Below are positions 1 to 64,000 of a stretch of DNA of 64,000 bases, in pieces (within the stretch, counting starts at the first letter, position 1; each line of letters begins with the position of its first letter). The notes below the pieces were generated by a model. It searched no databases and was not told where the DNA came from. It saw only the letters and a list, made by a program, of their open reading frames with translations. The DNA comes from a virus. A program made the translations under genes and the position numbers. The stretch covers positions 1 through 64,000 of IMG/VR virus record IMGVR_UViG_3300047476_001057. One strand, 5' to 3'.

Positions 1-101
1 CCATCTACGTTTTTACGAACTTCCCAGAGATTACCATCGTTGCCTACTTTTTGATAGCCCACTGTAAATAAAGTGGCACTTTCTGTGGGAGATGGTCTCA
101 T
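1..101 (-). CDS. Hypothetical protein, N-terminal fragment (runs off window)
   Basis: Reading leftward from the ATG at 101 gives 33 codons, beginning MRPSPTESATLFTV, before the window edge. The start lies 1 bp after the TGA of the preceding gene (103-507), a typical coupled arrangement in this operon. The visible part has no recognisable domain. It is called because of its spacing and open frame. Product unknown. Confidence 0.55.
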   Translation of the reverse strand, partial: MRPSPTESATLFTVGYQKVGNDGNLWEVRKNVD

Positions 102-102
102 A

Positions 103-507
103 TCAGAGGTTTGCGAAGGCTGAGAAGGAGTCTGCATCTGATGTTTCTGCAACTCTTTCTGTAACAGTTGAGTTACTGATCTCAGGTAGTTCGTTTGTTG
201 TTCCGGATTCTCTTTTATCAGAGTCAGATACGCTTGCCAAAGACTCTCCATGTCGTGGTTCACTAACGGTACTGGTGGTTGTTCTGGTTTCATCCTTTGT
301 GTCATCTATGATTACAAAAATTCTAGCGGTGGTCTCCAGGTCTTTCAGAGCTGGGTGTTTACGGATAGTCTGAATCTGTACATCAGATGCTTGGTACTTT
401 TCCTGGATAGAACCAAAACCCAGATCATCTTTCTTAAGCCATGTGTAACCGTTGTCTAGGAGTTCTTTGATAGCCGATACGCCAAGCTGTACTTTTTCTA
501 CTGCCAT
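103..507 (-). CDS. Hypothetical protein (134 aa)
   Basis: I chose the ATG at 507 (MAVEKVQLGVSAI) over an in-frame ATG at 567, because the latter would lie inside the upstream glycosylase gene while 507 follows its stop by 19 bp with an A-rich leader. The first 75 residues look folded. They alternate helical and basic segments and contain an RIFVIIDD strand. The last 60 residues are rich in Ser, Thr, Glu and Asp and are probably disordered. No family is recognised. It is co-oriented with the glycosylase and may be expressed with it. Confidence 0.6.
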   Translation of the reverse strand: MAVEKVQLGVSAIKELLDNGYTWLKKDDLGFGSIQEKYQASDVQIQTIRKHPALKDLETTARIFVIIDDTKDETRTTTSTVSEPRHGESLASVSDSDKRESGTTNELPEISNSTVTERVAETSDADSFSAFANL

Positions 508-526
508 GTTCCTTTGTTTTTGTGTA

Positions 527-1243
527 TTACCACGTGATTTTAAATTGAGGCCCGTTGTTTTGTTCAATTATTCTGTTAGCCTCGTTAAACAGATTGTTAC
601 AGTCCCACTGCGTTTTAGTGTAAGCAGCTGATGCGGGATGAGATGCCTTTAGTATATAGTGACTCTGTGTAATACAGCTTTCCAGTTCCTGAGCTTTTTG
701 GCCAAGCAGGACGAATATTAGCCCGGAGTTAGTGAAACTCAGCATGTCTATTACATACATGATGAAGTCATGCCAGATATCATAATGGGATCCTACCTTG
801 TCTACCTGGCAAGTGAGTGCTTTGTTCAGCATGAGCACTCCCTGGTTAGCCCAGCGTGTGAGATCTGGATCATGATCTACTATCTCACCCGGGTATACCG
901 TCTTATTGATAGCACTAAAGATCTGGTCTAAACTAGGCTGCACCTTACCGGTGTTACCACATGAAAAGGCAATCCCGTCTGCTACGCCCAGGTATGGATA
1001 TGGATCCTGTCCAATGATCACTACTTTAAGCTGGTCTACAGGACACTCTTCAAAAGCTCTAAACACTTGTTTAAGTGGAGGAGTAAACCGTTTACCGGAT
1101 TCTCTTTCATTGTACAAGACTTCCAAGATTTCTGTAAAATGTGTACTGTTTATAAAAGATCTTAGCTTAAGAGCCCAGCCGGATGGCTTCAGTCTTTCTA
1201 TAAGTTTTTCCTTAATTTCTTTAAGGTCTACAGTTTGTGTCAT
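527..1243 (-). CDS. ung: Uracil-DNA glycosylase (family 1)
   Basis: This 238-aa protein removes uracil from DNA by hydrolysing the N-glycosidic bond, the first step of base-excision repair. The family-1 water-activating loop GQDPYP lies at residues 78-83, with Asp80 as the catalytic base. It is followed by the uracil-binding GIAFS segment (about 90-94). The C-terminal DNA-intercalation motif is SHPASAA, near residue 200. Length is normal for the family (about 220-230 aa). The gene begins a leftward unit and is divergent from the small plus-strand gene at 1281. UDG genes are recurrent in crAss-like phages. No dUTPase or uracil-DNA modification gene is visible in this window, so repair or protection of the phage genome is the simplest role. 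Confidence 0.95.
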   Translation of the reverse strand: MTQTVDLKEIKEKLIERLKPSGWALKLRSFINSTHFTEILEVLYNERESGKRFTPPLKQVFRAFEECPVDQLKVVIIGQDPYPYLGVADGIAFSCGNTGKVQPSLDQIFSAINKTVYPGEIVDHDPDLTRWANQGVLMLNKALTCQVDKVGSHYDIWHDFIMYVIDMLSFTNSGLIFVLLGQKAQELESCITQSHYILKASHPASAAYTKTQWDCNNLFNEANRIIEQNNGPQFKITW

Positions 1244-1280
1244 AAAAGTTCTCTATTTTTGTAGGATAACATTATACCCT

Positions 1281-1574
1281 ATGGCTAATACAGTTACTAT
1301 GATGAAAAAGGATGCTGTCATCAACATCCAAATTGGTACTGGCTTTTTGCAAAGAATGCAACAAGTAGTTGCAGGTCTTGCTTCTGAGCATACTGAGGAA
1401 GAACTTGATGCTTTTCACGAACTTGTAAAAAAAGGTCAAACCGAATTTTCTGAAGAGTGGATGGATCACCTTTTTATACTTTCTGCTTTTGTTCACCTTG
1501 TTGAAAAAGAAGCTATAAGTCAAGGTGCTACTTTTGAAAAAGAAGTTGATACTCCTAGTACAGAAGAAAATTAA
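1281..1574 (+). CDS. Small conserved-looking phage protein (97 aa) on the opposite strand
   Basis: This is the only convincing plus-strand gene inside the leftward arm. The 97-aa product is acidic and mostly helical, with an N-terminal strand VINIQIGTGF and then amphipathic helices (EEELDAFHELVKKG, EEWMDHLFILSAF). The amino-acid pattern is protein-like. The antisense frame is Phe/Lys-rich and reads as a shadow, which decides the strand. It starts 37 bp from the UDG start in a divergent promoter region. Its end overlaps the convergent gene 1555-1950 by 20 bp. The fold resembles small helical accessory proteins of Bacteroidota phages, but I cannot name a function. Confidence 0.7.
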   Translation: MANTVTMMKKDAVINIQIGTGFLQRMQQVVAGLASEHTEEELDAFHELVKKGQTEFSEEWMDHLFILSAFVHLVEKEAISQGATFEKEVDTPSTEEN

Positions 1575-1950
1575 CCTGTTCACCGATTTCTTGTGCTGCT
1601 TGTATAGCTAAGGAAAGTTCTTCTTTGGAACATTCTCCAAAGCTTTTAGCAAGAAAGTATTCTTTTCCTGCTACTTCCCTTGCTATACATAAGCCAGCTT
1701 TATCTTTTACAAGAATCTTCATGTTTTCTACAGTTTCACCAGTATGCATAGCCAGTTGACGTATGATTACGTGTAATTTAGCTAGCTGAGGAAGTGTGCC
1801 ATCTTCGTGTTGTATTTCATAGAAACACTCCACTATACTACCCTCTGGTATTTTACTGATATACAGTTCCATCTGTTTAGACTGAGCACTGCTTATCTGT
1901 TGTAAAACACCATTGCGTTTGACATACTTACCTGTAAAGTGATGTGTCAT
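1555..1950 (-). CDS. Hypothetical protein (131 aa), NinB-like by layout only
   Basis: The 131-aa product is basic at its N-terminus and carries a central helical segment (LPQLAKLHVIIRQLAMHTG). That segment recalls small phage recombination/DNA-binding proteins of the NinB kind, but the resemblance is weak. Its start lies within the last 23 bp of the helicase gene (1928-3058), so the two are translationally coupled, which favours a DNA-transaction role. Its 3' end overlaps the opposing gene at 1281-1574 by 20 bp. Confidence 0.65.
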   Translation of the reverse strand: MTHHFTGKYVKRNGVLQQISSAQSKQMELYISKIPEGSIVECFYEIQHEDGTLPQLAKLHVIIRQLAMHTGETVENMKILVKDKAGLCIAREVAGKEYFLAKSFGECSKEELSLAIQAAQEIGEQVNFLLY

Positions 1951-3058
1951 GTTTTTCAGTGTTTACTTCATGATATTTGATTTTCTCGGGGTCCAAATCT
2001 TTCAGAGCTTCATTTACCCACCGTTCATCCACTGTATCTTTGTAACATAATATATGTACAATAGCAGTTTCAGTTGGGTTTAACCTGAGCAATCTACCTA
2101 TACGCTGGTTGGATTTTCTTTCATTACCATATGCATGCATAATGATACCAGCTCTTAAGTTTGGAATGTTTATACCCTCGTTAAGTTGAAGAACACAAGA
2201 AAGCTCATTGATCTCTCCTGTTTTAAACTTAGCAAGGTTCTCATCTGCATCAGGGTTTTCTGAATGCACAGAATATTTACATATCCTGTCTGCCTGTGCT
2301 TGGGTGTTGCAGAAAACAATACATTTGTCTTCTATCTCATCAAGCAGATACTTTGCATACTTTTCTTTGGTTTGGAAATCCATCATAGTCCTCATCCTCA
2401 TTACAGATGATATCTGTTCTTGCTTTTTAGACTGTGCCTCCATAATACGCCTGGTCCAGTATTCATAACTTTTCTGCTCAGAAGTATAAAACGTACCGTT
2501 TTTACCTTTTACAGGAAGTGTGTTACTTTTACCAATAGGCATTTTATGCACTATGATCCTATAATCATTTAAGATGTGATCATCAACAGCATTGTCAGTA
2601 ATATATTTATACAGTATAGGACAGTACATTTGTACCATCTCTCCTTTTTCTGAACGCTGATATCTCGGAGGCGTACCGGTGAGTCCCAGTATTTTTCCTG
2701 CATATACAGCTAGAAAAGTATGATGTCCATACAGTAAGCTGTGACACTCGTCTAGAACTACTACATCATATTCATGAGGATTGTACTTGTTTAGGGACAG
2801 ATAAGTTGTAAAGTCTGTTCTTTGCAGCATTGCCGGATCTATACCAAACCTCACTGCATCATCTTTCCAAGATTCAAAGATGCTAAGCTTTGGAGCAACA
2901 ACGAGAGCCCTCTTAAAAGGACCCTCGTTGTAGTAATGCTCCAAGTATCTGAGCCCAATAAGAGTTTTACCAACACCCATAGAAATGCCCAGACCGCAAC
3001 GTTTTTGTTTGATTGCAACCTGCAGGGCTTCCTGCTGGATTTGGTCTCTTTTAGTCAT
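1928..3058 (-). CDS. Superfamily 2 DNA helicase/translocase
   Basis: This is a 376-aa ATP-dependent SF2 enzyme that would translocate on or unwind nucleic acid during replication or recombination. Visible motifs are Walker A GVGKT (28-32), motif Ia VVAPKLS (about 53-60), a DEAH-box variant DECH (103-106) and motif III TGTP (127-130). In the second RecA-like lobe are KCIVFCNTQAQA, LNEGINIPNLRAGI and motif VI QRIGRLLRL, which carries the arginine fingers. Length is compact, with no large accessory domains. It overlaps both neighbours (1 bp upstream, 23 bp downstream), so it is one operon with them. SNF2/SF2 helicases of this size are standard in crAss-like phages. Confidence 0.92.
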   Translation of the reverse strand: MTKRDQIQQEALQVAIKQKRCGLGISMGVGKTLIGLRYLEHYYNEGPFKRALVVAPKLSIFESWKDDAVRFGIDPAMLQRTDFTTYLSLNKYNPHEYDVVVLDECHSLLYGHHTFLAVYAGKILGLTGTPPRYQRSEKGEMVQMYCPILYKYITDNAVDDHILNDYRIIVHKMPIGKSNTLPVKGKNGTFYTSEQKSYEYWTRRIMEAQSKKQEQISSVMRMRTMMDFQTKEKYAKYLLDEIEDKCIVFCNTQAQADRICKYSVHSENPDADENLAKFKTGEINELSCVLQLNEGINIPNLRAGIIMHAYGNERKSNQRIGRLLRLNPTETAIVHILCYKDTVDERWVNEALKDLDPEKIKYHEVNTEKHDTSLYR

Positions 3059-3309
3059 TAGTCAAATACTCTTTGTACTGTGTTATCAAATGGATTGAAC
3101 TCCACCTGGTTATACGATCTGTAATCACCAGGAGCAAACACCATACGATCATGCTCATCATGGGTGAGTATACCCATACTGTTGAGCATGAAGCTGATGC
3201 TGTTGTCTGTTTGTTCAAACTCAATGTCTGATTTGGACTCCAGGATGTGTTTGTGTCCTACGATCTCACCCTCTCCGAGGACGATACGTCTTGCTTTCTT
3301 TTTTTCCAT
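3058..3309 (-). CDS. Small conserved-looking protein (83 aa)
   Basis: The 83-aa product starts with a basic patch (MEKKKARRIVLGEGEIVGHKH) and then alternates short strands, ending DYRSYNQVEFNPF. The Gly-His-x-His element followed by an acidic strand and a late 'PGDY' turn suggests a compact beta fold. Similar small proteins occur in diverse phages with no agreed function. Its stop codon overlaps the ATG of the helicase by 1 bp, so it is probably co-translated with it. Confidence 0.7.
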   Translation of the reverse strand: MEKKKARRIVLGEGEIVGHKHILESKSDIEFEQTDNSISFMLNSMGILTHDEHDRMVFAPGDYRSYNQVEFNPFDNTVQRVFD

Positions 3310-3314
3310 GTGTT

Positions 3315-4052
3315 TTAGGTTTCTGAATACATTAATGATAAATACTGTTCTTTGCTGAGATGGTAGTCCATACTTTTAATGGTAGACTGCTCACCTCTTT
3401 TAACCACGATAATATCACCCTGGCGATAGATGCGTTCAGGATTTTCTATATCTATACGTATAGTCCATGCAATAGCCTTAATGGCATCATACTTAGTGTT
3501 TTCATCACGTGCCCACCAACCGTTAGCATCTGAAGCTGCTTCCAGGGGTACATATAACCAATACTCTCTACTGGTGGTAGTACACCAGCATCTTACTGCA
3601 TACACCGGTCTAGGTTTACTGCCCCAACGGTCCGTTACAAAAAGCTTTTCACCAGGCATTTCATAAAGTTCATATACATCTTCAAACTCATACTCGTAAG
3701 GATCGTTGTTGCTGTCCCAGCGGGTACGTTTTTTCTTGATGGTCTGCTTGTCAAGCAGTGTAGGATCAAGTTGCTTGAACAACTTTTCTACACCAATAGC
3801 ATCAAAGTAAACCCTACGGTCTTCTGTATTTTCTTGCTTAAGAGCTTCTTCTACAGTGACCAGGATGATACTGTCCCACATTTCTTTTACAAAGTCCCTG
3901 AAGTCATGAAGACTTTCATGTGGGGTGACGTCTCTTTCAAAGTCACGGAAGTCTGTTTCATATTTAGTCTTCCATAAACGAAGAGCAGTGGAGAGGTCAT
4001 ACCCCTCCCTGCCATTTACTATATACTGTTGCTTGCTGTAATCAATACTCAT
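3315..4052 (-). CDS. Hypothetical protein (245 aa)
   Basis: The 245-aa protein has an acidic helical N-terminal half. The C-terminal half is richer in strands and aromatic residues (YAVRCWCTTTSREYWLYVP, then GWWARD). A short basic linker (KKKRTRW) lies near residue 107. I see no catalytic motif and do not recognise the family. It lies 5 bp from the next gene and overlaps the upstream gene by 11 bp, so it belongs to the long leftward operon of small DNA-metabolism and unknown genes. Confidence 0.75.
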   Translation of the reverse strand: MSIDYSKQQYIVNGREGYDLSTALRLWKTKYETDFRDFERDVTPHESLHDFRDFVKEMWDSIILVTVEEALKQENTEDRRVYFDAIGVEKLFKQLDPTLLDKQTIKKKRTRWDSNNDPYEYEFEDVYELYEMPGEKLFVTDRWGSKPRPVYAVRCWCTTTSREYWLYVPLEAASDANGWWARDENTKYDAIKAIAWTIRIDIENPERIYRQGDIIVVKRGEQSTIKSMDYHLSKEQYLSLMYSET

Positions 4053-4734
4053 CTTCTTGTGTTATAAGTTCTAAATAGATGTCTTTATCATGTGAGCTGT
4101 ATGTACCAATAGAGAGTTCTGTAATAAACGCTACTAGGTTATCATCTTCTTCTTTGAACTCAATACGGTTGATACGATCATTTTGCCACACATTGCGGTA
4201 TTCTGTAGCATTAGGAAGTTTTTGATAGGAAGCAATAGCTTCTTCCACCTGTTCTCCCAGACTTTCTTTAATCTGTTCTGCCACAGCTGTGTGTGTATAA
4301 GTGAGAAAACCATTGCGGAGGATAAAAGCTATGTCTATGATAGGCTCGTCCTGCTCAATGTTGTATTCTATAGCGTCAAACCAAAGATTCTTAGGGACCG
4401 TGATCTTGATAGAACACTCATAATTGTAGGTCTCATCTTCACTGTAATAGTCTGTACCCACAAATGCTTTTTCATTAACATTATAAACAGCTTCACCGCT
4501 TGCTTGAAACTCACCAGCCCAGGATCCATAATCCAACTGGTCATACATCCTGTCTATAAGATTAGAAATCACATCGGTTTCTGCACTATCTGTTACTTGT
4601 TCACCGTCTATTTTAAAATACACCCAACCAGAGTCACCACCACCTTCCCAGGCTATTGATAACTCATGTCCTTTCTCCACCATGTCGTCACACCAACTAA
4701 TCAAATCTTGGGTTGCTACTAACTTTGTTGTCAT
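4042..4734 (-). CDS. Hypothetical acidic protein (230 aa)
   Basis: The 230-aa product is strongly acidic. It is strand-rich, with Gly/Trp turns (AWEGGGDSGWVYFKIDG) and two later acidic beta-like segments. No signal peptide, membrane segment or catalytic motif is visible. It overlaps both neighbours (11 bp downstream, 38 bp upstream), which supports it as a genuine operon member. The highly acidic composition could fit a DNA-mimic or a structural accessory role, but that is speculation. Confidence 0.72.
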   Translation of the reverse strand: MTTKLVATQDLISWCDDMVEKGHELSIAWEGGGDSGWVYFKIDGEQVTDSAETDVISNLIDRMYDQLDYGSWAGEFQASGEAVYNVNEKAFVGTDYYSEDETYNYECSIKITVPKNLWFDAIEYNIEQDEPIIDIAFILRNGFLTYTHTAVAEQIKESLGEQVEEAIASYQKLPNATEYRNVWQNDRINRIEFKEEDDNLVAFITELSIGTYSSHDKDIYLELITQEDEY

Positions 4735-5125
4735 CTTCTAAAGTTTTTTCTGTTACGTAATCAAGTTTCTTTTCTGCTATTTCCTTAAGCAGTTTTCTAC
4801 CTTCTCCTGGTTTAAACATCCAACCTTCTACGGTCATGTTGTCCAGGTATTGTTTTATAGTGGGGATAAACCCTATATCTTCTTTGATATGCTGCTCACC
4901 AATAAAGCGGACAGGAACATTCTTCCCGTCTGAGTTAGTGATAACAGTTCCAAAGATTTGCTCACACCAGAAGATGCCTTCTGCATGGTGTCTGAGTGCA
5001 CGGTGTCTCATGTCTGGATAATGAGCTTTAGTTTCATCAAACCAGTCATGGATCTTTATATAATCTTCCCACTTACCTCCGTATGTTTTAGCAGAGGACA
5101 GTGCATGATGATACGGGTGGCTCAT
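4697..5125 (-). CDS. DUF6915-like protein (142 aa)
   Basis: The N-terminal two thirds match the pattern I know for the DUF6915 family: an HPYHHALSSAKTYGG start, then IHDWFDETKAHYPD, then RHRALRHHAEGIFWCE. The histidine-rich helices could bind metal. The function of the family is unknown. It occurs sporadically in bacteria and phages. The gene overlaps its downstream neighbour by 38 bp and starts 1 bp after the small membrane-protein gene. The family assignment is from memory of the motif pattern; a profile search would settle it. Confidence 0.75.
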   Translation of the reverse strand: MSHPYHHALSSAKTYGGKWEDYIKIHDWFDETKAHYPDMRHRALRHHAEGIFWCEQIFGTVITNSDGKNVPVRFIGEQHIKEDIGFIPTIKQYLDNMTVEGWMFKPGEGRKLLKEIAEKKLDYVTEKTLEDDNKVSSNPRFD

Positions 5126-5126
5126 G

Positions 5127-5330
5127 CTAGAGTTGATTTTTAGTGAACTTATTTACTAGGTATTCCTTGATCCATACACCCAGAATGATCAGCCATGTAA
5201 TAGCTGCCAGTGGCCAGGCAAGGAACCATACCATAGGTAATAAGTAATCACCATCTGTTTCCAGTTTTCTAACAAAAGAGTTTATGAGCCAATATATTAG
5301 CCCAATGAGTAAATAAATAGGTAAGATCAT
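5127..5330 (-). CDS. Small membrane protein (67 aa)
   Basis: The 67-aa product has two hydrophobic stretches, residues about 1-17 (MILPIYLLIGLIYWLIN) and about 30-52 (LLPMVWFLAWPLAAITWLII). They are separated by a charged loop, with a basic C-terminal tail. It is a two-span inner-membrane protein. The topology would suit a holin or a superinfection-exclusion factor, but no lysis genes lie nearby and the position inside a replication operon argues against a holin. Confidence 0.65.
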   Translation of the reverse strand: MILPIYLLIGLIYWLINSFVRKLETDGDYLLPMVWFLAWPLAAITWLIILGVWIKEYLVNKFTKNQL

Positions 5331-5722
5331 TCTTGTTCTTTTAATCTGTTTTCTGAAAATCCCAGTTCTTTAGCTTCAGCTGGGTTGAGTTCTATCCAAG
5401 TATGACAATTACGACACACTGCTAACCACGTGGAAATCTTAAGATGATTTTCTCCACGACCTGCTTTATGATGTACATCGGTTGCATCTTTTGTACACCC
5501 AACCAGTCTTGCTTGACAGATTGGATGTACAATAAGAAATGCAGCACGTTTTTTACCATACTCATCCAGAGTTTCTCTCATCTTTTTAGAAATAGGAGAA
5601 ACTTTTTTAGGTGGGTCTAGTTTATACCAGCAGTCTTTACAATACTTTTCTTTACCATGGGATTTCCATATGTGCTTAAGTTCTTTGCACCCTGCACATT
5701 GTTTGAGTTTAGCTTGTATCAT
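5327..5722 (-). CDS. HNH endonuclease / NinG-like zinc protein
   Basis: The 131-aa protein has an N-terminal zinc knuckle (CAGC at about 8-12 and CKDC near 33) and a C-terminal HNH-type core. The core comprises QARLVGC, ATDVHHKAGR (catalytic DVHH), WLAVCRNCHTWIE (CxxC) and the final His. This arrangement is shared by phage NinG/Rap-like and small HNH nucleases, which cut branched DNA or make nicks. It overlaps its neighbours by 4 bp on each side, as expected in a DNA-metabolism operon. Recombination or packaging nicking is the likely role; the specific substrate cannot be told. Confidence 0.8.
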   Translation of the reverse strand: MIQAKLKQCAGCKELKHIWKSHGKEKYCKDCWYKLDPPKKVSPISKKMRETLDEYGKKRAAFLIVHPICQARLVGCTKDATDVHHKAGRGENHLKISTWLAVCRNCHTWIELNPAEAKELGFSENRLKEQE

Positions 5723-6240
5723 GCTAGCTGAAAGAAGTTTTTAGGTAGCAGGTTTTCCTCTATGAGTTTAGAAGCTACATCCTGTTGACTTAGACCAAGT
5801 TCTTTGAAAGTGTGTGATTCTTTACTATCACGGTCATAGCCTTTTGTGTCTACCAATATTTTAGTAATAGGAGAGTTTGGGAACAGTGTTAAAAGAATAG
5901 AGTCAACTCTGTTATAGACAATTTCTTGTTTCCAACGATTAAGTATTCTCTGAGTTTTGGCATATTTAGCAAGAACACGAGCTTTTTGAAACTTAGGCAT
6001 AACTTTTACATCTTCTACAGAGTAATAGCCAAGTCCATATACAGTTTCTGCATATAGTTTTTGTTGGATCTTATTAAATGCCGGTTTTTCAAGTTCTTGG
6101 TAACGTGTACGCCCCTGAATCTGAAGTTCTTCTACTTGAAGATTTTCATAAGCTAAAAACTTATGTTTGTTAGCATCTCTAAAGGAGATAATTATACCTT
6201 TAGAGTTAGCAGATGCTGTTTTGTGAGGGTTGATACGCAT
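5719..6240 (-). CDS. Hypothetical basic protein (173 aa)
   Basis: The 173-aa product is basic and largely helical, with a lysine/arginine-rich middle (RVLAKYAKTQRILNRWKQ). It ends in an aromatic tail. It overlaps the HNH gene by 4 bp, so the two are probably translated together and may act together on DNA. No catalytic motif is recognised. It is the last gene before the terminator at about 6300 on the upstream side, so it begins a new leftward unit. Confidence 0.7.
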   Translation of the reverse strand: MRINPHKTASANSKGIIISFRDANKHKFLAYENLQVEELQIQGRTRYQELEKPAFNKIQQKLYAETVYGLGYYSVEDVKVMPKFQKARVLAKYAKTQRILNRWKQEIVYNRVDSILLTLFPNSPITKILVDTKGYDRDSKESHTFKELGLSQQDVASKLIEENLLPKNFFQLA

Positions 6241-6299
6241 AGGTCTACATTTAGAAGGTTAAAGTTAGAGAACTTGCTACAGTTCTCCAAATAGTCTAC

Positions 6300-6332
6300 A
6301 AAAAAAAGACCCCAGCCTAAGCCAGGGTCTTT
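6300..6332 (-). terminator. Rho-independent terminator after 6349-6825
   Basis: Read on the minus strand, GACCCTGGC and GCTGGGGTC form a 9-bp stem (one G-T pair) around a 4-nt loop, followed by a run of at least seven T. It lies 17 bp after the stop of 6349-6825. Confidence 0.85.
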
Positions 6333-6348
6333 ATATAACTGTATAAGA

Positions 6349-6825
6349 TTAAAGGGTGGCCACTTCAGCATTATTTGCTGTAGTCATCCTGCTAATCACT
6401 TTAGAAGCAGCTAACACTTCACGGATTTCTTCCGTATTAGTGTGCATAATCAGTTCATCCTGAGCATTGTCATTGGATGAGTAGAATGTCTGACGATAGA
6501 TAGGTTGATCACCTACACGGCAGATAACACCGGTTTCACCTGCAACCTTAAGATCCCTGTCAGGGTTCTCAGGATTAAAGGGATTATGGCTTTCTACTAC
6601 AATGATTCTGCCTGGAAGTTCCTGGCCTTCTGTAAAGCCAGCTTCTACTAGGTCTTTTACAGTGCCTTTGATTAAAGCTGAACGCTTGGTGTTTCTTAAC
6701 CAACCATTTGCATTAATTACTGTACAACCTTGTTCTACACGGATATATCCGTACTCAGGGTTGTTCTGAGATACTCCAATAATGTTTCCATTCTGGTCTG
6801 CGGTGACTCTCACTTTAGTAGTCAT
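6349..6825 (-). CDS. Hypothetical protein, own transcription unit (158 aa)
   Basis: The 158-aa product begins MTTKVRVTADQNGNIIG and is strand-rich, with repeated Gly-containing turns (GVSQNNPEYGYIRVEQG) and an ELPGRIIVVES strand. The layout, an OB-like or beta-barrel-looking core with a flexible C-terminus, would suit a small abundant DNA-binding protein such as an SSB substitute. That is inference only. The gene is bracketed by strong terminators on both sides (6300-6332 and 6846-6881), so it is expressed as a single-gene unit. Comparable proteins seem frequent in crAss-like phages, without known function. Confidence 0.75.
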   Translation of the reverse strand: MTTKVRVTADQNGNIIGVSQNNPEYGYIRVEQGCTVINANGWLRNTKRSALIKGTVKDLVEAGFTEGQELPGRIIVVESHNPFNPENPDRDLKVAGETGVICRVGDQPIYRQTFYSSNDNAQDELIMHTNTEEIREVLAASKVISRMTTANNAEVATL

Positions 6826-6845
6826 ACTTTGTTGATTTACATATT

Positions 6846-6881
6846 AAAAAAAATACCCCAGCTGTATTTACAGCCAGGGTA
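6846..6881 (-). terminator. Rho-independent terminator after 6904-7164
   Basis: On the minus strand, TACCCTGGCTGTA pairs with TACAGCTGGGGTA around a very short AAA-type loop and is followed by eight T. It lies 22 bp downstream of the stop of 6904-7164. Confidence 0.85.
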
Positions 6882-6903
6882 ACACGTTATAGAAAACTGA
6901 GAA

Positions 6904-7164
6904 TTATTCTTCCTCAGGTTCAAAATCTAAGTCAGGATCAGATAGTTTTGTTTCTTCAGGTATATCAATCAAATCTTCTATTGCATCTATTGGATCAACT
7001 GATGAAGACTTATCTTTTTTGCTTAGTACGGATCCAAACCATGGGTTTTCTAAGACTTCTCCGTAATTATATGCAATAAGATATTCAAGTTCTTCATCAG
7101 ACATTTCCAGATACTGTTCAGTACTGATTTCTATTACCTTCCCATTAGGAAGTTGGTATAACAT
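6904..7164 (-). CDS. Small acidic protein (86 aa)
   Basis: The 86-aa product opens MLYQLPNGKVIEISTEQYLEM. It has a helical SDEELEYLIAYNYGE segment and an acidic disordered C-terminus of Asp/Glu/Pro. The N-terminal pattern (short hairpin followed by 'sdEEleyLi') is common in small phage proteins associated with replication operons. It has its own terminator. Function unknown. Confidence 0.7.
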   Translation of the reverse strand: MLYQLPNGKVIEISTEQYLEMSDEELEYLIAYNYGEVLENPWFGSVLSKKDKSSSVDPIDAIEDLIDIPEETKLSDPDLDFEPEEE

Positions 7165-7255
7165 AGGTAGTGGATATTCTTATTAGTATAAAAATAACAT
7201 CTACAATTAGTTATACAAAATATTCTAAGGTAAAGTCAGTATCATAGAGCTATAA

Positions 7256-7420
7256 CTATTTTTTACCCTGTCTGTTTATACCTGCTAACTTCTTTTTCCA
7301 GTAGGCGTTGGTTTTATTTATGTCTTCTTGTCTCTTGTCAAGCTTAGTTTTAAGTTCTGCAACTTCTTGTTCAAGTTGTTTTACTCTGGAGTTACTAAAA
7401 AGTTTTTTCAACCAATTCAT
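7256..7420 (-). CDS. Small coiled-coil protein (54 aa)
   Basis: I chose the ATG at 7420 (MNWLKKLFSNSRVKQL). An in-frame ATG at 7447 would fall inside the terminator of the upstream gene. The product has an amphipathic N-terminus and then a heptad-like helix (VKQLEQEVAELKTKLDKRQ). It ends in a basic tail. It could be a small scaffold or inhibitor, but no family is recognised. Confidence 0.5.
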   Translation of the reverse strand: MNWLKKLFSNSRVKQLEQEVAELKTKLDKRQEDINKTNAYWKKKLAGINRQGKK

Positions 7421-7432
7421 ATAGTTATAAAA

Positions 7433-7462
7433 TAAAAAAGGGACCACTATGAGCCCCTTTAG
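7433..7462 (-). terminator. Rho-independent terminator after 7484-7834
   Basis: On the minus strand AAAGGGG and TCCCTTT pair across a loop of about 10 nt and are followed by TTTTTATT. It is 22 bp beyond the stop of 7484-7834. Confidence 0.7.
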
Positions 7463-7483
7463 ATTAAGTAATAAAATATCAGA

Positions 7484-7834
7484 CTAAAAGTTAATCTCTA
7501 TGTGATCTTTAGAGATGTTTACATTTTTAGCCTTTCCGGATACCTGAACAGATACCCCATTTACAAGAAAATTCATTCCTGATTCTGCAGCAACCTGTAT
7601 TTCTTTTTTTGACTCTGCAACAGAGCTTACACTTTGTACATTTACAGAACCAGTAGGTCTTTTACCTCTTACGTCAGGAAACTTTAATCCTTCTTGTTTA
7701 AACCTGTTCTTGTAATTATGTACAGAAGAAATAGCAATATTAAAATGTTTAGCTATATCTTCTGGTGCAACACTGTTTTGAACCATCACCCTCATTTGCT
7801 GAATGTCATCCAATGATAGACGTTTGTTAGCCAT
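7484..7834 (-). CDS. Helix-turn-helix DNA-binding protein (116 aa)
   Basis: Residues about 5-45 form a Hin/homeodomain-like helix-turn-helix: SLDDIQQMRVMVQ, then VAPEDIAKHFNIAISSVHNY, with recognition helix SSVHNYKNRF. The C-terminal 50 residues are strand-rich and end VSKDH-type (NISKDHIEINF), perhaps an oligomerisation domain. The HTH is of the type found in resolvases and transposase adaptors. Here there is no catalytic domain, so a regulator or DNA-architectural role is likely. It lies next to the integrase and could regulate it. Confidence 0.8.
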   Translation of the reverse strand: MANKRLSLDDIQQMRVMVQNSVAPEDIAKHFNIAISSVHNYKNRFKQEGLKFPDVRGKRPTGSVNVQSVSSVAESKKEIQVAAESGMNFLVNGVSVQVSGKAKNVNISKDHIEINF

Positions 7835-7897
7835 AAACTATAGTTTAATGTACAATATTAATACATTTTCTATAGGATGACCGAGATTTAAGCGGTT

Positions 7898-9010
7898 TTA
7901 ACCCAGCTTATCTAAGATCTTTTTCTCCAACCTTTTGTTGGAGATCCGAGCATAGATAGCTGCGGTTTTCATGGTAACACCTAAAAGTTCTGCTACTTCT
8001 TCAAGATCAAACCCATTGTCCATCAGTAACATAGCAAAAGAGTGCCTGGCTGTGTGCACTTTGATCTTACGATCTACACCAGCCATTTTGGCTATGTCTT
8101 TGACATAGTCTCTCATGTTCTGTTCTGATATGTTAAACGGGTTGTCTCTACAAAATACCAGTATTTCAGATAGTCTGCTGTGCACAGGTATGGAGACCAG
8201 TTTTTTGTTTTTTTTGGTCTTTAGTAATATCCGTCCAGCAGATACCATGTTATCATAGGAGAATTTCTTAAAGTCACTGATGCGGTAACCGGCATAACAA
8301 GACAGCAGGAAGTAATACCCGCTCATTTTCATCATAGGTCTGTTAATAGCATCACAGACTTTTTTAAAGGCAGCTATTTCATCTTCAGATAGATATTCAG
8401 GTATACCTTGTTCATATACAGGAACAACATAACTTTTATACCGGTCTTCTTTGATGAGCCCTTGATTTTTAGCCTGTTTTAAGAAACCTTTGATGTTCTT
8501 CATCTTTTTATGCACAGTGTTATGATGCATCTTTTTAGAACGAAGATGTTGTTCGTACAAGTTTAGCCAGCTTATTGAAATCTTGCTAAAATATAAGTAC
8601 TTGTCATAGTCTTCTAGTTCTCTTCGGATGTCTTCATATACATCAATGGTAGCGTTAGCTTTTTTACCCCGCATTTGTTGTTCATACTCTGCAATAAAGT
8701 CCGTAAAGGTTTGCTTTGAAAGAGCTTCACCACGCACAGCTTTCTGCAGCATTTCCAAGCTCACATGTTGTACATCTAACAAGTCTAAAAGATTTTGTTC
8801 TATCTCTACAACTTGCTTATTTAACATAGCCGTAATCTTGGTCTTGTGAGGATGATTGACTATTTCCCGTCCCTGGAGCTGCTCAGGTCGTAATTTAAAG
8901 TCAGTAGAAGCATAGGCATGCATACGGTTAAATACTACACGGATAGCTAACTTGTGAGTGTTATCTTTATCTGCTCTAGCCTGCAGGTAAGGTTTGATTG
9001 TATATCCCAT
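7898..9010 (-). CDS. int: Tyrosine recombinase / phage integrase
   Basis: This 370-aa site-specific recombinase would integrate and excise phage DNA. The N-terminal part is a basic arm-binding region with an SAM-like core-binding domain at about 98-185 (FIAEYEQQM, YLYFSKISISWLNLYEQHL). The catalytic domain shows Arg243 (GYR), Lys in KTKKNKK (265-270), His319-x-x-Arg322 (HTARH) and the nucleophile Tyr353 (IYARI). The usual second histidine of the LGH box is Val345 (LGV), a known kind of substitution in Bacteroidota integrases. The attP region lies immediately upstream (9027-9240), with the excisionase gene on the far side. Confidence 0.95.
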   Translation of the reverse strand: MGYTIKPYLQARADKDNTHKLAIRVVFNRMHAYASTDFKLRPEQLQGREIVNHPHKTKITAMLNKQVVEIEQNLLDLLDVQHVSLEMLQKAVRGEALSKQTFTDFIAEYEQQMRGKKANATIDVYEDIRRELEDYDKYLYFSKISISWLNLYEQHLRSKKMHHNTVHKKMKNIKGFLKQAKNQGLIKEDRYKSYVVPVYEQGIPEYLSEDEIAAFKKVCDAINRPMMKMSGYYFLLSCYAGYRISDFKKFSYDNMVSAGRILLKTKKNKKLVSIPVHSRLSEILVFCRDNPFNISEQNMRDYVKDIAKMAGVDRKIKVHTARHSFAMLLMDNGFDLEEVAELLGVTMKTAAIYARISNKRLEKKILDKLG

Positions 9011-9026
9011 ACCGCTAAGCTAAAAA

Positions 9027-9058
9027 TTTACAACAGTTTTTACAACATGTTTACAACA
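9027..9058. repeat. Integrase arm-type repeats, left group (3 copies)
   Basis: Three direct copies of TTTACAACA lie at 9027-9035, 9039-9047 and 9050-9058, spaced 11-12 bp apart, about one helical turn. With the two copies at 9221-9240 they flank the putative crossover core. This is the layout of integrase arm-binding sites. Confidence 0.75.
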
Positions 9059-9117
9059 CACAGGCTAGAAAATACTATAATGTGCTAGTTTTAACTTTAC
9101 GTAACAGGCTGAAAATG

Positions 9118-9148
9118 AAGAAAGCCCCTGATTATCAAGGGCTTTCTG
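9118..9148 (-). terminator. Terminator-like hairpin next to attP core
   Basis: GAAAGCCC and GGGCTTTC form a perfect 8-bp stem. On the minus strand it directly follows the tRNA-3'-end-like core and is followed by TTCATTTTC, so it could act as a terminator for the host tRNA after integration. Confidence 0.6.
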
Positions 9149-9169
9149 CGGACCGGACGGGACTCGAAT
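9147..9169 (-). other. attP: Putative attP core: tRNA 3'-end sequence
   Basis: Read on the minus strand this stretch is TTCGAGTCCCGTCC followed by GGTCCGCA. It has the T-loop (TTCGAGTC), T-stem 3' strand and acceptor 3' strand of a tRNA gene without the rest of the tRNA. Phages that integrate into tRNA genes carry exactly such a 3' fragment to restore the gene. It lies between integrase and excisionase genes and is flanked by arm-type repeats, which makes an attP core the best reading. Confidence 0.75.
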
Positions 9170-9220
9170 GTTATTTCAAGATGCTTATCCAGCTTATGTT
9201 TCAGTGTTACGACTATACAT

Positions 9221-9240
9221 TTTACAACTGGTTTACAACA
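9221..9240. repeat. Integrase arm-type repeats, right group (2 copies)
   Basis: Two direct copies of TTTACAAC lie at 9221-9228 and 9233-9240, in the same orientation as the three copies left of the core. A related inverted copy (TTGTTGTAAAAC) lies at about 9278, inside the start of the excisionase region. Confidence 0.7.
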
Positions 9241-9244
9241 ACTG

Positions 9245-9493
9245 TTAAAACTTAGGGTTGTCACCCATAATCTTCTGTTTGTTGTAAAACCTGGTTCCAC
9301 CTACACCCACCCTGTACATATCAGGGGTGATTCTGCCTTTACTTACATACCCTATAAGGGTTATTTTTTTTATACTGAGCAGCTCACATACTTCTTGTTC
9401 TGTGATCCACTCTTCCTGGGTTACTAAAGCTTGTTTTACCAAGCGTTTTAGCTCAAGCCAGTCTTTACGGGGTACAGTTACAAAGTCGGACAT
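9245..9493 (-). CDS. xis: Excisionase-like MerR/HTH_17 protein
   Basis: The 82-aa protein has a winged-helix DNA-binding fold of the HTH_17/excisionase class. Residues about 26-50 (EEWITEQEVCELLSIKKITL) form the HTH and about 50-75 (YVSKGRITPDMY then VGGTRFYNKQ) the wing. Bacteroidota integrative elements commonly carry such a protein as recombination directionality factor. Its gene ends at the edge of attP, opposite the integrase, which is the classic Int-attP-Xis layout. Confidence 0.85.
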   Translation of the reverse strand: MSDFVTVPRKDWLELKRLVKQALVTQEEWITEQEVCELLSIKKITLIGYVSKGRITPDMYRVGVGGTRFYNKQKIMGDNPKF

Positions 9494-9502
9494 ATAACAG
9501 TT

Positions 9503-10045
9503 TTAGGAAAACTTTTTATAAAGACCGGTAAATCTTCCTTCAGCAGCATTAGTGCCTTCAAACTTAGGAATATCAAGTAGCTCAATATTATCTATAAGCT
9601 CACCGTCTTCATTAACTTGCTTACCTTTTCTCAGTATTTCTTTAATAGTAGTCTGAACACCTTCTTCAGACTCTATACTTATAATCAACACTTCTTTTTT
9701 TACGGGAAGCTTTTTCCAGCTAGACATTAGTTCTTCTTTACTGATATTTTTGGTATCAGCTTCACGCAGCCAAGCTTCAGAAGCCCAGGCTACAGCGTTG
9801 ATATCAAATTCTTTTCTTACTTTATCAGCTATCTGAGGAACAACGTCATCTACAAACTCATCTTTGCCTTCTTCAGTATCCATATACTTAGATGGAATAG
9901 GTACATGAACAATTGCACTTTTACCATCTTCTTTGTGCACACCTAGCAAAGTGATAGAGGGGTTTAATCCGCCTGATTCTATAAGGATTTTAGTTATCAG
10001 TTCAAGATAACCATCCTTCATACTGTTATACTCTTCTGTAGTCAT
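9503..10045 (-). CDS. Hypothetical acidic protein (180 aa)
   Basis: The 180-aa product begins with a helical segment (YNSMKDGYLELITKILIESGGLNP). It continues with strands (SAIVHVPIPSKYM) and a motif VVPQIADKVRKEFDINAVAWASEAW that would fit a two-layer alpha/beta fold. I recognise no catalytic motif. It is 2 bp from the AAA ATPase gene, so an adaptor or substrate role for that ATPase is possible but unproven. Confidence 0.72.
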   Translation of the reverse strand: MTTEEYNSMKDGYLELITKILIESGGLNPSITLLGVHKEDGKSAIVHVPIPSKYMDTEEGKDEFVDDVVPQIADKVRKEFDINAVAWASEAWLREADTKNISKEELMSSWKKLPVKKEVLIISIESEEGVQTTIKEILRKGKQVNEDGELIDNIELLDIPKFEGTNAAEGRFTGLYKKFS

Positions 10046-10047
10046 AA

Positions 10048-11094
10048 CTAAAATGCTGCGTCATTAAACGCTTTATGTGTCTTCACTGCTGGTTCAAAGA
10101 AGAACAACTGGTTTTCTACGTATGAGTCTTCCTCATCGTTCACCGGTATATGTTCTACTTCTACAAGCAGCTGCGACTTGTTAATAAATTTAGTTATTGT
10201 ACCAACACGCTTTCTTTGTACATACAAACTATCACCTTCATCATATGCACTGAAGTATGCAGGTGCAACCGGTGCATTACGTGCATACTCTGTACGACTG
10301 CCGTCTTCGTTAATACGGAATATGTTGTACATATCAGCCTGATCACCTTGTACGTTGAAGATGTCTTTGAACAAAGCAGGATCCTGCTGGTGGATGTTGA
10401 CTTCTTCCACTACAGCTTTTACCAGGTCCATCGTGATGATCGGAAGTTCTGAGATCATCTTGATAGTGCAGTCACGCAGGTATGTATGAATAAGTTTATC
10501 ATCCACTACTTCCATGATGACGTCAAGGGTCAGGTCTGTGTAAGACTTAATGTAACGGATGCGGCTTGGACGCTGTAGCATATTACGCTCAATGCTTAGT
10601 TCATTAGTAGTGAGCAGAAACATCTTGCGTGTGTCTGTTCTAAATGCTCCATCCATTACAGAAAGCAGAGAGTTGTCGTATTTGTTATAGATTTTCTCGT
10701 ACTCATCTATAAAAATAATTACGTCCTGCTGTATGGAGTTGAGAAAACTTACCAACCCACCATAATGTTTTTGTACCAATATCACGGGTAGGTTAAGCTC
10801 ATTACAAATCAGCTCAGCGGTAACGGTTTTACCAGTGCCTTTCAAACCATTGAGCAGTATACCCATGTTACTAGTAGTGTTGTCCCAGCTTTTCTTTACA
10901 CGTTGTATAAACTCTGTCTCTACGCCATAGATCTTATACGGGAAAGAAAACTTGTCCTGCACATGATCAAGGTAGAAAAACTGATAGGGTTCATTATACT
11001 CCAGGCGGTATACACCTGGTTCAAGTAGTTCTTGTTGATGGCTGATTTCTGATAACCGGTAACTATTACCGGATTTTGACCAAACATTGTTCAT
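10048..11094 (-). CDS. AAA+ ATPase
   Basis: The 348-aa protein has one AAA+ module. Walker A is GLKGTGKT (83-90), Walker B is VIIFIDEYEK (125-134), the sensor-1 Asn is in LLTTNE (about 164) and the arginine-finger region is QRPSRIRY (174-181). The N-terminal 70 residues contact the substrate or oligomer, and the C-terminal 120 residues are strand-rich. ATPases of this type are conserved in crAss-like phages, where they are annotated as FtsH/clamp-loader-like; the biological substrate is unknown. The stop of the upstream gene overlaps its start by 4 bp. Confidence 0.9.
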   Translation of the reverse strand: MNNVWSKSGNSYRLSEISHQQELLEPGVYRLEYNEPYQFFYLDHVQDKFSFPYKIYGVETEFIQRVKKSWDNTTSNMGILLNGLKGTGKTVTAELICNELNLPVILVQKHYGGLVSFLNSIQQDVIIFIDEYEKIYNKYDNSLLSVMDGAFRTDTRKMFLLTTNELSIERNMLQRPSRIRYIKSYTDLTLDVIMEVVDDKLIHTYLRDCTIKMISELPIITMDLVKAVVEEVNIHQQDPALFKDIFNVQGDQADMYNIFRINEDGSRTEYARNAPVAPAYFSAYDEGDSLYVQRKRVGTITKFINKSQLLVEVEHIPVNDEEDSYVENQLFFFEPAVKTHKAFNDAAF

Positions 11095-11366
11095 ACGGTG
11101 ATTCTTTGAGTTTCATTATTAAGATGGTCCACTACATTTTGTAGTTGGTCTATATGACCAGGATTGAGTATAAACTCATCCCATGCTCCATACTTGGATG
11201 TATATCCAAAAATATATTTGACACCATACTTTAACCTATACCAAAAAGATCTTTTGATAAGGTGGACGTGTACATATGCTTCTGGTCCATAAAGTGGATC
11301 AGTTGTTTTATAAATCACCATTTGGTGTTCTGTACTGTTACAGGAACAGATTAATATAGACTGCAT
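11091..11366 (-). CDS. Hypothetical protein (91 aa)
   Basis: The 91-aa product starts MQSILICSCNSTEHQMVIY and contains basic aromatic stretches (KRSFWYRLKYGVKYIFGY). It is probably a small soluble alpha/beta protein. It overlaps the AAA ATPase start by 4 bp, and its ATG lies 1 bp after the stop of the 40-aa zinc-ribbon gene. It is therefore part of a tight cluster of small Cys-containing proteins before the ATPase. No function is recognised. Confidence 0.65.
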   Translation of the reverse strand: MQSILICSCNSTEHQMVIYKTTDPLYGPEAYVHVHLIKRSFWYRLKYGVKYIFGYTSKYGAWDEFILNPGHIDQLQNVVDHLNNETQRITV

Positions 11367-11367
11367 G

Positions 11368-11490
11368 TTATTGATTTACAGTTTTGCAATAAGGACACGT
11401 AGGAACGCTTTTCTTGTTCTTAAAAACGGTCTGCGTAAACCGTTTACGACAATTTCTGCAGAGGATCCACTTGGGAATTATTTTCGTCAT
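11368..11490 (-). CDS. Zinc-ribbon microprotein (40 aa)
   Basis: From the ATG at 11490 this frame encodes a 40-aa protein with two CxxC knuckles (LCRNCRKRF and TCPYCKTVN), 20-odd residues apart, in a strongly basic context. That is a complete treble-clef/zinc-ribbon pattern. Its TAA is separated by a single base from the ATG of 11091-11366. Its first 41 codons overlap the 58-aa zinc-ribbon gene (11444-11620) in another frame by 47 bp. It is too short for routine gene callers. Likely a small nucleic-acid or protein-binding factor. Confidence 0.65.
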   Translation of the reverse strand: MTKIIPKWILCRNCRKRFTQTVFKNKKSVPTCPYCKTVNQ

Positions 11491-11620
11491 CATAGACATC
11501 CATGTTACAGTTTTCTCCCTGGCAGCAGGGACCAATATTGTTACCACACACGGTACATTGTATATGACCGTGTACTTCTACTTGATAAGTGGGTCTGTTA
11601 CAAATAGGACAATAGTTCAT
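11444..11620 (-). CDS. Zinc-ribbon microprotein (58 aa)
   Basis: The ATG at 11620 opens a 58-codon frame beginning MNYCPICNRPTYQVE. The CPIC knuckle pairs with a second CTVCGN knuckle about 20 residues later, and a third Cys cluster (CCQGENC) follows before an acidic tail. It is a rubredoxin-like/zinc-ribbon protein of unknown role. It begins the leftward gene group after the tmRNA terminator. The long overlap with 11368-11490 suggests coupling between two small metal-binding proteins. Confidence 0.65.
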   Translation of the reverse strand: MNYCPICNRPTYQVEVHGHIQCTVCGNNIGPCCQGENCNMDVYDDENNSQVDPLQKLS

Positions 11621-11640
11621 AAAATATTTTTAATGATTAG

Positions 11641-11683
11641 AAAAAAAGACCCCAGAGTGGAAACCCCAGGGGACGATTTATAC
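11641..11683 (-). terminator. Terminator downstream of tmRNA
   Basis: On the minus strand a CCCC/GGGG stem with an inner GGG-TTT-CCA helix is followed directly by seven T. It lies about 25 nt beyond the tmRNA 3' end. Confidence 0.75.
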
Positions 11684-11707
11684 TCCTTATTCCAGGTTAA
11701 GCTGGTG

Positions 11708-12122
11708 TGGAGGTGGTGGGAATCGAACCCACGTCCAATAAAGAAGACAACAAGTAAAACGTCTCACATGCTTAGTACTGACTATTACTTGTCTACTACC
11801 GTTAAAGTGATAGTACAAGGTTCATCTGCACCGTAAGAGCTGACCGTATTATGGTCCGATCCACCACCTGGTTTTAGCTATCAAGTGTGAAACCAGGAAA
11901 GTCCACTATACTTGCTCTTTCTGTTGCCAAGCCGAGCAGGCTCCGTAGGTTAGGCAGCGATAGCTACTTCACCGAAGAGAGATGCAAGAATTGCATCACC
12001 TTCTGCTACACGGTCAGACTGTGTCATGCCGTTTATTGTTTGCAGTTTGTTTAAGGACCACTTCTACCAAAGGTCCGCATGTTTACTTGCCTCTCGCTCT
12101 ACTGTCGAAACCAGGCACCCCC
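11708..12122 (-). ncRNA. ssrA: tmRNA (transfer-messenger RNA)
   Basis: The 5' end GGGGGTGCCTGGTTTCGACA and the 3' end GTGGGTTCGATTCCCAC + CACCTCCA form the tRNA-like domain, with a 7-bp acceptor (one G-U pair) and a perfect T-arm. The 415-nt spacing is normal for tmRNA. CCA is not encoded in the usual place, so host processing is needed. Inside is a tag frame ending ...LFGEVAIAA with TAA at 11952-11950. Bacteroidota tags usually read GE-x-x-YALAA, so GEVAIAA is a shortened or diverged version; the exact resume codon is not clear. It follows the stop of 12126-12443 by 3 bp, so it is likely cut from a common transcript. It would tag proteins on stalled ribosomes. Confidence 0.93.
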
Positions 12123-12125
12123 ATA

Positions 12126-12443
12126 TTAGTGTATCATTGACTTATGCTGTATTACAAAAGCTTCATCAGTGATGAGATGAACTGTTTTGCTTCTGGTGTT
12201 GTACACATTGTAAGCGTTGATTCTTACTTCAGGGAATACACCATACTCTGAATTAACTGTGCGGTATGTATAAGATCTGCCTACAATGTCACCTACGTAT
12301 TCAATAATAGGAGTGCCCATGCAGGTTGCTATCACTTTATCACCTACATCAAATTTGTAAGGGTTTTTAAGATCTGCTACGTCTTGAAAGAGTGTAGCTA
12401 ATAAATCCTTAAGTTCTTGTTGCTGTTCTTTGTTCTTAAACAT
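12126..12443 (-). CDS. Hypothetical protein (105 aa)
   Basis: The 105-aa product has a charged N-terminal helix (FKNKEQQQELKDLLATLF). A small beta domain of SH3-like appearance follows (YKFDVGDKVIATCMGTPIIEYVG, then YGVFPEVRI). The 'GDKV' start of a strand and later Gly turn are typical of small barrel domains found in phage accessory proteins. It immediately precedes the tmRNA and is probably on the same transcript. Confidence 0.68.
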   Translation of the reverse strand: MFKNKEQQQELKDLLATLFQDVADLKNPYKFDVGDKVIATCMGTPIIEYVGDIVGRSYTYRTVNSEYGVFPEVRINAYNVYNTRSKTVHLITDEAFVIQHKSMIH

Positions 12444-12539
12444 GTTTGGTCTTTTATGGATTTTAAAAACTGTTAACCAGGGCTGGGTTCCAACCAGCGT
12501 TCATACCACAAAGGGGTGCCTATTCTCTTGGCTACCTGG

Positions 12540-12944
12540 TTAATATCTTCTTTTTACTTTCTCTACGCTGTAGTCCCATTCACTGTCACTATCTAGTTTG
12601 AAGTAGTAATGACCACCGCTTTCTGTAGCCCGCAGCCTGTGTGACCACAGTGCAGTCTTCTTGAGTTCATAGATGATGTCTTCATTTCCAGACCAACCAA
12701 GCGTGTGTATCTCTAACAGTCCATCTTCTTCACGGATGGCATCATCATAAGTCCAGATGCTTTTGATGTAGTCTATGAGGCCACGGTAATCCATATACAG
12801 GTGACCGAATTTATATTTGCCCTCATCTTCTATGAGTATGTGCCAGTTCTTTATATAGTCCAACGCTGCCTCTGTAGGATAACCATCTTGGTCCATCAGC
12901 GTGTCAGGATAAGGGAACGATATTGATTCTAAAGTATCAGACAT
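12540..12944 (-). CDS. Hypothetical protein (134 aa), possible frameshifted end
   Basis: The 134-aa product starts MSDTLESISFPYPDTLM. It contains helices (AALDYIKNWHIL) and aromatic strands (GHYYFKLDSDSEWDYSVEKV), with no recognised family. After its stop, the +1 frame stays open with coding-like content (IGTPLWYERWLEPSPG) to a TAA at 12474. That stretch has no start codon of its own, so either a C-terminal extension was lost by frameshift or recoding occurs at the AAAAAGAAGA tract. The first 134 residues are well supported. Confidence 0.65.
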   Translation of the reverse strand: MSDTLESISFPYPDTLMDQDGYPTEAALDYIKNWHILIEDEGKYKFGHLYMDYRGLIDYIKSIWTYDDAIREEDGLLEIHTLGWSGNEDIIYELKKTALWSHRLRATESGGHYYFKLDSDSEWDYSVEKVKRRY

Positions 12945-12964
12945 ATTATACTGTTTTATTGACT

Positions 12965-13480
12965 GCTCGTCTCCCCTGACAATATTTGAGGTAGCTCAGC
13001 CCTCGAGTCAAGGAGACGGGAGTCATACTCTTGGTTTTATACACAACCAGATTAACCCATGGTGTGATCCGGGGAGCTAAAAATGACACTCTAACTTATC
13101 CAACTTACAAGTGTCGTGGCTGTCCTCTCAGGATGTACATCTCTGTACAGGGCCTTTTTACTGTCATACAGTGAGAGTAAGGAATAGACCGTTTGCACTG
13201 TGACGCCAGATACCAGGTGATCAGCCTGCCGTTAACAAGTAACGATACTTGACCATACGGTTATCATACCGTTTCTCATCGTCTAGATCCAGACTATCCG
13301 TAGATAAGACGGAACGTAAGTTTTAGGAAAGCAGGAGATGGGTGCGTGGACACCTGCTTTTACAACTGGCATTACTATCCGATTAGGTACACCTGTACCC
13401 AGTCCCAGTTAACCTAAGAAGATTACCCGCACTTAGGATTTTGACTACCTTCCTTTCGGTACGTAGCTTGCTCATCCATA
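12965..13480 (-). ncRNA. Candidate large structured non-coding RNA (about 500 nt)
   Basis: No credible gene lies here. The stretch is dense with inverted repeats: 12968-12980/13007-13018, GACACT 13085/AGTGTC 13110, CAAGTA 13236/TACTTG 13246, ACGGT 13257/ACCGT 13268, AAAGCAGG 13328/CCTGCTTT 13353, AACTGG 13364/CCAGTT 13405 enclosing GGTACA 13386/TGTACC 13394, and CCTAAG 13413/CTTAGG 13432. That hairpin density, a tRNA-like gene next to it and the phage context recall the large ornate RNAs ROOL and GOLLD. I cannot match conserved motifs of either family by eye. Strand is inferred from the neighbours. Confidence 0.5.
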
Positions 13481-13490
13481 TGCAGGTTTG

Positions 13491-13605
13491 TTGCAGAGGT
13501 GGGATTTCAACCCACGTCCTCCGGGGAATCAACCCAGAACTCTATTCTCGCGGTAAGGATGACGGATTATCAGTTCCGGTCCTCTGCTTTCTGAGCTACT
13601 CTGCA
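13491..13605 (-). tRNA. Oversized tRNA-like gene, identity unresolved
   Basis: On the minus strand TGCAGAG and CTCTGCA form a perfect 7-bp acceptor, followed by TA, a D-arm-like GCTC-AGAAAGCA-GAG, and a T-arm GTGGG-TTGAAAT-CCCAC. The total of 115 nt is far longer than a tRNA. The D-loop lacks the GG pair and T-loop position 56 is G instead of C, so the usual elbow contact is lost. Two foldings of the middle are possible: an 8-nt loop ACTGATAA on CGGA/TCCG, or an 8-bp stem CCGGAACT/AGTTCTGG with a 30-nt loop. A second T-arm-like hairpin (CTGGG-TTGATTC-CCCGG) lies inside. It may be a degenerate, intron-bearing or non-translational tRNA. Confidence 0.6.
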
Positions 13606-13646
13606 GGATCCATGTTTAAGGCACACGGTAACCAAGCCTATAGCAT

Positions 13647-14393
13647 TTATGCAGACAATGAAAGTTTTTTACGCTCTCTATAGTTGTATACATCCAATAA
13701 CACTTTGACAAAGTCTTCTGCTTTGGGATAGTCAAACAAACTCACATGACGGATCTGCAGTTTAGCCATAAACTTTTCCCAGTTAAAATCTTTACAGTTT
13801 GAAAGATGGATGAGTGCATATACAAAAGCACGTCTATTCCAACCTTTGTAAAAAGTGCTGATTTCTCTGAGGTGAGAAAGCAAGCTTTTAGCTTTGTTTT
13901 CATGCATGACAACAAAAGTTCCCTCTTGAAAACCTCTTTTAGTCATAGAACCAATCTGAGTGTCTTTGAGTGTATACTTGTTTTCTAATATGGAACACAA
14001 TACACCATCTTTAAGCTCAGGAAACTGTTTCTTGTACTTTAAGAAGATTTCATAATTAGGATTACCCTGCTTAGCATGGTATTCTGCAAAATCAGATGCT
14101 ATCCAACCAGATCCGTTGTTATTGAGCTCAAGCATGTCAGAAGCTTTATAACCACTATCTGCTATTGTGTATTTAACAGGAAGTGCTAATGTTTTACATG
14201 CCATATAACGGTGCTGACCATCAATAATATTACCTTTTTGATCAATCAAGACAGCTTGTAAATTGCCGTTAGTTCTTGTGATACTCTCTTTAAGTTTAGT
14301 AAGCTTATGAGGTTTGATAGTTCTGTTCAAAGGATCAAATTTGAACATGGAATAGTCAGTTGTTAATCTGACTTCTGATACTTTTTTATTCAT
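13647..14393 (-). CDS. ParB/sulfiredoxin-fold nuclease-domain protein
   Basis: The 248-aa protein has an N-terminal ParB-N-like domain: KLTKLKESITRTNGNLQAVLI followed by the signature GNIIDGQHRYMA (55-66). Family members bind nucleotides (CTP/ATP) and some have DNase activity. The C-terminal part is helical and basic and lacks an obvious HTH of plasmid ParB type. Phage versions often sit near replication and regulatory genes and are thought to act in segregation, transcription or anti-defence, so the exact role here is open. The gene lies between two structured-RNA regions. Confidence 0.85.
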   Translation of the reverse strand: MNKKVSEVRLTTDYSMFKFDPLNRTIKPHKLTKLKESITRTNGNLQAVLIDQKGNIIDGQHRYMACKTLALPVKYTIADSGYKASDMLELNNNGSGWIASDFAEYHAKQGNPNYEIFLKYKKQFPELKDGVLCSILENKYTLKDTQIGSMTKRGFQEGTFVVMHENKAKSLLSHLREISTFYKGWNRRAFVYALIHLSNCKDFNWEKFMAKLQIRHVSLFDYPKAEDFVKVLLDVYNYRERKKLSLSA

Positions 14394-14439
14394 GATATCA
14401 GTTTTAATGGATTAATGGTTAAAAAATTAAAAAAGATTA

Positions 14440-14595
14440 GTTGTCTATCCCAGGGACTACGTTCAGTAACGTGGGCAGTCTTAGTGAGTATGAACCGTTC
14501 GTTTGACGGAGCTCTATCATCATGTCGTACTACTGAGTCGGAACTGGTCGGAGGCCGAACAAAACTTAATAGTAGGCTCCTGGGATCAGACAGAC
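14440..14595 (-). ncRNA. Candidate structured RNA (about 150 nt)
   Basis: ATCCCAGG (14447-14454) pairs with CCTGGGAT (14579-14586), closing a domain that contains ACGTT/AACGT (14459/14468), CCGT/ACGG (14495/14506) and TCGG/CCGA (14548/14555) hairpins. On the minus strand the closing stem is followed about 10 nt later by two T-runs (14435-14421), like a terminator. No protein-like frame is present. Strand is inferred. Confidence 0.45.
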
Positions 14596-14665
14596 TACAT
14601 TGACTCATCGTAACAGACCATGCCCCTGGAGGACTTAGTGGTTTGAAACAATCGGTCAAAGAACT

Positions 14666-14950
14666 TTATTTGAGCAACACAGTTATTCGTGTTGTCATGA
14701 CACCATTAGGTATTCTTCTAATAACACCTTTTTGTTCAAGCAGCTTGAGATTACGTTTTACTGTGGGTGGTGTAATACCTAACTCAGCGGCCATTCTGTT
14801 TACGCTTACAGTTAACTCATTAGTCAGACCATCTGCATATGTAGATAAGTAAGCATACAAAGCTTTTACAGTGGTATTCAGTTCAGGATCAGACATTACA
14901 GCTTTGGATACCATACCAAACCCACCGGCTATCCGTGGATTCTTTTTCAC
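14666..14950 (-). CDS. Winged-helix transcription regulator (94 aa)
   Basis: The 94-aa protein is a single winged-helix domain. An N-terminal FGMVSKAVMSDPELNTTVKALYAYL segment resembles the replication-initiator/GntR-like helix-turn-helix of Bacteroidota phages. It is followed by VSVNRMAAELGITPPTVKRNL, in which ITPPTVKRNL is the recognition helix, and a wing KGVIRRIPNGV. Its upstream region carries three TGTAGAAC-type sites (14969-15004), so it may be autoregulated. The same motif recurs at plus-strand units, making this protein a candidate regulator of that set (inference). Confidence 0.85.
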   Translation of the reverse strand: MKKNPRIAGGFGMVSKAVMSDPELNTTVKALYAYLSTYADGLTNELTVSVNRMAAELGITPPTVKRNLKLLEQKGVIRRIPNGVMTTRITVLLK

Positions 14951-14968
14951 AGAGTTAACTTTTAAAAG

Positions 14969-15004
14969 TGTAGAACAAATGTAGAACTATTTATGAGTTC
15001 TACA
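14969..15004. promoter_or_regulatory. TGTAGAAC operator array upstream of the HTH gene
   Basis: Two direct copies of TGTAGAAC (14969-14976 and 14980-14987, 11 bp apart) and one inverted copy GTTCTACA (14997-15004) lie 19-54 bp upstream of the HTH start. Copies 2 and 3 make an inverted repeat with a 9-bp spacer. Confidence 0.65.
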
Positions 15005-15011
15005 AAGAAAT

Positions 15012-15050
15012 AAAGAAAAAAATTAAGGAGGTAACTAAGTTACCCCCTTG
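15012..15050 (-). terminator. Rho-independent terminator after 15056-15640
   Basis: On the minus strand AAGGGGGTAACTT is followed by AGTTACCTCCTT, a stem of about 11 bp, then TAATTTTTTT. It lies 6 bp after the stop of 15056-15640 and insulates the HTH gene. Confidence 0.85.
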
Positions 15051-15055
15051 TATTT

Positions 15056-15640
15056 TTAGTCAAAAAGCCCATTTATGAGCCCGTCTACATCAAAACTACT
15101 GTCATTGCTACCCTGAAGAGGAAAACCAACCAGTTGCATGTATTTAGAGAAGTTGTACTTACTCTTTTTTACAAGCTCGATTCTTTGTACTACGTTTTCT
15201 TCTGTCAGTTTACCGTTAACATCATCTTCTATGTCATCATCTTCTTCTCCTTTGGCTTTGTCAGAAGCTTCTTTGAGTTTGTGAAGAAGTTTTAGAAGCT
15301 GAATCTTCATGGCATGTTCAGAATCTTTGTCGTTTTCCATTTGCCACTGCATAAAAGCAGAACCGGCCATTTTGTGATACATGTTAAACTGGAGAAGAGT
15401 AATTTCATACTCTAAAGGATCGTGTGTCATACTAAGCACACGTTCAAGGTCCCCGCTGACGGTTGTCAGTTGTTTGGGAGTCTCATCTCTGCTTGGAAAA
15501 AGCTCTATGCTCTGCAGAGAGTTTGCAAAATGGCAGAAAAAGATTCTTTCTCTGCATGTAATCATAGTTTCACGAGAAACACCTAATGCTCCGTGAATTG
15601 TTTCTTCATGGTGGTTAAACCGATGGTTTTGTAAAATCAT
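15056..15640 (-). CDS. Hypothetical protein (194 aa)
   Basis: The 194-aa product has a His-rich N-terminus (FNHHEETIHGALG), a helical middle with LLKLLHKLKEASDKAK, an acidic linker (GEEDDDIEDD) and a C-terminus ending VDGLINGLFD. The acidic linker and hydrophobic/acidic terminal tail recall the partner-binding tips of SSB-like proteins. That is only a compositional hint. Its leader is the repeat tract 15665-16060, so its expression may depend on whatever that tract does. Otherwise unknown. Confidence 0.7.
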   Translation of the reverse strand: MILQNHRFNHHEETIHGALGVSRETMITCRERIFFCHFANSLQSIELFPSRDETPKQLTTVSGDLERVLSMTHDPLEYEITLLQFNMYHKMAGSAFMQWQMENDKDSEHAMKIQLLKLLHKLKEASDKAKGEEDDDIEDDVNGKLTEENVVQRIELVKKSKYNFSKYMQLVGFPLQGSNDSSFDVDGLINGLFD

Positions 15641-15664
15641 AACTTAAGATTGATGGATGTAAAA

Positions 15665-16060
15665 AAAAGATCTTATAAACTATACCTGCCTTAACGTAAC
15701 GAGACTTAACTAACCTATACCCACCTTACCATGCCTACCTTAACTGCCGTAACAAAACTCAACGAACCCGTTCTGACGTAACCCCACCTTGCCTCACCTC
15801 AACCGTAACTGCCACACCAAATAACAACACACCGTTACACAACGCATCGTTCCATTCCGTACCCGTAACTGCCGTACTATACCGTAACGCAACACACCGC
15901 ACCGAGCCTCACCTCTCCATGGGGAACCTCCACATACCGTAACTGCCTTACCTGAGCATACCGCAACTTACCAAGCCCCTCCACGCCTTACTTCTCCGGA
16001 ACTGCCTTACCATAACAATGATTACCGTTACCCACCTCATCTTACCCGGCCTCACCACGT
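15665..16060. repeat. G-depleted degenerate repeat tract (about 400 bp)
   Basis: No gene lies here. The plus strand is almost devoid of runs containing G and is built from short C/A/T words (CCTTACC, CCTCACC, CCGTAAC). A core close to CCGTAACTGCC recurs at about 15738, 15803, 15863, 15937 and 15997, i.e. every 60-74 bp, with degenerate spacers. The strong strand asymmetry, iteron-like spacing and absence of coding suggest a replication origin, a partition/packaging site or an array for a DNA-binding protein. Which of these cannot be decided from sequence. Confidence 0.7.
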
Positions 16061-16080
16061 CTCACCGTATCAGGAAAATA

Positions 16081-16554
16081 TTAGTTAAGTGTGTCAATAG
16101 CGGAAGCTATCAACGTAGTAGTTTGAGAGAGTTCTTTGTAAATAGCTAGTTTGTTTTTTAGTATCAAGAGTTCTTTCTTGGTTCTCATCTTGATAAAGTT
16201 GATGTCATCAGGACTGAATGTCTCTATGTTCTTGTACTGGTTACCAGCTGGTGTACTGATCACTTCATATACAGCAATGTTCTTAGGCTGTCCGTCAGAG
16301 ATGATCTTCACCTCAATGTTGTTCAGGATGGTACGAGCCTGCTGTAGTCTGTAATGCTCTGCTGCCACTGAATCATTCCACTCAAACAGAGAATGAAACA
16401 GTGCGTTCTTGGGTCTTGATGCGTTAAGTACATTCTCGGGAGTTAGAGAGCCATAAAGGCCCTCTATTCTCTCGAGTTCTTGTACAGCATCATTGATGTC
16501 AATACCTTTAGCTAAACCTGCTAGCTTCCAGGCGTAATCTTTGATTAACTGCAT
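16081..16554 (-). CDS. Hypothetical helical protein (157 aa)
   Basis: The 157-aa product is mostly helical, with a strand pair in the middle (NNIEVKIISDGQPKNIAVYEV). A charged helix follows (INFIKMRTKKELLILKNKLAIYKEL). It lies 5 bp downstream of 16560-17189, so the two are co-expressed. No family recognised. The layout, a helical N-terminus with a small beta hairpin and a coiled C-terminus, might suit a binding partner of the upstream protein. Confidence 0.7.
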   Translation of the reverse strand: MQLIKDYAWKLAGLAKGIDINDAVQELERIEGLYGSLTPENVLNASRPKNALFHSLFEWNDSVAAEHYRLQQARTILNNIEVKIISDGQPKNIAVYEVISTPAGNQYKNIETFSPDDINFIKMRTKKELLILKNKLAIYKELSQTTTLIASAIDTLN

Positions 16555-16559
16555 GTCTA

Positions 16560-17189
16560 TTACATTTTAGAAGTGTCTTGTACATGTGAGTCAAGTTCTT
16601 GAGCAAGTACAAACCTGCCATAGTTAAACTTACCTTTCTCAGGTCTCATCTCACCAATACCACAGCCGTAACCGGCTGCTTTTACTAGTTGGTGGATTTG
16701 GTCCAGGGAAAGAACACCAGCGTTGAACTCAATAGTCAAATTAGCTGACCACTCAGGATATTCAGGACGGAAACGGATATCTGCAGCACCCATACCTACA
16801 CGGACCATGTCTCTACGTAAACGGCTTTCACCATAGATACGTACAAGCTGTGATTGTTCATCATCAGCTTTTACAAAGAAGTTGGTTTGCGTGTCTTTCA
16901 TGACCATGCCGATCATCTTGGCACCACGTACCATAGCTGCTTTGAAACCTGCAGCTGGGAAACCTTCCCAACCATGTTCACTGTAATGTTTTGCATTCTC
17001 AACATCTTCTTCTGGTACCTGTATCTCATGCTTTTTGTTCTTAGCACCACCATTACGGATGCCTATCATCATGTCAATGGCTTTGTTACTAAACTTGTTT
17101 ACAATAAGAGGAGATACACCTGAGATAGGAATGACTACATGTTTGATGTCAAACTGTTTGATCTGAACTGACTTGTTTGCTGTTGCCAT
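16560..17189 (-). CDS. Conserved-looking phage protein with RAMP-like features (209 aa)
   Basis: The 209-aa protein begins with a strand HVVIPISGVSPLIVNKF. It continues with a helix after FPAAGFKAAMVRGAKMIG and ends with a Gly-rich loop YGCGIGEMRPEKGKFNYGRF. A beta-alpha-beta core with a late G-x-G-x-x-RPEK loop resembles RRM/RAMP-type folds (Cas7-like proteins). Whether it binds RNA or single-stranded DNA is not known. Proteins like this occur in other phages without a CRISPR system, and there are no cas genes here. The assignment is a fold guess. Confidence 0.72.
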   Translation of the reverse strand: MATANKSVQIKQFDIKHVVIPISGVSPLIVNKFSNKAIDMMIGIRNGGAKNKKHEIQVPEEDVENAKHYSEHGWEGFPAAGFKAAMVRGAKMIGMVMKDTQTNFFVKADDEQSQLVRIYGESRLRRDMVRVGMGAADIRFRPEYPEWSANLTIEFNAGVLSLDQIHQLVKAAGYGCGIGEMRPEKGKFNYGRFVLAQELDSHVQDTSKM

Positions 17190-17237
17190 ACAATTGGTTT
17201 TTGAAATTTTACACTGTGAGGAATAAAAAAGGAGGGA

Positions 17238-17447
17238 TTAAAAACGGTCCGACAGGCTTACGTGTTTAACGTGGTTGCCTATTCTGATTGTAAATTCAGA
17301 ACCTCGTGCCATAATGGACACGTTTAAGTCGGCTGACCATTTACTGAAAGCTTCCATGTCTATAGGTTGCTTAGCTTTCATATAGGTTTTAACTTGTTGT
17401 GGAGGCTGTGGATCAGCAAGACCCAGTTTTAGGAGGAACTTTTTCAT
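17238..17447 (-). CDS. Small hypothetical protein (69 aa)
   Basis: I chose the ATG at 17447 (MKKFLLKLGLADPQPPQQ). The longer frame from 17513 starts in Cys-rich, unlikely sequence. The product has a basic amphipathic start, a Pro/Gln linker and then a small folded part (IDMEAFSKWSADLNVSIM and EFTIRIGNHVKHVSL). No domain recognised. Confidence 0.55.
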   Translation of the reverse strand: MKKFLLKLGLADPQPPQQVKTYMKAKQPIDMEAFSKWSADLNVSIMARGSEFTIRIGNHVKHVSLSDRF

Positions 17448-17527
17448 ATAGAATATGATTTGGTTACACAAAAAGGTGGTTGCCCCTTGATATAACATCT
17501 CAGGGCAAACCATCCATATTAAATGTT

Positions 17528-17794
17528 TTACTTAACTCTTTCCTGCAGGATGTACTGTCTACCAGATACTCTGATGGTGTCACCAGATCTGAATGCTGAG
17601 TCAGCTTCAATGATTTCTATCTCATCTGAGACATACCTGTTTAAAGTGCTCTCACTGATCCAGGTGTAATGAGCTCTAAAGGGCACATCACGCTCAGCAG
17701 CTGCTAATTGAGAAAGAGGTTTCCTGTTACCGGATTTAGAACCACATGATACCAGCAGTATTGCCAGTATGATGATAGATAAGAACTGTTTCAT
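17528..17794 (-). CDS. Phage-encoded lipoprotein (88 aa)
   Basis: The N-terminus MKQFLSIIILAILLVSCGS is a clear signal peptide ending in a lipobox (LVSC, Cys at residue 17). The mature protein is about 72 residues, with strands (DEIEIIEAD, DTIRVSGRQYIL). In a phage outside a lysis cassette, small lipoproteins usually act in superinfection exclusion or surface immunity. That is inference here. It is next to another lipoprotein gene and a membrane-protein gene, forming a small envelope cluster. Confidence 0.78.
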   Translation of the reverse strand: MKQFLSIIILAILLVSCGSKSGNRKPLSQLAAAERDVPFRAHYTWISESTLNRYVSDEIEIIEADSAFRSGDTIRVSGRQYILQERVK

Positions 17795-17822
17795 TTGAAT
17801 AATGTGTATGTTTGGTTATTAA

Positions 17823-18185
17823 TTATTGGTTATCTGCAATGAAAATGCTGTCCAATACACCAGTTTTATGATATGGTACAGCTGCCACTTTACGGCCAAA
17901 ACTGTATATCATTAGACTATCATCTTCAAGAAATAACTGATACTCACTAGTTTCAGTGAGTGTCAGGTTTTCATTACGCTGCCACCTGCCATCAATCAAA
18001 CCCTGAGCTATTTCTTCAGCGTACATATGTTCGTGGCGGGTTCCGTTAGGCTGTCTTACGGTAAACATGGGTCTTTCCTCATCTGATTCTTCTATAATGA
18101 GTATAGAGTCATCATTAATGTCACAAGAGAACAGAGAGAGCATAATGAGGCATAAAACTGTGATGGTAGATTTAGAAAAGTTCAT
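17823..18185 (-). CDS. Second phage-encoded lipoprotein (120 aa)
   Basis: Starting at the ATG at 18185, the product has a signal MNFSKSTITVLCLIMLSLFSC with a lipobox-like LFSC and then an acidic linker (DINDDSILIIEESDEE). The following part has alternating strands (MFTVRQPNG, YQLFLEDDSLMIYSFG). The acidic residues after Cys are those used in Bacteroidota for surface export. The gene overlaps the two-span membrane protein by 14 bp. An exclusion or host-surface function is likely. Confidence 0.72.
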   Translation of the reverse strand: MNFSKSTITVLCLIMLSLFSCDINDDSILIIEESDEERPMFTVRQPNGTRHEHMYAEEIAQGLIDGRWQRNENLTLTETSEYQLFLEDDSLMIYSFGRKVAAVPYHKTGVLDSIFIADNQ

Positions 18186-18381
18186 TTTCGGTTTTTTTTC
18201 TGTTATCAAGATAAACTATCAAGTAAATAGTGGCTGCTAGATATCCTGCAATACCCGTAAAAATCAGAAAGGATATTTGACCAGTGTCTAGATTTTCAAT
18301 CTTGAGAGGTATTGCTACTAAGATTGTTGTGGTCAAACTGTACATAAGTATACAGATTGACAAAATGACTTTTTGTTTCAT
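18172..18381 (-). CDS. Two-span membrane protein (69 aa)
   Basis: Residues about 5-25 (VILSICILMYSLTTTILVAI) and about 36-58 (ISFLIFTGIAGYLAATIYLI) are hydrophobic, followed by a charged tail DNRKKTENELF. It is an inner-membrane protein. It overlaps the lipoprotein gene and follows 18385-18759 by 3 bp, so it shares their operon. It could be a partner for the lipoproteins in envelope modification. Confidence 0.65.
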   Translation of the reverse strand: MKQKVILSICILMYSLTTTILVAIPLKIENLDTGQISFLIFTGIAGYLAATIYLIVYLDNRKKTENELF

Positions 18382-18384
18382 AAA

Positions 18385-18759
18385 CTAATTATGATTTTGA
18401 GATTGAGATAAGAATGCATTAATACGAGGTAGATGATAGTCTAGCTCGTTAAAGACAGTGGGATGGTTGTCTCTTAAATACTCATATTTCACTCTCTTAA
18501 AGTGATCATACACATCAGCCCATTGTCTGGTTCCTATTACAGTTTCAAACATTTCAGGTGTAATAGCAATCTCAAAACCTATATCACGTTGAGAGCTTTG
18601 GAAAACAACAGCTGTCTCGTCATCGTTAAAATTTCGGTACTGGATCCACATGGGATTTTCACTATCAGACATGCCTATAACCTTGTATAGACACGTATGT
18701 GCTTCCAAGTTGTTAAGGAACTCAGCAGTTACGTATTGTATAACTTCATTTACAGTCAT
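18385..18759 (-). CDS. Hypothetical acidic protein (124 aa)
   Basis: The 124-aa product has N-terminal helix VNEVIQYVTAEFLNNLEA, a strand pair (PMWIQYRNFNDDETAVVFQ), and a C-terminal helical region (WADVYDHFKRVKYEYLRD). It is acidic and soluble. No catalytic signature. It begins the envelope gene cluster and sits at the start of its unit. Confidence 0.68.
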   Translation of the reverse strand: MTVNEVIQYVTAEFLNNLEAHTCLYKVIGMSDSENPMWIQYRNFNDDETAVVFQSSQRDIGFEIAITPEMFETVIGTRQWADVYDHFKRVKYEYLRDNHPTVFNELDYHLPRINAFLSQSQNHN

Positions 18760-18831
18760 AAAATCAGTTTTAAAGAATAAAAGAAAAGGTAAACCAGAGC
18801 TCTAAGGCCCCAGTTCACCAAAAAAATCAGA

Positions 18832-19038
18832 TTAACTCCAGGTAAGACTGTCTATTATAGCATCTTGTTCTCTATCCCATGCAGTTTCAGCATCAGAAAT
18901 AGAAGTAAATAGATGCATAACAGCAAAACTATCTTTACTGTCTTCAATAAATCTTTGAACATTTTCTTCTCCGGTTACTAAACGGGAGATTCCGTGGTTC
19001 CATCTTTGGAACGCGGCAACGTAAGTGTTGTTTTGCAT
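18832..19038 (-). CDS. Small hypothetical protein (68 aa)
   Basis: The 68-aa product starts MQNNTYVAAFQRWNHGISRL, has a helix (NVQRFIEDSKDSFAVM) and ends acidic (WDREQDAIIDSLTWS). No recognised domain. Its upstream leader of 24 bp (ATTAATAAACAAC type) is A-rich as for other starts here. Confidence 0.6.
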   Translation of the reverse strand: MQNNTYVAAFQRWNHGISRLVTGEENVQRFIEDSKDSFAVMHLFTSISDAETAWDREQDAIIDSLTWS

Positions 19039-19062
19039 AATAAAGTTTGAAACTGTTGTTTA

Positions 19063-19326
19063 TTAATCACCCATATCTACACAGTAGATGAGTTTAGAGC
19101 CATGGGACACCATAATAGTGTATGAACCGGACTGATTACGATACTGTTCCATCCAGTCGTCCAGTGCTGGTGGAAAGACACCTGCGTTCAGCCATCCCAT
19201 GTGTGTATAGCCTTCTTTTGAAAGAACTTCTATAATTGTTCTGGGATAGTAATCGTCACGGTCTATTTTACCTGCTTTACACATATTTAGTGTAAGCGGT
19301 GTGTAAGGAACTGAAATGCAATGCAT
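19063..19326 (-). CDS. Hypothetical protein (87 aa)
   Basis: The 87-aa product begins MHCISVPYTPLTLNMCKAG. It has a short helix (YPRTIIEVLSKEGYTH) and ends GSYTIMVSHGSKLIYCVDMGD, a likely strand pair. Three Cys are not in a knuckle pattern. Function unknown. Confidence 0.58.
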   Translation of the reverse strand: MHCISVPYTPLTLNMCKAGKIDRDDYYPRTIIEVLSKEGYTHMGWLNAGVFPPALDDWMEQYRNQSGSYTIMVSHGSKLIYCVDMGD

Positions 19327-19349
19327 ATGATATGTGATGGTTTGATGAC

Positions 19350-19760
19350 AAGAAAAAGAGCTGGTGGTTTATGTAAAATGGCCCAGCTTGCTCAAGGCTT
19401 GGGTTGAAAACTGCCAATTGCTTGGCTAGATACAATCGGTACATAATAGGTAATAAGAAAAATCTACCACCTTACCTGTTACATCATAGAGACTATCCGA
19501 TTTGGTTTACACCCAGATATCCCTCCGTAAACAGGAGTTAACAATGAGTCAACATATGTCTACCGTCTCGAGCCGTCATATGACGACCCACTGTGAGCTG
19601 TATCTGTAGCTCAACAGAAACCCGGTTACAATACTTCTGTGCTCCTAACAACCGGGAAGCTCAGAGAAGAGTTAGAACAGCTAACTACTGGACAGTTATA
19701 TAGACCTGACAACTTAGTAATATGTTATAGCCATTTTATCCGCACGCCCTGGCTATGTCT
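19350..19760. ncRNA. Candidate large structured non-coding RNA (about 400 nt)
   Basis: No credible gene is present over about 500 bp. Inverted repeats follow one another: AGCTGG 19359/CCAGCT 19383, GCCAA 19413/TTGGC 19422, AGGTAA 19448/TTACCT 19472, GTTTAC 19505/GTAAAC 19527, palindrome GTCATATGAC 19575, GAGCT 19595/AGCTC 19608, CCCGGTT 19621/AACCGGG 19650, and ATAGCCA 19727/TGGCTAT 19750. The 7-bp stems and even spacing suggest a folded RNA. Strand cannot be chosen with confidence; the neighbours are minus. Confidence 0.45.
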
Positions 19761-19774
19761 GGGTTTAGAAGAAT

Positions 19775-19822
19775 GGTAAAAGAGGAAGAAAAGAGGTGTG
19801 GGTTGCCTATCAACCTCACACA
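19775..19822 (-). terminator. Terminator-like hairpin after 19842-19991
   Basis: On the minus strand GTGTGAGGTTG and CAACCCACAC (19822-19796) pair around a 5-nt loop and are followed by a pyrimidine-rich tail CTCTTTTCTTCCTCTTTT. It ends the small gene 19842-19991. Confidence 0.6.
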
Positions 19823-19841
19823 CTCCCCTTCTATGTCTTAA

Positions 19842-19991
19842 TTAGTAGCTAACAGTGCAGTATACACCAAGACGTGAGGTAGTATAACGCACTCTCTTGA
19901 GAACCAGCGTGTTAATACGCTGTTTCATGTAATGATACCAGTTTCTGAACAGAGTGTAACTCTGAAACAGAATTGTTCTGACTCTTTTCAT
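19842..19991 (-). CDS. Small basic protein (49 aa)
   Basis: I chose the ATG at 19991 (MKRVRTILFQSYTLF). A longer reading to 20114 includes improbable Phe-rich sequence overlapping a hairpin. The 49-aa product is very basic and aromatic (FRNWYHYMKQRINTLVLKRVRY), like a nucleic-acid-binding microprotein. Its reality rests on composition and flanking terminators only. Confidence 0.4.
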   Translation of the reverse strand: MKRVRTILFQSYTLFRNWYHYMKQRINTLVLKRVRYTTSRLGVYCTVSY

Positions 19992-20068
19992 CTTAGATGA
20001 TTTTGGATGGTTATAAGTATAGAAGTAGAAGAAGAAAAAAAAGGGTGTATGAACATGTAGCATGAAAA

Positions 20069-20100
20069 GGAGAACCGTGGCTTTGTGCTCACGGCTCTCC
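20069..20100 (-). terminator. Strong hairpin downstream of 20128-20364
   Basis: GGAGAACCGTG and CACGGCTCTCC form an 11-bp stem with one mismatch around a 10-nt loop. On the minus strand it is followed by TTTTCATG. It lies 28 bp beyond the stop of 20128-20364 and probably terminates it. Confidence 0.55.
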
Positions 20101-20127
20101 TGAGTAACGTCCAAAAGAAGAGCACCC

Positions 20128-20364
20128 TTAGAGGGTTGCTACTTCTTTCACGTTCTGGTTGAACACCCAGTAGCTATCGTAGCTGCCTTTAGCCACGAAT
20201 AGCGGTGATGACAGGTTCACCTTTTCTGCAAAGTAGAGTCTGCCTGCAACTGTGTCTGCAAACATTCTACCTGTACCCTTGATGACCTTGATGCTGTCAA
20301 TGCCGTTCATTTCTTTAAAAGCCTGCAATGAGATGCTGTTCAGTGGAGTTTGTTGTGTGCTCAT
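20128..20364 (-). CDS. Small hypothetical protein (78 aa), first minus-strand gene
   Basis: I chose the ATG at 20364 (MSTQQTPLNSISLQAF); upstream in-frame sequence overlaps G-rich non-coding DNA. The product has a helix (LQAFKEMNGI) followed by strands (KVIKGTGRMFADTVAGRLYFA and PLFVAKGSYDSYWVF). As the first gene left of the divergent control region, it is a candidate very-early protein. Function unknown. Confidence 0.65.
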   Translation of the reverse strand: MSTQQTPLNSISLQAFKEMNGIDSIKVIKGTGRMFADTVAGRLYFAEKVNLSSPLFVAKGSYDSYWVFNQNVKEVATL

Positions 20365-20533
20365 GTTATAAGTTTTTAAGTTAACACTGGATTTAAGGGG
20401 GGTGCGGAGCTCAGGTGAGTGAGGCCGGGGGTTGTAAAGGGAGAGGTACCCACATCCTCTACTACCCATCTTGCCAGTACACCAAGGGGGGGGTTAGAAG
20501 CTCTAGAAAATGACCCGGGGGAAGAGCTCTCGT

Positions 20534-20551
20534 GGGATCACCCATGATCCC
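20534..20551. promoter_or_regulatory. Palindromic operator candidate 1
   Basis: GGGATCACCCATGATCCC: a perfect 7-bp inverted repeat with a 4-bp spacer. It shares TCAC-GATCCC with the second site 62 bp away. Confidence 0.6.
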
Positions 20552-20595
20552 TAAACATAGTATAGAGTAGAGAATGTATTATATAGGTATGTAAA

Positions 20596-20614
20596 GGGTA
20601 TCACCAGTGATCCC
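20596..20614. promoter_or_regulatory. Palindromic operator candidate 2
   Basis: GGGTATCACCAGTGATCCC: ATCAC/GTGAT around a 2-bp centre with flanking GG/CC. It lies 14 bp upstream of the promoter -33 element, placed to control it. Confidence 0.6.
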
Positions 20615-20627
20615 TTGGAGAATATGT

Positions 20628-20659
20628 TTTGGTCTACAGAATAGTTCTCTATATCTTTG
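20628..20659 (+). promoter_or_regulatory. Rightward promoter of Bacteroidota sigma type
   Basis: TTTG at 20628-20631, a 20-bp spacer and TATCTTTG at 20652-20659 match the Bacteroidota primary-sigma consensus (-33 TTTG, -7 TAnnTTTG). Transcription would start near 20666 and the first ATG is at 20685. Confidence 0.75.
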
Positions 20660-20684
20660 TATAGAAACATAAATCCTTTATAGT

Positions 20685-20885
20685 ATGACAGACATGCTCA
20701 TCTACACAGATCTTAACTCCCTGATAGAACTGTACAAGAACGATGACCTTCCTATAGACCAGATGGCTTTTCCGTATAGACAGCTTAGCGGGACCACCGC
20801 CTGGGTGCATAGAGACGAGCTCAAGAAGCAGGTGGCTCTACAGGATGCATATCCCCAGGCAAACACACAGAAGGCAAAGAAATGA
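20685..20885 (+). CDS. Small hypothetical protein (66 aa), first plus-strand gene
   Basis: The 66-aa product has an acidic N-terminal helix (LNSLIELYKNDDL) and a PYRQLSGTTAWVHRDELKK segment. The Tyr-Arg-x-x-Ser/Trp pattern resembles a small DNA- or ligand-binding turn but matches no family I know. It is the first gene behind the rightward promoter, hence probably immediate-early. Its TGA overlaps the ATG of a 24-aa frame. Confidence 0.65.
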   Translation: MTDMLIYTDLNSLIELYKNDDLPIDQMAFPYRQLSGTTAWVHRDELKKQVALQDAYPQANTQKAKK

Positions 20886-20956
20886 CCGATGTCACCTTTG
20901 GTGTAGTGATAACTGTCTACCTTTACACTTACGCCTGTTTAGTTACTGTATGGTAA
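20882..20956 (+). CDS. Possible membrane microprotein (24 aa)
   Basis: ATGA overlaps the upstream stop. The 24 codons encode a hydrophobic stretch (FGVVITVYLYTYACLVTVW) after MTDVT, long enough for one membrane span. The coupled start and clean hydrophobic run favour a real gene, but its shortness leaves doubt. Confidence 0.4.
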   Translation: MTDVTFGVVITVYLYTYACLVTVW

Positions 20957-20983
20957 CTAGATAACATCAAAATGATTTTTTTA

Positions 20984-21003
20984 GCTAAATCAAGAAATTT
21001 AGC
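20984..21003. promoter_or_regulatory. Inverted repeat upstream of the HxlR-like gene
   Basis: GCTAAAT - 6 bp - ATTTAGC, 46 bp before the regulator's ATG. It is a likely binding site for the encoded winged-helix regulator (autoregulation). Confidence 0.55.
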
Positions 21004-21048
21004 ATAAAGTGGTTGTTTTTTTGCAGGTTAACTAAATGAACTACCACT

Positions 21049-21423
21049 ATGCTCGCATCTTATTTAATGAACCAGGCCTCAGAGATGTGGGGTAAAAAAT
21101 GGAGATCTGCTATCATCTGGAATCTTAAAGACGGACCTCTGAGATTTTCCCAAGTAAAATCAAAACTTCCTGGTATATCTATGAAGGTGTTATCAGAGAC
21201 ACTAAAAGACCTGGAAGATTATGACCTGATTGTAAGAACACAATATCCAACTATTCCGGTAAAGGTGACCTATGAACTACATGAAGACACCAAACCACTT
21301 ATAGAAGCTCAGGTTCTTTACGTAAAGTGTCTAAAAGTTTATTTCTACAAGCACCAACATCAGTATGAATTTCCCAATTGGGTTTTAGAAGCTCTTGAAA
21401 AAGAGCAGGTTTCCAACAAGTAA
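21049..21423 (+). CDS. HxlR-family transcription regulator
   Basis: The 124-aa protein has the HxlR winged-helix pattern: WGKKWRSAIIWNLKDGPLRF, SQVKSKLPGISMKVLSETL (HTH with recognition helix ISMKVLSETLKDL) and the wing DLIVRTQYPTIPVKVTYEL. HxlR proteins are dimeric regulators, often redox- or ligand-responsive. This one lacks the N-terminal sensor cysteine of the founders. A helical C-terminal tail (VKVYFYKHQHQ region) probably dimerises. An inverted repeat upstream suggests autoregulation, and a strong terminator follows. Confidence 0.9.
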   Translation: MLASYLMNQASEMWGKKWRSAIIWNLKDGPLRFSQVKSKLPGISMKVLSETLKDLEDYDLIVRTQYPTIPVKVTYELHEDTKPLIEAQVLYVKCLKVYFYKHQHQYEFPNWVLEALEKEQVSNK

Positions 21424-21446
21424 CTATCTCACCCCTCTACATTATT

Positions 21447-21490
21447 CGTGCTGTCTTTTATACAGAAAATAAAAGACGCACGTTTTTTTT
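21447..21490 (+). terminator. Rho-independent terminator after HxlR gene
   Basis: CGTGC-GTCTTTTAT pairs with ATAAAAGAC-GCACG, one bulge, and is followed by eight T. It separates the immediate-early pair from the next rightward operon. Confidence 0.88.
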
Positions 21491-21540
21491 GTCCCTGATG
21501 TTATACACACAGGGTGTATAAGTATATAGAACTTTTTAAG

Positions 21541-21563
21541 CTCTACAATATAAATTTGTAGAG
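21541..21563 (+). promoter_or_regulatory. CTCTACAA / TTGTAGAG inverted repeat
   Basis: A perfect 8-bp inverted repeat with a 7-bp spacer, followed by GTTTAAAC and GTATATTATAAG just before the ATG at 21599. Related sites precede other plus-strand units (see findings). Confidence 0.6.
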
Positions 21564-21598
21564 TTTAAACTTATTAAGTATATTATAAGTGTACCCCT

Positions 21599-21796
21599 AT
21601 GGAAAATCAAGAACAACTATCGCATTTTAGAGAAGCCAAAAACAAGTATGGTAGGGTGATCTACGTACCTGTAGTTGATGTAAGAGATGGTATGGCCGAG
21701 CGTGCTCTGGCTGAACAGATCATCAAAGCAACAAACAAGTCCAAGTACATAGTGTACAACCAATACCATGTTTCTAAGAAAAACCAAACCTTATGA
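21599..21796 (+). CDS. Small hypothetical protein (65 aa)
   Basis: The 65-aa product begins MENQEQLSHFREAKNKYGRVIYVPVVDVRDGM, helix then strand, with AERALAEQIIKATNKSKYIVYNQ. It is basic. It opens the second rightward operon and its stop overlaps the next start by 4 bp. No family recognised. Confidence 0.65.
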   Translation: MENQEQLSHFREAKNKYGRVIYVPVVDVRDGMAERALAEQIIKATNKSKYIVYNQYHVSKKNQTL

Positions 21797-22092
21797 CAAA
21801 CACTGTACACAAGTGCAAGATCTATTGCCACAGTATAGATCCAACCCAGGCAGACATATTGGGAATGTCAGATGACACCGGTAAGTGGTTGCCCTTTGCT
21901 TTCCATATGGATATTGTCATAGCCTGTAAGCTAACTACAGATGAGGATGACAATGAAACATTTGGATGCACCAGCATCTTTACAGAAAACGGTGACACGT
22001 TTATTCTGGATACATCTTACAAAATCTTCCAGGACCTATTTCTCAAATATCATAACGTAGAATCTACAACTGATCCGGAACCAGAACTCTAA
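21793..22092 (+). CDS. Hypothetical protein (99 aa)
   Basis: The 99-aa acidic protein is strand-rich (HKCKIYCHSIDP, KWLPFAFHMDIVIACKL, DTFILDTSYKIFQDL), with an acidic DEDDNETFG loop. It fits a small beta-sandwich. It overlaps its upstream neighbour by 4 bp. Function unknown. Confidence 0.65.
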   Translation: MTNTVHKCKIYCHSIDPTQADILGMSDDTGKWLPFAFHMDIVIACKLTTDEDDNETFGCTSIFTENGDTFILDTSYKIFQDLFLKYHNVESTTDPEPEL

Positions 22093-22110
22093 CCTATAAA
22101 AAACCAAAAT

Positions 22111-22458
22111 ATGCAAGAAGAAAATGTACAAGAGCAGCAGTCTGCCACACCCCCTACAAAAGAAGAACTAATCCAGTTTTTTCAGGAACAAATTGATGTA
22201 AAGAAAGTGCAATACGAGCTCCAGGAACTGAACACCAAGCTAGCGGTGGCCAGGGCTGAGGAGCTAAAGGCATTGTCTTTTATTTCTCAGATGACCAATC
22301 CTAAAGCTCAAGGATCTGAGTATGAAGGTGGCACTCCACACACCATCACCCAGGAAGACATGGATAATAATCCGGAACTGGCAGAACAGGGCATACAGGT
22401 GGGTGATGAGGTGTTGATTCCTCAAACAAAAGAAAAGAGATCACTGAAGAAGAAATAA
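22111..22458 (+). CDS. Hypothetical helical protein (115 aa)
   Basis: The 115-aa product has a helical coiled N-terminal half (LIQFFQEQIDVKKVQYELQELNTKL and VARAEELKALSFISQM). The polar tail ends KEKRSLKKK. It lies 3 bp before the acetyltransferase gene. Similar short coiled-coil proteins are common before IHF-like genes in Bacteroidota phages, function unknown. Confidence 0.68.
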   Translation: MQEENVQEQQSATPPTKEELIQFFQEQIDVKKVQYELQELNTKLAVARAEELKALSFISQMTNPKAQGSEYEGGTPHTITQEDMDNNPELAEQGIQVGDEVLIPQTKEKRSLKKK

Positions 22459-22461
22459 GTA

Positions 22462-22896
22462 ATGCAAACGCTTTACAATCTAAAGGACATTAAAGAGTCT
22501 TTTAAGTTTGAACGTGAGCATCCCAAAGAGTTGCGTTGGGATGACAAGTACAAAATGTACATGTTGACCCAACATGGTAAATGCCAGGGTGTTTGGCTCA
22601 GGGATAAAACTCACGGACTGGTTGCTGAAATGATTGTAAGCTGGGAGAGTGATAACATCCTGCACGCAGACAGTATAACAGTGTTACCAGAGTTTAGAAG
22701 AAAGGGTTTAGCTACACAGCTTATAGAAGAAACCCTTAACTGGGCAGAAAACATGGGTTTTGAATACATGGTGGGTGAGGCAAGAAAAGGCAGCTCTTGG
22801 AACGTGTTTGAAAACCTTGGTGCGTCACCTCTGTTTGAGCACAAAAACTGGAACGGTACGGGAGAAACGTACATGTTTTTTAAAATGAAGATTTAA
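22462..22896 (+). CDS. GNAT-family N-acetyltransferase
   Basis: The 144-aa protein shows GNAT motif A: ADSITVLPEFRRKGLATQLI, with the acetyl-CoA pyrophosphate loop RRKGLA at 79-84. Motif B-like WNVFENLGASPLF follows at about 115-127. It would transfer an acetyl group from acetyl-CoA to a protein N-terminus, lysine or small molecule. The substrate is not predictable. It is co-transcribed with nucleoid-like and nuclease genes, so host or phage protein modification is plausible. Confidence 0.88.
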   Translation: MQTLYNLKDIKESFKFEREHPKELRWDDKYKMYMLTQHGKCQGVWLRDKTHGLVAEMIVSWESDNILHADSITVLPEFRRKGLATQLIEETLNWAENMGFEYMVGEARKGSSWNVFENLGASPLFEHKNWNGTGETYMFFKMKI

Positions 22897-22897
22897 A

Positions 22898-23269
22898 ATG
22901 GCAATAGTAAATCAGGTGGATAAAAGAGTCAGAATGAACCGCTGGGACATAGTTAAGTACCAGCTGATGACTCATTGCTACCTAACAAAAATACAGGTGA
23001 GTGAAAATGACCTGGAATGTCTCACCCTTCTTGCCATCAATGGGGAACAGGAGCTAACCAGCTTTTGTAATGTAGCCCATGATGAAAAGATCTTTTCTTC
23101 TACGCAATCCGTAAGGAATTGCCTTACCAAAGCAGAAAAAAAGAACTTGATAAAAAAAGAGGGTAAGAACAAAAAGAAGATCTACATCAATCCGGAACTC
23201 AATGTTCATGCAAATGGTAACATTTTGCTTGACTTTAAATTTTTAAGTGTTGAAACCAAGCAAGGCTAA
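22898..23269 (+). CDS. Predicted winged-helix protein (123 aa)
   Basis: The 123-aa protein has a helical N-terminus (RWDIVKYQLMTHCYL), then LECLTLLAINGEQELTSFC and a recognition-like helix STQSVRNCLTKAEKKNLI followed by a basic wing KKEGKNKKKIYINPE. The layout is a MarR-like winged helix. It overlaps the HU/IHF-like gene by 23 bp, so both are translated together and probably act on DNA architecture or transcription. Confidence 0.75.
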   Translation: MAIVNQVDKRVRMNRWDIVKYQLMTHCYLTKIQVSENDLECLTLLAINGEQELTSFCNVAHDEKIFSSTQSVRNCLTKAEKKNLIKKEGKNKKKIYINPELNVHANGNILLDFKFLSVETKQG

Positions 23270-23669
23270 AGACTTTATTCCTGAGGTGGCTGAGGAAACC
23301 GGCTTGTCAGAAGATACAATAACTGCTATAGTTAATTTCTATTGGCAAGAGGTTAGAAAATCACTTTCAGGACTTAAACATAGCCGGGTTCACGTCACCA
23401 ACCTTGGGGATTTTGTAATCAAGCACTGGAAGCTGGATGAGAAAATTACCAAGCTGGAACGCTTTGAAGAAAATAACAGACTGAAAGGTCTGCAGCAAAT
23501 GACTGCTAGGTTTAAAACAGTGGAAACACTGTTTGATCTAAATGCTCTAAAGTCTATTATGGATGAGGAAAAGCAGCGTGCTGAATTTATAAAAATGCAT
23601 AAACGTACTTCTTATGTCAACAAAAGAGAACTTAATCAAGATCTGGAAGAGCAAGAATCAAATACTTGA
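23247..23669 (+). CDS. HU/IHF-like DNA-binding protein
   Basis: The 140-aa protein starts at a GTG (23247). It shows the bacterial histone-like N-terminal dimerisation helices (FIPEVAEETGLSEDTITAIVNFYWQEVRK) followed by the beta region VHVTNLGDFVIKHWKL. In family members that Gly-x-F strand leads into the DNA-bending arms. Here the arm is shortened and a long charged helical tail follows. IHF-like genes are a conserved feature of crAss-like genomes. The role is likely DNA compaction, replication or packaging architecture. Confidence 0.85.
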   Translation: MLKPSKAKDFIPEVAEETGLSEDTITAIVNFYWQEVRKSLSGLKHSRVHVTNLGDFVIKHWKLDEKITKLERFEENNRLKGLQQMTARFKTVETLFDLNALKSIMDEEKQRAEFIKMHKRTSYVNKRELNQDLEEQESNT

Positions 23670-23943
23670 GGGTATAACCAATAGTATTTTTAAAAAAGAG
23701 GATGTTGAGCAAATAGCAGAACAAAGAATTGACATCTGTATGGCTTGCTCTTTATATGATGAAAAAGGAACAGGATGTATGGTGCCCGGTACAGAACCAT
23801 GCTGTGATCAGACTAAAGGAGGTTGCGGATGCTCATTGAAATTTAAGACAAGATCATTATCAAGTGCATGCCCTTTGGACAAATGGCAAGCAGAAATGAC
23901 CCAGGATGAGGAAGATAAGCTAAACCAAAAACTGGGACTGTGA
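23614..23943 (+). CDS. Cysteine-rich zinc-binding protein (109 aa)
   Basis: The 109-aa protein has a helical N-terminus (KENLIKIWKSKNQILEGI) and then a Cys-rich core. The core comprises CMACSLYDEKGTGC, PCCDQTKGGCGCSLK and ACPLDKW, eight or nine Cys in knuckle-like spacing, probably binding two zinc ions. It overlaps the HU-like gene by 56 bp. Similar proteins are frequent in Bacteroidota phages, usually unannotated. It may mediate protein or nucleic-acid contacts. Confidence 0.78.
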   Translation: MSTKENLIKIWKSKNQILEGITNSIFKKEDVEQIAEQRIDICMACSLYDEKGTGCMVPGTEPCCDQTKGGCGCSLKFKTRSLSSACPLDKWQAEMTQDEEDKLNQKLGL

Positions 23944-23944
23944 T

Positions 23945-24376
23945 ATGGCTGTAGTGTCAAACAATGATAGTGTCATGCTTGAAGTGGTGCACTCTGTGTA
24001 CAAAAAGAAGGTGAAGTATGAGGTGATGCCTGAAGGTGAGTTGTTTCCTCATGAAAAAGAAGTGCTTCATAAGCAGATACGTGTAAAGAAATGGTTTAAA
24101 AAAGAAGCCATAAGCAGTGTGGAAGAATACGTTACTTCTAAAAATACTATAGCCAAAAACCGCTGTATAGTTTTTGATAAATATTCCGGAAGGTTTTATG
24201 CCACATTTCATCAGCTCAACGAGGTGGTAAAAACACTAGAACCCCAACCCTATAAAAACCAAATTGGATTCACCTATGATACTAAGGTTTACACCACAGG
24301 ACCACAAGTACACCAGCATAAAACCAGAGGATCAACAAGACTGGGTGTCGGTGACAAGCTTTATCGGAAATTTTAA
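23945..24376 (+). CDS. Hypothetical protein (143 aa), long overlap with nuclease gene
   Basis: The 143-aa product starts MAVVSNNDSVMLEVVHSVY. It has basic strands (KVKYEVMPEGELF and EVLHKQIRVKKWFKKEA) and a small beta-helix (NRCIVFDKYSGRFYATF). Its last 33 codons overlap the PD-(D/E)XK gene in another frame by 101 bp, an unusually long overlap here, so the tail (residues about 110-143) may not be conserved. No family recognised. Confidence 0.6.
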   Translation: MAVVSNNDSVMLEVVHSVYKKKVKYEVMPEGELFPHEKEVLHKQIRVKKWFKKEAISSVEEYVTSKNTIAKNRCIVFDKYSGRFYATFHQLNEVVKTLEPQPYKNQIGFTYDTKVYTTGPQVHQHKTRGSTRLGVGDKLYRKF

Positions 24377-25112
24377 ACAACCTTTTGAAGCAGATAAGAT
24401 AGCAGAAAAATCCGCTAAGAATAAAAAAAGCAAATGGTATGGTATGACGCCTCAGGCTATAAAAGATGCCTGGAAAGCAGAAGCCAACCGTGCAACTACA
24501 CTAGGTACATGGTACCACAACTGCAGAGAACAAGACTTGTGTGCATTGGAAACAATAGACCGTTCAGGTGTAACGGTTCCTATTGTAAAGCCTATTGAAT
24601 TAGAAGGCGTCAAATACTCCCCTGATCAGAAGCTCAATGATGGAGTGTATCCCGAGCACATGGTTTATCTGAAATCAGCAGCACTTTGTGGGCAGTCAGA
24701 CTTAGTTGAAGTGGTCAATGGATATGTAAATATTACAGACTACAAGACTAACAAAGAAATCAAGAGTGAGGGATTTACCAACTGGGAAGGTATTACTACC
24801 AAAATGCTACCACCAGTGCATCATCTTGATGACTGCAATCTTAATCACTACACACTGCAGCTTAGCCTGTATATGTACATTATTCTTAAACACAATCCCA
24901 AACTAAAGCCTGGAATACTCACCATTCATCACATTATGTTTGAAGAGGTGGATAAGGACAAGTTTGGTAATCCAATTACTGCCTTGGATACCAACGGTGA
25001 TCCTATTGTAAAAGACATTGTGCAATATGATCTGCCTTATATGAAACAAGAGATAATGTCACTACTACATTGGTTAGAAGACAATCGACATAAACTGAAA
25101 CCCAAAAGCTAA
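24276..25112 (+). CDS. PD-(D/E)XK nuclease (RecB/Cas4-like)
   Basis: I chose the ATG at 24276 (MILRFTPQDHKYTSIK); a TTG at 24264 is less likely. The 278-aa protein has the RecB-like order. Helix with GTWYHNC (His motif) near residue 82 is followed by GQSDLVEVVNGYVNITDYKTNK (Asp and D-x-K catalytic pair, about 143-165) and NHYTLQLSLYMYI (Gln-Tyr motif, about 192-204). It would cut DNA with metal. In phages such enzymes act in recombination or host-DNA degradation. Its stop overlaps the PhoH start (TAATG). Confidence 0.88.
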   Translation: MILRFTPQDHKYTSIKPEDQQDWVSVTSFIGNFKQPFEADKIAEKSAKNKKSKWYGMTPQAIKDAWKAEANRATTLGTWYHNCREQDLCALETIDRSGVTVPIVKPIELEGVKYSPDQKLNDGVYPEHMVYLKSAALCGQSDLVEVVNGYVNITDYKTNKEIKSEGFTNWEGITTKMLPPVHHLDDCNLNHYTLQLSLYMYIILKHNPKLKPGILTIHHIMFEEVDKDKFGNPITALDTNGDPIVKDIVQYDLPYMKQEIMSLLHWLEDNRHKLKPKS

Positions 25113-25759
25113 TGAAAGAACCCAATCGTGTACGTAAGAATGAAATCAAGTTTGGCGTACAGTTAAATGAAGAGCAGAAAGAAGCCAAACAGTTGATAAG
25201 AGAAAATCAAGTGGTGGTGATTACAGGAAGAGCAGGATGTGGTAAGTCATTAGTTTCTGCACAGGTGGCTCTGGACTTTTTATTCCAGAAACAGATTCAG
25301 CAGATCCTGGTTACAAGAGCCACTATAGAAGTGGGTAACTCCCTTGGACTCTTACCTGGTTCTTTAGAAGACAAGTTTAATCCTTACTTGGAAGCATTCG
25401 TAGAGAACCTTCAGAAATGTGTAGACAAAAACCGAGTTGCACAGATGGTCAGTGAACAACAAGTGAGTGCAATGCCGGTGCAGTTTATTCGTGGTAAAAC
25501 CATAGATGATGTACTTATTGTAGAAGAAGCCCAGAATCTGACCAAAGCACAGATGCTGGCTATTCTTACACGTCTTGGTAAAACAGGAAAGATCATTATT
25601 AACGGGGACAATGAGCAGAAAGATATTAAGGATGAGTATAACGGATTGTCTTATGCTATTGAGCTTTCTAAAAAGATCACAGAAATAAAGTGGATCAAGT
25701 TAAAAGAAAACCATAGGTCTGACCTGGTAGGAAAGATCTTAGAATACGAGTATAAATGA
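25112..25759 (+). CDS. phoH: PhoH-like ATPase
   Basis: The 215-aa protein has a P-loop VVITGRAGCGKS (about 34-45). A Gln/Arg motif ILVTRATIEVGNSLGLLPGS (the PhoH signature stretch after Walker A), a Walker B DDVLIVEEAQN (about 132-142) and an Asn-Gly-Asp element IIINGDNEQKDI complete the family pattern. Length is close to single-domain PhoH. PhoH proteins hydrolyse ATP and are linked to RNA metabolism. Phage copies are common and their benefit is unclear. It overlaps the next gene by 4 bp. Confidence 0.93.
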   Translation: MKEPNRVRKNEIKFGVQLNEEQKEAKQLIRENQVVVITGRAGCGKSLVSAQVALDFLFQKQIQQILVTRATIEVGNSLGLLPGSLEDKFNPYLEAFVENLQKCVDKNRVAQMVSEQQVSAMPVQFIRGKTIDDVLIVEEAQNLTKAQMLAILTRLGKTGKIIINGDNEQKDIKDEYNGLSYAIELSKKITEIKWIKLKENHRSDLVGKILEYEYK

Positions 25760-26430
25760 GAGTGGTGTTTGACCATATCAACGGTTTTGGAAAGGTGAGT
25801 GACCAGGATTTCATTTACTCCCAACCTTATGGAGAACTGGAGCCAGGTGAATCAGCCGAGCAAGCACTTGAGCAGGGATGGATTCCCTGGGATGGATCCT
25901 GGTATAACCTACGTTCGGTAAGGATAGATGTTGCTTTATACAAACCACATGAAACTACCCGCAGGCTGGCCAAGAAAGTCCAGTGTAAGTATAAAAAGTT
26001 TGAGGACAAACCTATCTACAGGGAGCTGTATCAGAAGTATTGTGACTACCACGGGTTTGAAAGAACGATTACCTGGGAACAGTTATTTACTGGTGACATG
26101 ATTGCCTACTACGTAGATGAAAACATAGTGGGTTATTCTAACATTGAACGATACGGATCTGCACTGGTAGCTACGCAGTTTGTCTGGGACTATGAAGAGC
26201 CCAAGTTATCTCTTGGAAAAATTGCCCAGATGTACGAGTGTGAAACCGCAAAATCTTTAGGATGCACACATGTGTACATACTGGGTGGATATGAAGAATG
26301 TTGTTTGTATAAATCAGACTTCTACGGGTTTGAATGGTGGACCGGAAGAGGATGGCTTCAAGACAAAAAACTTTATAAAGAACTCTGTAAAAGAGATGAA
26401 AAAGCGGTGGTAAGTTATGACGATATATGA
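25756..26430 (+). CDS. Arginyl/leucyl-tRNA-protein transferase-like protein (ATE/Bpt fold)
   Basis: The 224-aa protein resembles the aminoacyl-tRNA:protein transferases of the N-degron pathway. Key matches are a SVRIDVALYKPHETTRRLAKK segment (about 54-74; family P-x-x-x-x-RR), LYQKYCDYHGFE (about 91-102) and the C-terminal GNAT-like core VWDYEEPKLSLGKIAQMYECETAKSLG with YILGGYEECCLYKS. The core mirrors the ATE pattern 'LSLG...E...A..lG...YYlGYyI..c..M.YK'. Such enzymes move Arg or Leu from a tRNA onto protein N-termini, marking them for ClpS/ClpAP. The N-terminal Cys cluster of ATE1 is absent, so substrate is unclear. A leucine-type tRNA gene lies 1 kb downstream. Confidence 0.72.
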   Translation: MRVVFDHINGFGKVSDQDFIYSQPYGELEPGESAEQALEQGWIPWDGSWYNLRSVRIDVALYKPHETTRRLAKKVQCKYKKFEDKPIYRELYQKYCDYHGFERTITWEQLFTGDMIAYYVDENIVGYSNIERYGSALVATQFVWDYEEPKLSLGKIAQMYECETAKSLGCTHVYILGGYEECCLYKSDFYGFEWWTGRGWLQDKKLYKELCKRDEKAVVSYDDI

Positions 26431-26611
26431 ACCTGTGAACCGAGTAGAAGTGAGTACACCCAAAGGTGATGGGATCATCTGGCTTGTGACGGACTATGGA
26501 CATGAAACAAACACTATTTATACCGTGATTATAGATGCTACCGGTGAGTTCTGGCAGTTTACACACCAGGACATAAGAGCTAAGAAGAACATAACATTTG
26601 GAAGAACATGA
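26417..26611 (+). CDS. Small beta-rich protein (64 aa)
   Basis: The 64-aa product begins MTIYEPVNRVEVSTPKGDGIIWLV and continues with strand EFWQFTHQDIRAKKN. It fits a small SH3/Tudor-like barrel. It overlaps the preceding gene by 14 bp and the following one by 4 bp, so it is well embedded in the operon. Function unknown. Confidence 0.65.
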   Translation: MTIYEPVNRVEVSTPKGDGIIWLVTDYGHETNTIYTVIIDATGEFWQFTHQDIRAKKNITFGRT

Positions 26612-27120
26612 TTAGATTATTTGATATACAAAATGGAAAGGTGACAGCTTCAGAACATTGCTATACGCTGAAGTTTTTAAAGGATATTATGGATGAGTAT
26701 CCGGATGAACATTTACGGATATATGCGTATCTGTTTTACATGACTTGTCCTAATCCTGATCTTAATCCATTTTTTGATGTACCAGAACGGGATAAAGAGG
26801 AAATTATTTTACAAGAGGTGGATGCAGATTTTTCTACAGATGATGAACTAATCACACATGCTATAAAAAGATGTAAACAGTTGTATGAAACTCCAACATA
26901 TAGAGCATATGAAGGCATTAAAGTGGCTTTGGATAACATGGCCAATTTTATGAGAACTGAAACAGTAACATCTGGACGTGACGGATCAGCCACCGCTATT
27001 TTAAGAATAGCTGAACGATTTGACCAGGTGAGGCAATCTTTTAAAGGTGTTTATAGAGACCTGATGGAAGAACAACAATCACAAGTAAGAGGAGGACAAA
27101 ACCTAGCATATGATCAATAA
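26608..27120 (+). CDS. Hypothetical protein (170 aa), possible small-terminase position
   Basis: The 170-aa product is acidic and helical (TLKFLKDIMDEYPDEHLRIYAYLFY and AYEGIKVALDNMANFM). The C-terminal coiled segment is ATAILRIAERFDQVRQSFKG. It lies a few genes upstream of the large terminase. Many phages carry a small terminase there, but an N-terminal HTH is not visible, so I do not call it one. It overlaps the SNase gene by 11 bp. Confidence 0.68.
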   Translation: MIRLFDIQNGKVTASEHCYTLKFLKDIMDEYPDEHLRIYAYLFYMTCPNPDLNPFFDVPERDKEEIILQEVDADFSTDDELITHAIKRCKQLYETPTYRAYEGIKVALDNMANFMRTETVTSGRDGSATAILRIAERFDQVRQSFKGVYRDLMEEQQSQVRGGQNLAYDQ

Positions 27121-27454
27121 CCTACATCACTACAGAGCAACTGTTACACGAATTTTAGATGGAGACACCGTAGAATTAGTAATTGACCTGGGCTTTACGG
27201 TTCAATGGAAATCTACCTGCAGACTCTTTGGTATTAACACTCCAGAACTGACAAGCAAAGACCCGCTAATTCGTGCTAAAGCACTAGAAGCAAAACAGTA
27301 TTTGATAGACAAGCTACCGCTAGGTGGCCAGGTGTATATCAAAAGCCGTGAGCTAGATAAATACGGAAGACCACTAGCAGATTTATATTATGCTGCAGAG
27401 TTTAAACATATTAACAAAGAGCTGCTTGACCTAGCACTAGCAGTGAAAATGTAA
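27110..27454 (+). CDS. Staphylococcal-nuclease-like thermonuclease
   Basis: The 114-aa protein is a compact SNase domain. It has the TVTRILDGDTVELVIDLGF start and CRLFGINTPEL (catalytic Arg and Glu pair, about 42-52). ESRELDKYGRPLADLY-type sequence (SRELDKYGRPLADL, second Arg) follows at about 85-98. It lacks a signal peptide, so it would act inside the cell on DNA or RNA. Its last five bases overlap the acceptor of the class II tRNA at 27450. Confidence 0.92.
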   Translation: MINNLHHYRATVTRILDGDTVELVIDLGFTVQWKSTCRLFGINTPELTSKDPLIRAKALEAKQYLIDKLPLGGQVYIKSRELDKYGRPLADLYYAAEFKHINKELLDLALAVKM

Positions 27455-27553
27455 GGTGGTGGAACTGGCAGACACGCTACCCTGTCTCGGTGGTGCTCTC
27501 TTAGCGGTTTTTGAACCACGGAGAGTTTGGACGTTCGACTCGTCCCCTTACAG
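27450..27553 (+). tRNA. Class II (leucine-type) tRNA with GUC-like anticodon loop
   Basis: TGTAAGG (27450-27456) pairs with CCTTACA (27546-27552). The D-arm GTGGAACTGGCAGACAC is of tRNA-Leu type. The anticodon stem CTACC/GGTGG closes a loop CTGTCTC, which would read GAC (Asp) as anticodon GUC and has U, not a purine, at position 37. A 35-nt variable region folds as CTCTC...GAGAG with an inner GGTT/AACC stem, longer than normal. The T-arm GGACG-TTCGACT-CGTCC is canonical. CCA is not encoded. Since LeuRS mostly ignores the anticodon, it may be charged with Leu. Confidence 0.8.
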
Positions 27554-27576
27554 CTTAACCAATTAAAACCATACAC

Positions 27577-27873
27577 ATGGAAACGATGGATTTCGGTGGA
27601 GCTATCAAAGCTCTGAAAGCAGGTCAGAAAGTAGCACGTACAGGATGGAACGGTAAGAATATGTTCCTGACACTGGCAGGTGGCTACTCCATTCCTAAAG
27701 ACAAACTCAGACCAGGTACGCACATCACTGCTGAGTTTTTAGAAGCTCGTGGTGTAGATGAGATGGTCATCGTACCACATATTGACATGTGGACTGCTCA
27801 AAACAACTATGTATCCGGTTGGCTTGCATCTCAGACAGACATGTTAGCTGAAGACTGGATAGTAATAAACTAA
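27577..27873 (+). CDS. DUF2829 protein (Tad2-like anti-Thoeris candidate)
   Basis: The 98-aa protein has the DUF2829 pattern: MDFGGAIKALKAGQKVAR-TGWNGKNM at the start, a central PHIDMWTAQNNYVSGWLASQ and a terminal EDWIVIN. Some members of this family (Tad2) are tetramers that sequester the cyclic ADP-ribose signal of Thoeris defence. Other members are uncharacterised, so anti-defence is an inference. It has its own short leader after the tRNA. Confidence 0.88.
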   Translation: METMDFGGAIKALKAGQKVARTGWNGKNMFLTLAGGYSIPKDKLRPGTHITAEFLEARGVDEMVIVPHIDMWTAQNNYVSGWLASQTDMLAEDWIVIN

Positions 27874-27885
27874 AGCGGATAAAAC

Positions 27886-27921
27886 GTGCAGTAGCCGCAG
27901 GGGTCCTAGGCCCCACTGCAC
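27886..27921 (+). other. Two-tier RNA hairpin after the DUF2829 gene
   Basis: GTGCAGT (27886-27892) pairs with ACTGCAC (27915-27921), enclosing GGGG-TCCTAGG-CCCC. There is no T-run, so it is not a classical terminator; it may stabilise or pause the transcript before the packaging genes. Confidence 0.55.
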
Positions 27922-27941
27922 TCCATTTAAAATCCCAACCT

Positions 27942-28208
27942 ATGAAAAATGAAGTTTACACAGATCTTGAACCGTTTTCTACAGAACACCCTAGTGGACC
28001 TCGGAGTGCTCTTTACGATTTTGTCTTCCATTTTAATCCTTACACTAGCCTCTGGTCTGCTATTCATCGTGATGATTATCTGCAGTATTGGAGTGATGGC
28101 AGTCATTCCCGTGTTATTCGTAGTAAATCTGTTGATACTCTTCAGGAAATTATTATAAAGACAGGCGGAGTGTTGAGTAAAATAGAACAGTTGACCCGTG
28201 AGCAGTAA
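27942..28208 (+). CDS. Small protein upstream of terminase (88 aa)
   Basis: The 88-aa product contains FHFNPYTSLWSAIHRDDYLQYW, SRVIRSKSVDTLQEII and a short acidic start. This soluble, aromatic sequence is typical of small phage proteins encoded just before terminase genes; role unknown. It starts behind an AATCCCAACCT leader and overlaps the terminase GTG by 11 bp. An alternative hydrophobic frame (27949-28158) overlaps it and is considered less likely. Confidence 0.7.
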   Translation: MKNEVYTDLEPFSTEHPSGPRSALYDFVFHFNPYTSLWSAIHRDDYLQYWSDGSHSRVIRSKSVDTLQEIIIKTGGVLSKIEQLTREQ

Positions 28209-30402
28209 CATTTATAAAGAGGTTCCTACTTACGACAATGGTCAGTGGACAGTTACTACGTTTTATACCCGGGAAGAGTTCCGGGATTTTGTGTTGTTCC
28301 TGTTCAAAGAGCCTGGTCAGTATAACTTTGATGAAACCACCCGGATCTTCAATGCAGAAGGACGTAAGTTTCAGAAACAAGGATACTATTGTAATGCTCC
28401 TATTAAGAGTAAGGACTTCATTGCCTACTGGGATGACCAAAAAAACAAATGTCGCAACGGTATTATTGTAAAAGGAAACGGAAACACCTGGTTTGTTCCC
28501 AGGGATTACTATATGTGGCTAAACTTTCTTCCCATCTATGACAAGGAAGAAAAACGTTTTGACTTTGCTAAGGTGAGAGATGCCCAGTATCACATGGCAC
28601 TCTATGAACACCTGGCTGAACTGCACTACAAGCATGCTGTTATTTTAAAGAAACGTCAGATAGCCTCTTCTTATTTCCATATGGCTAAGCTGATCAACCA
28701 GTGGGTGTTTGAAGCAGGTTCTATTTGTAAGATTGGTTCTTCTTTAAAAGACTACATTAACGAGAAAGGATCCTGGAAGTTTCTCAATGAGTATAGAAAC
28801 TTCTTGAATGAACACACTGCTTGGTATAGACCAGCAGAACCGGACAAAGTGTTTGCCTGGGAACAGAAGATCAAGGTGCGTATAAATGGTCGTGATACAT
28901 ATAGAGGATTAAAGAGTACCATCAACGGATATTCATTTGAAAAAGATCCTACCAATGGTGTCGGTGGACCGGTTACTTACTTCTTTCATGAGGAAGCAGG
29001 TATTGCTCCTAAAATGGATGATACATATGGATTCATCAAACCTGCACTGAAATCTGGTCACATCATTACCGGTCAGTTTATAGCTGCAGGATCTGTGGGT
29101 GATCTGGACCAGTGTGAACCGATGAAAGAGTACATCATGCACCCGGAAGAAAACGGGTTTTATGGTGTAGAAAGTAGTTTATTAGATAAGGACGGTACGA
29201 TTAGTATAACTGGTCTGTTTATACCAGAGCAATGGAGTATGCCTCCTTATATAGATGATTATGGTAACTCTAAAGTGGAAGAAGCTCTGGCTGCTCTTGA
29301 TGCACAGTTTGAAAAAGCTAAGCGTGATCTTGCACCTGAAGCTTATCAGTTAGAAGTATCACAGCATCCTCGTAATATAGAAGAAGCATTTGCTACCAGA
29401 AAGGTGAGCGTGTTTCCTCCACATTTACTTAGTAAACAACTGCAGCGTATATCAGATAAAGTTTATCCCGTAGAATATCTTGATCTGTCAAGAAATGCAG
29501 AAGGAAAGATTATTGATAAACCAAGCAGAAAGATAGCTATATCAGAGTTTCCCATTTCTAAGAAGACAGAAGATAAAGAGGGAGTAATATGTGTGTATGA
29601 ACGACCTGCTAAAGATCCCACGTTTGGTATGTATTACGCTTCTGTGGACCCAGTAGGAGAAGGTAAGACTACAACTTCAGACTCTTTATGTGCTATTTAC
29701 ATATACAAAAACCCAGTAGAGGTTATTAAAGACCATGGTAATGGACAAATAGAAAACCATATAGAGCGTGACAAAATAGTTGCATCCTGGTGTGGGAGGT
29801 TTGATGATCTTAACAAAACCCATGAACGGCTGGAGATGCTCATAGAGTGGTATAATGCCTGGACAGTGGTCGAAAATAACGTAGCCCTGTTTATCCAGTA
29901 CATGATTTCTAAAAAGAAGCAGCGTTATCTGGTACCCAAGGACATGATCTTATTCCTAAAAGACATTGGTGCCAACCGCAACGTGTTCCAGGAATACGGG
30001 TGGAAAAACGTAGGTACTCTGTTTAAGGGAACCATCCTGTCTTATGGGATTGAGTTTTTAAAAGAGGAGCTGGATCACGAGACCAAAGCAGATGGAGAGA
30101 TCGTCAAGACTATCTATGGGGTGGAACGTATACCTGATCCTATGCTTTTAAAAGAGATGCAGGCTTATCAGGATGGTGTGAACGTGGACCGGTTAGTAGC
30201 TTTTTGTGCCCTGATAGCTTTTGCTAAGGTACAGCAGTCCAATAGAGGTTTTACTAAACGTGTAGAAGTTACAGATAAAAAGTTGGATAACTCCCAGAAA
30301 TTTAGTAAATTAAATTGGGGGCCTTTTAGACACATGGGCTCTTCTAAAGGAAGGTCTATAGGTATGCAAAAACCTAGAAACCCTTTTAAAAATCTTAGTT
30401 AA
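28198..30402 (+). CDS. terL: Large terminase subunit
   Basis: The 734-aa packaging motor starts at a GTG. The ATPase domain has a Walker A-like VILKKRQIASSYFHM (about 148-162), a Walker B TYFFHEEAG (about 260-268) and a coupling motif near IITGQFIAAGS. The RNase H-fold nuclease shows an Asp in YASVDPVGEGK (about 481), a Glu in VVENNVA (about 557) and an Asp in VDRLVAF (about 662). The P-loop lacks the usual G-K-S/T (it reads A-S-S), which is unusual. Length agrees with crAss-like terminases (about 700-780 aa). It sits directly before the portal region. Confidence 0.92.
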   Translation: MSSNIYKEVPTYDNGQWTVTTFYTREEFRDFVLFLFKEPGQYNFDETTRIFNAEGRKFQKQGYYCNAPIKSKDFIAYWDDQKNKCRNGIIVKGNGNTWFVPRDYYMWLNFLPIYDKEEKRFDFAKVRDAQYHMALYEHLAELHYKHAVILKKRQIASSYFHMAKLINQWVFEAGSICKIGSSLKDYINEKGSWKFLNEYRNFLNEHTAWYRPAEPDKVFAWEQKIKVRINGRDTYRGLKSTINGYSFEKDPTNGVGGPVTYFFHEEAGIAPKMDDTYGFIKPALKSGHIITGQFIAAGSVGDLDQCEPMKEYIMHPEENGFYGVESSLLDKDGTISITGLFIPEQWSMPPYIDDYGNSKVEEALAALDAQFEKAKRDLAPEAYQLEVSQHPRNIEEAFATRKVSVFPPHLLSKQLQRISDKVYPVEYLDLSRNAEGKIIDKPSRKIAISEFPISKKTEDKEGVICVYERPAKDPTFGMYYASVDPVGEGKTTTSDSLCAIYIYKNPVEVIKDHGNGQIENHIERDKIVASWCGRFDDLNKTHERLEMLIEWYNAWTVVENNVALFIQYMISKKKQRYLVPKDMILFLKDIGANRNVFQEYGWKNVGTLFKGTILSYGIEFLKEELDHETKADGEIVKTIYGVERIPDPMLLKEMQAYQDGVNVDRLVAFCALIAFAKVQQSNRGFTKRVEVTDKKLDNSQKFSKLNWGPFRHMGSSKGRSIGMQKPRNPFKNLS

Positions 30403-30405
30403 CCT

Positions 30406-30708
30406 ATGGAAAACACCAGTTTGCACACCCAAAAAGTGGCTATTCTCAGTCGTCTTGTAAAAGAAAGCTCTCTCACCCTGGAGGAAGCTTTGCTTCTTTT
30501 AAAGGATGAGGAGATAGAAGATACACCTGTGCAGGTTTCTCCTTCCTGGATTCCCGTAACATCTACACCTTACACCCAACCTTATTTTGGTAGTGTAATT
30601 TCGCCTTTGACCGGTAGTTCAACAGGAACTGTTACTGTTAATACTAGTGGCTCCAACACAACCACTACGTTTTCTCTTAATACTCCTACAGCTGACCTAA
30701 ATAATTAA
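30406..30708 (+). CDS. Small protein between terminase and portal (100 aa)
   Basis: The 100-aa product has a helical N-terminus (QKVAILSRLVKESSLTLEEALLLLKDEEIE) like a small adaptor helix bundle. The low-complexity tail is rich in Ser, Thr and Asn. Start is 4 bp after the terminase stop. It may be a decoration or assembly protein; unknown. Confidence 0.68.
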   Translation: MENTSLHTQKVAILSRLVKESSLTLEEALLLLKDEEIEDTPVQVSPSWIPVTSTPYTQPYFGSVISPLTGSSTGTVTVNTSGSNTTTTFSLNTPTADLNN

Positions 30709-30713
30709 GAATC

Positions 30714-33464
30714 ATGCAGATATACAATGCTCTTGACCTCAAGGCAGGGAAGAAAACAGAGTACAACAAAATGGGTACTCTTACTCAACCTATTCAATTC
30801 CTTCCTAACTCGGAAAAGGATGAGGAATGGCGTGCATGGAATCTTGACTGGCTTGAATGGCAAGGTATGAAACAGCTCAGGCGTAATGCCCGCAGGCTGA
30901 TGAAGAACTACAAGCTGGCAAAAGGTATTATAGACAAGACCGATTATATTGTTGAAGAGGATAACCAGATGGCTGATCTTATTGATACTCTTACCAAAGA
31001 AGATCAATCAGCACTGGAACTTAAGTTTTACCCTATTATACCTAACGTAATTAACGTTTTGTGTAATGAGTTTTCACAAAGGGTATCTAAGATTATGTTT
31101 CGTGCTGTGGATGAGCTTTCTTATAATGAGATGTTAGAAGCTAAAAGAGCTGCTATAGAGCAGGTTCTTTTACAGGATGCTCAGAGAAAGATGACTATAC
31201 AAATGCTTGAGCAGGGAATGGATCCTGAGAGTGAAGAAGCACAACAAGCTTTTGCTCCTGAAAGTTTGAAGTCTTTACCAGAGATAGAACAGTTCTTTAA
31301 AAAGGACTATCGTTCTATGATTGAAGAATGGGCAGCTCACCAGAAGAGAGTAGATGAGGAAAGATTTAAGATGGATGAATTGGAAGAGCGTGCATTTAGA
31401 GATATGCTGATCACTGACCGTGAGTTTTGGCATTTCCGTATGATGGAAGATGACTATGAGATTGAGCTTTGGAACCCATTGCTTACTTTTTACCATAAGA
31501 GCCCGGACGTAAGATATATTTCCCAGGGTAATTGGGTTGGTAAAATTGATCTTCTGAGTGCATCTGACATCATTGATAAGTATGGTTGGATGATGACTAG
31601 GGAACAGCTGGAAGCAATTGAAACTATTTATCCTGTAAGATCTGCGGGTTATGCTGTACAGGGATACCAGAATGACGGCACTTACTATGACCCTACAAGA
31701 TCTCATGAGTGGAATACACAAATGCCATCTCTTGCATATCGTCAGTTTACAAGCTTGTATGATACCCAGTTTGGAACCGGTGATATTGTAGAGTGGATCC
31801 TTGCAGATTCAGAAGATACTATTGACTTTGGTAAACAGCACCTACTTCGTGTTACTACAGCATACTGGAAGAGCCAGCGTAAAGTGGGACACTTAACTAA
31901 GATTACTGAAGAAGGTGAGATCATACAAGAAATTGTATCAGAAGACTATAAGGTCACTGATAAGCCTTTGTATAATACAACTTTATATAAACAAAAGACC
32001 AAAGACACGTTAATTTTTGGTGAACATATTGACTGGATATGGATAAATGAAACATGGGGTGGTGTAAAGATTGGTCCCAATAGACCTGCTTTTTGGGGAC
32101 AAAATAACCCTGGTGGTATTAATCCAATCTATCTTGGTTTGAATGGAGGAAAACCAGGATCTATTCCATTCCAGTTTAAAGGAGATGCAACGCTTTATGG
32201 CTGTAAACTTCCTGTGGAAGGTGCTGTATTTGGTGACAGGAACACCCGCAGTATTTCACTGGTAGATCTGATGAAGCCATTCCAGATAGGCTATAACATA
32301 GTTAATAACCAGATTGCTGACATTCTCGTAGACGAGCTTGGCACAGTGATACTTTTGGACCAGAACGCTTTACCACGTCACTCTATGGGAGAAGACTGGG
32401 GTAAAAATAATCTGGCCAATGCCTATGTGGCTATGAAGAACTTCCAGATGTTACCGCTGGATACTACCATTACTAATACAGAGAACGCATTAAGTTTTCA
32501 GCATTATCAAGTACTTAATCTGGAGCAGACACAGCGTTTGCTTTCACGTATACAGCTTGCTACTTATTTTAAGAACCAGGCTTTTGAAGTCATTGGTTTG
32601 AACCCACAACGAATGGGTCAGCAAATGGGTGTACAAGACAGTGCAAAAGGTCTTGAAATGGTGCAGTCTGCATCTTATGCTCAGACAGAGCATTTGTTTA
32701 TACAGCACTCAGATTATTTAATGCCACGTGTACATCAGATGCGTACAGACCTGGCTCAATACTATAACTCTCGCAAGCCTTCATTAAGGCTTCAATACAT
32801 AACATCTGCAGACGAGAAAGTAAACTTTCAGATTAATGGTACAGATCTGCTTATGCGTGATCTAAATATTTTCTGTACTACTAAGGTTAACTCACGCTCT
32901 ATAATGGAGCAGATGAAACAGTTGGCTTTAAGTAATAACACAACTGGTGCTTCTATTTATGATCTTGGAAATATTATTAAGGCTGATTCTATAGCAGAGA
33001 TATCACATGTGCTAAAAGCTGCTGAAGAAAAAACCAGAGCTCAAAAAGAAGCCGAGTTCCAGCAACAACAACAACTCCAGCAGGAACAGCTTGCTTCTAT
33101 GGAAAGACAGAAACAAATGGATCTGCAATTTAGGGCAGAAGAAGCTGAGAAGGATCGTCAAAAAGATGTTACTGTGGCTGAGATCAGGGCTGCTGGTTAT
33201 GGTTCTACTATGGATATCAACCAAAACCAAGAATCTGACTATATGGATGCTTTGAAAGATATTCGTCAGACCGAGCAGTACCAGCAGACTATGAACTTTA
33301 AACGTGAGCAGGAAGTCAACAAGACTAGCATGAATCAGCAGAAACTAACGCTGGATCGTGAAAAACTACAGGCTCAAAAGGAAATAGCTGATAAGCAACT
33401 TGAGATAGCACGTGAGAATAAAAACAAGTATGACGTGCAGAAATCTAATAAGAAAACAAAATAA
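30714..33464 (+). CDS. Portal protein
   Basis: The 916-aa protein follows the terminase and has the portal layout. An N-terminal clip/stem region comes first. A large alpha/beta wing follows (residues about 150-480: YEIELWNPLLTFYHKS, WVGKIDLLSASDI, HIDWIWINETWGGVKIG). A long C-terminal helical barrel is rich in Gln and Glu (QQQQLQQEQLASMERQKQ). About 900 aa is long for a portal but matches crAss-like portals. It forms the dodecameric ring through which DNA is packaged. Identification rests on gene order and architecture, since portals have no sharp motif. Confidence 0.82.
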   Translation: MQIYNALDLKAGKKTEYNKMGTLTQPIQFLPNSEKDEEWRAWNLDWLEWQGMKQLRRNARRLMKNYKLAKGIIDKTDYIVEEDNQMADLIDTLTKEDQSALELKFYPIIPNVINVLCNEFSQRVSKIMFRAVDELSYNEMLEAKRAAIEQVLLQDAQRKMTIQMLEQGMDPESEEAQQAFAPESLKSLPEIEQFFKKDYRSMIEEWAAHQKRVDEERFKMDELEERAFRDMLITDREFWHFRMMEDDYEIELWNPLLTFYHKSPDVRYISQGNWVGKIDLLSASDIIDKYGWMMTREQLEAIETIYPVRSAGYAVQGYQNDGTYYDPTRSHEWNTQMPSLAYRQFTSLYDTQFGTGDIVEWILADSEDTIDFGKQHLLRVTTAYWKSQRKVGHLTKITEEGEIIQEIVSEDYKVTDKPLYNTTLYKQKTKDTLIFGEHIDWIWINETWGGVKIGPNRPAFWGQNNPGGINPIYLGLNGGKPGSIPFQFKGDATLYGCKLPVEGAVFGDRNTRSISLVDLMKPFQIGYNIVNNQIADILVDELGTVILLDQNALPRHSMGEDWGKNNLANAYVAMKNFQMLPLDTTITNTENALSFQHYQVLNLEQTQRLLSRIQLATYFKNQAFEVIGLNPQRMGQQMGVQDSAKGLEMVQSASYAQTEHLFIQHSDYLMPRVHQMRTDLAQYYNSRKPSLRLQYITSADEKVNFQINGTDLLMRDLNIFCTTKVNSRSIMEQMKQLALSNNTTGASIYDLGNIIKADSIAEISHVLKAAEEKTRAQKEAEFQQQQQLQQEQLASMERQKQMDLQFRAEEAEKDRQKDVTVAEIRAAGYGSTMDINQNQESDYMDALKDIRQTEQYQQTMNFKREQEVNKTSMNQQKLTLDREKLQAQKEIADKQLEIARENKNKYDVQKSNKKTK

Positions 33465-33509
33465 GTCTTTTTAGTTATAGCTCTATTATACGGTCCTTAG
33501 CTCCTAAAG

Positions 33510-33561
33510 CTCTACAAAACATAAATTCGTAAGGTTTAAAGTTGTATATTTTAAATGTAGA
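33510..33561 (+). promoter_or_regulatory. TCTACAA ... GTATATTTTAAATGTAGA element before scaffold gene
   Basis: CTCTACAA (33510-33517) and GTATATTTTAAATGTAGA (33544-33561) lie 29-80 bp upstream of the ATG at 33590. Both match the recurring motif of plus-strand units. Confidence 0.55.
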
Positions 33562-33589
33562 GATATACAACAAAAACCAAACGTAATCT

Positions 33590-34864
33590 ATGGAAAACCA
33601 AACAAATGTACAAACATCTGTACAACAAGTAGATCTTGATATAGACAGCTGGTTAGGAGCACCTGGAGCTGACAGTATTGTTACTCCTGCAACACCACCT
33701 GCAGGATCAGATTCTAAGCCAAATATTTTTTCTGCAAAAGGTACCGATCTCAGTTTTTTGGACAAGGACGAAGAGGATGCTGATGATAAAGATGATGAAA
33801 ATCCAGATGCTGCTTCTAAAGGTCAGGTTTCCCGTGAAACAGTAGATGAGATTGTTAATGACCTGGATGACGAAGATCAGAATGATGCTGAGAGAAAATC
33901 CAAAGGTGGACGTCCCAAAACTGAGAAGTCTGGTCTTGTGGAGTTTTTGAAAAAACGTATAGAGTCAAAGGAAATGTTTGCCTTTGATGACTTTGATGAA
34001 AGTAAACAATCTCTGGATGATTACTTAGGTAGTCTTGCAGAAAAAGATATAGAAGAACTGTGGCAGGCTAATATGGATAACCTCAAAAATGAGGTGGCTG
34101 CCAAGACTCCACAGGAGTTTTTTGAATCTCTTCCGGATGAACTTCAATATGCTGCTAAATATGTAGCTGATGGAGGACAAGACCTAAAAGGACTGTTTAA
34201 AGCTCTTGCTCAAGTGGAGGAAGTTAGAGAGCTAGATCCTACCAAAGACAATGACCAGGAGTTTATTATCCGTCAGTATTTGCAGGCTACACAGTTTGGA
34301 ACTGCCGAAGAGATTGAAGAAGAGTTAACCACTTGGAAAGATCTTGGTGTTCTTGAAAAGAAAGCTAAGCAGTTTAAGCCAAAGTTGGACCAGATGCAAG
34401 AGGAAATTGTGCAGGCCCAACTGGTAGAACAAGAAGCTCGCCAGGCTCAGCAGCAGGAAGCAGCACAGGCTTACATGAATAATGTATTTGAAGCTCTTCG
34501 TCCTGCAGAAATCAACGGGTTAAAACTTGATAAAAAAACCCAGGCTCAACTATACTCTGGTCTTACTCAACCTCAGTATCCATCTATTAGTGGTCGTCCT
34601 ACAAACCTGTTAGGGCATCTTTTAGAGAAGTATCAATTTGTTGAGCCTAACTACCCACTGATTGCAGAAGCTCTTTGGCTTTTGTCTGATCCTGAGAATT
34701 ACAGATCACAATTGGTAAAAACTGGTAAGAATGAAGCTGTTGCTCAAACAGTAAGACAGTTAAAAACAGAACAGTCTAGAAAAAATACCAGCTCACCTGT
34801 TGAAGATAACGATGATCCAAGGCCACGCAAACTTACAAGGCCGGCTAACATATTCAAACGATAA
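33590..34864 (+). CDS. Putative scaffolding protein (424 aa)
   Basis: The 424-aa protein is highly acidic. The first 120 residues are Asp/Glu/Lys-rich and probably disordered (KDEEDADDKDDENPDAASKG). Residues about 130-330 form long helices (LAEKDIEELWQANMDNL, DQMQEEIVQAQLVEQEARQ), and the C-terminus is basic (RPRKLTRPANIFKR). An acidic, helical protein with a basic tip encoded just before the capsid gene is the typical scaffold arrangement, in which the basic tail contacts the capsid. Function inferred from position and composition. Confidence 0.78.
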   Translation: MENQTNVQTSVQQVDLDIDSWLGAPGADSIVTPATPPAGSDSKPNIFSAKGTDLSFLDKDEEDADDKDDENPDAASKGQVSRETVDEIVNDLDDEDQNDAERKSKGGRPKTEKSGLVEFLKKRIESKEMFAFDDFDESKQSLDDYLGSLAEKDIEELWQANMDNLKNEVAAKTPQEFFESLPDELQYAAKYVADGGQDLKGLFKALAQVEEVRELDPTKDNDQEFIIRQYLQATQFGTAEEIEEELTTWKDLGVLEKKAKQFKPKLDQMQEEIVQAQLVEQEARQAQQQEAAQAYMNNVFEALRPAEINGLKLDKKTQAQLYSGLTQPQYPSISGRPTNLLGHLLEKYQFVEPNYPLIAEALWLLSDPENYRSQLVKTGKNEAVAQTVRQLKTEQSRKNTSSPVEDNDDPRPRKLTRPANIFKR

Positions 34865-34901
34865 GCTATTTATTTTATTAACCCCTTAAATCCGATGCCC
34901 T

Positions 34902-36521
34902 ATGGCAACCCCAGTTCTTAACAATGGTATCTTTCTACGGGATACAAGCTACCAAACTAGCTCGCACGTAGATTCTTACCACCTTTCTAACCTGCTTAAA
35001 TCAGCAGAGCCAACTGACCTCGGTCCAGTTGACCTGTGGGCTATGGCACAAAAGGTAGAAATGCCTTTGTACCAGATGTCTTCTTTTGGCGGAAAGAACG
35101 TAATCTCTGTAGATAACGCACGTGGTGAGTACAAATGGCAAGTGCCTGTTGCACAAGATCTTCCTTATATCGTTGAAGACATTGAGTCTGCTAACGCTAC
35201 TAAAGGTATTGACGGTCAGTCTTTCAAGATCAAGATCAACAAGCGTTCTTTTGGTCATGGTGATATCGTCACTTATGACAAGTACAATGGTGTTGAAATG
35301 TACATCACTGCTGATGACATCATCCCTGCTGGCGATGGTTTCATTTACACAGTTCAGTTGGTGAACAATGACAACGCTAAGTATTTAGACAACAAATACC
35401 TCAAAGTTGGAACTAAAGTATTCCGTAAGGGTTCTGCCCGTGGTGAATACGGTGAAAGGTTCTCTGACTTGGGTAATGTATCAGCTGGTTTCCGTGAATT
35501 CTACAACTACGTTGGTGGTGCAGAAGCTCACGTACACTACAGCATCTCTTCTCGTGCAGACTTGATGTTGAAAGGTGGAATGAAAGCTGACGGAACTGTT
35601 CCTGTTATTGAGATGTGGAGAAACTTCGACAAGAGTGTTGATCCTTCTATTTCTAGCTTGGAAGACATGGCTTCTAAGATGGGTAAAGACTATGTAAAGA
35701 AAGCTTACCAATCTGGCCAGTTGTCTAGAACTTTCTTGACTACTTTGGAAGCAGCTCATTTGACTAAGATTGCTAACGACATCGAGACTTACCTTATGTG
35801 GGGTCAAGGTGGTAAAGTTAAGCAAGACGGTCCAGATGACATCAGACTTTCTGTTGGTCTTTGGAAGCAGCTTGACAACTCTTACAAGCGTATTTACAAC
35901 AAAGGTTCTTTCAACCTTGAGCTTTTCAAATCTGAGATCTTCAACTTCTTCAACGGTAAGGTTGAGTTCCAGGGTCCAGATCCTAAGCGTCAGTTGATTG
36001 TTCAAACCGGTATGGGTGGTATGAAGCTTGTTAACGAGGCAATTAAGAAGGAAGCTATCAACAGCGGACTTGTTATCAATGCTTCTGAGATCGGAGCTAT
36101 CACCGGTAAAGGTATGGATCTCAACTTTGGTTTTGCATACACTCAGTACGTTATTCCTTTCTTGGCTAACGTTAAGTTTGTATTGAACCCAGCGTTTGAT
36201 AACGTACACACTAATGACATTGAGAACCCAATCATTGACGGTTTCCCATTGTCTTCTTACAACTTCATCATTTTTGATATCACAGATAACACTAACGACA
36301 ACATCTTCATGTTGAAGCTTAGCTGGGATAATCAATTGAAATGGTTCTATCAGAACGGTACCATGGATTACATGGGACGTACTCAAGGATTCCAGAGCTC
36401 TGGTAACTTCAACGGTTACAGAGTGTTCATGACTCAAACAATGCCTGCTATCTGGGTGAAAGACCCAACCAAGGTGTTGAAGATCGTTATGAGGAACCCA
36501 ATCACTGGTGGATCATTCTAA
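34902..36521 (+). CDS. Major capsid protein
   Basis: The 539-aa protein follows the scaffold gene and has HK97-like composition. It has a mobile N-arm (LNNGIFLRDTSYQTSSHVDSY), a segment PTDLGPVDLWAMAQKVEMP, a strand-rich E-loop-like region (FKIKINKRSFGHGDIVTYDKY) and a long backbone helix with basic residues. Codon usage is strikingly optimised (GCT, GGT, AAG, AAC), unlike the neighbours, consistent with the most abundant virion protein. The size fits crAss-like capsid proteins (about 490-540 aa). It is followed by a hairpin at 36536-36561. Confidence 0.9.
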   Translation: MATPVLNNGIFLRDTSYQTSSHVDSYHLSNLLKSAEPTDLGPVDLWAMAQKVEMPLYQMSSFGGKNVISVDNARGEYKWQVPVAQDLPYIVEDIESANATKGIDGQSFKIKINKRSFGHGDIVTYDKYNGVEMYITADDIIPAGDGFIYTVQLVNNDNAKYLDNKYLKVGTKVFRKGSARGEYGERFSDLGNVSAGFREFYNYVGGAEAHVHYSISSRADLMLKGGMKADGTVPVIEMWRNFDKSVDPSISSLEDMASKMGKDYVKKAYQSGQLSRTFLTTLEAAHLTKIANDIETYLMWGQGGKVKQDGPDDIRLSVGLWKQLDNSYKRIYNKGSFNLELFKSEIFNFFNGKVEFQGPDPKRQLIVQTGMGGMKLVNEAIKKEAINSGLVINASEIGAITGKGMDLNFGFAYTQYVIPFLANVKFVLNPAFDNVHTNDIENPIIDGFPLSSYNFIIFDITDNTNDNIFMLKLSWDNQLKWFYQNGTMDYMGRTQGFQSSGNFNGYRVFMTQTMPAIWVKDPTKVLKIVMRNPITGGSF

Positions 36522-36535
36522 GATAATAGTCTAAA

Positions 36536-36561
36536 TCCGGGGGAGCCGTAACTCCTCCGGA
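36536..36561 (+). terminator. Hairpin after capsid gene
   Basis: TCCGG-GGGAG and CTCC-CCGGA form a 9-10 bp stem around CCGTAA, 15 bp after the capsid stop. A weak T/A tail means partial termination or mRNA 3'-end protection, which would adjust capsid versus downstream expression. Confidence 0.6.
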
Positions 36562-36590
36562 TGCGGACTTTCACTTAAAACCCCAAAACT

Positions 36591-36776
36591 ATGCAAGCAA
36601 TTATTGCTAAGCTCCTCGGAGCTAACCCTAAGACATCTATTCTCGGACTTTTGATTGCAGCCCTTGGTATCGTTCACGAAGCTTTGAAAGCTGGTGAAAC
36701 TGATTTCATGAATATTGCTATTGCAGTATTGATGGGTGTGCTTGGTCTTAAAGCTTCTGACGGAGCTAACAAGTAA
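36591..36776 (+). CDS. Small membrane/structural protein (61 aa)
   Basis: The 61-aa product has a basic start (MQAIIAKLLGANPKTS) and two hydrophobic stretches (about 17-28 ILGLLIAALGIV and about 40-53 MNIAIAVLMGVLGL). It ends KASDGANK. It may be a holin-like protein or a minor hydrophobic virion protein. Codon bias resembles the capsid gene, which favours abundant expression. Confidence 0.6.
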   Translation: MQAIIAKLLGANPKTSILGLLIAALGIVHEALKAGETDFMNIAIAVLMGVLGLKASDGANK

Positions 36777-36794
36777 AAAAGTAACAGTACTCAG

Positions 36795-37000
36795 AAAGGA
36801 TAGCGGCCACCAGCTTAGCTGGCTAAAACACCCTCACTAGTCTGAGTCATTTTACCCCTCCTGGGATAGTATCCCCGGACCGTACCCCGCTTGGATCTCA
36901 GTATCCTGGCTCTAACCTGTTGTACGCAAACCGTGATGATCACACGGAGAGCTTGCAACTCTCAACAGGTTCAACATGAGGTCGCAGATTGCGGCCACTA
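36795..37000 (+). ncRNA. Multi-hairpin structured RNA region with three-way junction
   Basis: No gene is present. The stretch folds as CCAGC-TTA-GCTGG (36810-36822), GGGATA-G-TATCCC (36863-36875), a three-way junction and CGCA-GAT-TGCG at about 36984. The junction (36914-36971) has a 9-bp closing stem AACCTGTTG/CAACAGGTT, an arm CCGTG-ATGATCA-CACGG and an arm AGAG-CTTGCAA-CTCT with no unpaired bases between arms. It resembles a D-armless tRNA or a packaging/regulatory RNA. It sits between the capsid unit and the next virion operon. Confidence 0.5.
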
Positions 37001-37024
37001 GTTCAAAAACCAAAAAACCAAACT

Positions 37025-38038
37025 ATGAGTGTAACTATTGTAGAGAAGTATCCACAGAACAAACGTTCCAGCATTGCTATCAGACCTTTCTTTGATCCAA
37101 TGGTGGACAATATGGGACTTCAGAAGTATGGCTTATCTCTTTTTGATGGAGCCTTTCATGAAGAACCCATCACTTGTTTAGAGATTAATGGTATTAAAAG
37201 ATACGTTACCGGCCTTAATGAGTTTGCTCCTGAAGTAAAGGATCTTCCTTTAGAAGAACAGGAAGCAAAGATTAAACAGATTAGAGCTGTAGTAGCAGAA
37301 CTTGAAAAACAACTTGCTGCCAATGTGATTGATCCTAATGATGATCAGTTTTGGAACAAGGTGAAGCTTTTAAAACCAAACAATGATGAGTTCTGGGACA
37401 AGATAAAAATCCGTTGTGGTAACGAACCGGTATATCTAGAGCCTGAAAAAGACCCTTATGATCTCATCAGACTTTATGCAATAGACGCAGGTGGGTTTTC
37501 TATCGTAGCTAAATCTTTAGAAGAAGCACGCAGAATGCCAGTACCTCCTAAATTTTATCTGGACAAACTAGAAGAAACAGCTTCTATCCAGACAGAGGTG
37601 AAGAAACTTCGTAACAAAGCTTTGGCTGAATTACAGAAGTTGTTTGACAAAAATCAGAACAAGCTTCTTTATGTAGCTAAGGTTCTTGATCCAAACAGTG
37701 CTCAGTACAAGAAGTCAACTCCTAATGATGTAATCTATGATAACATGGATAAGTACATCAACGGTGAGCTGGTAGATAAAGACAAGCGTAAGACAGGACA
37801 AAGATTCCTGGATGCAGCTAACCTGGATATGGAAACCTTGAAGATCCGTGCTATTGTAAAAGATAGTGGCTACTTTAAGTTTATAGCTCCAAAAGCAGAT
37901 GGATTTATCTATCATATGAAGACTGGTACCATGATGGGAAGAACACCTTCTGATGCTGCAGAGTTTTTAAAGAACCCTATGAACGAAGAGATCCTGATAG
38001 ATCTTACCAAAGCAGTAGAAAAATACTGGAACCAGTAA
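37025..38038 (+). CDS. Virion structural protein (337 aa)
   Basis: I chose the ATG at 37025 (MSVTIVEKYPQNKRS), behind an A-rich leader; an upstream in-frame ATG at 36989 is inside the RNA region. The protein is alpha/beta with a helical insert (EQEAKIKQIRAVVAELEKQL) and a C-terminal region rich in charged helices (ILIDLTKAVEKYW). It precedes a putative adaptor and follows the capsid. Likely a head-tail or internal virion protein; no named family. Confidence 0.75.
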   Translation: MSVTIVEKYPQNKRSSIAIRPFFDPMVDNMGLQKYGLSLFDGAFHEEPITCLEINGIKRYVTGLNEFAPEVKDLPLEEQEAKIKQIRAVVAELEKQLAANVIDPNDDQFWNKVKLLKPNNDEFWDKIKIRCGNEPVYLEPEKDPYDLIRLYAIDAGGFSIVAKSLEEARRMPVPPKFYLDKLEETASIQTEVKKLRNKALAELQKLFDKNQNKLLYVAKVLDPNSAQYKKSTPNDVIYDNMDKYINGELVDKDKRKTGQRFLDAANLDMETLKIRAIVKDSGYFKFIAPKADGFIYHMKTGTMMGRTPSDAAEFLKNPMNEEILIDLTKAVEKYWNQ

Positions 38039-38044
38039 TAAGAT

Positions 38045-38743
38045 ATGACAAACGCTCTCATACAGATTAAGATTAAGCAAAGATTGAATAAGCTGGCATC
38101 ACTGGATTATGATAATCTGGAGTGCTGGCAGATTCAGGAAGCTTTCAATAAAGCTCAGCTAGAATGGGTGCGTAGGATGATCTACGGCATGAACATTCGT
38201 AGAGAAAGTTCAGAGCAAACCACAGGTCTTATAGATGATCTACGCGTTCTTTTAACCAGTAGTAGTCTTGTTTCTGTTGATAAAGGAATCTTCTATGAAG
38301 GTCAATTGCCTGCAGACTATCTCTACTACGTAAGAGTAGACACTATGGCTAAATCTGAATGCTGCCCTGAAAGAAGGATGGTGGTGTATGAAGTGGAAGA
38401 AGCCAACATGGGAATCTTACTTATTTCTGATACAAAGGGACCCAGCTTTGAATGGGCTGAAACACTAAGCACTCTGGTAGGAGATAAAGTGAGGGTGTAT
38501 ACAAATGATGAGTTTGACATAACCTCTATGACACTTGTATACTACCGCAGACCAAGAGACGTAAAGTTTAATGGTTGCGTGGATCCTTCTACCGGTCAGT
38601 CAATAATTGCAGATGTTATCTGTGAATTTAAAGATGATATAGCCGAGATCCTTGTAGACGAAGCAGCAGCTATTTTGGCAGGAGATATAGAAAGTATGAA
38701 TCAGTATCAGAGAGAAACTCAAAATGCACAAAGAAATAGCTAA
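38045..38743 (+). CDS. Putative head-tail adaptor protein (232 aa)
   Basis: The 232-aa protein has an N-terminal helix bundle (ALIQIKIKQRLNKLASLDY, LECWQIQEAFNKAQLEWVRRM) and a beta region with RVDTMAKSECCPERRMVVYEV and a late helical domain (ICEFKDDIAEILVDEAAAIL). The pattern resembles the T7 gp11/P22 gp4-like adaptor family. It is 6 bp from the preceding structural gene and overlaps the next by 1 bp. The paralogous-looking gene 63203-63874 shares this architecture. Confidence 0.72.
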   Translation: MTNALIQIKIKQRLNKLASLDYDNLECWQIQEAFNKAQLEWVRRMIYGMNIRRESSEQTTGLIDDLRVLLTSSSLVSVDKGIFYEGQLPADYLYYVRVDTMAKSECCPERRMVVYEVEEANMGILLISDTKGPSFEWAETLSTLVGDKVRVYTNDEFDITSMTLVYYRRPRDVKFNGCVDPSTGQSIIADVICEFKDDIAEILVDEAAAILAGDIESMNQYQRETQNAQRNS

Positions 38744-39159
38744 TGGCACTAACTAAGATACCTAGACCAGCTCCTATGGGCCCATGTACAGAGACAGCAG
38801 CTATGATTGCTCATGCTCAGGCACTGACTGTAAGCATACATCAGTTGCACCTGAAGATTTCAGGACCTGGATCATATGCAGCTCATAAAGCTCTTGGTAA
38901 TTTCTACGAAGATTTACCCGGACTGATTGACTCAGTAGCAGAACAATACCAAGGAGCCAGGGAAAAGATCCTGGATATTCCAGCGGTAGCAGCTTACAAG
39001 TGTGGATCTGTACAAGAAGCTCTTTCTCACATGAAAGAACTATATAACGAGATCCAGGAGTTGCAGAAGATCATGCCTTTCTCAGAGATTGTAAACCAGT
39101 TGGATGAGATGAAAAGCCTTATAGCTTCTACCAAGTACAAACTAATGTTCTTACAATAA
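38743..39159 (+). CDS. Small structural protein (138 aa)
   Basis: The 138-aa product is mostly helical (AAHKALGNFYEDLPGLIDSVAEQYQGA, SHMKELYNEIQELQK). The central helix SIHQLHLKISGPGSYAAHK recalls Dps/ferritin-like helices, with His, Tyr and Glu pairs. Its start overlaps the preceding gene by 1 bp. Tail-completion or virion-associated role inferred from position only. Confidence 0.68.
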   Translation: MALTKIPRPAPMGPCTETAAMIAHAQALTVSIHQLHLKISGPGSYAAHKALGNFYEDLPGLIDSVAEQYQGAREKILDIPAVAAYKCGSVQEALSHMKELYNEIQELQKIMPFSEIVNQLDEMKSLIASTKYKLMFLQ

Positions 39160-39197
39160 CTTATTTTTTTATTTATAACCCCTAAATCTAAAGCCCT

Positions 39198-40580
39198 ATG
39201 TATTTTCCTCATGCCTTTAGAAAGAGCTATATTCCTGCCGTATCAGGCGGATCTCTTTCGCTCGCATCAAGTGGCTCTACCGCTGCCCTCACTGCAGGTC
39301 AGTTGGGTGTGTTCAATGCTCAGTCTTTTGCAGCATTGACCTCTGGAGCAGCCACTCCGTTTATCATTGCTCAAGGTTCTTACTTTGCTGCTGACAAAAT
39401 TGGTCCCGTACACGGTGGTTACCAAGAGTCAATCAAGTCTAAAGTGATCAACCCTAAGTACATCAGCCGTGTTATCAAGGTTGCTGGTAAGTCAGCTCAG
39501 AACCAAGTTGTATCTGTATCTGCAGCTGTAGGATGTGACATCGTATGTGACAAGACCTACAGACTCCGTTTGGATATTAAAGGTTCTCCTGCTCTCCGTT
39601 TCTTGAGCCACAACTTGTATCGTACTTTGGATGCTTACACTGGATGTTGTGCAGTTGATGGTCAGGTTAACTTGGTTGACCCGGCTTCTGTACTTCTTTC
39701 TTGGAAAGACCAGATTAACGACTGGCCTTTGATGAAAGATTTTGTTCAGGCTAAAGTGTTCAAGATGTCTACAGCTTCTGTAGCTATCAACCCAACTGCT
39801 GCTTCTGCAACTATCGTTGTAGCAAACGCTGACGCTGCTAGCTTCCAGGTAGGTGAGAAGGTTGTTCATGCTTCTTTGGCTGGCAACTCTATCGTTGTAT
39901 CTGTTGGTGCTGCTGATTCAGCTGGTGCTGGTAATGCTAACATCGTATTGAGTAAAGCTGCTATTGCTTCTACAGACGGTAACGCTAAGATCTACTCTGA
40001 GATTAGCTCTGCTTCTTACGTAGCTGCTACTGGTGCTGCAATTGACTCAGTTGATGCTCATCTTGACATTGCTGTATCTTATGTAGATACTAAGTTTGGT
40101 GCTGCTACTTTCACTCCAACTGACTTCTACGAATTGGAGCCACTTTTTGTGTATCCTTCATTTGTAGATGAGAGCGGTGAGCCTTGTGAAGTTAAATGCT
40201 TCTCTAGTGCAGAAATCCAAGCTCCTCGTCAGGCTTCTGGTCTTGGTGAAACTGTACTTCGTGACCTTATCCTTTCTAGCCGTTATGCTCAGAATGCTTA
40301 CCCTGACAGCGGACGTGTTGAGTCTTTCCGTATGAGAGAGATTGAAACTGATCCAAAGATCCAGGAACTTTCTAGCGTAGCTAACAGGAACAGCTTGTTC
40401 GATCAGGTAATGATCCTTCACTCTGTACCTCGTTTCAACAACCCTACCGGTACATTTGACAATGACCAGTATTTGTTGGTGGTGCATGTTCCTGCTGGAA
40501 CTAACGTATCTGCTCTGACTGACTTCGTAGTCAACTCAGCGGTAGCTGCTGGTAACGCAGTATCTTTGGAAAGCTTCTAA
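39198..40580 (+). CDS. Abundant structural protein, possible tail tube/sheath type (460 aa)
   Basis: The 460-aa protein has capsid-like optimised codon use, so it is an abundant virion protein. It contains Ala/Gly/Ser-rich loops (SLSLASSGSTAALTAGQL), a strand-rich domain (VSAAVGCDIVCDKTYRLRLDIKG, ALRFLSHNLYRTLD), an inserted Ig-like domain (TAASATIVVANADAASFQVG, about 205-275), and a closing domain with SVPRFNNPTG. A tail-sheath or tail-tube role is possible. If the phage is a podovirus it would instead be a major head or tail-hub protein. A strong terminator follows. Confidence 0.68.
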   Translation: MYFPHAFRKSYIPAVSGGSLSLASSGSTAALTAGQLGVFNAQSFAALTSGAATPFIIAQGSYFAADKIGPVHGGYQESIKSKVINPKYISRVIKVAGKSAQNQVVSVSAAVGCDIVCDKTYRLRLDIKGSPALRFLSHNLYRTLDAYTGCCAVDGQVNLVDPASVLLSWKDQINDWPLMKDFVQAKVFKMSTASVAINPTAASATIVVANADAASFQVGEKVVHASLAGNSIVVSVGAADSAGAGNANIVLSKAAIASTDGNAKIYSEISSASYVAATGAAIDSVDAHLDIAVSYVDTKFGAATFTPTDFYELEPLFVYPSFVDESGEPCEVKCFSSAEIQAPRQASGLGETVLRDLILSSRYAQNAYPDSGRVESFRMREIETDPKIQELSSVANRNSLFDQVMILHSVPRFNNPTGTFDNDQYLLVVHVPAGTNVSALTDFVVNSAVAAGNAVSLESF

Positions 40581-40606
40581 GCTCTACAAAATATCCACAG
40601 AAAAAC

Positions 40607-40632
40607 GGGAGGGTGTATGCCCTCCTTTTTTC
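40607..40632 (+). terminator. Rho-independent terminator after 39198-40580
   Basis: GGAGGG-TGTATG-CCCTCC followed by six or more T, 27 bp after the stop codon. Confidence 0.9.
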
Positions 40633-40656
40633 TTTTGGACAGGTCCGCAAGATTTT

Positions 40657-40675
40657 GTATATTATTATTGAGAAC
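40657..40675 (+). promoter_or_regulatory. Promoter-like element before 40716
   Basis: GTATATTATTATTGAGAAC, related to the recurrent GTATATT-N-TGTAGA motif, lies 41 bp before the ATG at 40716 and just downstream of a terminator, so a new transcript should begin here. Confidence 0.5.
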
Positions 40676-40715
40676 CTCTACATATTTCTATATAAATCTA
40701 TAAAGTTTACAACTC

Positions 40716-41258
40716 ATGGCCAGCAAACATCAGTTAAGTTTAGAGCTGCCTGATACAAACAATATCAAGGTATTACGCATTTTTGACACATCTCTTTACG
40801 GAGAAGGTCTGAATGTAGACTGTGCCACTCTCAGAGTAACTGCTCCTGGTTTTAACATGCCTCGTTCTATAGAGGTACTTCCCCACTTTAATTTAGTACT
40901 TAATGCTTGTAGTCTTGGACTACAAAACACCGGATGTGGAGAGATTTCTCAGATCCTTCCTGACGGTATTTACGTTATAAACTATTCTGTTTCTCCTAAT
41001 AATAGTGTGTATGTAGAATATAACCATTTGCGTATGACCCAAACGGTCAACCGGTGGTATAATTTGTTATGTGAAGTGGAGCTGTCAGGTTGTGAACCTG
41101 ATGCTGATGTAAAAGAACAACTTGAAGAATTAAGACAAATAAAGAGCTTTCTTGATGCAGCTAAAGCCAAGGTGGAATATTGTCATGAAGCTGAGAAAGG
41201 TATGGAGCTTTTTCTGTATGCAAAGAAAAGACTGGATAAACTTACAGCTACCTGTTAA
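40716..41258 (+). CDS. Tail-associated protein (180 aa)
   Basis: The 180-aa protein has a beta-rich N-terminal half (QLSLELPDTNNIKVLRIFDTSLYG, FNMPRSIEVLPHFNLVLNAC, PDGIYVINYSVSPNN). A helical C-terminal part is rich in Glu (VKEQLEELRQIKSFLDAAKA). The pattern is common in Bacteroidota phages near tail-fibre genes, without known function. It starts a new transcription unit. Confidence 0.7.
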   Translation: MASKHQLSLELPDTNNIKVLRIFDTSLYGEGLNVDCATLRVTAPGFNMPRSIEVLPHFNLVLNACSLGLQNTGCGEISQILPDGIYVINYSVSPNNSVYVEYNHLRMTQTVNRWYNLLCEVELSGCEPDADVKEQLEELRQIKSFLDAAKAKVEYCHEAEKGMELFLYAKKRLDKLTATC

Positions 41259-41270
41259 AACCAAACCTAT

Positions 41271-41420
41271 ATGAAAACATGTACAAACTGCGGTGCTCAA
41301 ATCACTTGCGGGTGCCAAGAAAGAACAGCTTCAAACGGAAAACAAGTATGTTCTAATTGCATTACAGCTTATGAGAACAGTCTCCAAACACTAACTAATG
41401 AGAAGCCTCCTAGCCAATAA
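41271..41420 (+). CDS. Zinc-ribbon microprotein (49 aa)
   Basis: The ATG at 41271 opens 49 codons. MKTCTNCGAQITCGCQE carries a CxxC knuckle plus CxC, and QVCSNCIT carries a second CxxC, a treble-clef zinc-binding pattern. It overlaps the next gene by 23 bp. It is too short for routine calling. It is conserved in style with small zinc proteins beside tail genes; role unknown. Confidence 0.65.
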   Translation: MKTCTNCGAQITCGCQERTASNGKQVCSNCITAYENSLQTLTNEKPPSQ

Positions 41421-41994
41421 AGTCAAATATTACAAGTCTTTTGCTGATACTGTCTACGCAGACTATAAAAAGCTGCGTTATGGGATAGCTACGTGTAAAC
41501 CTACCGCTGATATGGACCTGGCTATGGTACGTAAAGACATTGTAGACTGGCAGAGTAATGAAGATGATGGTGCACTTTCTGATGTGCAGATTCAGTACCA
41601 GACATGGCTACCTGTAGAATATGATGATGTATTGTATTCAAGAGGTGGAACTGGGTATATTCAGACAGGTACACCTACTACTCCTGCACCATTTGGTGTA
41701 AGTTATAATTACGGCAACGGTTCTCAAAACATTATAGAAGTTAATGCCGGTGGTTGTATTACCAGGATTAATCTTAATCCTGCTATTACAATCAACCAAA
41801 ATACTGCTTTTGAGTTTACTCAAGCTACACCAGCTACTACATGGGATATTATACACAACATGGGTATTACTCCTAATGTTTTTACAGAAGATACAAGTGG
41901 TAATGACATAGAAGGTGTAATAGAAGTGGTTAACAGCAATAGGATCAAAATATACTTCACTCAGGCCGTAGCTGGTAAAGCTTTCTTATCATAA
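41398..41994 (+). CDS. Tail/fibre structural protein with C-terminal HNMG module (198 aa)
   Basis: The 198-aa protein begins helical and basic (ANKVKYYKSFADTVYADYKKL) and is strand-rich in the middle with Asn/Gly turns (GVSYNYGNGSQNIIEVN). Its C-terminal about 60 residues (WDIIHNMGITPNVFTEDTSG ... FTQAVAGKAFLS) recur in the next gene. That module probably folds as a small beta-sandwich capping a fibre. Confidence 0.7.
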   Translation: MRSLLANKVKYYKSFADTVYADYKKLRYGIATCKPTADMDLAMVRKDIVDWQSNEDDGALSDVQIQYQTWLPVEYDDVLYSRGGTGYIQTGTPTTPAPFGVSYNYGNGSQNIIEVNAGGCITRINLNPAITINQNTAFEFTQATPATTWDIIHNMGITPNVFTEDTSGNDIEGVIEVVNSNRIKIYFTQAVAGKAFLS

Positions 41995-41995
41995 C

Positions 41996-42526
41996 ATGGC
42001 AGTAAAAAAGTATTTACACGACATTGATCTTTCTACTAACCGGTTGTTAAATGCCAGGTTAAGCCCTATTACTTCGGCAGAAAGAACAGCATTAGCATCT
42101 CTTTATAATGCTGATGACAAGGGTGTGTTAGTGTATGATACGGATGAAGAAACTTTTTACGGCTGGACAGGTAATGCCTGGGTTTCTATGGCTGGTATTT
42201 CCACCGTAGAACTTCAGCAATTAGACTTTGCATATAACAACTCGGTTACAAGTGTGGATTTGGTGTCTACTGCTACAGAGATGACTATCACTATTAACCG
42301 TCAGAATGCTCCGTCTATATCCGACTTTAGAAAGTATGCCCACATGCATACCCAGACGTTAGCTTCTGCTACTTGGACTGTAGCTCACAACCTGGGAAAA
42401 AATCCAAGTGTCTCTATTGTAGACAGTGCGGAAGAAGAAGTGATAGGAGAGGTACAACACGTAGATGTAAATAATCTCATCATAAGATTCTCGGCTGCAT
42501 TCAGCGGGAAAGCGTATTTAAACTAA
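41996..42526 (+). CDS. Tail fibre protein, paralogous C-terminus (176 aa)
   Basis: The 176-aa product starts VKKYLHDIDLSTNRLLNARLSP, a phage tail-fibre start common in Bacteroidota phages. It has a DEETFYGWTGNAWV loop and ends with the same module as its neighbour (WTVAHNLGKNPSVSIVD ... FSAAFSGKAYLN). Tandem duplication of this module between adjacent genes suggests combinatorial fibre assembly. Confidence 0.72.
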   Translation: MAVKKYLHDIDLSTNRLLNARLSPITSAERTALASLYNADDKGVLVYDTDEETFYGWTGNAWVSMAGISTVELQQLDFAYNNSVTSVDLVSTATEMTITINRQNAPSISDFRKYAHMHTQTLASATWTVAHNLGKNPSVSIVDSAEEEVIGEVQHVDVNNLIIRFSAAFSGKAYLN

Positions 42527-42545
42527 ACTAAGAAAAATCTAAGCC

Positions 42546-43748
42546 ATGGCTAAAAAGTTTTTAACTAATCTAGACCTCACGAAAAACCAGATACTCAACG
42601 TAGCGTTGCATAATCTGGCTTCAGCTCCTGGTACACCGGTTCAAGGTCAGGTGTATTTTAACACTACAGACAAGAAGATTTATTACTATGACAGTACTGC
42701 CTGGATAGACATTTCAGGTGATATTCGTGATGTAATAGGTGGTAGTGGTCTTACTGCTGCTAACGTTGATGGTGCAGTTACTCTTGATGTAAATGTAGAT
42801 AATGCTACCATTGAGATTTCTGCAGATACTCTCCGTGTAAAAGATCTTGGTATCAGCACTGGTAAACTTGCAGATAGTGCTGTAACTACAATCAAGATTA
42901 ATGCTAATGCCGTAACCTTTGCTAAGATTCAGCAGATTGCTGCATTGAGAGTACTTGGTAACATGGGTGGCGGTGTTGCTGATGTAGCAGAAGTTACTGT
43001 TATTACAGACATGGCTAATGCCAGTTCAACTACTCTTGCAACATCTTCTGCTATCAAGACTTATATTGATGGTCAGGTTGGTGAACTAGGTAATCTTGAA
43101 GGTGGATGGGATGCTTCAAGCGGATCATTTCCTGTAGGTTCTACACCAGTTTCAGGTACTAAAAAAGGTGATTACTGGTATGTTACTACTGCTGGTACAA
43201 CCGGTGGTATTGTTTTCAACGTAGGTGATGTTATTATTGCCAATAAAAATGCTGCTTCTACATCATCTGCAGCTGACTGGATTGCTCTTGAAGTAAATCG
43301 TGGTCAGGCTTCCACAACTGTACTTGGCTTGGTAACTCTTGCAACAGATGCAGAAGTACAAACAGGTACTGATTCTAACAAGGCGATAACTCCTTCTTCT
43401 CTTTCTGCACGTACAGCTACTGAAACTCGTACAGGTTTGGCAGAGATAGCTACTCAAGCGGAAGTTGGTGCAGGTACCGATGACACCAGGTTTATTACTC
43501 CTCTCAAATTAGTCACTCACTTACAAGGTTATGTTGGCGGTTATGCTACAAACATTGGTGATGGAAGTGCTACATCTTTTGCTCTTTCTCATGGTCTGAA
43601 CTCTTCAGACGTAGTTATATCTGTTTATGATAATGCTACCAAAGAAGAAGTAATTACAGATGTTGCAATTACATCAGCTTCAGTAGTAACTGTAAGTTTT
43701 GCTGTTGCACCGACTACTAACGCCTATCGTGTAGTTATTAAAAAATAA
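42546..43748 (+). CDS. Tail fibre protein (400 aa)
   Basis: The 400-aa protein opens AKKFLTNLDLTKNQILNVAL and has GQVYFNTTDKKIYYYDSTAW. It continues with Asp/Thr/Gly-rich fibre repeats, including TVLGLVTLATDAEVQTGTDS and ETRTGLAEIATQAEVGAGTDD (a repeated fibre motif known from T4-like and Bacteroidota fibres). It ends in a small cap domain (ATSFALSHGLNSSDVVISVY). A trimeric, beta-helical host-binding fibre is likely. Confidence 0.82.
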   Translation: MAKKFLTNLDLTKNQILNVALHNLASAPGTPVQGQVYFNTTDKKIYYYDSTAWIDISGDIRDVIGGSGLTAANVDGAVTLDVNVDNATIEISADTLRVKDLGISTGKLADSAVTTIKINANAVTFAKIQQIAALRVLGNMGGGVADVAEVTVITDMANASSTTLATSSAIKTYIDGQVGELGNLEGGWDASSGSFPVGSTPVSGTKKGDYWYVTTAGTTGGIVFNVGDVIIANKNAASTSSAADWIALEVNRGQASTTVLGLVTLATDAEVQTGTDSNKAITPSSLSARTATETRTGLAEIATQAEVGAGTDDTRFITPLKLVTHLQGYVGGYATNIGDGSATSFALSHGLNSSDVVISVYDNATKEEVITDVAITSASVVTVSFAVAPTTNAYRVVIKK

Positions 43749-43757
43749 TAACCCTGG

Positions 43758-44156
43758 ATGAGGTTTTTAACTCAAATACTTGCAAAAGCAGGGATTACAG
43801 TAGATGGTACAGCAACACTAAATAATTTAGCTAATGCTGCAGCAGATACTGATAGATTTCTAGTAAGTGACTCCGGTGTGGTTAAGTACCGCACCGGAGC
43901 TCAACTTATGAGTGATCTTATGGACCGTATGCAGTCCGATTATGATTACAACATAGGAGGAACTAAAAACAGTACAAATAAAACTTTTATATTATCATCA
44001 AATTATATAGCTGGATCAACCAGAGTTTATATGAATGGTATACGTCTTACTCCTGGTGCTGAGTATGATTATGTTGAAGCAGGCACTAACCAAATAACTT
44101 TTACTAATGCACCAGACTCTGGTGATCTTATTGTTGTTGATTATATTAAATCCTAA
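43758..44156 (+). CDS. Short tail fibre/cap protein (132 aa)
   Basis: The 132-aa product begins with a short FLTQILAKAGITVDGTATL fibre start and ends with a beta cap (KTFILSSNYIAGSTRVYMNGIRLTPGAEYDYVE), a pattern seen at the ends of fibre proteins here. It may be a receptor-binding tip or chaperone-like cap for a neighbour. Confidence 0.7.
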   Translation: MRFLTQILAKAGITVDGTATLNNLANAAADTDRFLVSDSGVVKYRTGAQLMSDLMDRMQSDYDYNIGGTKNSTNKTFILSSNYIAGSTRVYMNGIRLTPGAEYDYVEAGTNQITFTNAPDSGDLIVVDYIKS

Positions 44157-44175
44157 CCCATAAAACTATTTAAAA

Positions 44176-46032
44176 ATGCCAGTTACACAAGTAAGAAGTA
44201 AACAGCAGTTCCTCGTCACGGACAACGTGTCATTTCAGGATCTGTATCGTCTCACGAACCTCGTTAACCCTACTAACGCTCAAGATGCAGCAACCAAAGC
44301 GTATGTAGACTCTGTTAAGCAAGCATTGGATATTAAGGACTCTGTAAGAGTTGCTACTACTGGTGCTGAATCTTACACTATTGCTACAGGTGCTGTTACA
44401 CAGATTACAGGTACTACTATTGATGGTGTTACTATTGCACTGAATGACCGTATTTTGATCAAGAATGCTCCAGCTGCTACTGGAGCTGGTGCAGGTGCAG
44501 GATCAGCTAACACTTCAAACCCTGCCAACGGTATTTACGTTGTTACGACTGCAAGTCCTAACATTATTGTACAACGTGCTACAGATGCTGATGTTAGTAC
44601 AGAAGTAACTGCAGGATTGTTTGTGTTTGTTACTGAAGGTACTGCAAGTGCAGATAACGGTTATGTATTAACTACAAATGATGCTATCATCTTAAATACA
44701 ACTGGTCTTACTTTCACTCAGTTTTCTGGTGCAGGTCAAATTACAGCAGGTGCTGGTTTGACAAAGACTGGTAATACTATTGATGTAGTAGGTACTGCAG
44801 GTAGAATTATAGCAAATGCAGATTCTATTGATCTTGCTACAGTTGGTACAGCAGGTACTTACACTAAAGTTACCACTGACGCTTATGGTCGTGTGAGTAG
44901 TGCTACTCAGGCTACAACTTCAGATATTGCTGAAGGTACTAACCTGTATTTTACAAATGCTCGTGCTCAAGCTGCAATTACTGGTGGTGCTTCTTCTATT
45001 GTTACAGCTAACTTAACTGCAAGCCGTGCTTTAGTTTCTGATACAAACGGTAAGGTTGCTGTTTCAACTGTTACTGACACAGAACTTGGATTTGTTGGTG
45101 GTGTTACTTCTTCTATCCAAACTCAGTTAAATAACAAGCAACCGCTTGATGCTGACTTGACAGCTATTGCTGGACTTGCAGGTACAACTGGTTTACTTCG
45201 TAAAAATGCTGCAGACAGCTGGTCTTTAGATACTAATACGTATTTGACTGCTGCCAGTGGTGTAACTACATTCTCTGGTGGTAGTACAGGTCTTACACCA
45301 GCTTCTGCTACAAGTGGTGCTATCACTCTTGCTGGTACTTTAGCTCTTGCTAATGGTGGTACCGGTGCAACTACTGCTGCAGCTGCTAGGACAAACCTCG
45401 GTGCAACAACAGTAGGTGCTAACTTATTTACACTTACAAACCCTTCAGCAATTACGTTTTTAAGAGTAAATGCTGATAACACTGTATCTACTCTTAACGC
45501 TGCTGATTTTCGTACTGCAATTGGTGCAGGTACTGGTAACGGTACTGTAACCTCTGTAGCAGTATCTGGTGGTACAACTGGTTTGACTACTTCTGGTGGC
45601 CCGATCACGGGTGCAGGTACAATTACCCTTGCCGGTACTTTGGTTGTAGGAAATGGTGGTACTGGTCTTGCTACTACACCTGGTAACGGTCAGTTGTTGA
45701 TCGGTAACGGTAGTGGATATGCTTTAGCTAATATTACTGCAGGTGCTGGTATTACAGTGACTAACGGTGCAGGTACTATATCAATTGCAACAACCGCATT
45801 AGCAGCTACAAACTTTGTAACTCGTGAGGTACCTACAGGAGCTGTAAATGGAACTAACCCAACATTTACGCTTGCTAATACACCAACTCTTGGAACTGAA
45901 GAAATTTATGTAAACGGTATTCTTCAGAATGGTGGTAGTAATGACTATGCTATTTCTGGTGCAACTATTACATTCCAAACAGGAGCTATTCCTCAGAACG
46001 GTGATGTTGTTCTTGTTACTTATAGAAAATAA
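44176..46032 (+). CDS. Tail fibre protein (618 aa)
   Basis: The 618-aa protein has a fibre start MPVTQVRSKQQFLVTDNVSF. NPTNAQDAATKAYVDSVKQAL follows, an attachment element also seen in other Bacteroidota phages. Low-complexity Gly/Thr/Ala repeats follow, with EGTNLYFTNARAQAA and a block [19 protein letters not shown] that is shared with the next gene. The cap domain is EEIYVNGILQNGGSNDY. Host adhesion fibre. Confidence 0.85.
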   Translation: MPVTQVRSKQQFLVTDNVSFQDLYRLTNLVNPTNAQDAATKAYVDSVKQALDIKDSVRVATTGAESYTIATGAVTQITGTTIDGVTIALNDRILIKNAPAATGAGAGAGSANTSNPANGIYVVTTASPNIIVQRATDADVSTEVTAGLFVFVTEGTASADNGYVLTTNDAIILNTTGLTFTQFSGAGQITAGAGLTKTGNTIDVVGTAGRIIANADSIDLATVGTAGTYTKVTTDAYGRVSSATQATTSDIAEGTNLYFTNARAQAAITGGASSIVTANLTASRALVSDTNGKVAVSTVTDTELGFVGGVTSSIQTQLNNKQPLDADLTAIAGLAGTTGLLRKNAADSWSLDTNTYLTAASGVTTFSGGSTGLTPASATSGAITLAGTLALANGGTGATTAAAARTNLGATTVGANLFTLTNPSAITFLRVNADNTVSTLNAADFRTAIGAGTGNGTVTSVAVSGGTTGLTTSGGPITGAGTITLAGTLVVGNGGTGLATTPGNGQLLIGNGSGYALANITAGAGITVTNGAGTISIATTALAATNFVTREVPTGAVNGTNPTFTLANTPTLGTEEIYVNGILQNGGSNDYAISGATITFQTGAIPQNGDVVLVTYRK

Positions 46033-46045
46033 TTTGTAATTACTC

Positions 46046-49000
46046 ATGGCAGTAACTAACGTAAGAGGTCGACAGTTAAAAGATGATGACGTATTAAGGC
46101 AAGACCTGAACACTACGGTGTCCGGGTCTGCCGTAATACGCAGAGTTTTTGCTGGTGTTAATGCAGGAATAAGTTTAGCATCAACAGGTGTAGATAGTGG
46201 TACTGGTGATGTGACTATTTCTTTATCTACTTCTGGTGTTAACGCAGGAACATATGGTAGTTCAACTATTGTTCCTATTATTACAGTTGATACTTTTGGT
46301 AGAATTACAAGTATAGGTACTGCAGCAGTTAGTGGTGGAGGTGGAACTGGAGGAAGCTCCGTTCGTTGTGAGCAAAGTTTAACTGCAACAGCTGGTCAAA
46401 CTGTTTTTAGTGGATTAACTTGTACTCTTACTTCTGGTTATTTTGATGTATTTATTAATGGTGTAAAAGTAAACTCATCTAGTTTTACAAATACTACAAG
46501 CAGTATTACATTTGTTGATGGTCTTGCTGCTGGTGATATTGTTGATATAGTTAACTACGGTATATTTTCTACATCTGTAACTACTGCTAATGGTTTTACA
46601 GGTACGGTTGCTAATGCAACAACAACTCCAGAAATTACACTATCTACTTCTGTTGCCGGTATATTAAAAGGTTCTGGAGGAGCTTTAGTGGCAGCAGTTG
46701 CAGGTACAGATTATGCTGCAGCTGTTCACACTCATGTTATTAGTCAAGTGACAGATGCTGCAAGGTGGTGGAATAACTTTGGTGACAATCATGCTACCAG
46801 AACGCAGTTTGATCCAACTACTGCATCTTATGGTTTTGGTTGGAGATTTGTACAAGGTAATACTAACGGACCTGGTACAGGTGGAAGTCAGTTCTATTCT
46901 TTATATGTAGGTCTTGGTAATGACTATCCTGCTACTGGAGCTGGCTCATACGGTATGTATCTTGCCATAGATAGAAACGTAGCTGTTCCTTATTTGTCAA
47001 TTAGGTATAATGAAGCTAACGTACTTTCTAGCTGGAGAAAAATTGCTGCAGGAAGAGCAGACTTTTGGTCAACTGCCCGCACGTTTACAATTGGCAACAC
47101 TGGTAAATCTGTAGATGGTAGCAGTAACGTTTCCTGGACACTTGCAGAAATAGGAGCCCAGGCTGCTTTAGGTTTTACACCTGAAAACAGTGCTAACAAA
47201 GGAGCTGTAAACGGTTATGCTTCTTTGGATGCTGCTGGTAAAGTTCCATCTACTCAGCTTCCTTCTTATGTAGATGACGTATTAGAATTTGCTAACCTAG
47301 CAGGGTTTCCTGCAACAGGTGAGACCGGAAAGATTTATGTTGCAATTGATACTAATAAAAGCTATCGTTGGACTGGTTCTGTTTATGTAGAAATACAAGC
47401 TTCTCCAGGAACTACTGATTCTATAGTAGAGGGTTCTACTAATTTATACTTTACAAACAGCAGAGCAAGAGCTGCTATTAGCATGACTAATAGTGGCACA
47501 TTTGGAGGAGCTACCTACAACAGTGCTACAGGTGTTATTAATGTACCAAACTATACAATTGCTGGATTGGGTGGTCAGCCCTTAGCTACTAATCTAACTT
47601 CTTTAGCAGGATTAACTTTTGCATCTACATCTTTTGTAAAGATGACTGCAGCTGGTACGTTTGCTTTAGACACTAACACATATGCCCTAACAAACCAGAC
47701 TATGTTTATTGGTACCACTTCGGTTACCATAAACAGAGCTTCTGCTGCTTTATCTCTGACAGGTGTTTCTATAGATGGAAACGCAGGTACAGTTACAAAC
47801 GGTTTATATACAACCGGTGATCAGACAATCACTGGTCAGAAGACATTCCCAAGTGCTATTGCAAATCGTCCTATAGTTCCTGGTGGTATTATAGCACTTG
47901 CAACAGGAGATGCAGACGCTGATATCTGGGGTATATCTGAACAATACTATCCTTCTAACCCTACTACGGCTGATGCATGGGGCATGAGATGGAACGCTCT
48001 TAATAATGAAATACAGTTTGTAGGTGGTGGTACTAACAGAGTTATTGTTGATCTTGATCAAGGTGATCTTACTGCTGCTTCATTTATACGCTCAGGTGGA
48101 ACAGCTTCTCAGTTTCTCAAAGCTAATGGAACTGTAGATTCTAATACTTACTTAACAGGTAATCAATCTATCACTTTAAGTGGAGATGCTACAGGATCTG
48201 GTACCACATCAATAGCGGTTACGTTAGCCAATTCTGGAGTTACTGCCGGTACGTATAATAATGTTACGGTTAACGCTAAGGGTCTGGTTACCGCTGGATC
48301 AAACGTATCTTATCTAACTTCTTATACAGACACACTTTCTTCTGTTACAGGTAGAGGTAACACTACTGCCACTCGTATTGGTGTTGCCACCGGAGCTGCG
48401 TTAGACTTTGTAGCTGCTGGAAATACAGGTACTTGGATTGGCGGCATTACAGACTCTACAACAGGTTGGACTATAAGTACAAATGGTATAGGTTTTAAAT
48501 CTGATAACACTACTTATGCTGCTATTGCCATAGCATCAGCTAATGGTCTTTTATACTTTGCAAGAACAGCACAAGCTGCCGGAACCATGAACTCATGGTT
48601 GGAGGTTAATAATGCTGGTGTGGCAAACTTCAAACTTGCCAGACCTCAGCACAACGGTAACAACCTTGCACTATTTAGTGAGATACCTACTAACCTAAAC
48701 CAGCTTACCAATGGTCCTGGTTACACTAGTAACACTGGTACAGTAACTTCTGTAGCTATGACTGTACCAACGGGTTTAACTGTTTCTGGTACACCAATTA
48801 CTACATCTGGTACATTTGCCCTTACTTTTACTGCAGGTTATTCTATTCCAACAACTACATCTCAGACTAACTGGGATACAGCATATACACACAGTCAGGC
48901 TACCACTGGTTCTGTACATGGTAGCACAACAGTAGGTGGCAACCTCTTAAGGTTGGCTAATCCATCAGCAGTAACATTCTTACGTATAAATGCGGATAAT

Positions 49001-49939
49001 ACCGTATCAACCCTGGATGCTGCTACATTCCGTACAGCAATTGGAGCAGGTACAAGCAGTACAACAGGTACAGTTACGTCTGTATCTGGTACAGGTACTG
49101 TGTCAGGATTAACATTATCTGGTACAGTGACCTCTTCTGGTTCCTTAACCTTGGGTGGTACACTTGCCGTTACTGCTTCTAACTTTAGTTCTCAGACAGC
49201 TAACACATTCCTTGCTGCACCAAACGGATCTGCTGGTGTTCCAACATTCAGAACTATAGTAGCTGCTGATATTCCAACACTCAATCAGAACACGACTGGT
49301 TCCGCTGGTAGTGTTGCTAACTCATTTATTGTACGTGCTGATTCAGGTACTATAGAAGGTACCGACATTTATACGTTCAATGGTTCTGCTGGTAAGAACC
49401 TGAATATTGTAGCGGGTACTAACGTAACTATTACCAAAGTTGCAGGTCAATGGACTATTGCAGCAACTGGTGGTGGTGCTGGTGTAACTGATGGAGACAA
49501 AGGAGATATCACTGTAAGTGCATCCGGTGCTACCTGGACTATTGATAACGGTGTAGTGACTGTTGCTAAACTTTCTGCAACCGGTACACCAAGCTCTACT
49601 ACGTTCCTTCGTGGTGACGGTACCTGGGCTACGCCGGCGTCCGGTGGCGGAGGTGGTTACACTGTTACTGCTCATCTTACTTCAAACTATACAGAAACTG
49701 CTACATCTGGAACTAAGATTATAAAGTGTGACACTACAAGTGCTGCGTTTACAGTTACACTTCCGACTGCTGTGGGTAACCAAGCAACACTTATTGTTAA
49801 GAAGTTAGCTGGTACTAATATTCTTACGGTAGACGCTGCAGGTTCTGAAACTATAGATGGTGGTTTGACTGCAGATTTGTATGAAACACAAGAATCTATC
49901 ACTTTAATATCTGATAACGCAAACTGGTTAATTATATAA
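46046..49939 (+). CDS. Large tail fibre protein (1,297 aa)
   Basis: The 1,297-aa protein is a long repetitive fibre (Thr, Gly, Ala, Ser, Asn). It contains [18 protein letters not shown], a block [20 protein letters not shown] shared with the previous gene, and sections with [18 protein letters not shown] and [12 protein letters not shown] typical of Bacteroidota phage fibres. A pectate-lyase-like or beta-prism carbohydrate domain may occur near 240-320 ([17 protein letters not shown]). The C-terminal cap ends with [20 protein letters not shown]. Probably a receptor-binding or polysaccharide-contacting fibre. Confidence 0.85.
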
Positions 49940-49942
49940 TTT

Positions 49943-50770
49943 ATGGCATATAATCCTAACATAAATGTTGGACCTCTTGATGGTACAGCAGCCAACAACA
50001 CTCTTGCTGAAGCAGTAACAGCCGTAGCTACAGGACCTGGTTATTCTCTAAGATATAATCCTGCAGACTTAGGTACAGCTACCAACTCAACATCTGTTGT
50101 TAACGTTGATGGTGCTAACTCAGTTACTGTTGCAATAAATACAAACACAACAGGAACTTTTATAATTGAAGGTACAGCAGATAATACTAACTGGCTGGTA
50201 CTTGAAGTTTTTGATAGTGCACTAGATATTTGGGTAAGTGGTATTAGTCATACACCAACAGCAGGTAAAGTGTATCAGGTTATTACACAGGGTTATCGTC
50301 AACTTCGATTGAGAACTGTGACGACACTAGGTGCAGGAATGAACCATTTTTTTACACTTACTAACTCTCAGTCTTTTATTGGTGGTATTGATACTGGTGC
50401 AGCTCCGCACAACTTTGGTTATGCTATTCTTTCAAGATCAGGTGAATACACTACTGCTCAGACTGGTGTGGCATTATGGACACCAGGAACAGGAAAAAAG
50501 TTTGTGGTTACTGACCTGACTATTTCTACTGGCGGTACCACTGCAGGTATTGTGACTGTATGGCAAGGAGCTTCAGCTGACACTGCTTATACGGCTGGTA
50601 CAGATCCTGTGTTGTTTAGAGGTGAGTTTGCTCCTTCTGCTACAGTTAGACCAGGTATGGTAAAAAGTTTAAAGAGTCCTTTTTGTTCTACAACCAATGA
50701 TCATATATTGCGTGTAACTACATCAGCAGCTATGACAGTATATATTCAAGTACAAGGATATGAAATCTAA
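49943..50770 (+). CDS. Tail fibre/appendage protein (275 aa)
   Basis: The 275-aa protein is beta-rich. It starts AYNPNINVGPLDGTAANNTL and has strand pairs (SVTVAINTNTTGTFIIEGTAD, LRLRTVTTLGAGMNHFF) and a second jelly-roll-like half (TGKKFVVTDLTISTGGTTAG to CSTTNDHILRVTTSAAMTVY). Similar two-domain proteins are tail tips or capsid fibres. Confidence 0.72.
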   Translation: MAYNPNINVGPLDGTAANNTLAEAVTAVATGPGYSLRYNPADLGTATNSTSVVNVDGANSVTVAINTNTTGTFIIEGTADNTNWLVLEVFDSALDIWVSGISHTPTAGKVYQVITQGYRQLRLRTVTTLGAGMNHFFTLTNSQSFIGGIDTGAAPHNFGYAILSRSGEYTTAQTGVALWTPGTGKKFVVTDLTISTGGTTAGIVTVWQGASADTAYTAGTDPVLFRGEFAPSATVRPGMVKSLKSPFCSTTNDHILRVTTSAAMTVYIQVQGYEI

Positions 50771-50773
50771 TCT

Positions 50774-50971
50774 ATGGAAAAGATAATAGAACTATTTAAT
50801 AAGACAGCAGACGGTAATGGTAACGTCAACTTGATTGCAGAATGCAACGGGTATGTAGATGGTGTATTGAAGATGCAGTTTTCACGTAGTCCGTTTACTT
50901 ATCCGGATACCATGACTGATCAGCAAATTATTGATGACTTAAGATATGGTGTTTACGCAATCTACTTTTAA
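50774..50971 (+). CDS. Small protein (65 aa)
   Basis: The 65-aa product (EKIIELFNKTADGNGNVNL start, VLKMQFSRSPFTYPDTMTDQQ) is encoded 3 bp after the preceding fibre gene and 2 bp before the next. Likely a fibre chaperone or minor subunit; no family recognised. Confidence 0.6.
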   Translation: MEKIIELFNKTADGNGNVNLIAECNGYVDGVLKMQFSRSPFTYPDTMTDQQIIDDLRYGVYAIYF

Positions 50972-50973
50972 GT

Positions 50974-51726
50974 ATGGCAATTAGTATACGTGCAACAGGA
51001 ACATATGTAAGTACTGGAAACAACAATACGCTTACACCAGCTATACCTGCAGGTACAACTGCAGGAGATATGATGCTTTGTTTTGTAGCAGGTAAAGAAT
51101 ATAACTCTGTGCAAACTATGAACCAAAACTGGGTTACTTTAGGTTTTGCAACAGATGGTACTGTAGCATCAGATACAGACCTGGGTTCTATAAGGGTGAC
51201 AGCTTTTTACAAAATACACACAGGAGCAGAAACCAACCCTACTGTTACAGGTACCGCTAACGAAGCGGTAGGTGCTGTAATAATAGTTTTTCAAAAAGCA
51301 GCTGGTGTATTTTGGGGTGTTCCTGTTGGAGCAGGTGGTGGTGATAATACAGCCGGTACTGGTTTTAGTGTAACGGCATCTAGCAACTTTGGCATCACTA
51401 CTAATGATATGGTAGTAGGTTATGCAGGTATACGTTCAGATGCAGGTACACAGTCTGCTATATCTATCACAGCAACTGGTGTCACTATGGGTACATTTAC
51501 TGAGTCACCTACAAATGATTTGGTTAATACAAACCGTGACCAGATGGCAATGAGTGGTGGTTACAGACTTGCAACTGCAGGTACATCAACAGCAGCTCCT
51601 GTCTATGCGTCAACATTAGCAGCATCTCATACTGGATCTGCTTTTATGGTTAGACTTAGAGAGGTTAACTCTGATCCATGGGGAAACAATAATCCTTTTG
51701 GAACTATGGGATTTTTTGGAACATAA
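50974..51726 (+). CDS. Tail appendage protein (250 aa)
   Basis: The 250-aa protein is strand-rich and low in charge. It opens MAISIRATGTYVSTGNNNTL, with TAGDMMLCFVAGKEYNSVQTM. The pattern is typical of a family of phage appendage proteins whose strands alternate with Gly/Ala/Thr. It probably forms a beta-sandwich adhesin of a fibre tip. Confidence 0.72.
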   Translation: MAISIRATGTYVSTGNNNTLTPAIPAGTTAGDMMLCFVAGKEYNSVQTMNQNWVTLGFATDGTVASDTDLGSIRVTAFYKIHTGAETNPTVTGTANEAVGAVIIVFQKAAGVFWGVPVGAGGGDNTAGTGFSVTASSNFGITTNDMVVGYAGIRSDAGTQSAISITATGVTMGTFTESPTNDLVNTNRDQMAMSGGYRLATAGTSTAAPVYASTLAASHTGSAFMVRLREVNSDPWGNNNPFGTMGFFGT

Positions 51727-51747
51727 AAACAATAAAGAGCTACAGAT

Positions 51748-54700
51748 ATGGCAATGAACAAACAAAGACGGACCAGTAATATACTGAACATAGTATCCTA
51801 TGATACTAGTGGTAATGTTACATTACCTGCAGGTTTGACTGTGTCAGGATTGGCGTCAGCTGGTTTTGTGAAGACAAACGCATCTGGTGTTATGTCTATA
51901 GATACTAATGTCTATCTAACTACTGCCGCTGATTGGTTTGGAGCCGTAACTACTGGTGGTACTCTTGACTTTAATCATGTTACTAATACAAGACCTGGTA
52001 CAGGATATACACTTTTGCTTGGTAGTGCTACCAATGGTCCAGGTAATGGTGGTATTTATTATCACACTTTAAACTTTGAGTATTCTTCTAAGAATGGTAC
52101 CGGTAATATATCTCAGTTTGCTATAGCATATGGATCTCCTGGTAACGACCTTAAAATGAGAGGTCGTTATGATAGTGTTTGGACCTCTTGGGTGACTTTT
52201 TTAAACAGTGGTAACTATAATTCTTACTCTCCAACACTTACTGGTGGAGGTGCGTCTGGAACCTGGGGAATTAATATTACAGGTAGTGCAGGCTCTGCTG
52301 CTGTTCTTAATGGGTCAGGTCAAGGAATAACTTATCAAGCTGGTGATGGTAGTCTTGTATATAGTTATGCTCATCTTACTACTGCAGCGGGAATATTTGC
52401 TACTAGTGATAATGCAAATGGTATTTTAACTGTTAGCAGGCATCCTGGTAATTATTATAGTCAGTTTGGCTTTAGTTCTAACGGAAATCTTTATTACAGA
52501 AACTTTGTAAACACTGCTATCAATACCAGCCAAGCTTGGAAGACTATACTAGATAGTGGAAACTCTCCGTTTGCTGCAAACATGAATCAGAATGTAAGAA
52601 CATCTGATAGTGTTACATTCCAGAATATTTCAGTACAAGGTATTTCTCAAAATGATATAGTAGGTAGACCATATGCTACTTGGGGAGCTACTAGTGCAAC
52701 AGGACCTGTTGTTATTAAGTTTCCAGGTACTAGTGCAAACTACGGAATGATCCATGCTGTCATTGACATCTACGAGTATACCTCAAATAATGTATGTACT
52801 ATTATAGTGGGAGGTCACAACTGGTCTTCTTACTGGGTTAACTATGGAGCACAAGTTTTAGGTTTTACTGATAAACCTGTAAGAGTAGCATTTAAAGATG
52901 GACAGTATTGCATAGTAATTGGTAACTCAACTTCATCATGGTCATATGGTCAAGTTATTTTACGCAAAATAAGCAATGGTCCATTCTATCAAGGCTCGAT
53001 GAACGTTAGTATAGGCTATACAGCAGCTATTGAAGCTGATAGTTACACCTGGGTATCTGAAGATCTGAGAGGGTTGAGAGTACCAAATATTATATCTGTA
53101 AATGGAAATACAGTACTTCATTCAGCTAACTACAATTCTTATGCTCCAAGCTTAACCGGATCAGGAGCTTCAGGAACATGGGGCATCAGTATTTCTGGTA
53201 ATGCTGCTACAGCAACATCAGCTACAAGTGCTACAATTTTAAACAGTAGTCACTATATTCAAAGAACTGGTACATCTGGTAACTATAATACAGATTTTAG
53301 TAACACACCAGTTGGTACGTACAGATTTCTTGGTGATGCTAACGGTGTTACAAATAATCCAGGGGGTACTTGGTGGTTTGTTGAAAACTTTAGGCACATT
53401 AATCCTGACAACTCATGGGGAACTCAAGTTGCTTGGGGTTGGGAAGATAATGCTAATAGGCTAGCTACCAGAAATGTTCAAGCAGGTGCTTTTGGTTCTT
53501 GGGTATATTATCTTAACTCATCTAACTATAACTCATATGCTCCTACATTAACTGGTGGTGGAGCAAGCGGTACGTGGGGTATTAGTATTTCTGGCACTGC
53601 TGCTAATGCTAACACTCTTGATAGTATAGATTCAACTGGTTTTGGAAGAGCTTTTAGTTCTAGCTATAGTTTTCACGGGACAAATGCTTCTATTGATACT
53701 GCTACTTTTATTAATATATTAAATAGTCAAGGAGCATTTAACCAACCGTATTGGGTAGCCCGTGGCAGCTGGTGTTATGCTTGTAACGGTTTTATCAATG
53801 ATACAGGTGTAGGTGCTATTCATCTAGCAGGATGTACTGTAGAGGTTATAGGTGATGCAACTAACTTTACCATACGTGTTCATACACCGACTACATCTAG
53901 TAGTGGACTTCCTAACAGAGAATTTGTGTATGTTCAAAACAGCACAGGGTACAGCCCTGGTTGGAGAGTGTTGTTTAATAATGTAAACTACACAGACTAT
54001 ACTGTTACAAAAACTGGTGGCGGTGCATCCGGTACTTGGGGTATAAATATAACAGGTACTGCAGGATCAGAAACATTAGCTACTGTAATGAGCAGAGGTG
54101 CTAGCTCAGGTACATACATGACATTGTCTGGAGGAGGTATTTTTTACGCAGGTCAATATTATTTTAGAAGTAATGTAGGAAGTACAGTTTATTTAGGAGC
54201 ATCAACTACTACTTCTCCACCCCTTCAAGTATATTCAGATGATGGTGGTCCTGCGTTTATGTCATTTCATAGGGCAGGAGTTTACGCTGTCAATATGGGT
54301 CTTGATCCAGATAGCGTGTTTAGAATTGGAGGTTGGTCTGCAGGAGCTGACAGACTTGTACTAGATATGTCTGGTAACTTGTCAGTGCCTGGTCTTATGT
54401 CAAATGCACAGAGTTATACTGGAGGATGGTTCAGAAATAATACAGCTAACACAGGTCTTTATAACGAGAACACCACAATGCATTTCTCTTCTAAAGATAA
54501 CGGTTACTGGGACGTTTCTTCTACAATGTCTGTATCATCTATCAGGTTTTTTACAGGTGGGCATGTGTATGCTGGAACACTTAGAGGATATGTATATGCT
54601 ACTAATAATAATGAGATTGGATTTTTAGATCAAAGCGGTAACTGGATTTTTAGATGCCTTACTGGGAATAGTTATTTAACTGGAACATTTACAGCAACTG

Positions 54701-55014
54701 GTGACGTAATAGCTTACTCAGATGCTCGTATTAAAACCAATGTTCAGACTATAGATAATGCTCTTGAAAAAGTTATCAGCATGCGTGGCGTTACATACAA
54801 CAGAACTGATATAGAAGATAAGTCTGAAAAAGTAGGTGTAATAGCTCAAGAGATCGAACAGGTACTTCCACAAGTGGTAACTAAGGATGATACCGGTATA
54901 CTAGGTGTTTCTTATGGTAATATTACAGCTGTATTGATTGAAGCTATAAAAGAACAACAGCTTAAGATAGAAGCATTAGAAAACCAGATAAGATTTATAG
55001 TAGAAAACAAGTAA
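51748..55014 (+). CDS. Tail fibre with C-terminal peptidase S74 chaperone (1,088 aa)
   Basis: The 1,088-aa protein is a tail fibre with four copies of a GGGASGTWGI-type repeat (near 52250, 53165, 53565, 54020), each preceded by N-Y-x-x-Y. The C-terminal about 110 residues are an intramolecular chaperone: YSDARIKTNVQTIDNALEKV (Ser about 991 and Lys about 996 form the catalytic dyad), VIAQEIEQVLPQVV and a coiled-coil IEALENQIRFIVENK. The S74 domain assembles the trimer and then cuts itself off. It is a receptor-binding or glycan-contacting fibre. Confidence 0.92.
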   Translation: MAMNKQRRTSNILNIVSYDTSGNVTLPAGLTVSGLASAGFVKTNASGVMSIDTNVYLTTAADWFGAVTTGGTLDFNHVTNTRPGTGYTLLLGSATNGPGNGGIYYHTLNFEYSSKNGTGNISQFAIAYGSPGNDLKMRGRYDSVWTSWVTFLNSGNYNSYSPTLTGGGASGTWGINITGSAGSAAVLNGSGQGITYQAGDGSLVYSYAHLTTAAGIFATSDNANGILTVSRHPGNYYSQFGFSSNGNLYYRNFVNTAINTSQAWKTILDSGNSPFAANMNQNVRTSDSVTFQNISVQGISQNDIVGRPYATWGATSATGPVVIKFPGTSANYGMIHAVIDIYEYTSNNVCTIIVGGHNWSSYWVNYGAQVLGFTDKPVRVAFKDGQYCIVIGNSTSSWSYGQVILRKISNGPFYQGSMNVSIGYTAAIEADSYTWVSEDLRGLRVPNIISVNGNTVLHSANYNSYAPSLTGSGASGTWGISISGNAATATSATSATILNSSHYIQRTGTSGNYNTDFSNTPVGTYRFLGDANGVTNNPGGTWWFVENFRHINPDNSWGTQVAWGWEDNANRLATRNVQAGAFGSWVYYLNSSNYNSYAPTLTGGGASGTWGISISGTAANANTLDSIDSTGFGRAFSSSYSFHGTNASIDTATFINILNSQGAFNQPYWVARGSWCYACNGFINDTGVGAIHLAGCTVEVIGDATNFTIRVHTPTTSSSGLPNREFVYVQNSTGYSPGWRVLFNNVNYTDYTVTKTGGGASGTWGINITGTAGSETLATVMSRGASSGTYMTLSGGGIFYAGQYYFRSNVGSTVYLGASTTTSPPLQVYSDDGGPAFMSFHRAGVYAVNMGLDPDSVFRIGGWSAGADRLVLDMSGNLSVPGLMSNAQSYTGGWFRNNTANTGLYNENTTMHFSSKDNGYWDVSSTMSVSSIRFFTGGHVYAGTLRGYVYATNNNEIGFLDQSGNWIFRCLTGNSYLTGTFTATGDVIAYSDARIKTNVQTIDNALEKVISMRGVTYNRTDIEDKSEKVGVIAQEIEQVLPQVVTKDDTGILGVSYGNITAVLIEAIKEQQLKIEALENQIRFIVENK

Positions 55015-55016
55015 GT

Positions 55017-55538
55017 ATGGCATTACAAAGTTCAGGACCTATCAGTTTGTCCCAGATCAATACAGAGTTGGGTAGATCTTCTACTGCAGCTATTACATTG
55101 AACACTGCTGAAGATGGTGGGTATGTTGCTATTAACAGCTGTTCTACAAACAAACCTTCTGCTACTAACCCGGCAGCCATGAGTGAGTGGTATGGATATA
55201 ATCATACTGCATCTTGTGGTATATCTTGTAGCTCAACTCCTTTTACTATTGACCCACCAGCATGTGGTGTTTTTGAATCTCAACAGGTAAATATTGGTTC
55301 TGCTACTGGAACAGTAACTATTAATTATACGTATTCATTAGCATCTGGTTTTGGATATCATGAAGGATATGTATCTGTTTTTTATGGTCCCGTAGATGAA
55401 GGAAACATAGTTGCCAACACTCCTGTTTTAGTTGTGCAGTCAGGTGGGACTACAACTATAAGCGGTACACTTAGTTTTACTGCCAATGGTTCTTACCCGT
55501 ATTACATTGTCAGATATACTGATTTTTACTGTTATTAA
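55017..55538 (+). CDS. Tail fibre/adhesin protein (173 aa)
   Basis: The 173-aa product begins MALQSSGPISLSQINTELGRS, a start common to Bacteroidota phage adhesins, then NKPSATNPAAMSEWYGYNHTAS. The rest is a beta-sandwich with two disulphide-like Cys clusters (SCGISCSSTPF). It starts 2 bp after the S74 fibre. It may be a fibre-tip adhesin. Confidence 0.75.
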   Translation: MALQSSGPISLSQINTELGRSSTAAITLNTAEDGGYVAINSCSTNKPSATNPAAMSEWYGYNHTASCGISCSSTPFTIDPPACGVFESQQVNIGSATGTVTINYTYSLASGFGYHEGYVSVFYGPVDEGNIVANTPVLVVQSGGTTTISGTLSFTANGSYPYYIVRYTDFYCY

Positions 55539-55549
55539 AACCTACACTT

Positions 55550-55888
55550 ATGCCAGGAATACTTTCTCTTACACTTGCTTGTCCCGTATTAAACACTGTT
55601 TATCTTTCAGGAGATGTTATAGGAACTAACTTAGAACAGATAAGATTCAGATCAAGAATAAACTCTTGTAGTGGTACTATTACTAACACAGGATGTCAGA
55701 TTGATATTAGTTATAATTGGACAGACCAGAGTTTTAACAGCGGAACCGCTACAGCTACGATTGCTGCAGGAGCCAGTCAAACCATTGTTACTCCATCAGG
55801 AGAACCTATTAGTAGTTTTAGTTTTAATAGTATTGCTTTTAACGGAGGCAGTTGTACAGGATATAGTAGTAGTATAAACGCTTGTTAA
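55550..55888 (+). CDS. Small beta-rich appendage protein (112 aa)
   Basis: The 112-aa product is strand-rich (PGILSLTLACPVLNTVYLSG) with several Cys (CSGTITNTGCQ) and Ser/Asn repeats. It is Fn3-like in rhythm. Encoded between adhesin genes, so probably an accessory appendage subunit. Confidence 0.65.
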   Translation: MPGILSLTLACPVLNTVYLSGDVIGTNLEQIRFRSRINSCSGTITNTGCQIDISYNWTDQSFNSGTATATIAAGASQTIVTPSGEPISSFSFNSIAFNGGSCTGYSSSINAC

Positions 55889-55920
55889 ATATTTTTAATT
55901 TTTAACCTTTATAAATCTTT

Positions 55921-56289
55921 ATGAAAACTTGGATTATTTTTAGCATGGACACTGCTCCCCAGGAAGGAGCTCTTTTAGACGTTGTAAAAAAAGTTTACTG
56001 GATTCGTCAAGGATCTCTAGTAGATCAAAACGGTAATACTTTTTACGGAGACTGTCATGGTTCAACAGTGTGTCCTTCCCCTAGTGAAACTGACTTTACT
56101 GCTTACGCTGATCTTACTGAAGCAACTGTTAAAGGCTGGCTTGATCAGCTGGTTGACGTTGAAGCTGTAGATGGGGTTATTGATGATAAAATTCACAAGG
56201 CTCAGTTTCCTGATATTGTACAGCTGCCTTTACCATGGCAACCTGAACCTGTTTTACCGGTACCACCTGCACCAGAACAGGGTGAATAA
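55921..56289 (+). CDS. Tail-associated protein, Pro-rich C-terminus (122 aa)
   Basis: The 122-aa product starts MKTWIIFSMDTAPQEGALLD. Its ATVKGWLDQLVDVEAVDGVIDDKIHKAQ helix and PQPVLPVPPAP-like tail recall small proteins located after tail fibres in Bacteroidota phages, thought to assist fibre assembly. It is the last gene of its unit, before a promoter-like element. Confidence 0.68.
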   Translation: MKTWIIFSMDTAPQEGALLDVVKKVYWIRQGSLVDQNGNTFYGDCHGSTVCPSPSETDFTAYADLTEATVKGWLDQLVDVEAVDGVIDDKIHKAQFPDIVQLPLPWQPEPVLPVPPAPEQGE

Positions 56290-56293
56290 GATG

Positions 56294-56341
56294 TGTATAT
56301 TTTTGTAAAGATCTACAATATAGATAGAATATATTTGTAGA
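56294..56341 (+). promoter_or_regulatory. GTATATTTTTGTAAAGA and TCTACAA / TTGTAGA elements
   Basis: GTATATTTTTGTAAAGA (56294-56310) is followed by TCTACAA (56312-56318) and TTGTAGA (56335-56341), an inverted repeat with a 16-bp spacer. GTTTAAAC follows, then the ATG at 56361. Confidence 0.6.
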
Positions 56342-56360
56342 AGTTTAAACTAATATACCC

Positions 56361-56849
56361 ATGGAAAAAATCACCCTTAAATTGTTTGAGTTCTATAACT
56401 TAGATGCTGAACTCAACGGTGCCATCAATCAGCAGACTGGTGCCAAAATCTCTTCAGGTCTTTTGCAGGAAAAACTTCCTCTTGTTACCAAGTACTGGCT
56501 TTCAGACTTGGGCAAGAAAGTAGCTGCTGAAAAAGCTGCTATTGAAGAGCTTAAAAATGATCTTATTAAAAAATACGGAAAGGCTGACGACAAAGGTGGC
56601 TTTACCATTCCTATGCTCATTGACGAACTTGATGAAAAAGGAGAGATAGTAAAGTCTGTTAATGAAGACGGTTCTGAAGTGAGTAAAAAGATATTAAACC
56701 CTGATTTTCAAGCATTTGAGAAGGAGTTTAATGAGCTTCTTCAGACAGAAAAAGATCTGGAGTACAAAGGTTTCAAGCTTACTGAGTTTGAAAAAGTCGA
56801 AACCTCTGAAAACTACGAAACCTTTTTCCGTATGGTAATAGTAGAGTAA
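56361..56849 (+). CDS. Hypothetical protein (162 aa)
   Basis: The 162-aa product begins MEKITLKLFEFYNLDAELNG and is helical and charged (LGKKVAAEKAAIEELKNDLIKKYGK), with a short C-terminal strand FFRMVIVE. It resembles the DUF1617-type tail-region proteins of phages in layout only. Codon use is ordinary. It is its own transcription unit between an inverted-repeat element and a terminator. Confidence 0.72.
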   Translation: MEKITLKLFEFYNLDAELNGAINQQTGAKISSGLLQEKLPLVTKYWLSDLGKKVAAEKAAIEELKNDLIKKYGKADDKGGFTIPMLIDELDEKGEIVKSVNEDGSEVSKKILNPDFQAFEKEFNELLQTEKDLEYKGFKLTEFEKVETSENYETFFRMVIVE

Positions 56850-56877
56850 GCCTGCTTTTTTGATATACGTTGTCTAT

Positions 56878-56906
56878 AACCACCTCCTTTCCAGGGGGTG
56901 GTTTTT
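56878..56906 (+). terminator. Rho-independent terminator after 56361-56849
   Basis: AACCACC (56878-56884) pairs with GGTGGTT (56897-56903), followed by TTTTG-TTTTT, 28 bp after the stop codon. Confidence 0.85.
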
Positions 56907-56914
56907 TGTTTTTC

Positions 56915-56944
56915 TTGTAGAAATTCAGTATATTATATTGTAGA
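56915..56944 (+). promoter_or_regulatory. TTGTAGA and GTATATTATATTGTAGA elements
   Basis: TTGTAGA at 56915-56921 and GTATATTATATTGTAGA at 56928-56944 lie 54-83 bp before the ATG at 56998, just beyond a terminator. Confidence 0.6.
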
Positions 56945-56997
56945 CCATCTAAAAAGAAAACTGTACTTCCGGAGTTTACCGGATAATCCTATATTCT

Positions 56998-58233
56998 ATG
57001 TTACCTACTAAGTCCAATACTGCTGAACAGGGCTGTGCTCCTGTATCCTCTAATTGTGTCGTATGGCAGGGTCCTGCATTGCCATGCCTAAACCTTTGCA
57101 ACGGTGACACTGTTTCTGATGTAGTTTACAAGGTAGCTAATGATCTATGCACCATCAAAGATGAACTAGATCTAACAGACCTGGATCTGACTTGCCTGGT
57201 CTCTTTTTGCTCTTCTACTAACCCTGCTCCAACTACCAAGACCCTGTCAGCAGTATTGGATTTTATTGTTAGAAAAGTATGTTGCCTAAGTACTACAATA
57301 GGAGGCATCACTCCAGGGAACAGCTACACAGAACCTAACCTGGCTTTACCCACTTGTTTACAGTATCAGAATGGTCAGGGTCAGACTGTTACTCAACTCC
57401 AGCATTCTCAGTATTCACTTACCCTGGCTCAGAAGATCTGCCAGCTGAATACCACCGTGAACCAGCACACTTCCCAAATCTCTAACCACGAGACTAGAAT
57501 TACCACTTTGGAGAATGCTCCAGGTGCTGTGCTACCTACGGTTACTCCAGAATGTCTGCTTACTCCAGGAACTCCTGTACAAATGAATGTTTTGTTGGAC
57601 GAACTGGAAGCTCAGTTTTGTACACTCAGGGGTGTACTTGGCACTAATAACGCACTGACAGCAGCGGCTGCCCAGCAGTGTGCTAACCTTGGTGCACAAA
57701 ATGCTCTTAGCCAGGCAGGTACGCTTTCGTCTCTTGCAGGATGGAATGGTAGTATTTCTAATCTGGCCCAGTCTTTTCAGAACTTGTGGATTACCGTGTG
57801 TGACATGAGGGCTGCTATAAATGATCTTAAGAATTGTTGTTCACAGGTAGATTGTACTCAATTTATTTTGAGCTACACTGCTTCTGCAAATAGCCTTCGT
57901 CAGGAGGTATACTTAGACTTTAATCCTGGTACAATTATTCCTGCAGGATTTGCAAACTGTTCTCAACTTGGATCTTTGGTTACTATATCAGATGGTGTAA
58001 ATACCAAGGAGTTCCGTGTTGATCTGGTAAGTCTTGCTTCAAGCACTAACACATTCACTGCTATTGTAGCAGGATCTGGTGTAACAGGAGTTGCTTTGAA
58101 TACATCATTGCAATATACAGTCACTGTAAATGGTTGTATTGTAAAAGATGGCAAGACTTGTGAAAAAGCTGTTGTAAGAACTGTGTCTGTTCCATGTCCA
58201 ATTGTATCTAACGTAACTGCTAGCTTGGTATAA
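56998..58233 (+). CDS. Tail appendage protein with coiled coils (411 aa)
   Basis: The 411-aa protein is Cys-rich at its N-terminus (CLNLCNGDTVSDVVYKVANDLC and LTCLVSFC, VCCLSTTIGG). It then has a coiled-coil (QHTSQISNHETRITTLENAP), helix repeats with Cys (EAQFCTLRGVLG, ITVCDMRAAINDLKNCC) and a C-terminal beta domain (LRQEVYLDFNPG to VRTVSVPCP). The pattern is typical of trimeric tail appendages in Bacteroidota phages. It starts the second appendage operon. Confidence 0.8.
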   Translation: MLPTKSNTAEQGCAPVSSNCVVWQGPALPCLNLCNGDTVSDVVYKVANDLCTIKDELDLTDLDLTCLVSFCSSTNPAPTTKTLSAVLDFIVRKVCCLSTTIGGITPGNSYTEPNLALPTCLQYQNGQGQTVTQLQHSQYSLTLAQKICQLNTTVNQHTSQISNHETRITTLENAPGAVLPTVTPECLLTPGTPVQMNVLLDELEAQFCTLRGVLGTNNALTAAAAQQCANLGAQNALSQAGTLSSLAGWNGSISNLAQSFQNLWITVCDMRAAINDLKNCCSQVDCTQFILSYTASANSLRQEVYLDFNPGTIIPAGFANCSQLGSLVTISDGVNTKEFRVDLVSLASSTNTFTAIVAGSGVTGVALNTSLQYTVTVNGCIVKDGKTCEKAVVRTVSVPCPIVSNVTASLV

Positions 58234-58234
58234 T

Positions 58235-58801
58235 ATGAATATAAATCTTAACTGGTCAGTTGGAGCAAGTGCTGCATCTCAGGATGTACAATACAAACTT
58301 GCATCTTCTTCAACATGGATAACTCATTCTAATGTTGCAGGAAGCATTACTACAGCTGGTATCACTGGACTTCAGGATAATCTTATTTATGATTTTAGAG
58401 TGGTAACTAATTGTACAGGAGGTACACCTTCACCAGGATCTGCCACTCAACAAATAAATATAATATGTCCTACGGTAACAACTACAGTTACTGATACTAC
58501 ATTTTCTTATAGTTTTTTACATATTGGAGGTTCTGTTACTTCTTATAGTGTACAGCTTTTAGATTCAGCAGGAACCACAGTTTTACAGACACAAAATCCT
58601 GCCGTTAGCTCTACAGTTACTGGAGTGTTTAGTTCTCTTACACAAACAACAGTATATGGAGTTAGGGTGACAGCTGTAGCCGGAACATTTAACAAACAAT
58701 GTTCTATTGTTTATGATACTACAAGTGCTACACCAACATGTAATCCACCAACTAATCTTACAGCTGTTTTAGTAGATGAGCAACCTCCTATTCAAGAATA
58801 A
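58235..58801 (+). CDS. Fibronectin-type III protein (188 aa)
   Basis: The 188-aa product begins with an Fn3 rhythm (LNWSVGASAASQDVQYKLASS, GITGLQDNLIYDFRVVTNC) and a second Fn3-like repeat at about 90-165 (FSYSFLHIGGSVTSYSVQLL, YGVRVTAVAGTFNKQC). It ends in a short Pro-rich tail. Fn3 domains on virions often bind carbohydrates and help phages stay near hosts in mucus. Confidence 0.82.
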   Translation: MNINLNWSVGASAASQDVQYKLASSSTWITHSNVAGSITTAGITGLQDNLIYDFRVVTNCTGGTPSPGSATQQINIICPTVTTTVTDTTFSYSFLHIGGSVTSYSVQLLDSAGTTVLQTQNPAVSSTVTGVFSSLTQTTVYGVRVTAVAGTFNKQCSIVYDTTSATPTCNPPTNLTAVLVDEQPPIQE

Positions 58802-58815
58802 TAATACTATAAAAT

Positions 58816-59469
58816 ATGTCATGCGGTTGTTATAATAATGATCTTCCTTTGGTAAACTGTAATCCATGTGCAGATTGTGCTCCTTTACCTAATACACCGC
58901 TACCTCCCTGTGTAGGTGGTGAACCTTGTGAGGAGATTCTTGGCGTAGAATGTTCAGGATATACAGGACCTAATCTTCCTGCTTTTGGTATTTTGAACCA
59001 GGATAGATTGCTCACTATGCTTTTAAAGATGCATAAGGTTATTAATCCTTTGTTAGCTAATCCTATTCCTATTGTAAGTTATACAGCTACCTCTACTACA
59101 ACTACTCCTATGGTAGTAAGCTATCTTGGGCTAGGACCGGTATACACTTCAACAGCTGGTGCTACAGGTGCCGGTACAACAATCACTGTAGGATCTACAA
59201 CAGGTCTTGCTGTGGGTATGACGCTAACAGTACTTTCAGGAACAGGTGCTTTTGCTGCTAATACTACTGTAACCGGTATTATAAATGCTACTAGTTTTAC
59301 AGTTTCACAAGCTCCTTCAACTGCTTTATCAGGCGGGGCTACTATTATAAAAGCTGTGGGAAGTAACCACGAAATCTTTACCGTTACAGTTGTTCAGGGA
59401 ACACCACAAAGCTTTGAAGCTTTTGCTACATCACCAGTAAAGCTTTCTGGTACCGGAACTATTGTATAA
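58816..59469 (+). CDS. Cysteine-rich tail appendage protein (217 aa)
   Basis: The 217-aa protein starts CGCYNNDLPLVNCNPCADC, with several more Cys (CVGGEPCEEILGVEC), and a helix (RLLTMLLKMHKVINPLL). The second half contains a beta-repeat (ATGAGTTITVGSTTGLAVGM, TVTGIINATSFTVSQ), a known phage appendage repeat. Likely an adhesin subunit encoded with its neighbours. Confidence 0.75.
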   Translation: MSCGCYNNDLPLVNCNPCADCAPLPNTPLPPCVGGEPCEEILGVECSGYTGPNLPAFGILNQDRLLTMLLKMHKVINPLLANPIPIVSYTATSTTTTPMVVSYLGLGPVYTSTAGATGAGTTITVGSTTGLAVGMTLTVLSGTGAFAANTTVTGIINATSFTVSQAPSTALSGGATIIKAVGSNHEIFTVTVVQGTPQSFEAFATSPVKLSGTGTIV

Positions 59470-59479
59470 AAACTAACCT

Positions 59480-59902
59480 ATGTCTTGTTCAACTTTTAAA
59501 ACACTTCAGGTTTCATTTGTAGCTCCAGAAATTGCTCCCGCCAATGGTTATTTGGTCAAGTGGAGAGTAGTAGGAGACACTCTATGGAATGAAGTGACTC
59601 AATATGGTAATCCTGTAACTATTGCAGGCGTACCAGCATGTTTTAATATAGAAGGTACTATCCAGGCAAATTGTGGTAATGGTAATTTTGGTCTTCCAAT
59701 AAACTTTGCAGCTACAGGTGGTACTACTACTTGCTATCAGTTTACGCTTTTAAATACAGGAAATTATACATATGTTCCTTGCGGACAGGTTGATCAAACT
59801 ATAACTGTTTCTAATAATATCAATTCACCTACACAAATTTGTGCAAAAGATGGTACAGTAACAGGAGGTTCTTTTACAAGAACAGTTCAATGTACTGCTT
59901 AA
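59480..59902 (+). CDS. Fn3-like appendage protein (140 aa)
   Basis: The 140-aa product has an Fn3-like domain (FVAPEIAPANGYLVKWRVVG, VTIAGVPACFNIEGTIQANC) and a second half with Thr/Asn repeats and paired Cys. Its N-terminal domain is repeated in the following gene, pointing to a duplicated adhesin. Confidence 0.75.
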   Translation: MSCSTFKTLQVSFVAPEIAPANGYLVKWRVVGDTLWNEVTQYGNPVTIAGVPACFNIEGTIQANCGNGNFGLPINFAATGGTTTCYQFTLLNTGNYTYVPCGQVDQTITVSNNINSPTQICAKDGTVTGGSFTRTVQCTA

Positions 59903-59914
59903 TACTACACTATT

Positions 59915-61069
59915 ATGGCATTTATACCAGTTACTCCTCCTACTAGTTCTAATAATGAGTGCCTTACATGCACTTCAACTAGAAGTATATCAGTTAGTTT
60001 TACTGCAGCAAGCCCAGCTCCTGCTAACGGGTATATTGTAAAATGGAAAAAAGTATCAGAGCCTATAAGTTCATTTGTTCAGGTGATACCTAATCCTACG
60101 GCATCTCCTGTTACTATTAATAATGTACCTGCTTGTGACGATATTGATGTAGTTGTACAAGCATCTTGTGGTCCAGGTTTTTCTAGTCAAGAAGTTACAG
60201 CTGTAGCAACTGGTTTAGGAGTTGCTTTAAAATGTGGATGTGGGTATCAGGGTGATATAGATAATATGAATTTCTATATTTATCCTTCTATACCTATTGA
60301 TTTTACAGGAATACAGAATGGCAGTACTATTACGCTTGCTTATGATTCTATAAGTAGAATTAACCGTTTTGAAATATATAATGTAACAGACTCAACAATT
60401 ACGGTATCATCAGGTTGGGCAGGTTTAGCTAACTATCCAGGTCCTTGGGGAGCATCTAACAATACACCTACTACAGGAGACATTACTTTTATATATGATA
60501 ATACTAAAACCTATGTACTGAACGTACAAGTGGGTGGTGCTGATCCTAATAATCAGACAAACGATGCATGGAGTGTAGTACTTGGATGTACTTACGTTGC
60601 TCCTCCTCCAACTTATTATTATTATCAAGGAACACTTTGCAGTGGAACCACTACTGAAACTTTCCGTTCAACTGTTAATAATCTGCATACACTGAATGTA
60701 GTGGTGAAAGCCAATGCTACTTCTATGAACAATACAGTGCAGTGTTTTAATCAGATTACCAATAACGCACAGGTTAATACCAATGATGTTATAGATACAT
60801 TTGCTAACTGTTTTATCTGTAATGGTAATGCAGCTTATGTACCTATTACTAACTTCTACAATCCTTGTACATTAAGTGCTACCGGTGGAATAACTGATGC
60901 TGATATATATCTTCCAAATGGTACAGTAGATGTAGCATTGGGTGTAACACTACTCACTTCTACTGGTGCTGCTCATACTACAGTTTCATTGATAGCTTCA
61001 TCTAATGGAGAGATATTTAATGTAAATGAGTTTGGTCAAGTAGTAAGTTCAACTAATCAATTCTGTTAA
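59915..61069 (+). CDS. Large Fn3-containing appendage protein (384 aa)
   Basis: The 384-aa protein begins with the same Fn3-like domain as its neighbour (SPAPANGYIVKWKKVSEPIS, VTINNVPACDDIDVVVQASC). It continues with a beta-rich centre (FYIYPSIPIDFTGIQNGSTIT) and a YYYYQGTLCSGTTTETFRS C-terminal part. It is the last gene of the appendage operon, ended by a terminator. Likely a host-binding adhesin. Confidence 0.8.
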   Translation: MAFIPVTPPTSSNNECLTCTSTRSISVSFTAASPAPANGYIVKWKKVSEPISSFVQVIPNPTASPVTINNVPACDDIDVVVQASCGPGFSSQEVTAVATGLGVALKCGCGYQGDIDNMNFYIYPSIPIDFTGIQNGSTITLAYDSISRINRFEIYNVTDSTITVSSGWAGLANYPGPWGASNNTPTTGDITFIYDNTKTYVLNVQVGGADPNNQTNDAWSVVLGCTYVAPPPTYYYYQGTLCSGTTTETFRSTVNNLHTLNVVVKANATSMNNTVQCFNQITNNAQVNTNDVIDTFANCFICNGNAAYVPITNFYNPCTLSATGGITDADIYLPNGTVDVALGVTLLTSTGAAHTTVSLIASSNGEIFNVNEFGQVVSSTNQFC

Positions 61070-61110
61070 AATAATAGTCAGTGGTTTTGTTGGTTTCCAT
61101 CTGACATAAC

Positions 61111-61147
61111 AAAGCCCCGGTGTTTCTACACATGGGGCTCTTTTTTT
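61111..61147 (+). terminator. Rho-independent terminator after 59915-61069
   Basis: AGCCCC (61113-61118) pairs with GGGGCT (61134-61139), followed by seven T. Confidence 0.88.
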
Positions 61148-61154
61148 AACTATT

Positions 61155-61192
61155 GTTGATAACTTCTGTAGAACTTTTGTTTAAGTTCTACA
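61155..61192 (+). promoter_or_regulatory. GTTGATAACTTCTGTAGA and TGTAGAAC / GTTCTACA elements
   Basis: GTTGATAACTTCTGTAGA (61155-61172) overlaps an inverted repeat TGTAGAAC (61167-61174) and GTTCTACA (61185-61192) with a 10-bp spacer, 43-80 bp before the ATG at 61235. Confidence 0.65.
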
Positions 61193-61234
61193 TAATAGAA
61201 TTAATTTCATACACCGTATACCAACCCTAAACCT

Positions 61235-62551
61235 ATGAATCTAATTAACCAAGTGTACGGCTCACTTAAATGGAAAAAAACAGATGAGTGGTGTGCTACA
61301 AAGTTAGGTATTTCTCTACAAAAATACCAAGAAATTAAGAGACAAATTCTACAGACAAAAGAACTTTTACAGACTGAACTGGACAACAGTTTAGTTGATC
61401 TTGCTGGTAAACGGATGCTTGATCTGATAGATGATGAGCAGATCAAGAATGAGTATATATCAGAACTGGAAGATCAGTTAGTAGAAGCCATCAACCAGCA
61501 TAAAGAAAAGGTGGTTGAGTTTAGAGAAGATCTAGAAAACGGTACAGCTGAAATAAAGGGTGTGGCGTTCTCAGAACCTAAAAGCCCTGAAGAGATAATA
61601 CGTATTCTTAAGATAGACACTACAAAATGGAAGCTGTCATCTTACTGGAACAAACAACACAAAGAGTATTGGTTGATATCAGCCATGGTTTCCCAGGTTA
61701 AACCAGAACCACAAGATTTTATAAAACATACATTAGAAAACTTCCAACCTAAATATGTTCCTGTAAAGGAAGTTCATATTAACACCAAGTTTGAAAACCC
61801 CACCGTTGCAATATTGTCCGTTCAGGACTTACACTTTGGTAAGGAAGGGAACCTTACCGTTACAGAAGACTTTAAGAAAGCCGTTACTAACCTGACACTT
61901 AGAGCTTACATGAGCCACCGGATTGAGAAGATCATCTATGTCTTTGGTGGAGATTTGCTGAACATGGATACGTTCATGGGGCAGACCACCAAAGGCACAC
62001 CGGTGGATAATGACATGCGTGCCCAAGAAGCTTACAATGAAGCTTTTGATGCTCTCTATTGGAGCATTAATCATATTAAGCAGTTCTGTAATTTTTTAGA
62101 AGTGGTTTACCTTCCAGGTAATCATGACCGTCTAAGTTCTTACCATCTGGCTCATGCCTTAAGTAAGTGCTTTAGTGCGGAGAATGATATTGTATTTGAC
62201 GCAGAATATGCAGAGAGAAAGGTAAAGGTATGGGGAGCTAACTTCTTTGGCTTTGAGCATGGAGACGTAACCAAGAAGTGGACACCGTTGGTTTATGCTA
62301 CAGAGTTTCCTCTGTTCTGGGGATCCACCATTTACCGCACCTGTTATACAGGACACTTCCATTCTAAAAAGACTACAGAGTATGTCACAGATAATGAGAT
62401 ACACGGCTTTGCTCTGAAGCATCTTCCTTCTTTATCCAGGTCAGATTACTGGCACTATCATAACAAGTTTACAGGTTCAAAACGCCAGGCAGTTATGGAA
62501 GTTCATGACTACCACACAGGTAAGATATCCGAGTTTACCTACAATGCTTAA
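61235..62551 (+). CDS. Calcineurin-like metallophosphoesterase (438 aa)
   Basis: The C-terminal 250 residues are a metallophosphoesterase: VQDLHF (DxH, about 197-201), VFGGDLLN (about 236-243), GNHD (about 295-298) and GHFH (about 364-367) form the metal site. The N-terminal 180 residues contain coiled helices (IISELEDQLVEAINQHKEKVVEF-like) and a wHTH-like YQEIKRQILQTKELLQ. Nucleases and phosphatases of this class act on DNA ends or nucleotides. Similar proteins occur in crAss-like genomes next to tail genes. Substrate unknown. Confidence 0.88.
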   Translation: MNLINQVYGSLKWKKTDEWCATKLGISLQKYQEIKRQILQTKELLQTELDNSLVDLAGKRMLDLIDDEQIKNEYISELEDQLVEAINQHKEKVVEFREDLENGTAEIKGVAFSEPKSPEEIIRILKIDTTKWKLSSYWNKQHKEYWLISAMVSQVKPEPQDFIKHTLENFQPKYVPVKEVHINTKFENPTVAILSVQDLHFGKEGNLTVTEDFKKAVTNLTLRAYMSHRIEKIIYVFGGDLLNMDTFMGQTTKGTPVDNDMRAQEAYNEAFDALYWSINHIKQFCNFLEVVYLPGNHDRLSSYHLAHALSKCFSAENDIVFDAEYAERKVKVWGANFFGFEHGDVTKKWTPLVYATEFPLFWGSTIYRTCYTGHFHSKKTTEYVTDNEIHGFALKHLPSLSRSDYWHYHNKFTGSKRQAVMEVHDYHTGKISEFTYNA

Positions 62552-62589
62552 ACTCTACAAGTTTAACTAGGAAACTTCATGGATTTTAC

Positions 62590-62609
62590 GTAAATTATTA
62601 ATGTAGAAC
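62590..62609 (+). promoter_or_regulatory. GTAAATTATTAATGTAGAAC element before 62612
   Basis: The recurrent motif GTAAATTATTAATGTAGA occupies 62590-62607 and ends 4 bp before the GTG at 62612. If it is a promoter, the mRNA would be leaderless or nearly so. Confidence 0.5.
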
Positions 62610-62611
62610 TT

Positions 62612-63199
62612 GTGGCCACAAAGTACAAACAACCAGACCTAAACGCTCCCAGGTATCGCCCTAAAAAGCTAAACCTGACAAACAGCAATGTTTACAACCA
62701 GTTCGTGCAGGAGAATCCCAGGTTTAGTTCACTTACAGCTACCCAGTTCAAAGAGGTAATCAGCAGCTTTAACGGCAAGATCTGGAACAAGGTCATAGAA
62801 AGCCGTGATGGTGTGGAACTACCGGAGCAACTGGGTTATTTGTTTATTGGGACTTGTCCTCGTAAACAAGGTGATAATCCTGACTTTAGGAAGAGTAATC
62901 AATACGGGAAAAAGATCCAGAATCAAAACTGGGAGTCTGATCAGTATGTAGCTAAAATTTTCTACACCAACTTTGAAACTAAGTACCGGTTTAAGCATCA
63001 TGAGATGTGGGGCTTTACCGGACTTCGTGACTTTAAGAGAACAGTAGCTAAGACCTATCCCCAGGAGTGGAAGAAATATGTGCAAGTAGATAACCTGGTT
63101 AAAGTGAGCTTATTGTTCCGTAAGCATAAGTTCAAAGACTTTAAGAAAAACGAAACTCAGAAACTCCTTGAGGAGTATGATGAGTTTAATCTGGACTAA
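62612..63199 (+). CDS. Conserved-looking virion-region protein (195 aa)
   Basis: The product starts at a GTG (VATKYKQPDLNAPRYRPKKL); no in-frame ATG occurs earlier than residue about 130. It is basic with helix/strand alternation (FVQENPRFSSLTATQFKEVISSF, YVAKIFYTNFETKYRFKHHE). Similar proteins are part of crAss-like virion gene blocks with no assigned function. It begins a new rightward unit with the neck-type genes that follow. Confidence 0.7.
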   Translation: MATKYKQPDLNAPRYRPKKLNLTNSNVYNQFVQENPRFSSLTATQFKEVISSFNGKIWNKVIESRDGVELPEQLGYLFIGTCPRKQGDNPDFRKSNQYGKKIQNQNWESDQYVAKIFYTNFETKYRFKHHEMWGFTGLRDFKRTVAKTYPQEWKKYVQVDNLVKVSLLFRKHKFKDFKKNETQKLLEEYDEFNLD

Positions 63200-63202
63200 C
63201 CT

Positions 63203-63874
63203 ATGAAGACCACCATTGGAGATGTACTCTCAAGAATCCGTTCCCAGGTAAAGGCGGTAAGGCAAGATGCTTTACTGACTGACCGGGTTATATACTCTTT
63301 TGTCAATAAGCACTCAAAGTGGTTGTTGAAACGTGAAGATGCAAAAAACCAACTGATGGGATATTCAGGGGTTCTTCAGACAATGGAGTTTGTGGAGTTG
63401 ATCGAAGTAGACAAGGTAGAAGCTTGTTGCACTGGAATAAAATCTGACTGTACTATCAAACGCACCAAAAATAAAATGCCTGTGTTTATGCAGGGTTATT
63501 ATGGTCCGTTAATTCGTACAGTAGCATCTTTGGATGGATCTGAAGAATTGCAACCTACAGTTCCTAGCTCTTACATTGCAATGTCTAAGAGCAAGAACTT
63601 TAAATACAATAAGACTAAGTACTTCTGGTATCTTGATGACTATCTATACTTTCCTGATCTTGAGTGGGATGCTGTACGTATAGAAGGAATTTTTGAAGAT
63701 GATATTTCTGCTTTTACATGTGCTGATGATAGCTGTGTTCAAGGTTCAGACCGCTCACTAAACATTCCTGATTATCTTCTGGGTGAATTAGAGTCTGCTG
63801 TATTTAAAGATTTGGCAGGTATGTTGCAAATGCCTGTAGATCCCATTAATGATAAACAAAATGCTGCCCGTTAA
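63203..63874 (+). CDS. Putative neck/ring (adaptor-type) protein (223 aa)
   Basis: The 223-aa protein opens TIGDVLSRIRSQVKAVRQDALL (helix bundle like P22 gp4/T7 gp11 adaptors). YSFVNKHSKWLLKREDAKNQ and a beta domain with two Cys pairs (CCTGIKSDC, CADDSC) follow. A C-terminal helix LGELESAVFKDLAGML comes last. The same architecture is seen in 38045-38743. This matches the conserved ring/stabiliser proteins of crAss-like virions. Confidence 0.72.
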   Translation: MKTTIGDVLSRIRSQVKAVRQDALLTDRVIYSFVNKHSKWLLKREDAKNQLMGYSGVLQTMEFVELIEVDKVEACCTGIKSDCTIKRTKNKMPVFMQGYYGPLIRTVASLDGSEELQPTVPSSYIAMSKSKNFKYNKTKYFWYLDDYLYFPDLEWDAVRIEGIFEDDISAFTCADDSCVQGSDRSLNIPDYLLGELESAVFKDLAGMLQMPVDPINDKQNAAR

Positions 63875-63879
63875 CTGCT

Positions 63880-64000
63880 ATGAAAACAGAGCCTAAATAC
63901 CGCACGTTTGATGAGCTGCTTAATGAGGTGGCTGCAGATTTTACTCAGTATAATAATGAGGGTATGATTGAACCTGGACAACTAATCAAAGTTGCTCAGA
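63880..64000 (+). CDS. Virion protein, N-terminal fragment (runs off window)
   Basis: The ATG at 63880 opens a frame of 40 codons to the window edge: MKTEPKYRTFDELLNEVAAD, then YNNEGMIEPGQLIKVAQ. This start matches the recurring neck/ring protein type of crAss-like phages (T-F-D-x-L, M-I-E-P). It is only 5 bp from the preceding gene, so it is part of the same unit. Confidence 0.65.
   Translation, partial: MKTEPKYRTFDELLNEVAADFTQYNNEGMIEPGQLIKVAQ

Follow-up and report, generated by a model that had tools for sequence, protein, structure and literature searches.

A tRNA-like RNA with a GUCUC loop in a phage genome and in Bacteroidota chromosomes, a candidate non-decoding tRNA

A phage genome fragment encodes, just upstream of its large terminase gene, a tRNA-like RNA that belongs to an apparently undescribed family, the GUCUC-loop RNAs, found in viral contigs and in Bacteroidota chromosomes. 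We interpret the RNA as a non-ribosomal tRNA that would be charged, most likely with aspartate, would not decode, and in the phage would supplement the corresponding RNA of the host. Amino acid and function are deduced from sequence, and we give this reading an even chance of being correct.

The phage locus and its tRNA-like RNA

The window, the whole stretch of 64,000 nt analysed here, comes from a 126,629-base IMG/VR virus record, in which the large terminase and the portal were assigned to PHROG families. The gene set and the links to Bacteroidota fit a crAss-like phage, which it may be. Only two Rfam matches at gathering score were found in the window, a tmRNA and a tRNA (Table 1); this tRNA and the GUCUC-loop RNA are the only tRNA-like genes seen in the 126-kb record. 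The predicted tag of the tmRNA, GMTQSDRVAEGDAILASLFGEVAIAA, is long for a tag.

Table 1. Features of the window discussed in the text
Position	Strand	Feature	Basis
11705-12122	-	phage-encoded tmRNA	Rfam gathering score
13491-13605	-	115-nt tRNA with long extra stretch	Rfam, 42.9 bits; missed by ARAGORN
25112-25759	+	PhoH-like ATPase gene; overlaps start of transferase gene	Pfam PhoH, E 3.2e-52
25756-26430	+	ATE_C-type tRNA-dependent aminoacyltransferase-like protein, 224 aa, without ATE_N	Pfam ATE_C, AlphaFold, Foldseek
26417-26611	+	small conserved ORF after transferase gene	ORF reading, relatives
26608-27120	+	170-aa conserved protein between transferase gene and RNA slot; weak, sub-cut-off DUF6808 match	
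27110-27454	+	staphylococcal-nuclease-like gene; stop codon within 5′ acceptor strand of the RNA	Pfam SNase, E 2.8e-7
27450-27554	+	tRNA-like RNA, GUCUC-loop family, 7/5 class II cloverleaf	sequence reading, family covariation, model R1
27577-27873	+	Tad2-like (Thoeris anti-defence) gene immediately 3′ of the RNA	Pfam Tad2-like, E 1.1e-24
28198-30402	+	large terminase gene	PHROG terminase, E 1.4e-68

The initial annotation described a class II tRNA with a leucine-type D-arm, a CTGTCTC loop and a 35-nt variable region, and a complete 7/5 cloverleaf confirms it. In the acceptor stem, UGUAAGG (27450-27456) forms a perfect helix with CCUUACA (27546-27552), followed by G73 at 27553 and an encoded C74 at 27554. 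The nuclease gene upstream has its stop codon inside the first of these strands. The D-stem is GUG/CAC, the anticodon stem CUACC/GGUGG encloses the loop CUGUCUC (27482-27488), the variable region runs from 27494 to 27528, and the T-arm is GGACG-UUCGACU-CGUCC. Despite the Leu-like D-arm the discriminator is a G, unlike the A of Leu tRNAs. U33 is present, and the pyrimidine already reported at position 37 is a U.

ARAGORN in default mode misses the RNA. With the -i option it calls Glu(ctc) with a 13-nt intron, a call that we rejected, since covariation across the family supports the class II fold without an intron. Rfam 15 gave no match over the RNA at gathering score and, up to E 10, nothing covering it; a single partial overlap, at E 6.3, is put down to chance. 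The family covariance model R1 scores it at 91.7 bits, the same sequence being part of the model's training set.

In relatives, too, the RNA slot closely precedes the large terminase gene, and the syntenic RNAs there have diverged with the loop retained. An ordinary tRNA-Leu(CAG) replaces the RNA in the same slot in L012-L018, and in L020-L024 an ordinary Met or Cys tRNA stands beside it. A 'tRNA-OTHER' annotated in the Streptococcus phage phiARI0462 (L322, 546-629) also has a Leu-like D-arm and a similar placement, shortly before a terminase gene; at 29.6 bits it falls outside the family.

A conserved RNA family in Bacteroidota and their phages

The search pattern consisted of the 5′ acceptor strand and the D-arm only, with a T-loop and closing stems required at extraction. 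Loop, discriminator, variable region and T-arm sequence lay outside it, and the conservation of the loop and the discriminator is therefore independent evidence. The pattern matched 112 viral stretches and at least 120 bacterial stretches. Viral contigs and Bacteroidota chromosomes together supply at least 184 distinct full-length sequences of the family. Searches of GenBank phages added one real member, a complete one, from the 636-kb phage LR756504. A match in MT835737 proved to be an ordinary Leu-type tRNA outside the family, and matches in pneumococcal phages have the T-arm alone in common with it.

Among the matches listed, U35, C36, G73 and C74 are invariant (184/184). Position 38 is C in 181 of these 184 sequences and A in 2, position 37 is a pyrimidine in 181 and U in 177, and position 34 is G in 168, A in 11, C in 4 and U in 1. 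U33 is kept in 154 and lost in 30. The ordinary tRNAs of the same loci have U33 in 95/98 and a purine at 37 in 96/98. The suggestion in the initial annotation of a non-translating tRNA thus gains from the family as a whole, almost all of which has the pyrimidine 37 of the phage RNA. The anticodon is GUC or AUC in 179/184 of the matches listed and a Leu anticodon in none. An atypical yet decoding tRNA for GAC/GAU, tolerant of U37, would agree with these anticodons and with the intact elbow, acceptor and T-arm; set against ordinary tRNAs, of which 3 and 2 of 98 depart from the rule at positions 33 and 37, the altered loop makes this reading improbable, as do the insertions in the D-loop and variable arm.

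Over 30 family sequences, paired cells reach 99.0% compared with 87.9% after shuffling, and the covariation score is 0.407 compared with 0.174, a value of 0.407 being reached in 0/500 shuffles. The architecture is 7/5 (7-bp acceptor, 5-bp T-stem). Covariance model scores are 66-96 bits in the viral loci tested and 68-110 in hosts, and ordinary Leu-type tRNAs score up to about 58 bits. Among the matches listed, the variable region ranges from about 7 to 106 nt; one member (L301, 77 nt) lacks the long variable arm, and others, some with a D-loop hairpin, reach ~175 nt. ARAGORN calls short-armed members tRNA-Asp, and databases may list some of them as such. Pairing of the anticodon loop with the variable arm, which has GAGA in some members, was rejected by eye, as the arm sequence does not follow the loop. 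A class I tRNA-like gene with the loop CTGTCTA (L128) again combines GUC with U37, on another body.

In three syntenic phage RNAs (L004, L021 and L024) a hairpin inserted in the D-loop shows UGUCUC again in its own loop; from L004 to L021 the stem of this hairpin changes and the loop is constant. The bacterial variable arm contains a conserved internal-loop motif, GGAUAAAC ... GCUAAC. Both features would suit an uncharged regulatory or scaffold RNA, in which the tRNA fold serves as stable scaffold and processing handle and the UCUC loop is directed at GAGA-type targets or a protein, and so would the stricter conservation of UCUC at 35-38 than of position 34. We nevertheless regard such an RNA as rather unlikely: invariant G73 and C74 and a perfectly kept acceptor would be needless if it were uncharged, and the 77-nt member indicates that the variable arm is dispensable.

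When 198 Bacteroidota genomes were sampled with the family covariance model, 29 matched at E 1e-10. Four of the seven weakest matches (55-58 bits) were read and all four were ordinary Leu tRNAs. About 22/198 genomes therefore hold the family, and with the strict filters applied this is a minimum. Record titles among the matches listed include Pedobacter, Fulvivirga, Aquirufa, Hymenobacter, Sporocytophaga and others, with up to 4 tandem copies; the RNA was not found in plasmids. The initial annotation had envisaged a phage-specific system, which does not agree with a chromosomal gene in many Bacteroidota.

To judge from sequence, the bacterial RNA genes usually stand behind their own Bacteroidota-type promoter. 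The element TAnnTTTG occurs within 80 nt upstream in 79/107 regions (shuffled mean 6.4) and the full TTTG...TAnnTTTG in 40/107, both among the matches listed. An Lrp/AsnC gene, the family assignment having been checked on one member, lies divergently upstream in 88/120 bacterial loci among the matches listed, with a spacing of 116-212 bp in 84 of the 88. Genes that look suf-like lie beyond it in some loci. By eye, hairpins with T-runs follow many copies, and conserved trailers stand between RNA and terminator-like hairpin, for example in L144, L149 and L165 (GGGTTAATGTTGTTTAT; TTTAGGTTTATAATTGGTTAG). In L264 and L284, also bacterial, a 109-nt member lies in tandem with one of 141-145 nt whose acceptor strand is UGUUGGG.

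Phage tRNAs are known to counter anticodon nucleases and other tRNA-cleaving defences, and the phage RNA might likewise be a decoy or replacement. Its loop resembles the CUGUCAC of textbook tRNAAsp with one change, at position 37, and a Tad2-like gene is its neighbour. That gene adjoins the RNA in close relatives only, however, and the RNA did not arise as a phage decoy, because it is a chromosomal gene of the hosts at a conserved place. A decoy or replacement role consequently seems to us a poor explanation.

The ATE-like protein and its relation to the RNA

The assignment of the upstream ORF, open over 224 aa, to an ATE/Bpt-like protein holds. It matches Pfam ATE_C at 31.6 bits (cut-off 25, E 2.8e-7), and a Pfam scan at E up to 1 found no ATE_N domain with its cysteine cluster. 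In a sequence search against solved structures ATE1 came first but weakly (E 0.12). An AlphaFold model built with 12 relatives as input is of moderate confidence (mean pLDDT 66, pTM 0.70). With this model Foldseek ranks ATE1 structures first (E 2.5e-7 to 1.5e-6, prob 1.00, TMq about 0.5), the best being human ATE1 (8tzv, E 2.5e-7), followed by MprF/lysyl-PG synthases and FemX, all tRNA-dependent aminoacyltransferases. Placement in the ATE / tRNA-dependent GNAT transferase group is thus well supported by sequence match and model, and transfer activity is predicted. Like the ATE1/Bpt arginyl-/leucyl-tRNA-protein transferases, the protein has the ATE_C domain and fold and retains the SLG motif followed by the Y-K region. 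Unlike them, it is 224 aa long without ATE_N, and it aligns with short ATE-like proteins of Bacteroidota (21-27% identity, best E 9e-6). Close relatives were found in 27 viral loci by protein search, and none in GenBank phages or bacterial contigs at the search sensitivity used.

The initial annotation proposed that the RNA is a dedicated donor, of leucine or another aminoacyl group, for this transferase. The two genes lie 1 kb apart on the same strand, the enzyme has an ATE-type fold, and the pair does recur. Among viral loci with a terminase or 170-aa neighbour, 22 have RNA and transferase, 57 the RNA only and 15 the transferase only. The counts are rough, as the loci are fragmentary and there are duplicates among the contigs. 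No ATE_C gene was found in 21 further RNA-bearing viral records of 24-137 kb. Conversely, two transferase-bearing records (G005 and G027) hold no family RNA and two others (G003 and G004) an ordinary Leu tRNA only, although these records may be incomplete. In hosts, an ATE_C gene is present in 10/27 RNA-bearing genomes and 3/17 others (one more below cut-off), leaving 17/27 RNA-bearing genomes without it. Because the genes so often occur apart in both phages and hosts, we rejected a dedicated pair, and a dedicated donor is highly improbable; for leucine, G73 also speaks against LeuRS. The ATE-like enzyme would be a separate gene that may use the GUCUC-loop RNA or ordinary charged tRNAs, and in phages with both genes the charged RNA could serve the transferase. 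Host Aat (PF03588) occurs more often in genomes lacking the RNA, so there is no sign of an Aat-RNA link.

Charging, decoding and known systems

The main identity elements of AspRS are G34-U35-C36, C38 and G73, LeuRS needs A73, and decoding tRNAs have U33 and a purine at 37. The phage RNA contains the complete AspRS set and, with U37, departs from the decoding signature. Of the features of tRNA-Leu it has the D-arm and the class II variable arm, and has neither A73 nor a Leu anticodon. The leucine charging supposed initially is unlikely because G73 is invariant (184/184 among the matches listed) and the anticodon loop, not required by LeuRS, is strongly conserved. An AspRS set that is kept while the decoding rules are broken is the pattern of a charged but non-decoding RNA. 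Some observations do not follow from a strict AspRS reading, namely A34, C34 or U34 in 16 and A38 in 2 of the 184 matches listed. The E. coli tRNAAsp elements G10 and C2-G71 are not kept either, with A10 in 13/30 and G2-C71 throughout 30 family sequences. SerRS charging could also be possible for a class II body with G73. Since U37 is conserved far beyond what a block to decoding needs, the UCUC of positions 35-38 may have another binding partner; a binding loop stays a candidate alternative in view of this strictness of U37, the exceptions at G34 and the additional UGUCUC hairpin.

In the charged, non-decoding reading that we prefer, a tRNA-derived RNA family would belong to Bacteroidota, and phages would have acquired members. 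The RNA would be processed and CCA-tailed like a tRNA and charged by the host aspartyl-tRNA synthetase through G34-U35-C36, C38 and G73, while pyrimidine 37 and the U33 variants would exclude it from decoding. It may then be used outside translation as an aminoacyl donor or a charging-dependent regulatory RNA, potentially under amino-acid-responsive (Lrp-type) control, and the phage copy in the tRNA slot before the terminase gene would supplement the host RNA. Amidation to Asn is conceivable because of U1-A72 and because a GatB gene is present in 27/27 RNA-bearing genomes tested but in 13/17 others. In a fuller proposal, tentative and more doubtful than likely, many Bacteroidota would reserve an Asp-tRNA for non-ribosomal use as donor or sensor, perhaps amidated to Asn and co-controlled with an Lrp/AsnC regulator, and crAss-like and huge phages would supplement it.

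A synthetase-type identity set without decoding features would suggest that aminoacyl-tRNA has a use outside translation that is yet to be explored. The family spans several Bacteroidota orders and their phages and has probably been overlooked because standard tRNA finders miss members with long variable arms. It is directly testable in culturable hosts such as Pedobacter, which often carry tandem copies. We found no description of the family, its loop signature, its variable arms or its phage carriage in Rfam 15 or the open-access literature searched.

Non-translating tRNAs as such are already known. The Bacillus cereus pseudo-tRNA tRNAOther was reported to be non-functional in translation and to affect cell physiology, and is likewise a tRNA-shaped chromosomal RNA apparently outside translation (PMC3399842). 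Staphylococcal tRNAGly species with altered loops are used in cell-wall synthesis, and resemble the present RNA as isoacceptors reserved for a non-ribosomal transfer, a role here presumed (PMC8007984). They have Gly identity and serve the Gram-positive cell wall, to neither of which the GUCUC-loop RNA is assigned. tRNAOther, for its part, belongs to another lineage and another genomic setting, and we know of no GUCUC loop or Lrp-linked locus for it. The allo-tRNAs are likewise unusual in form and have a long variable arm and, in some cases, a GUC anticodon (reviewed in PMC7609411), but their acceptor branches are 8/4 or 9/3, whereas the GUCUC-loop family is 7/5. Bacterial tRNAAsp shares G34-U35-C36, C38 and G73 with the GUCUC-loop RNA; it has a class I body with U33 and A37, in contrast to the Leu-like D-arm, U1-A72, pyrimidine 37 and mostly long variable arm described here.
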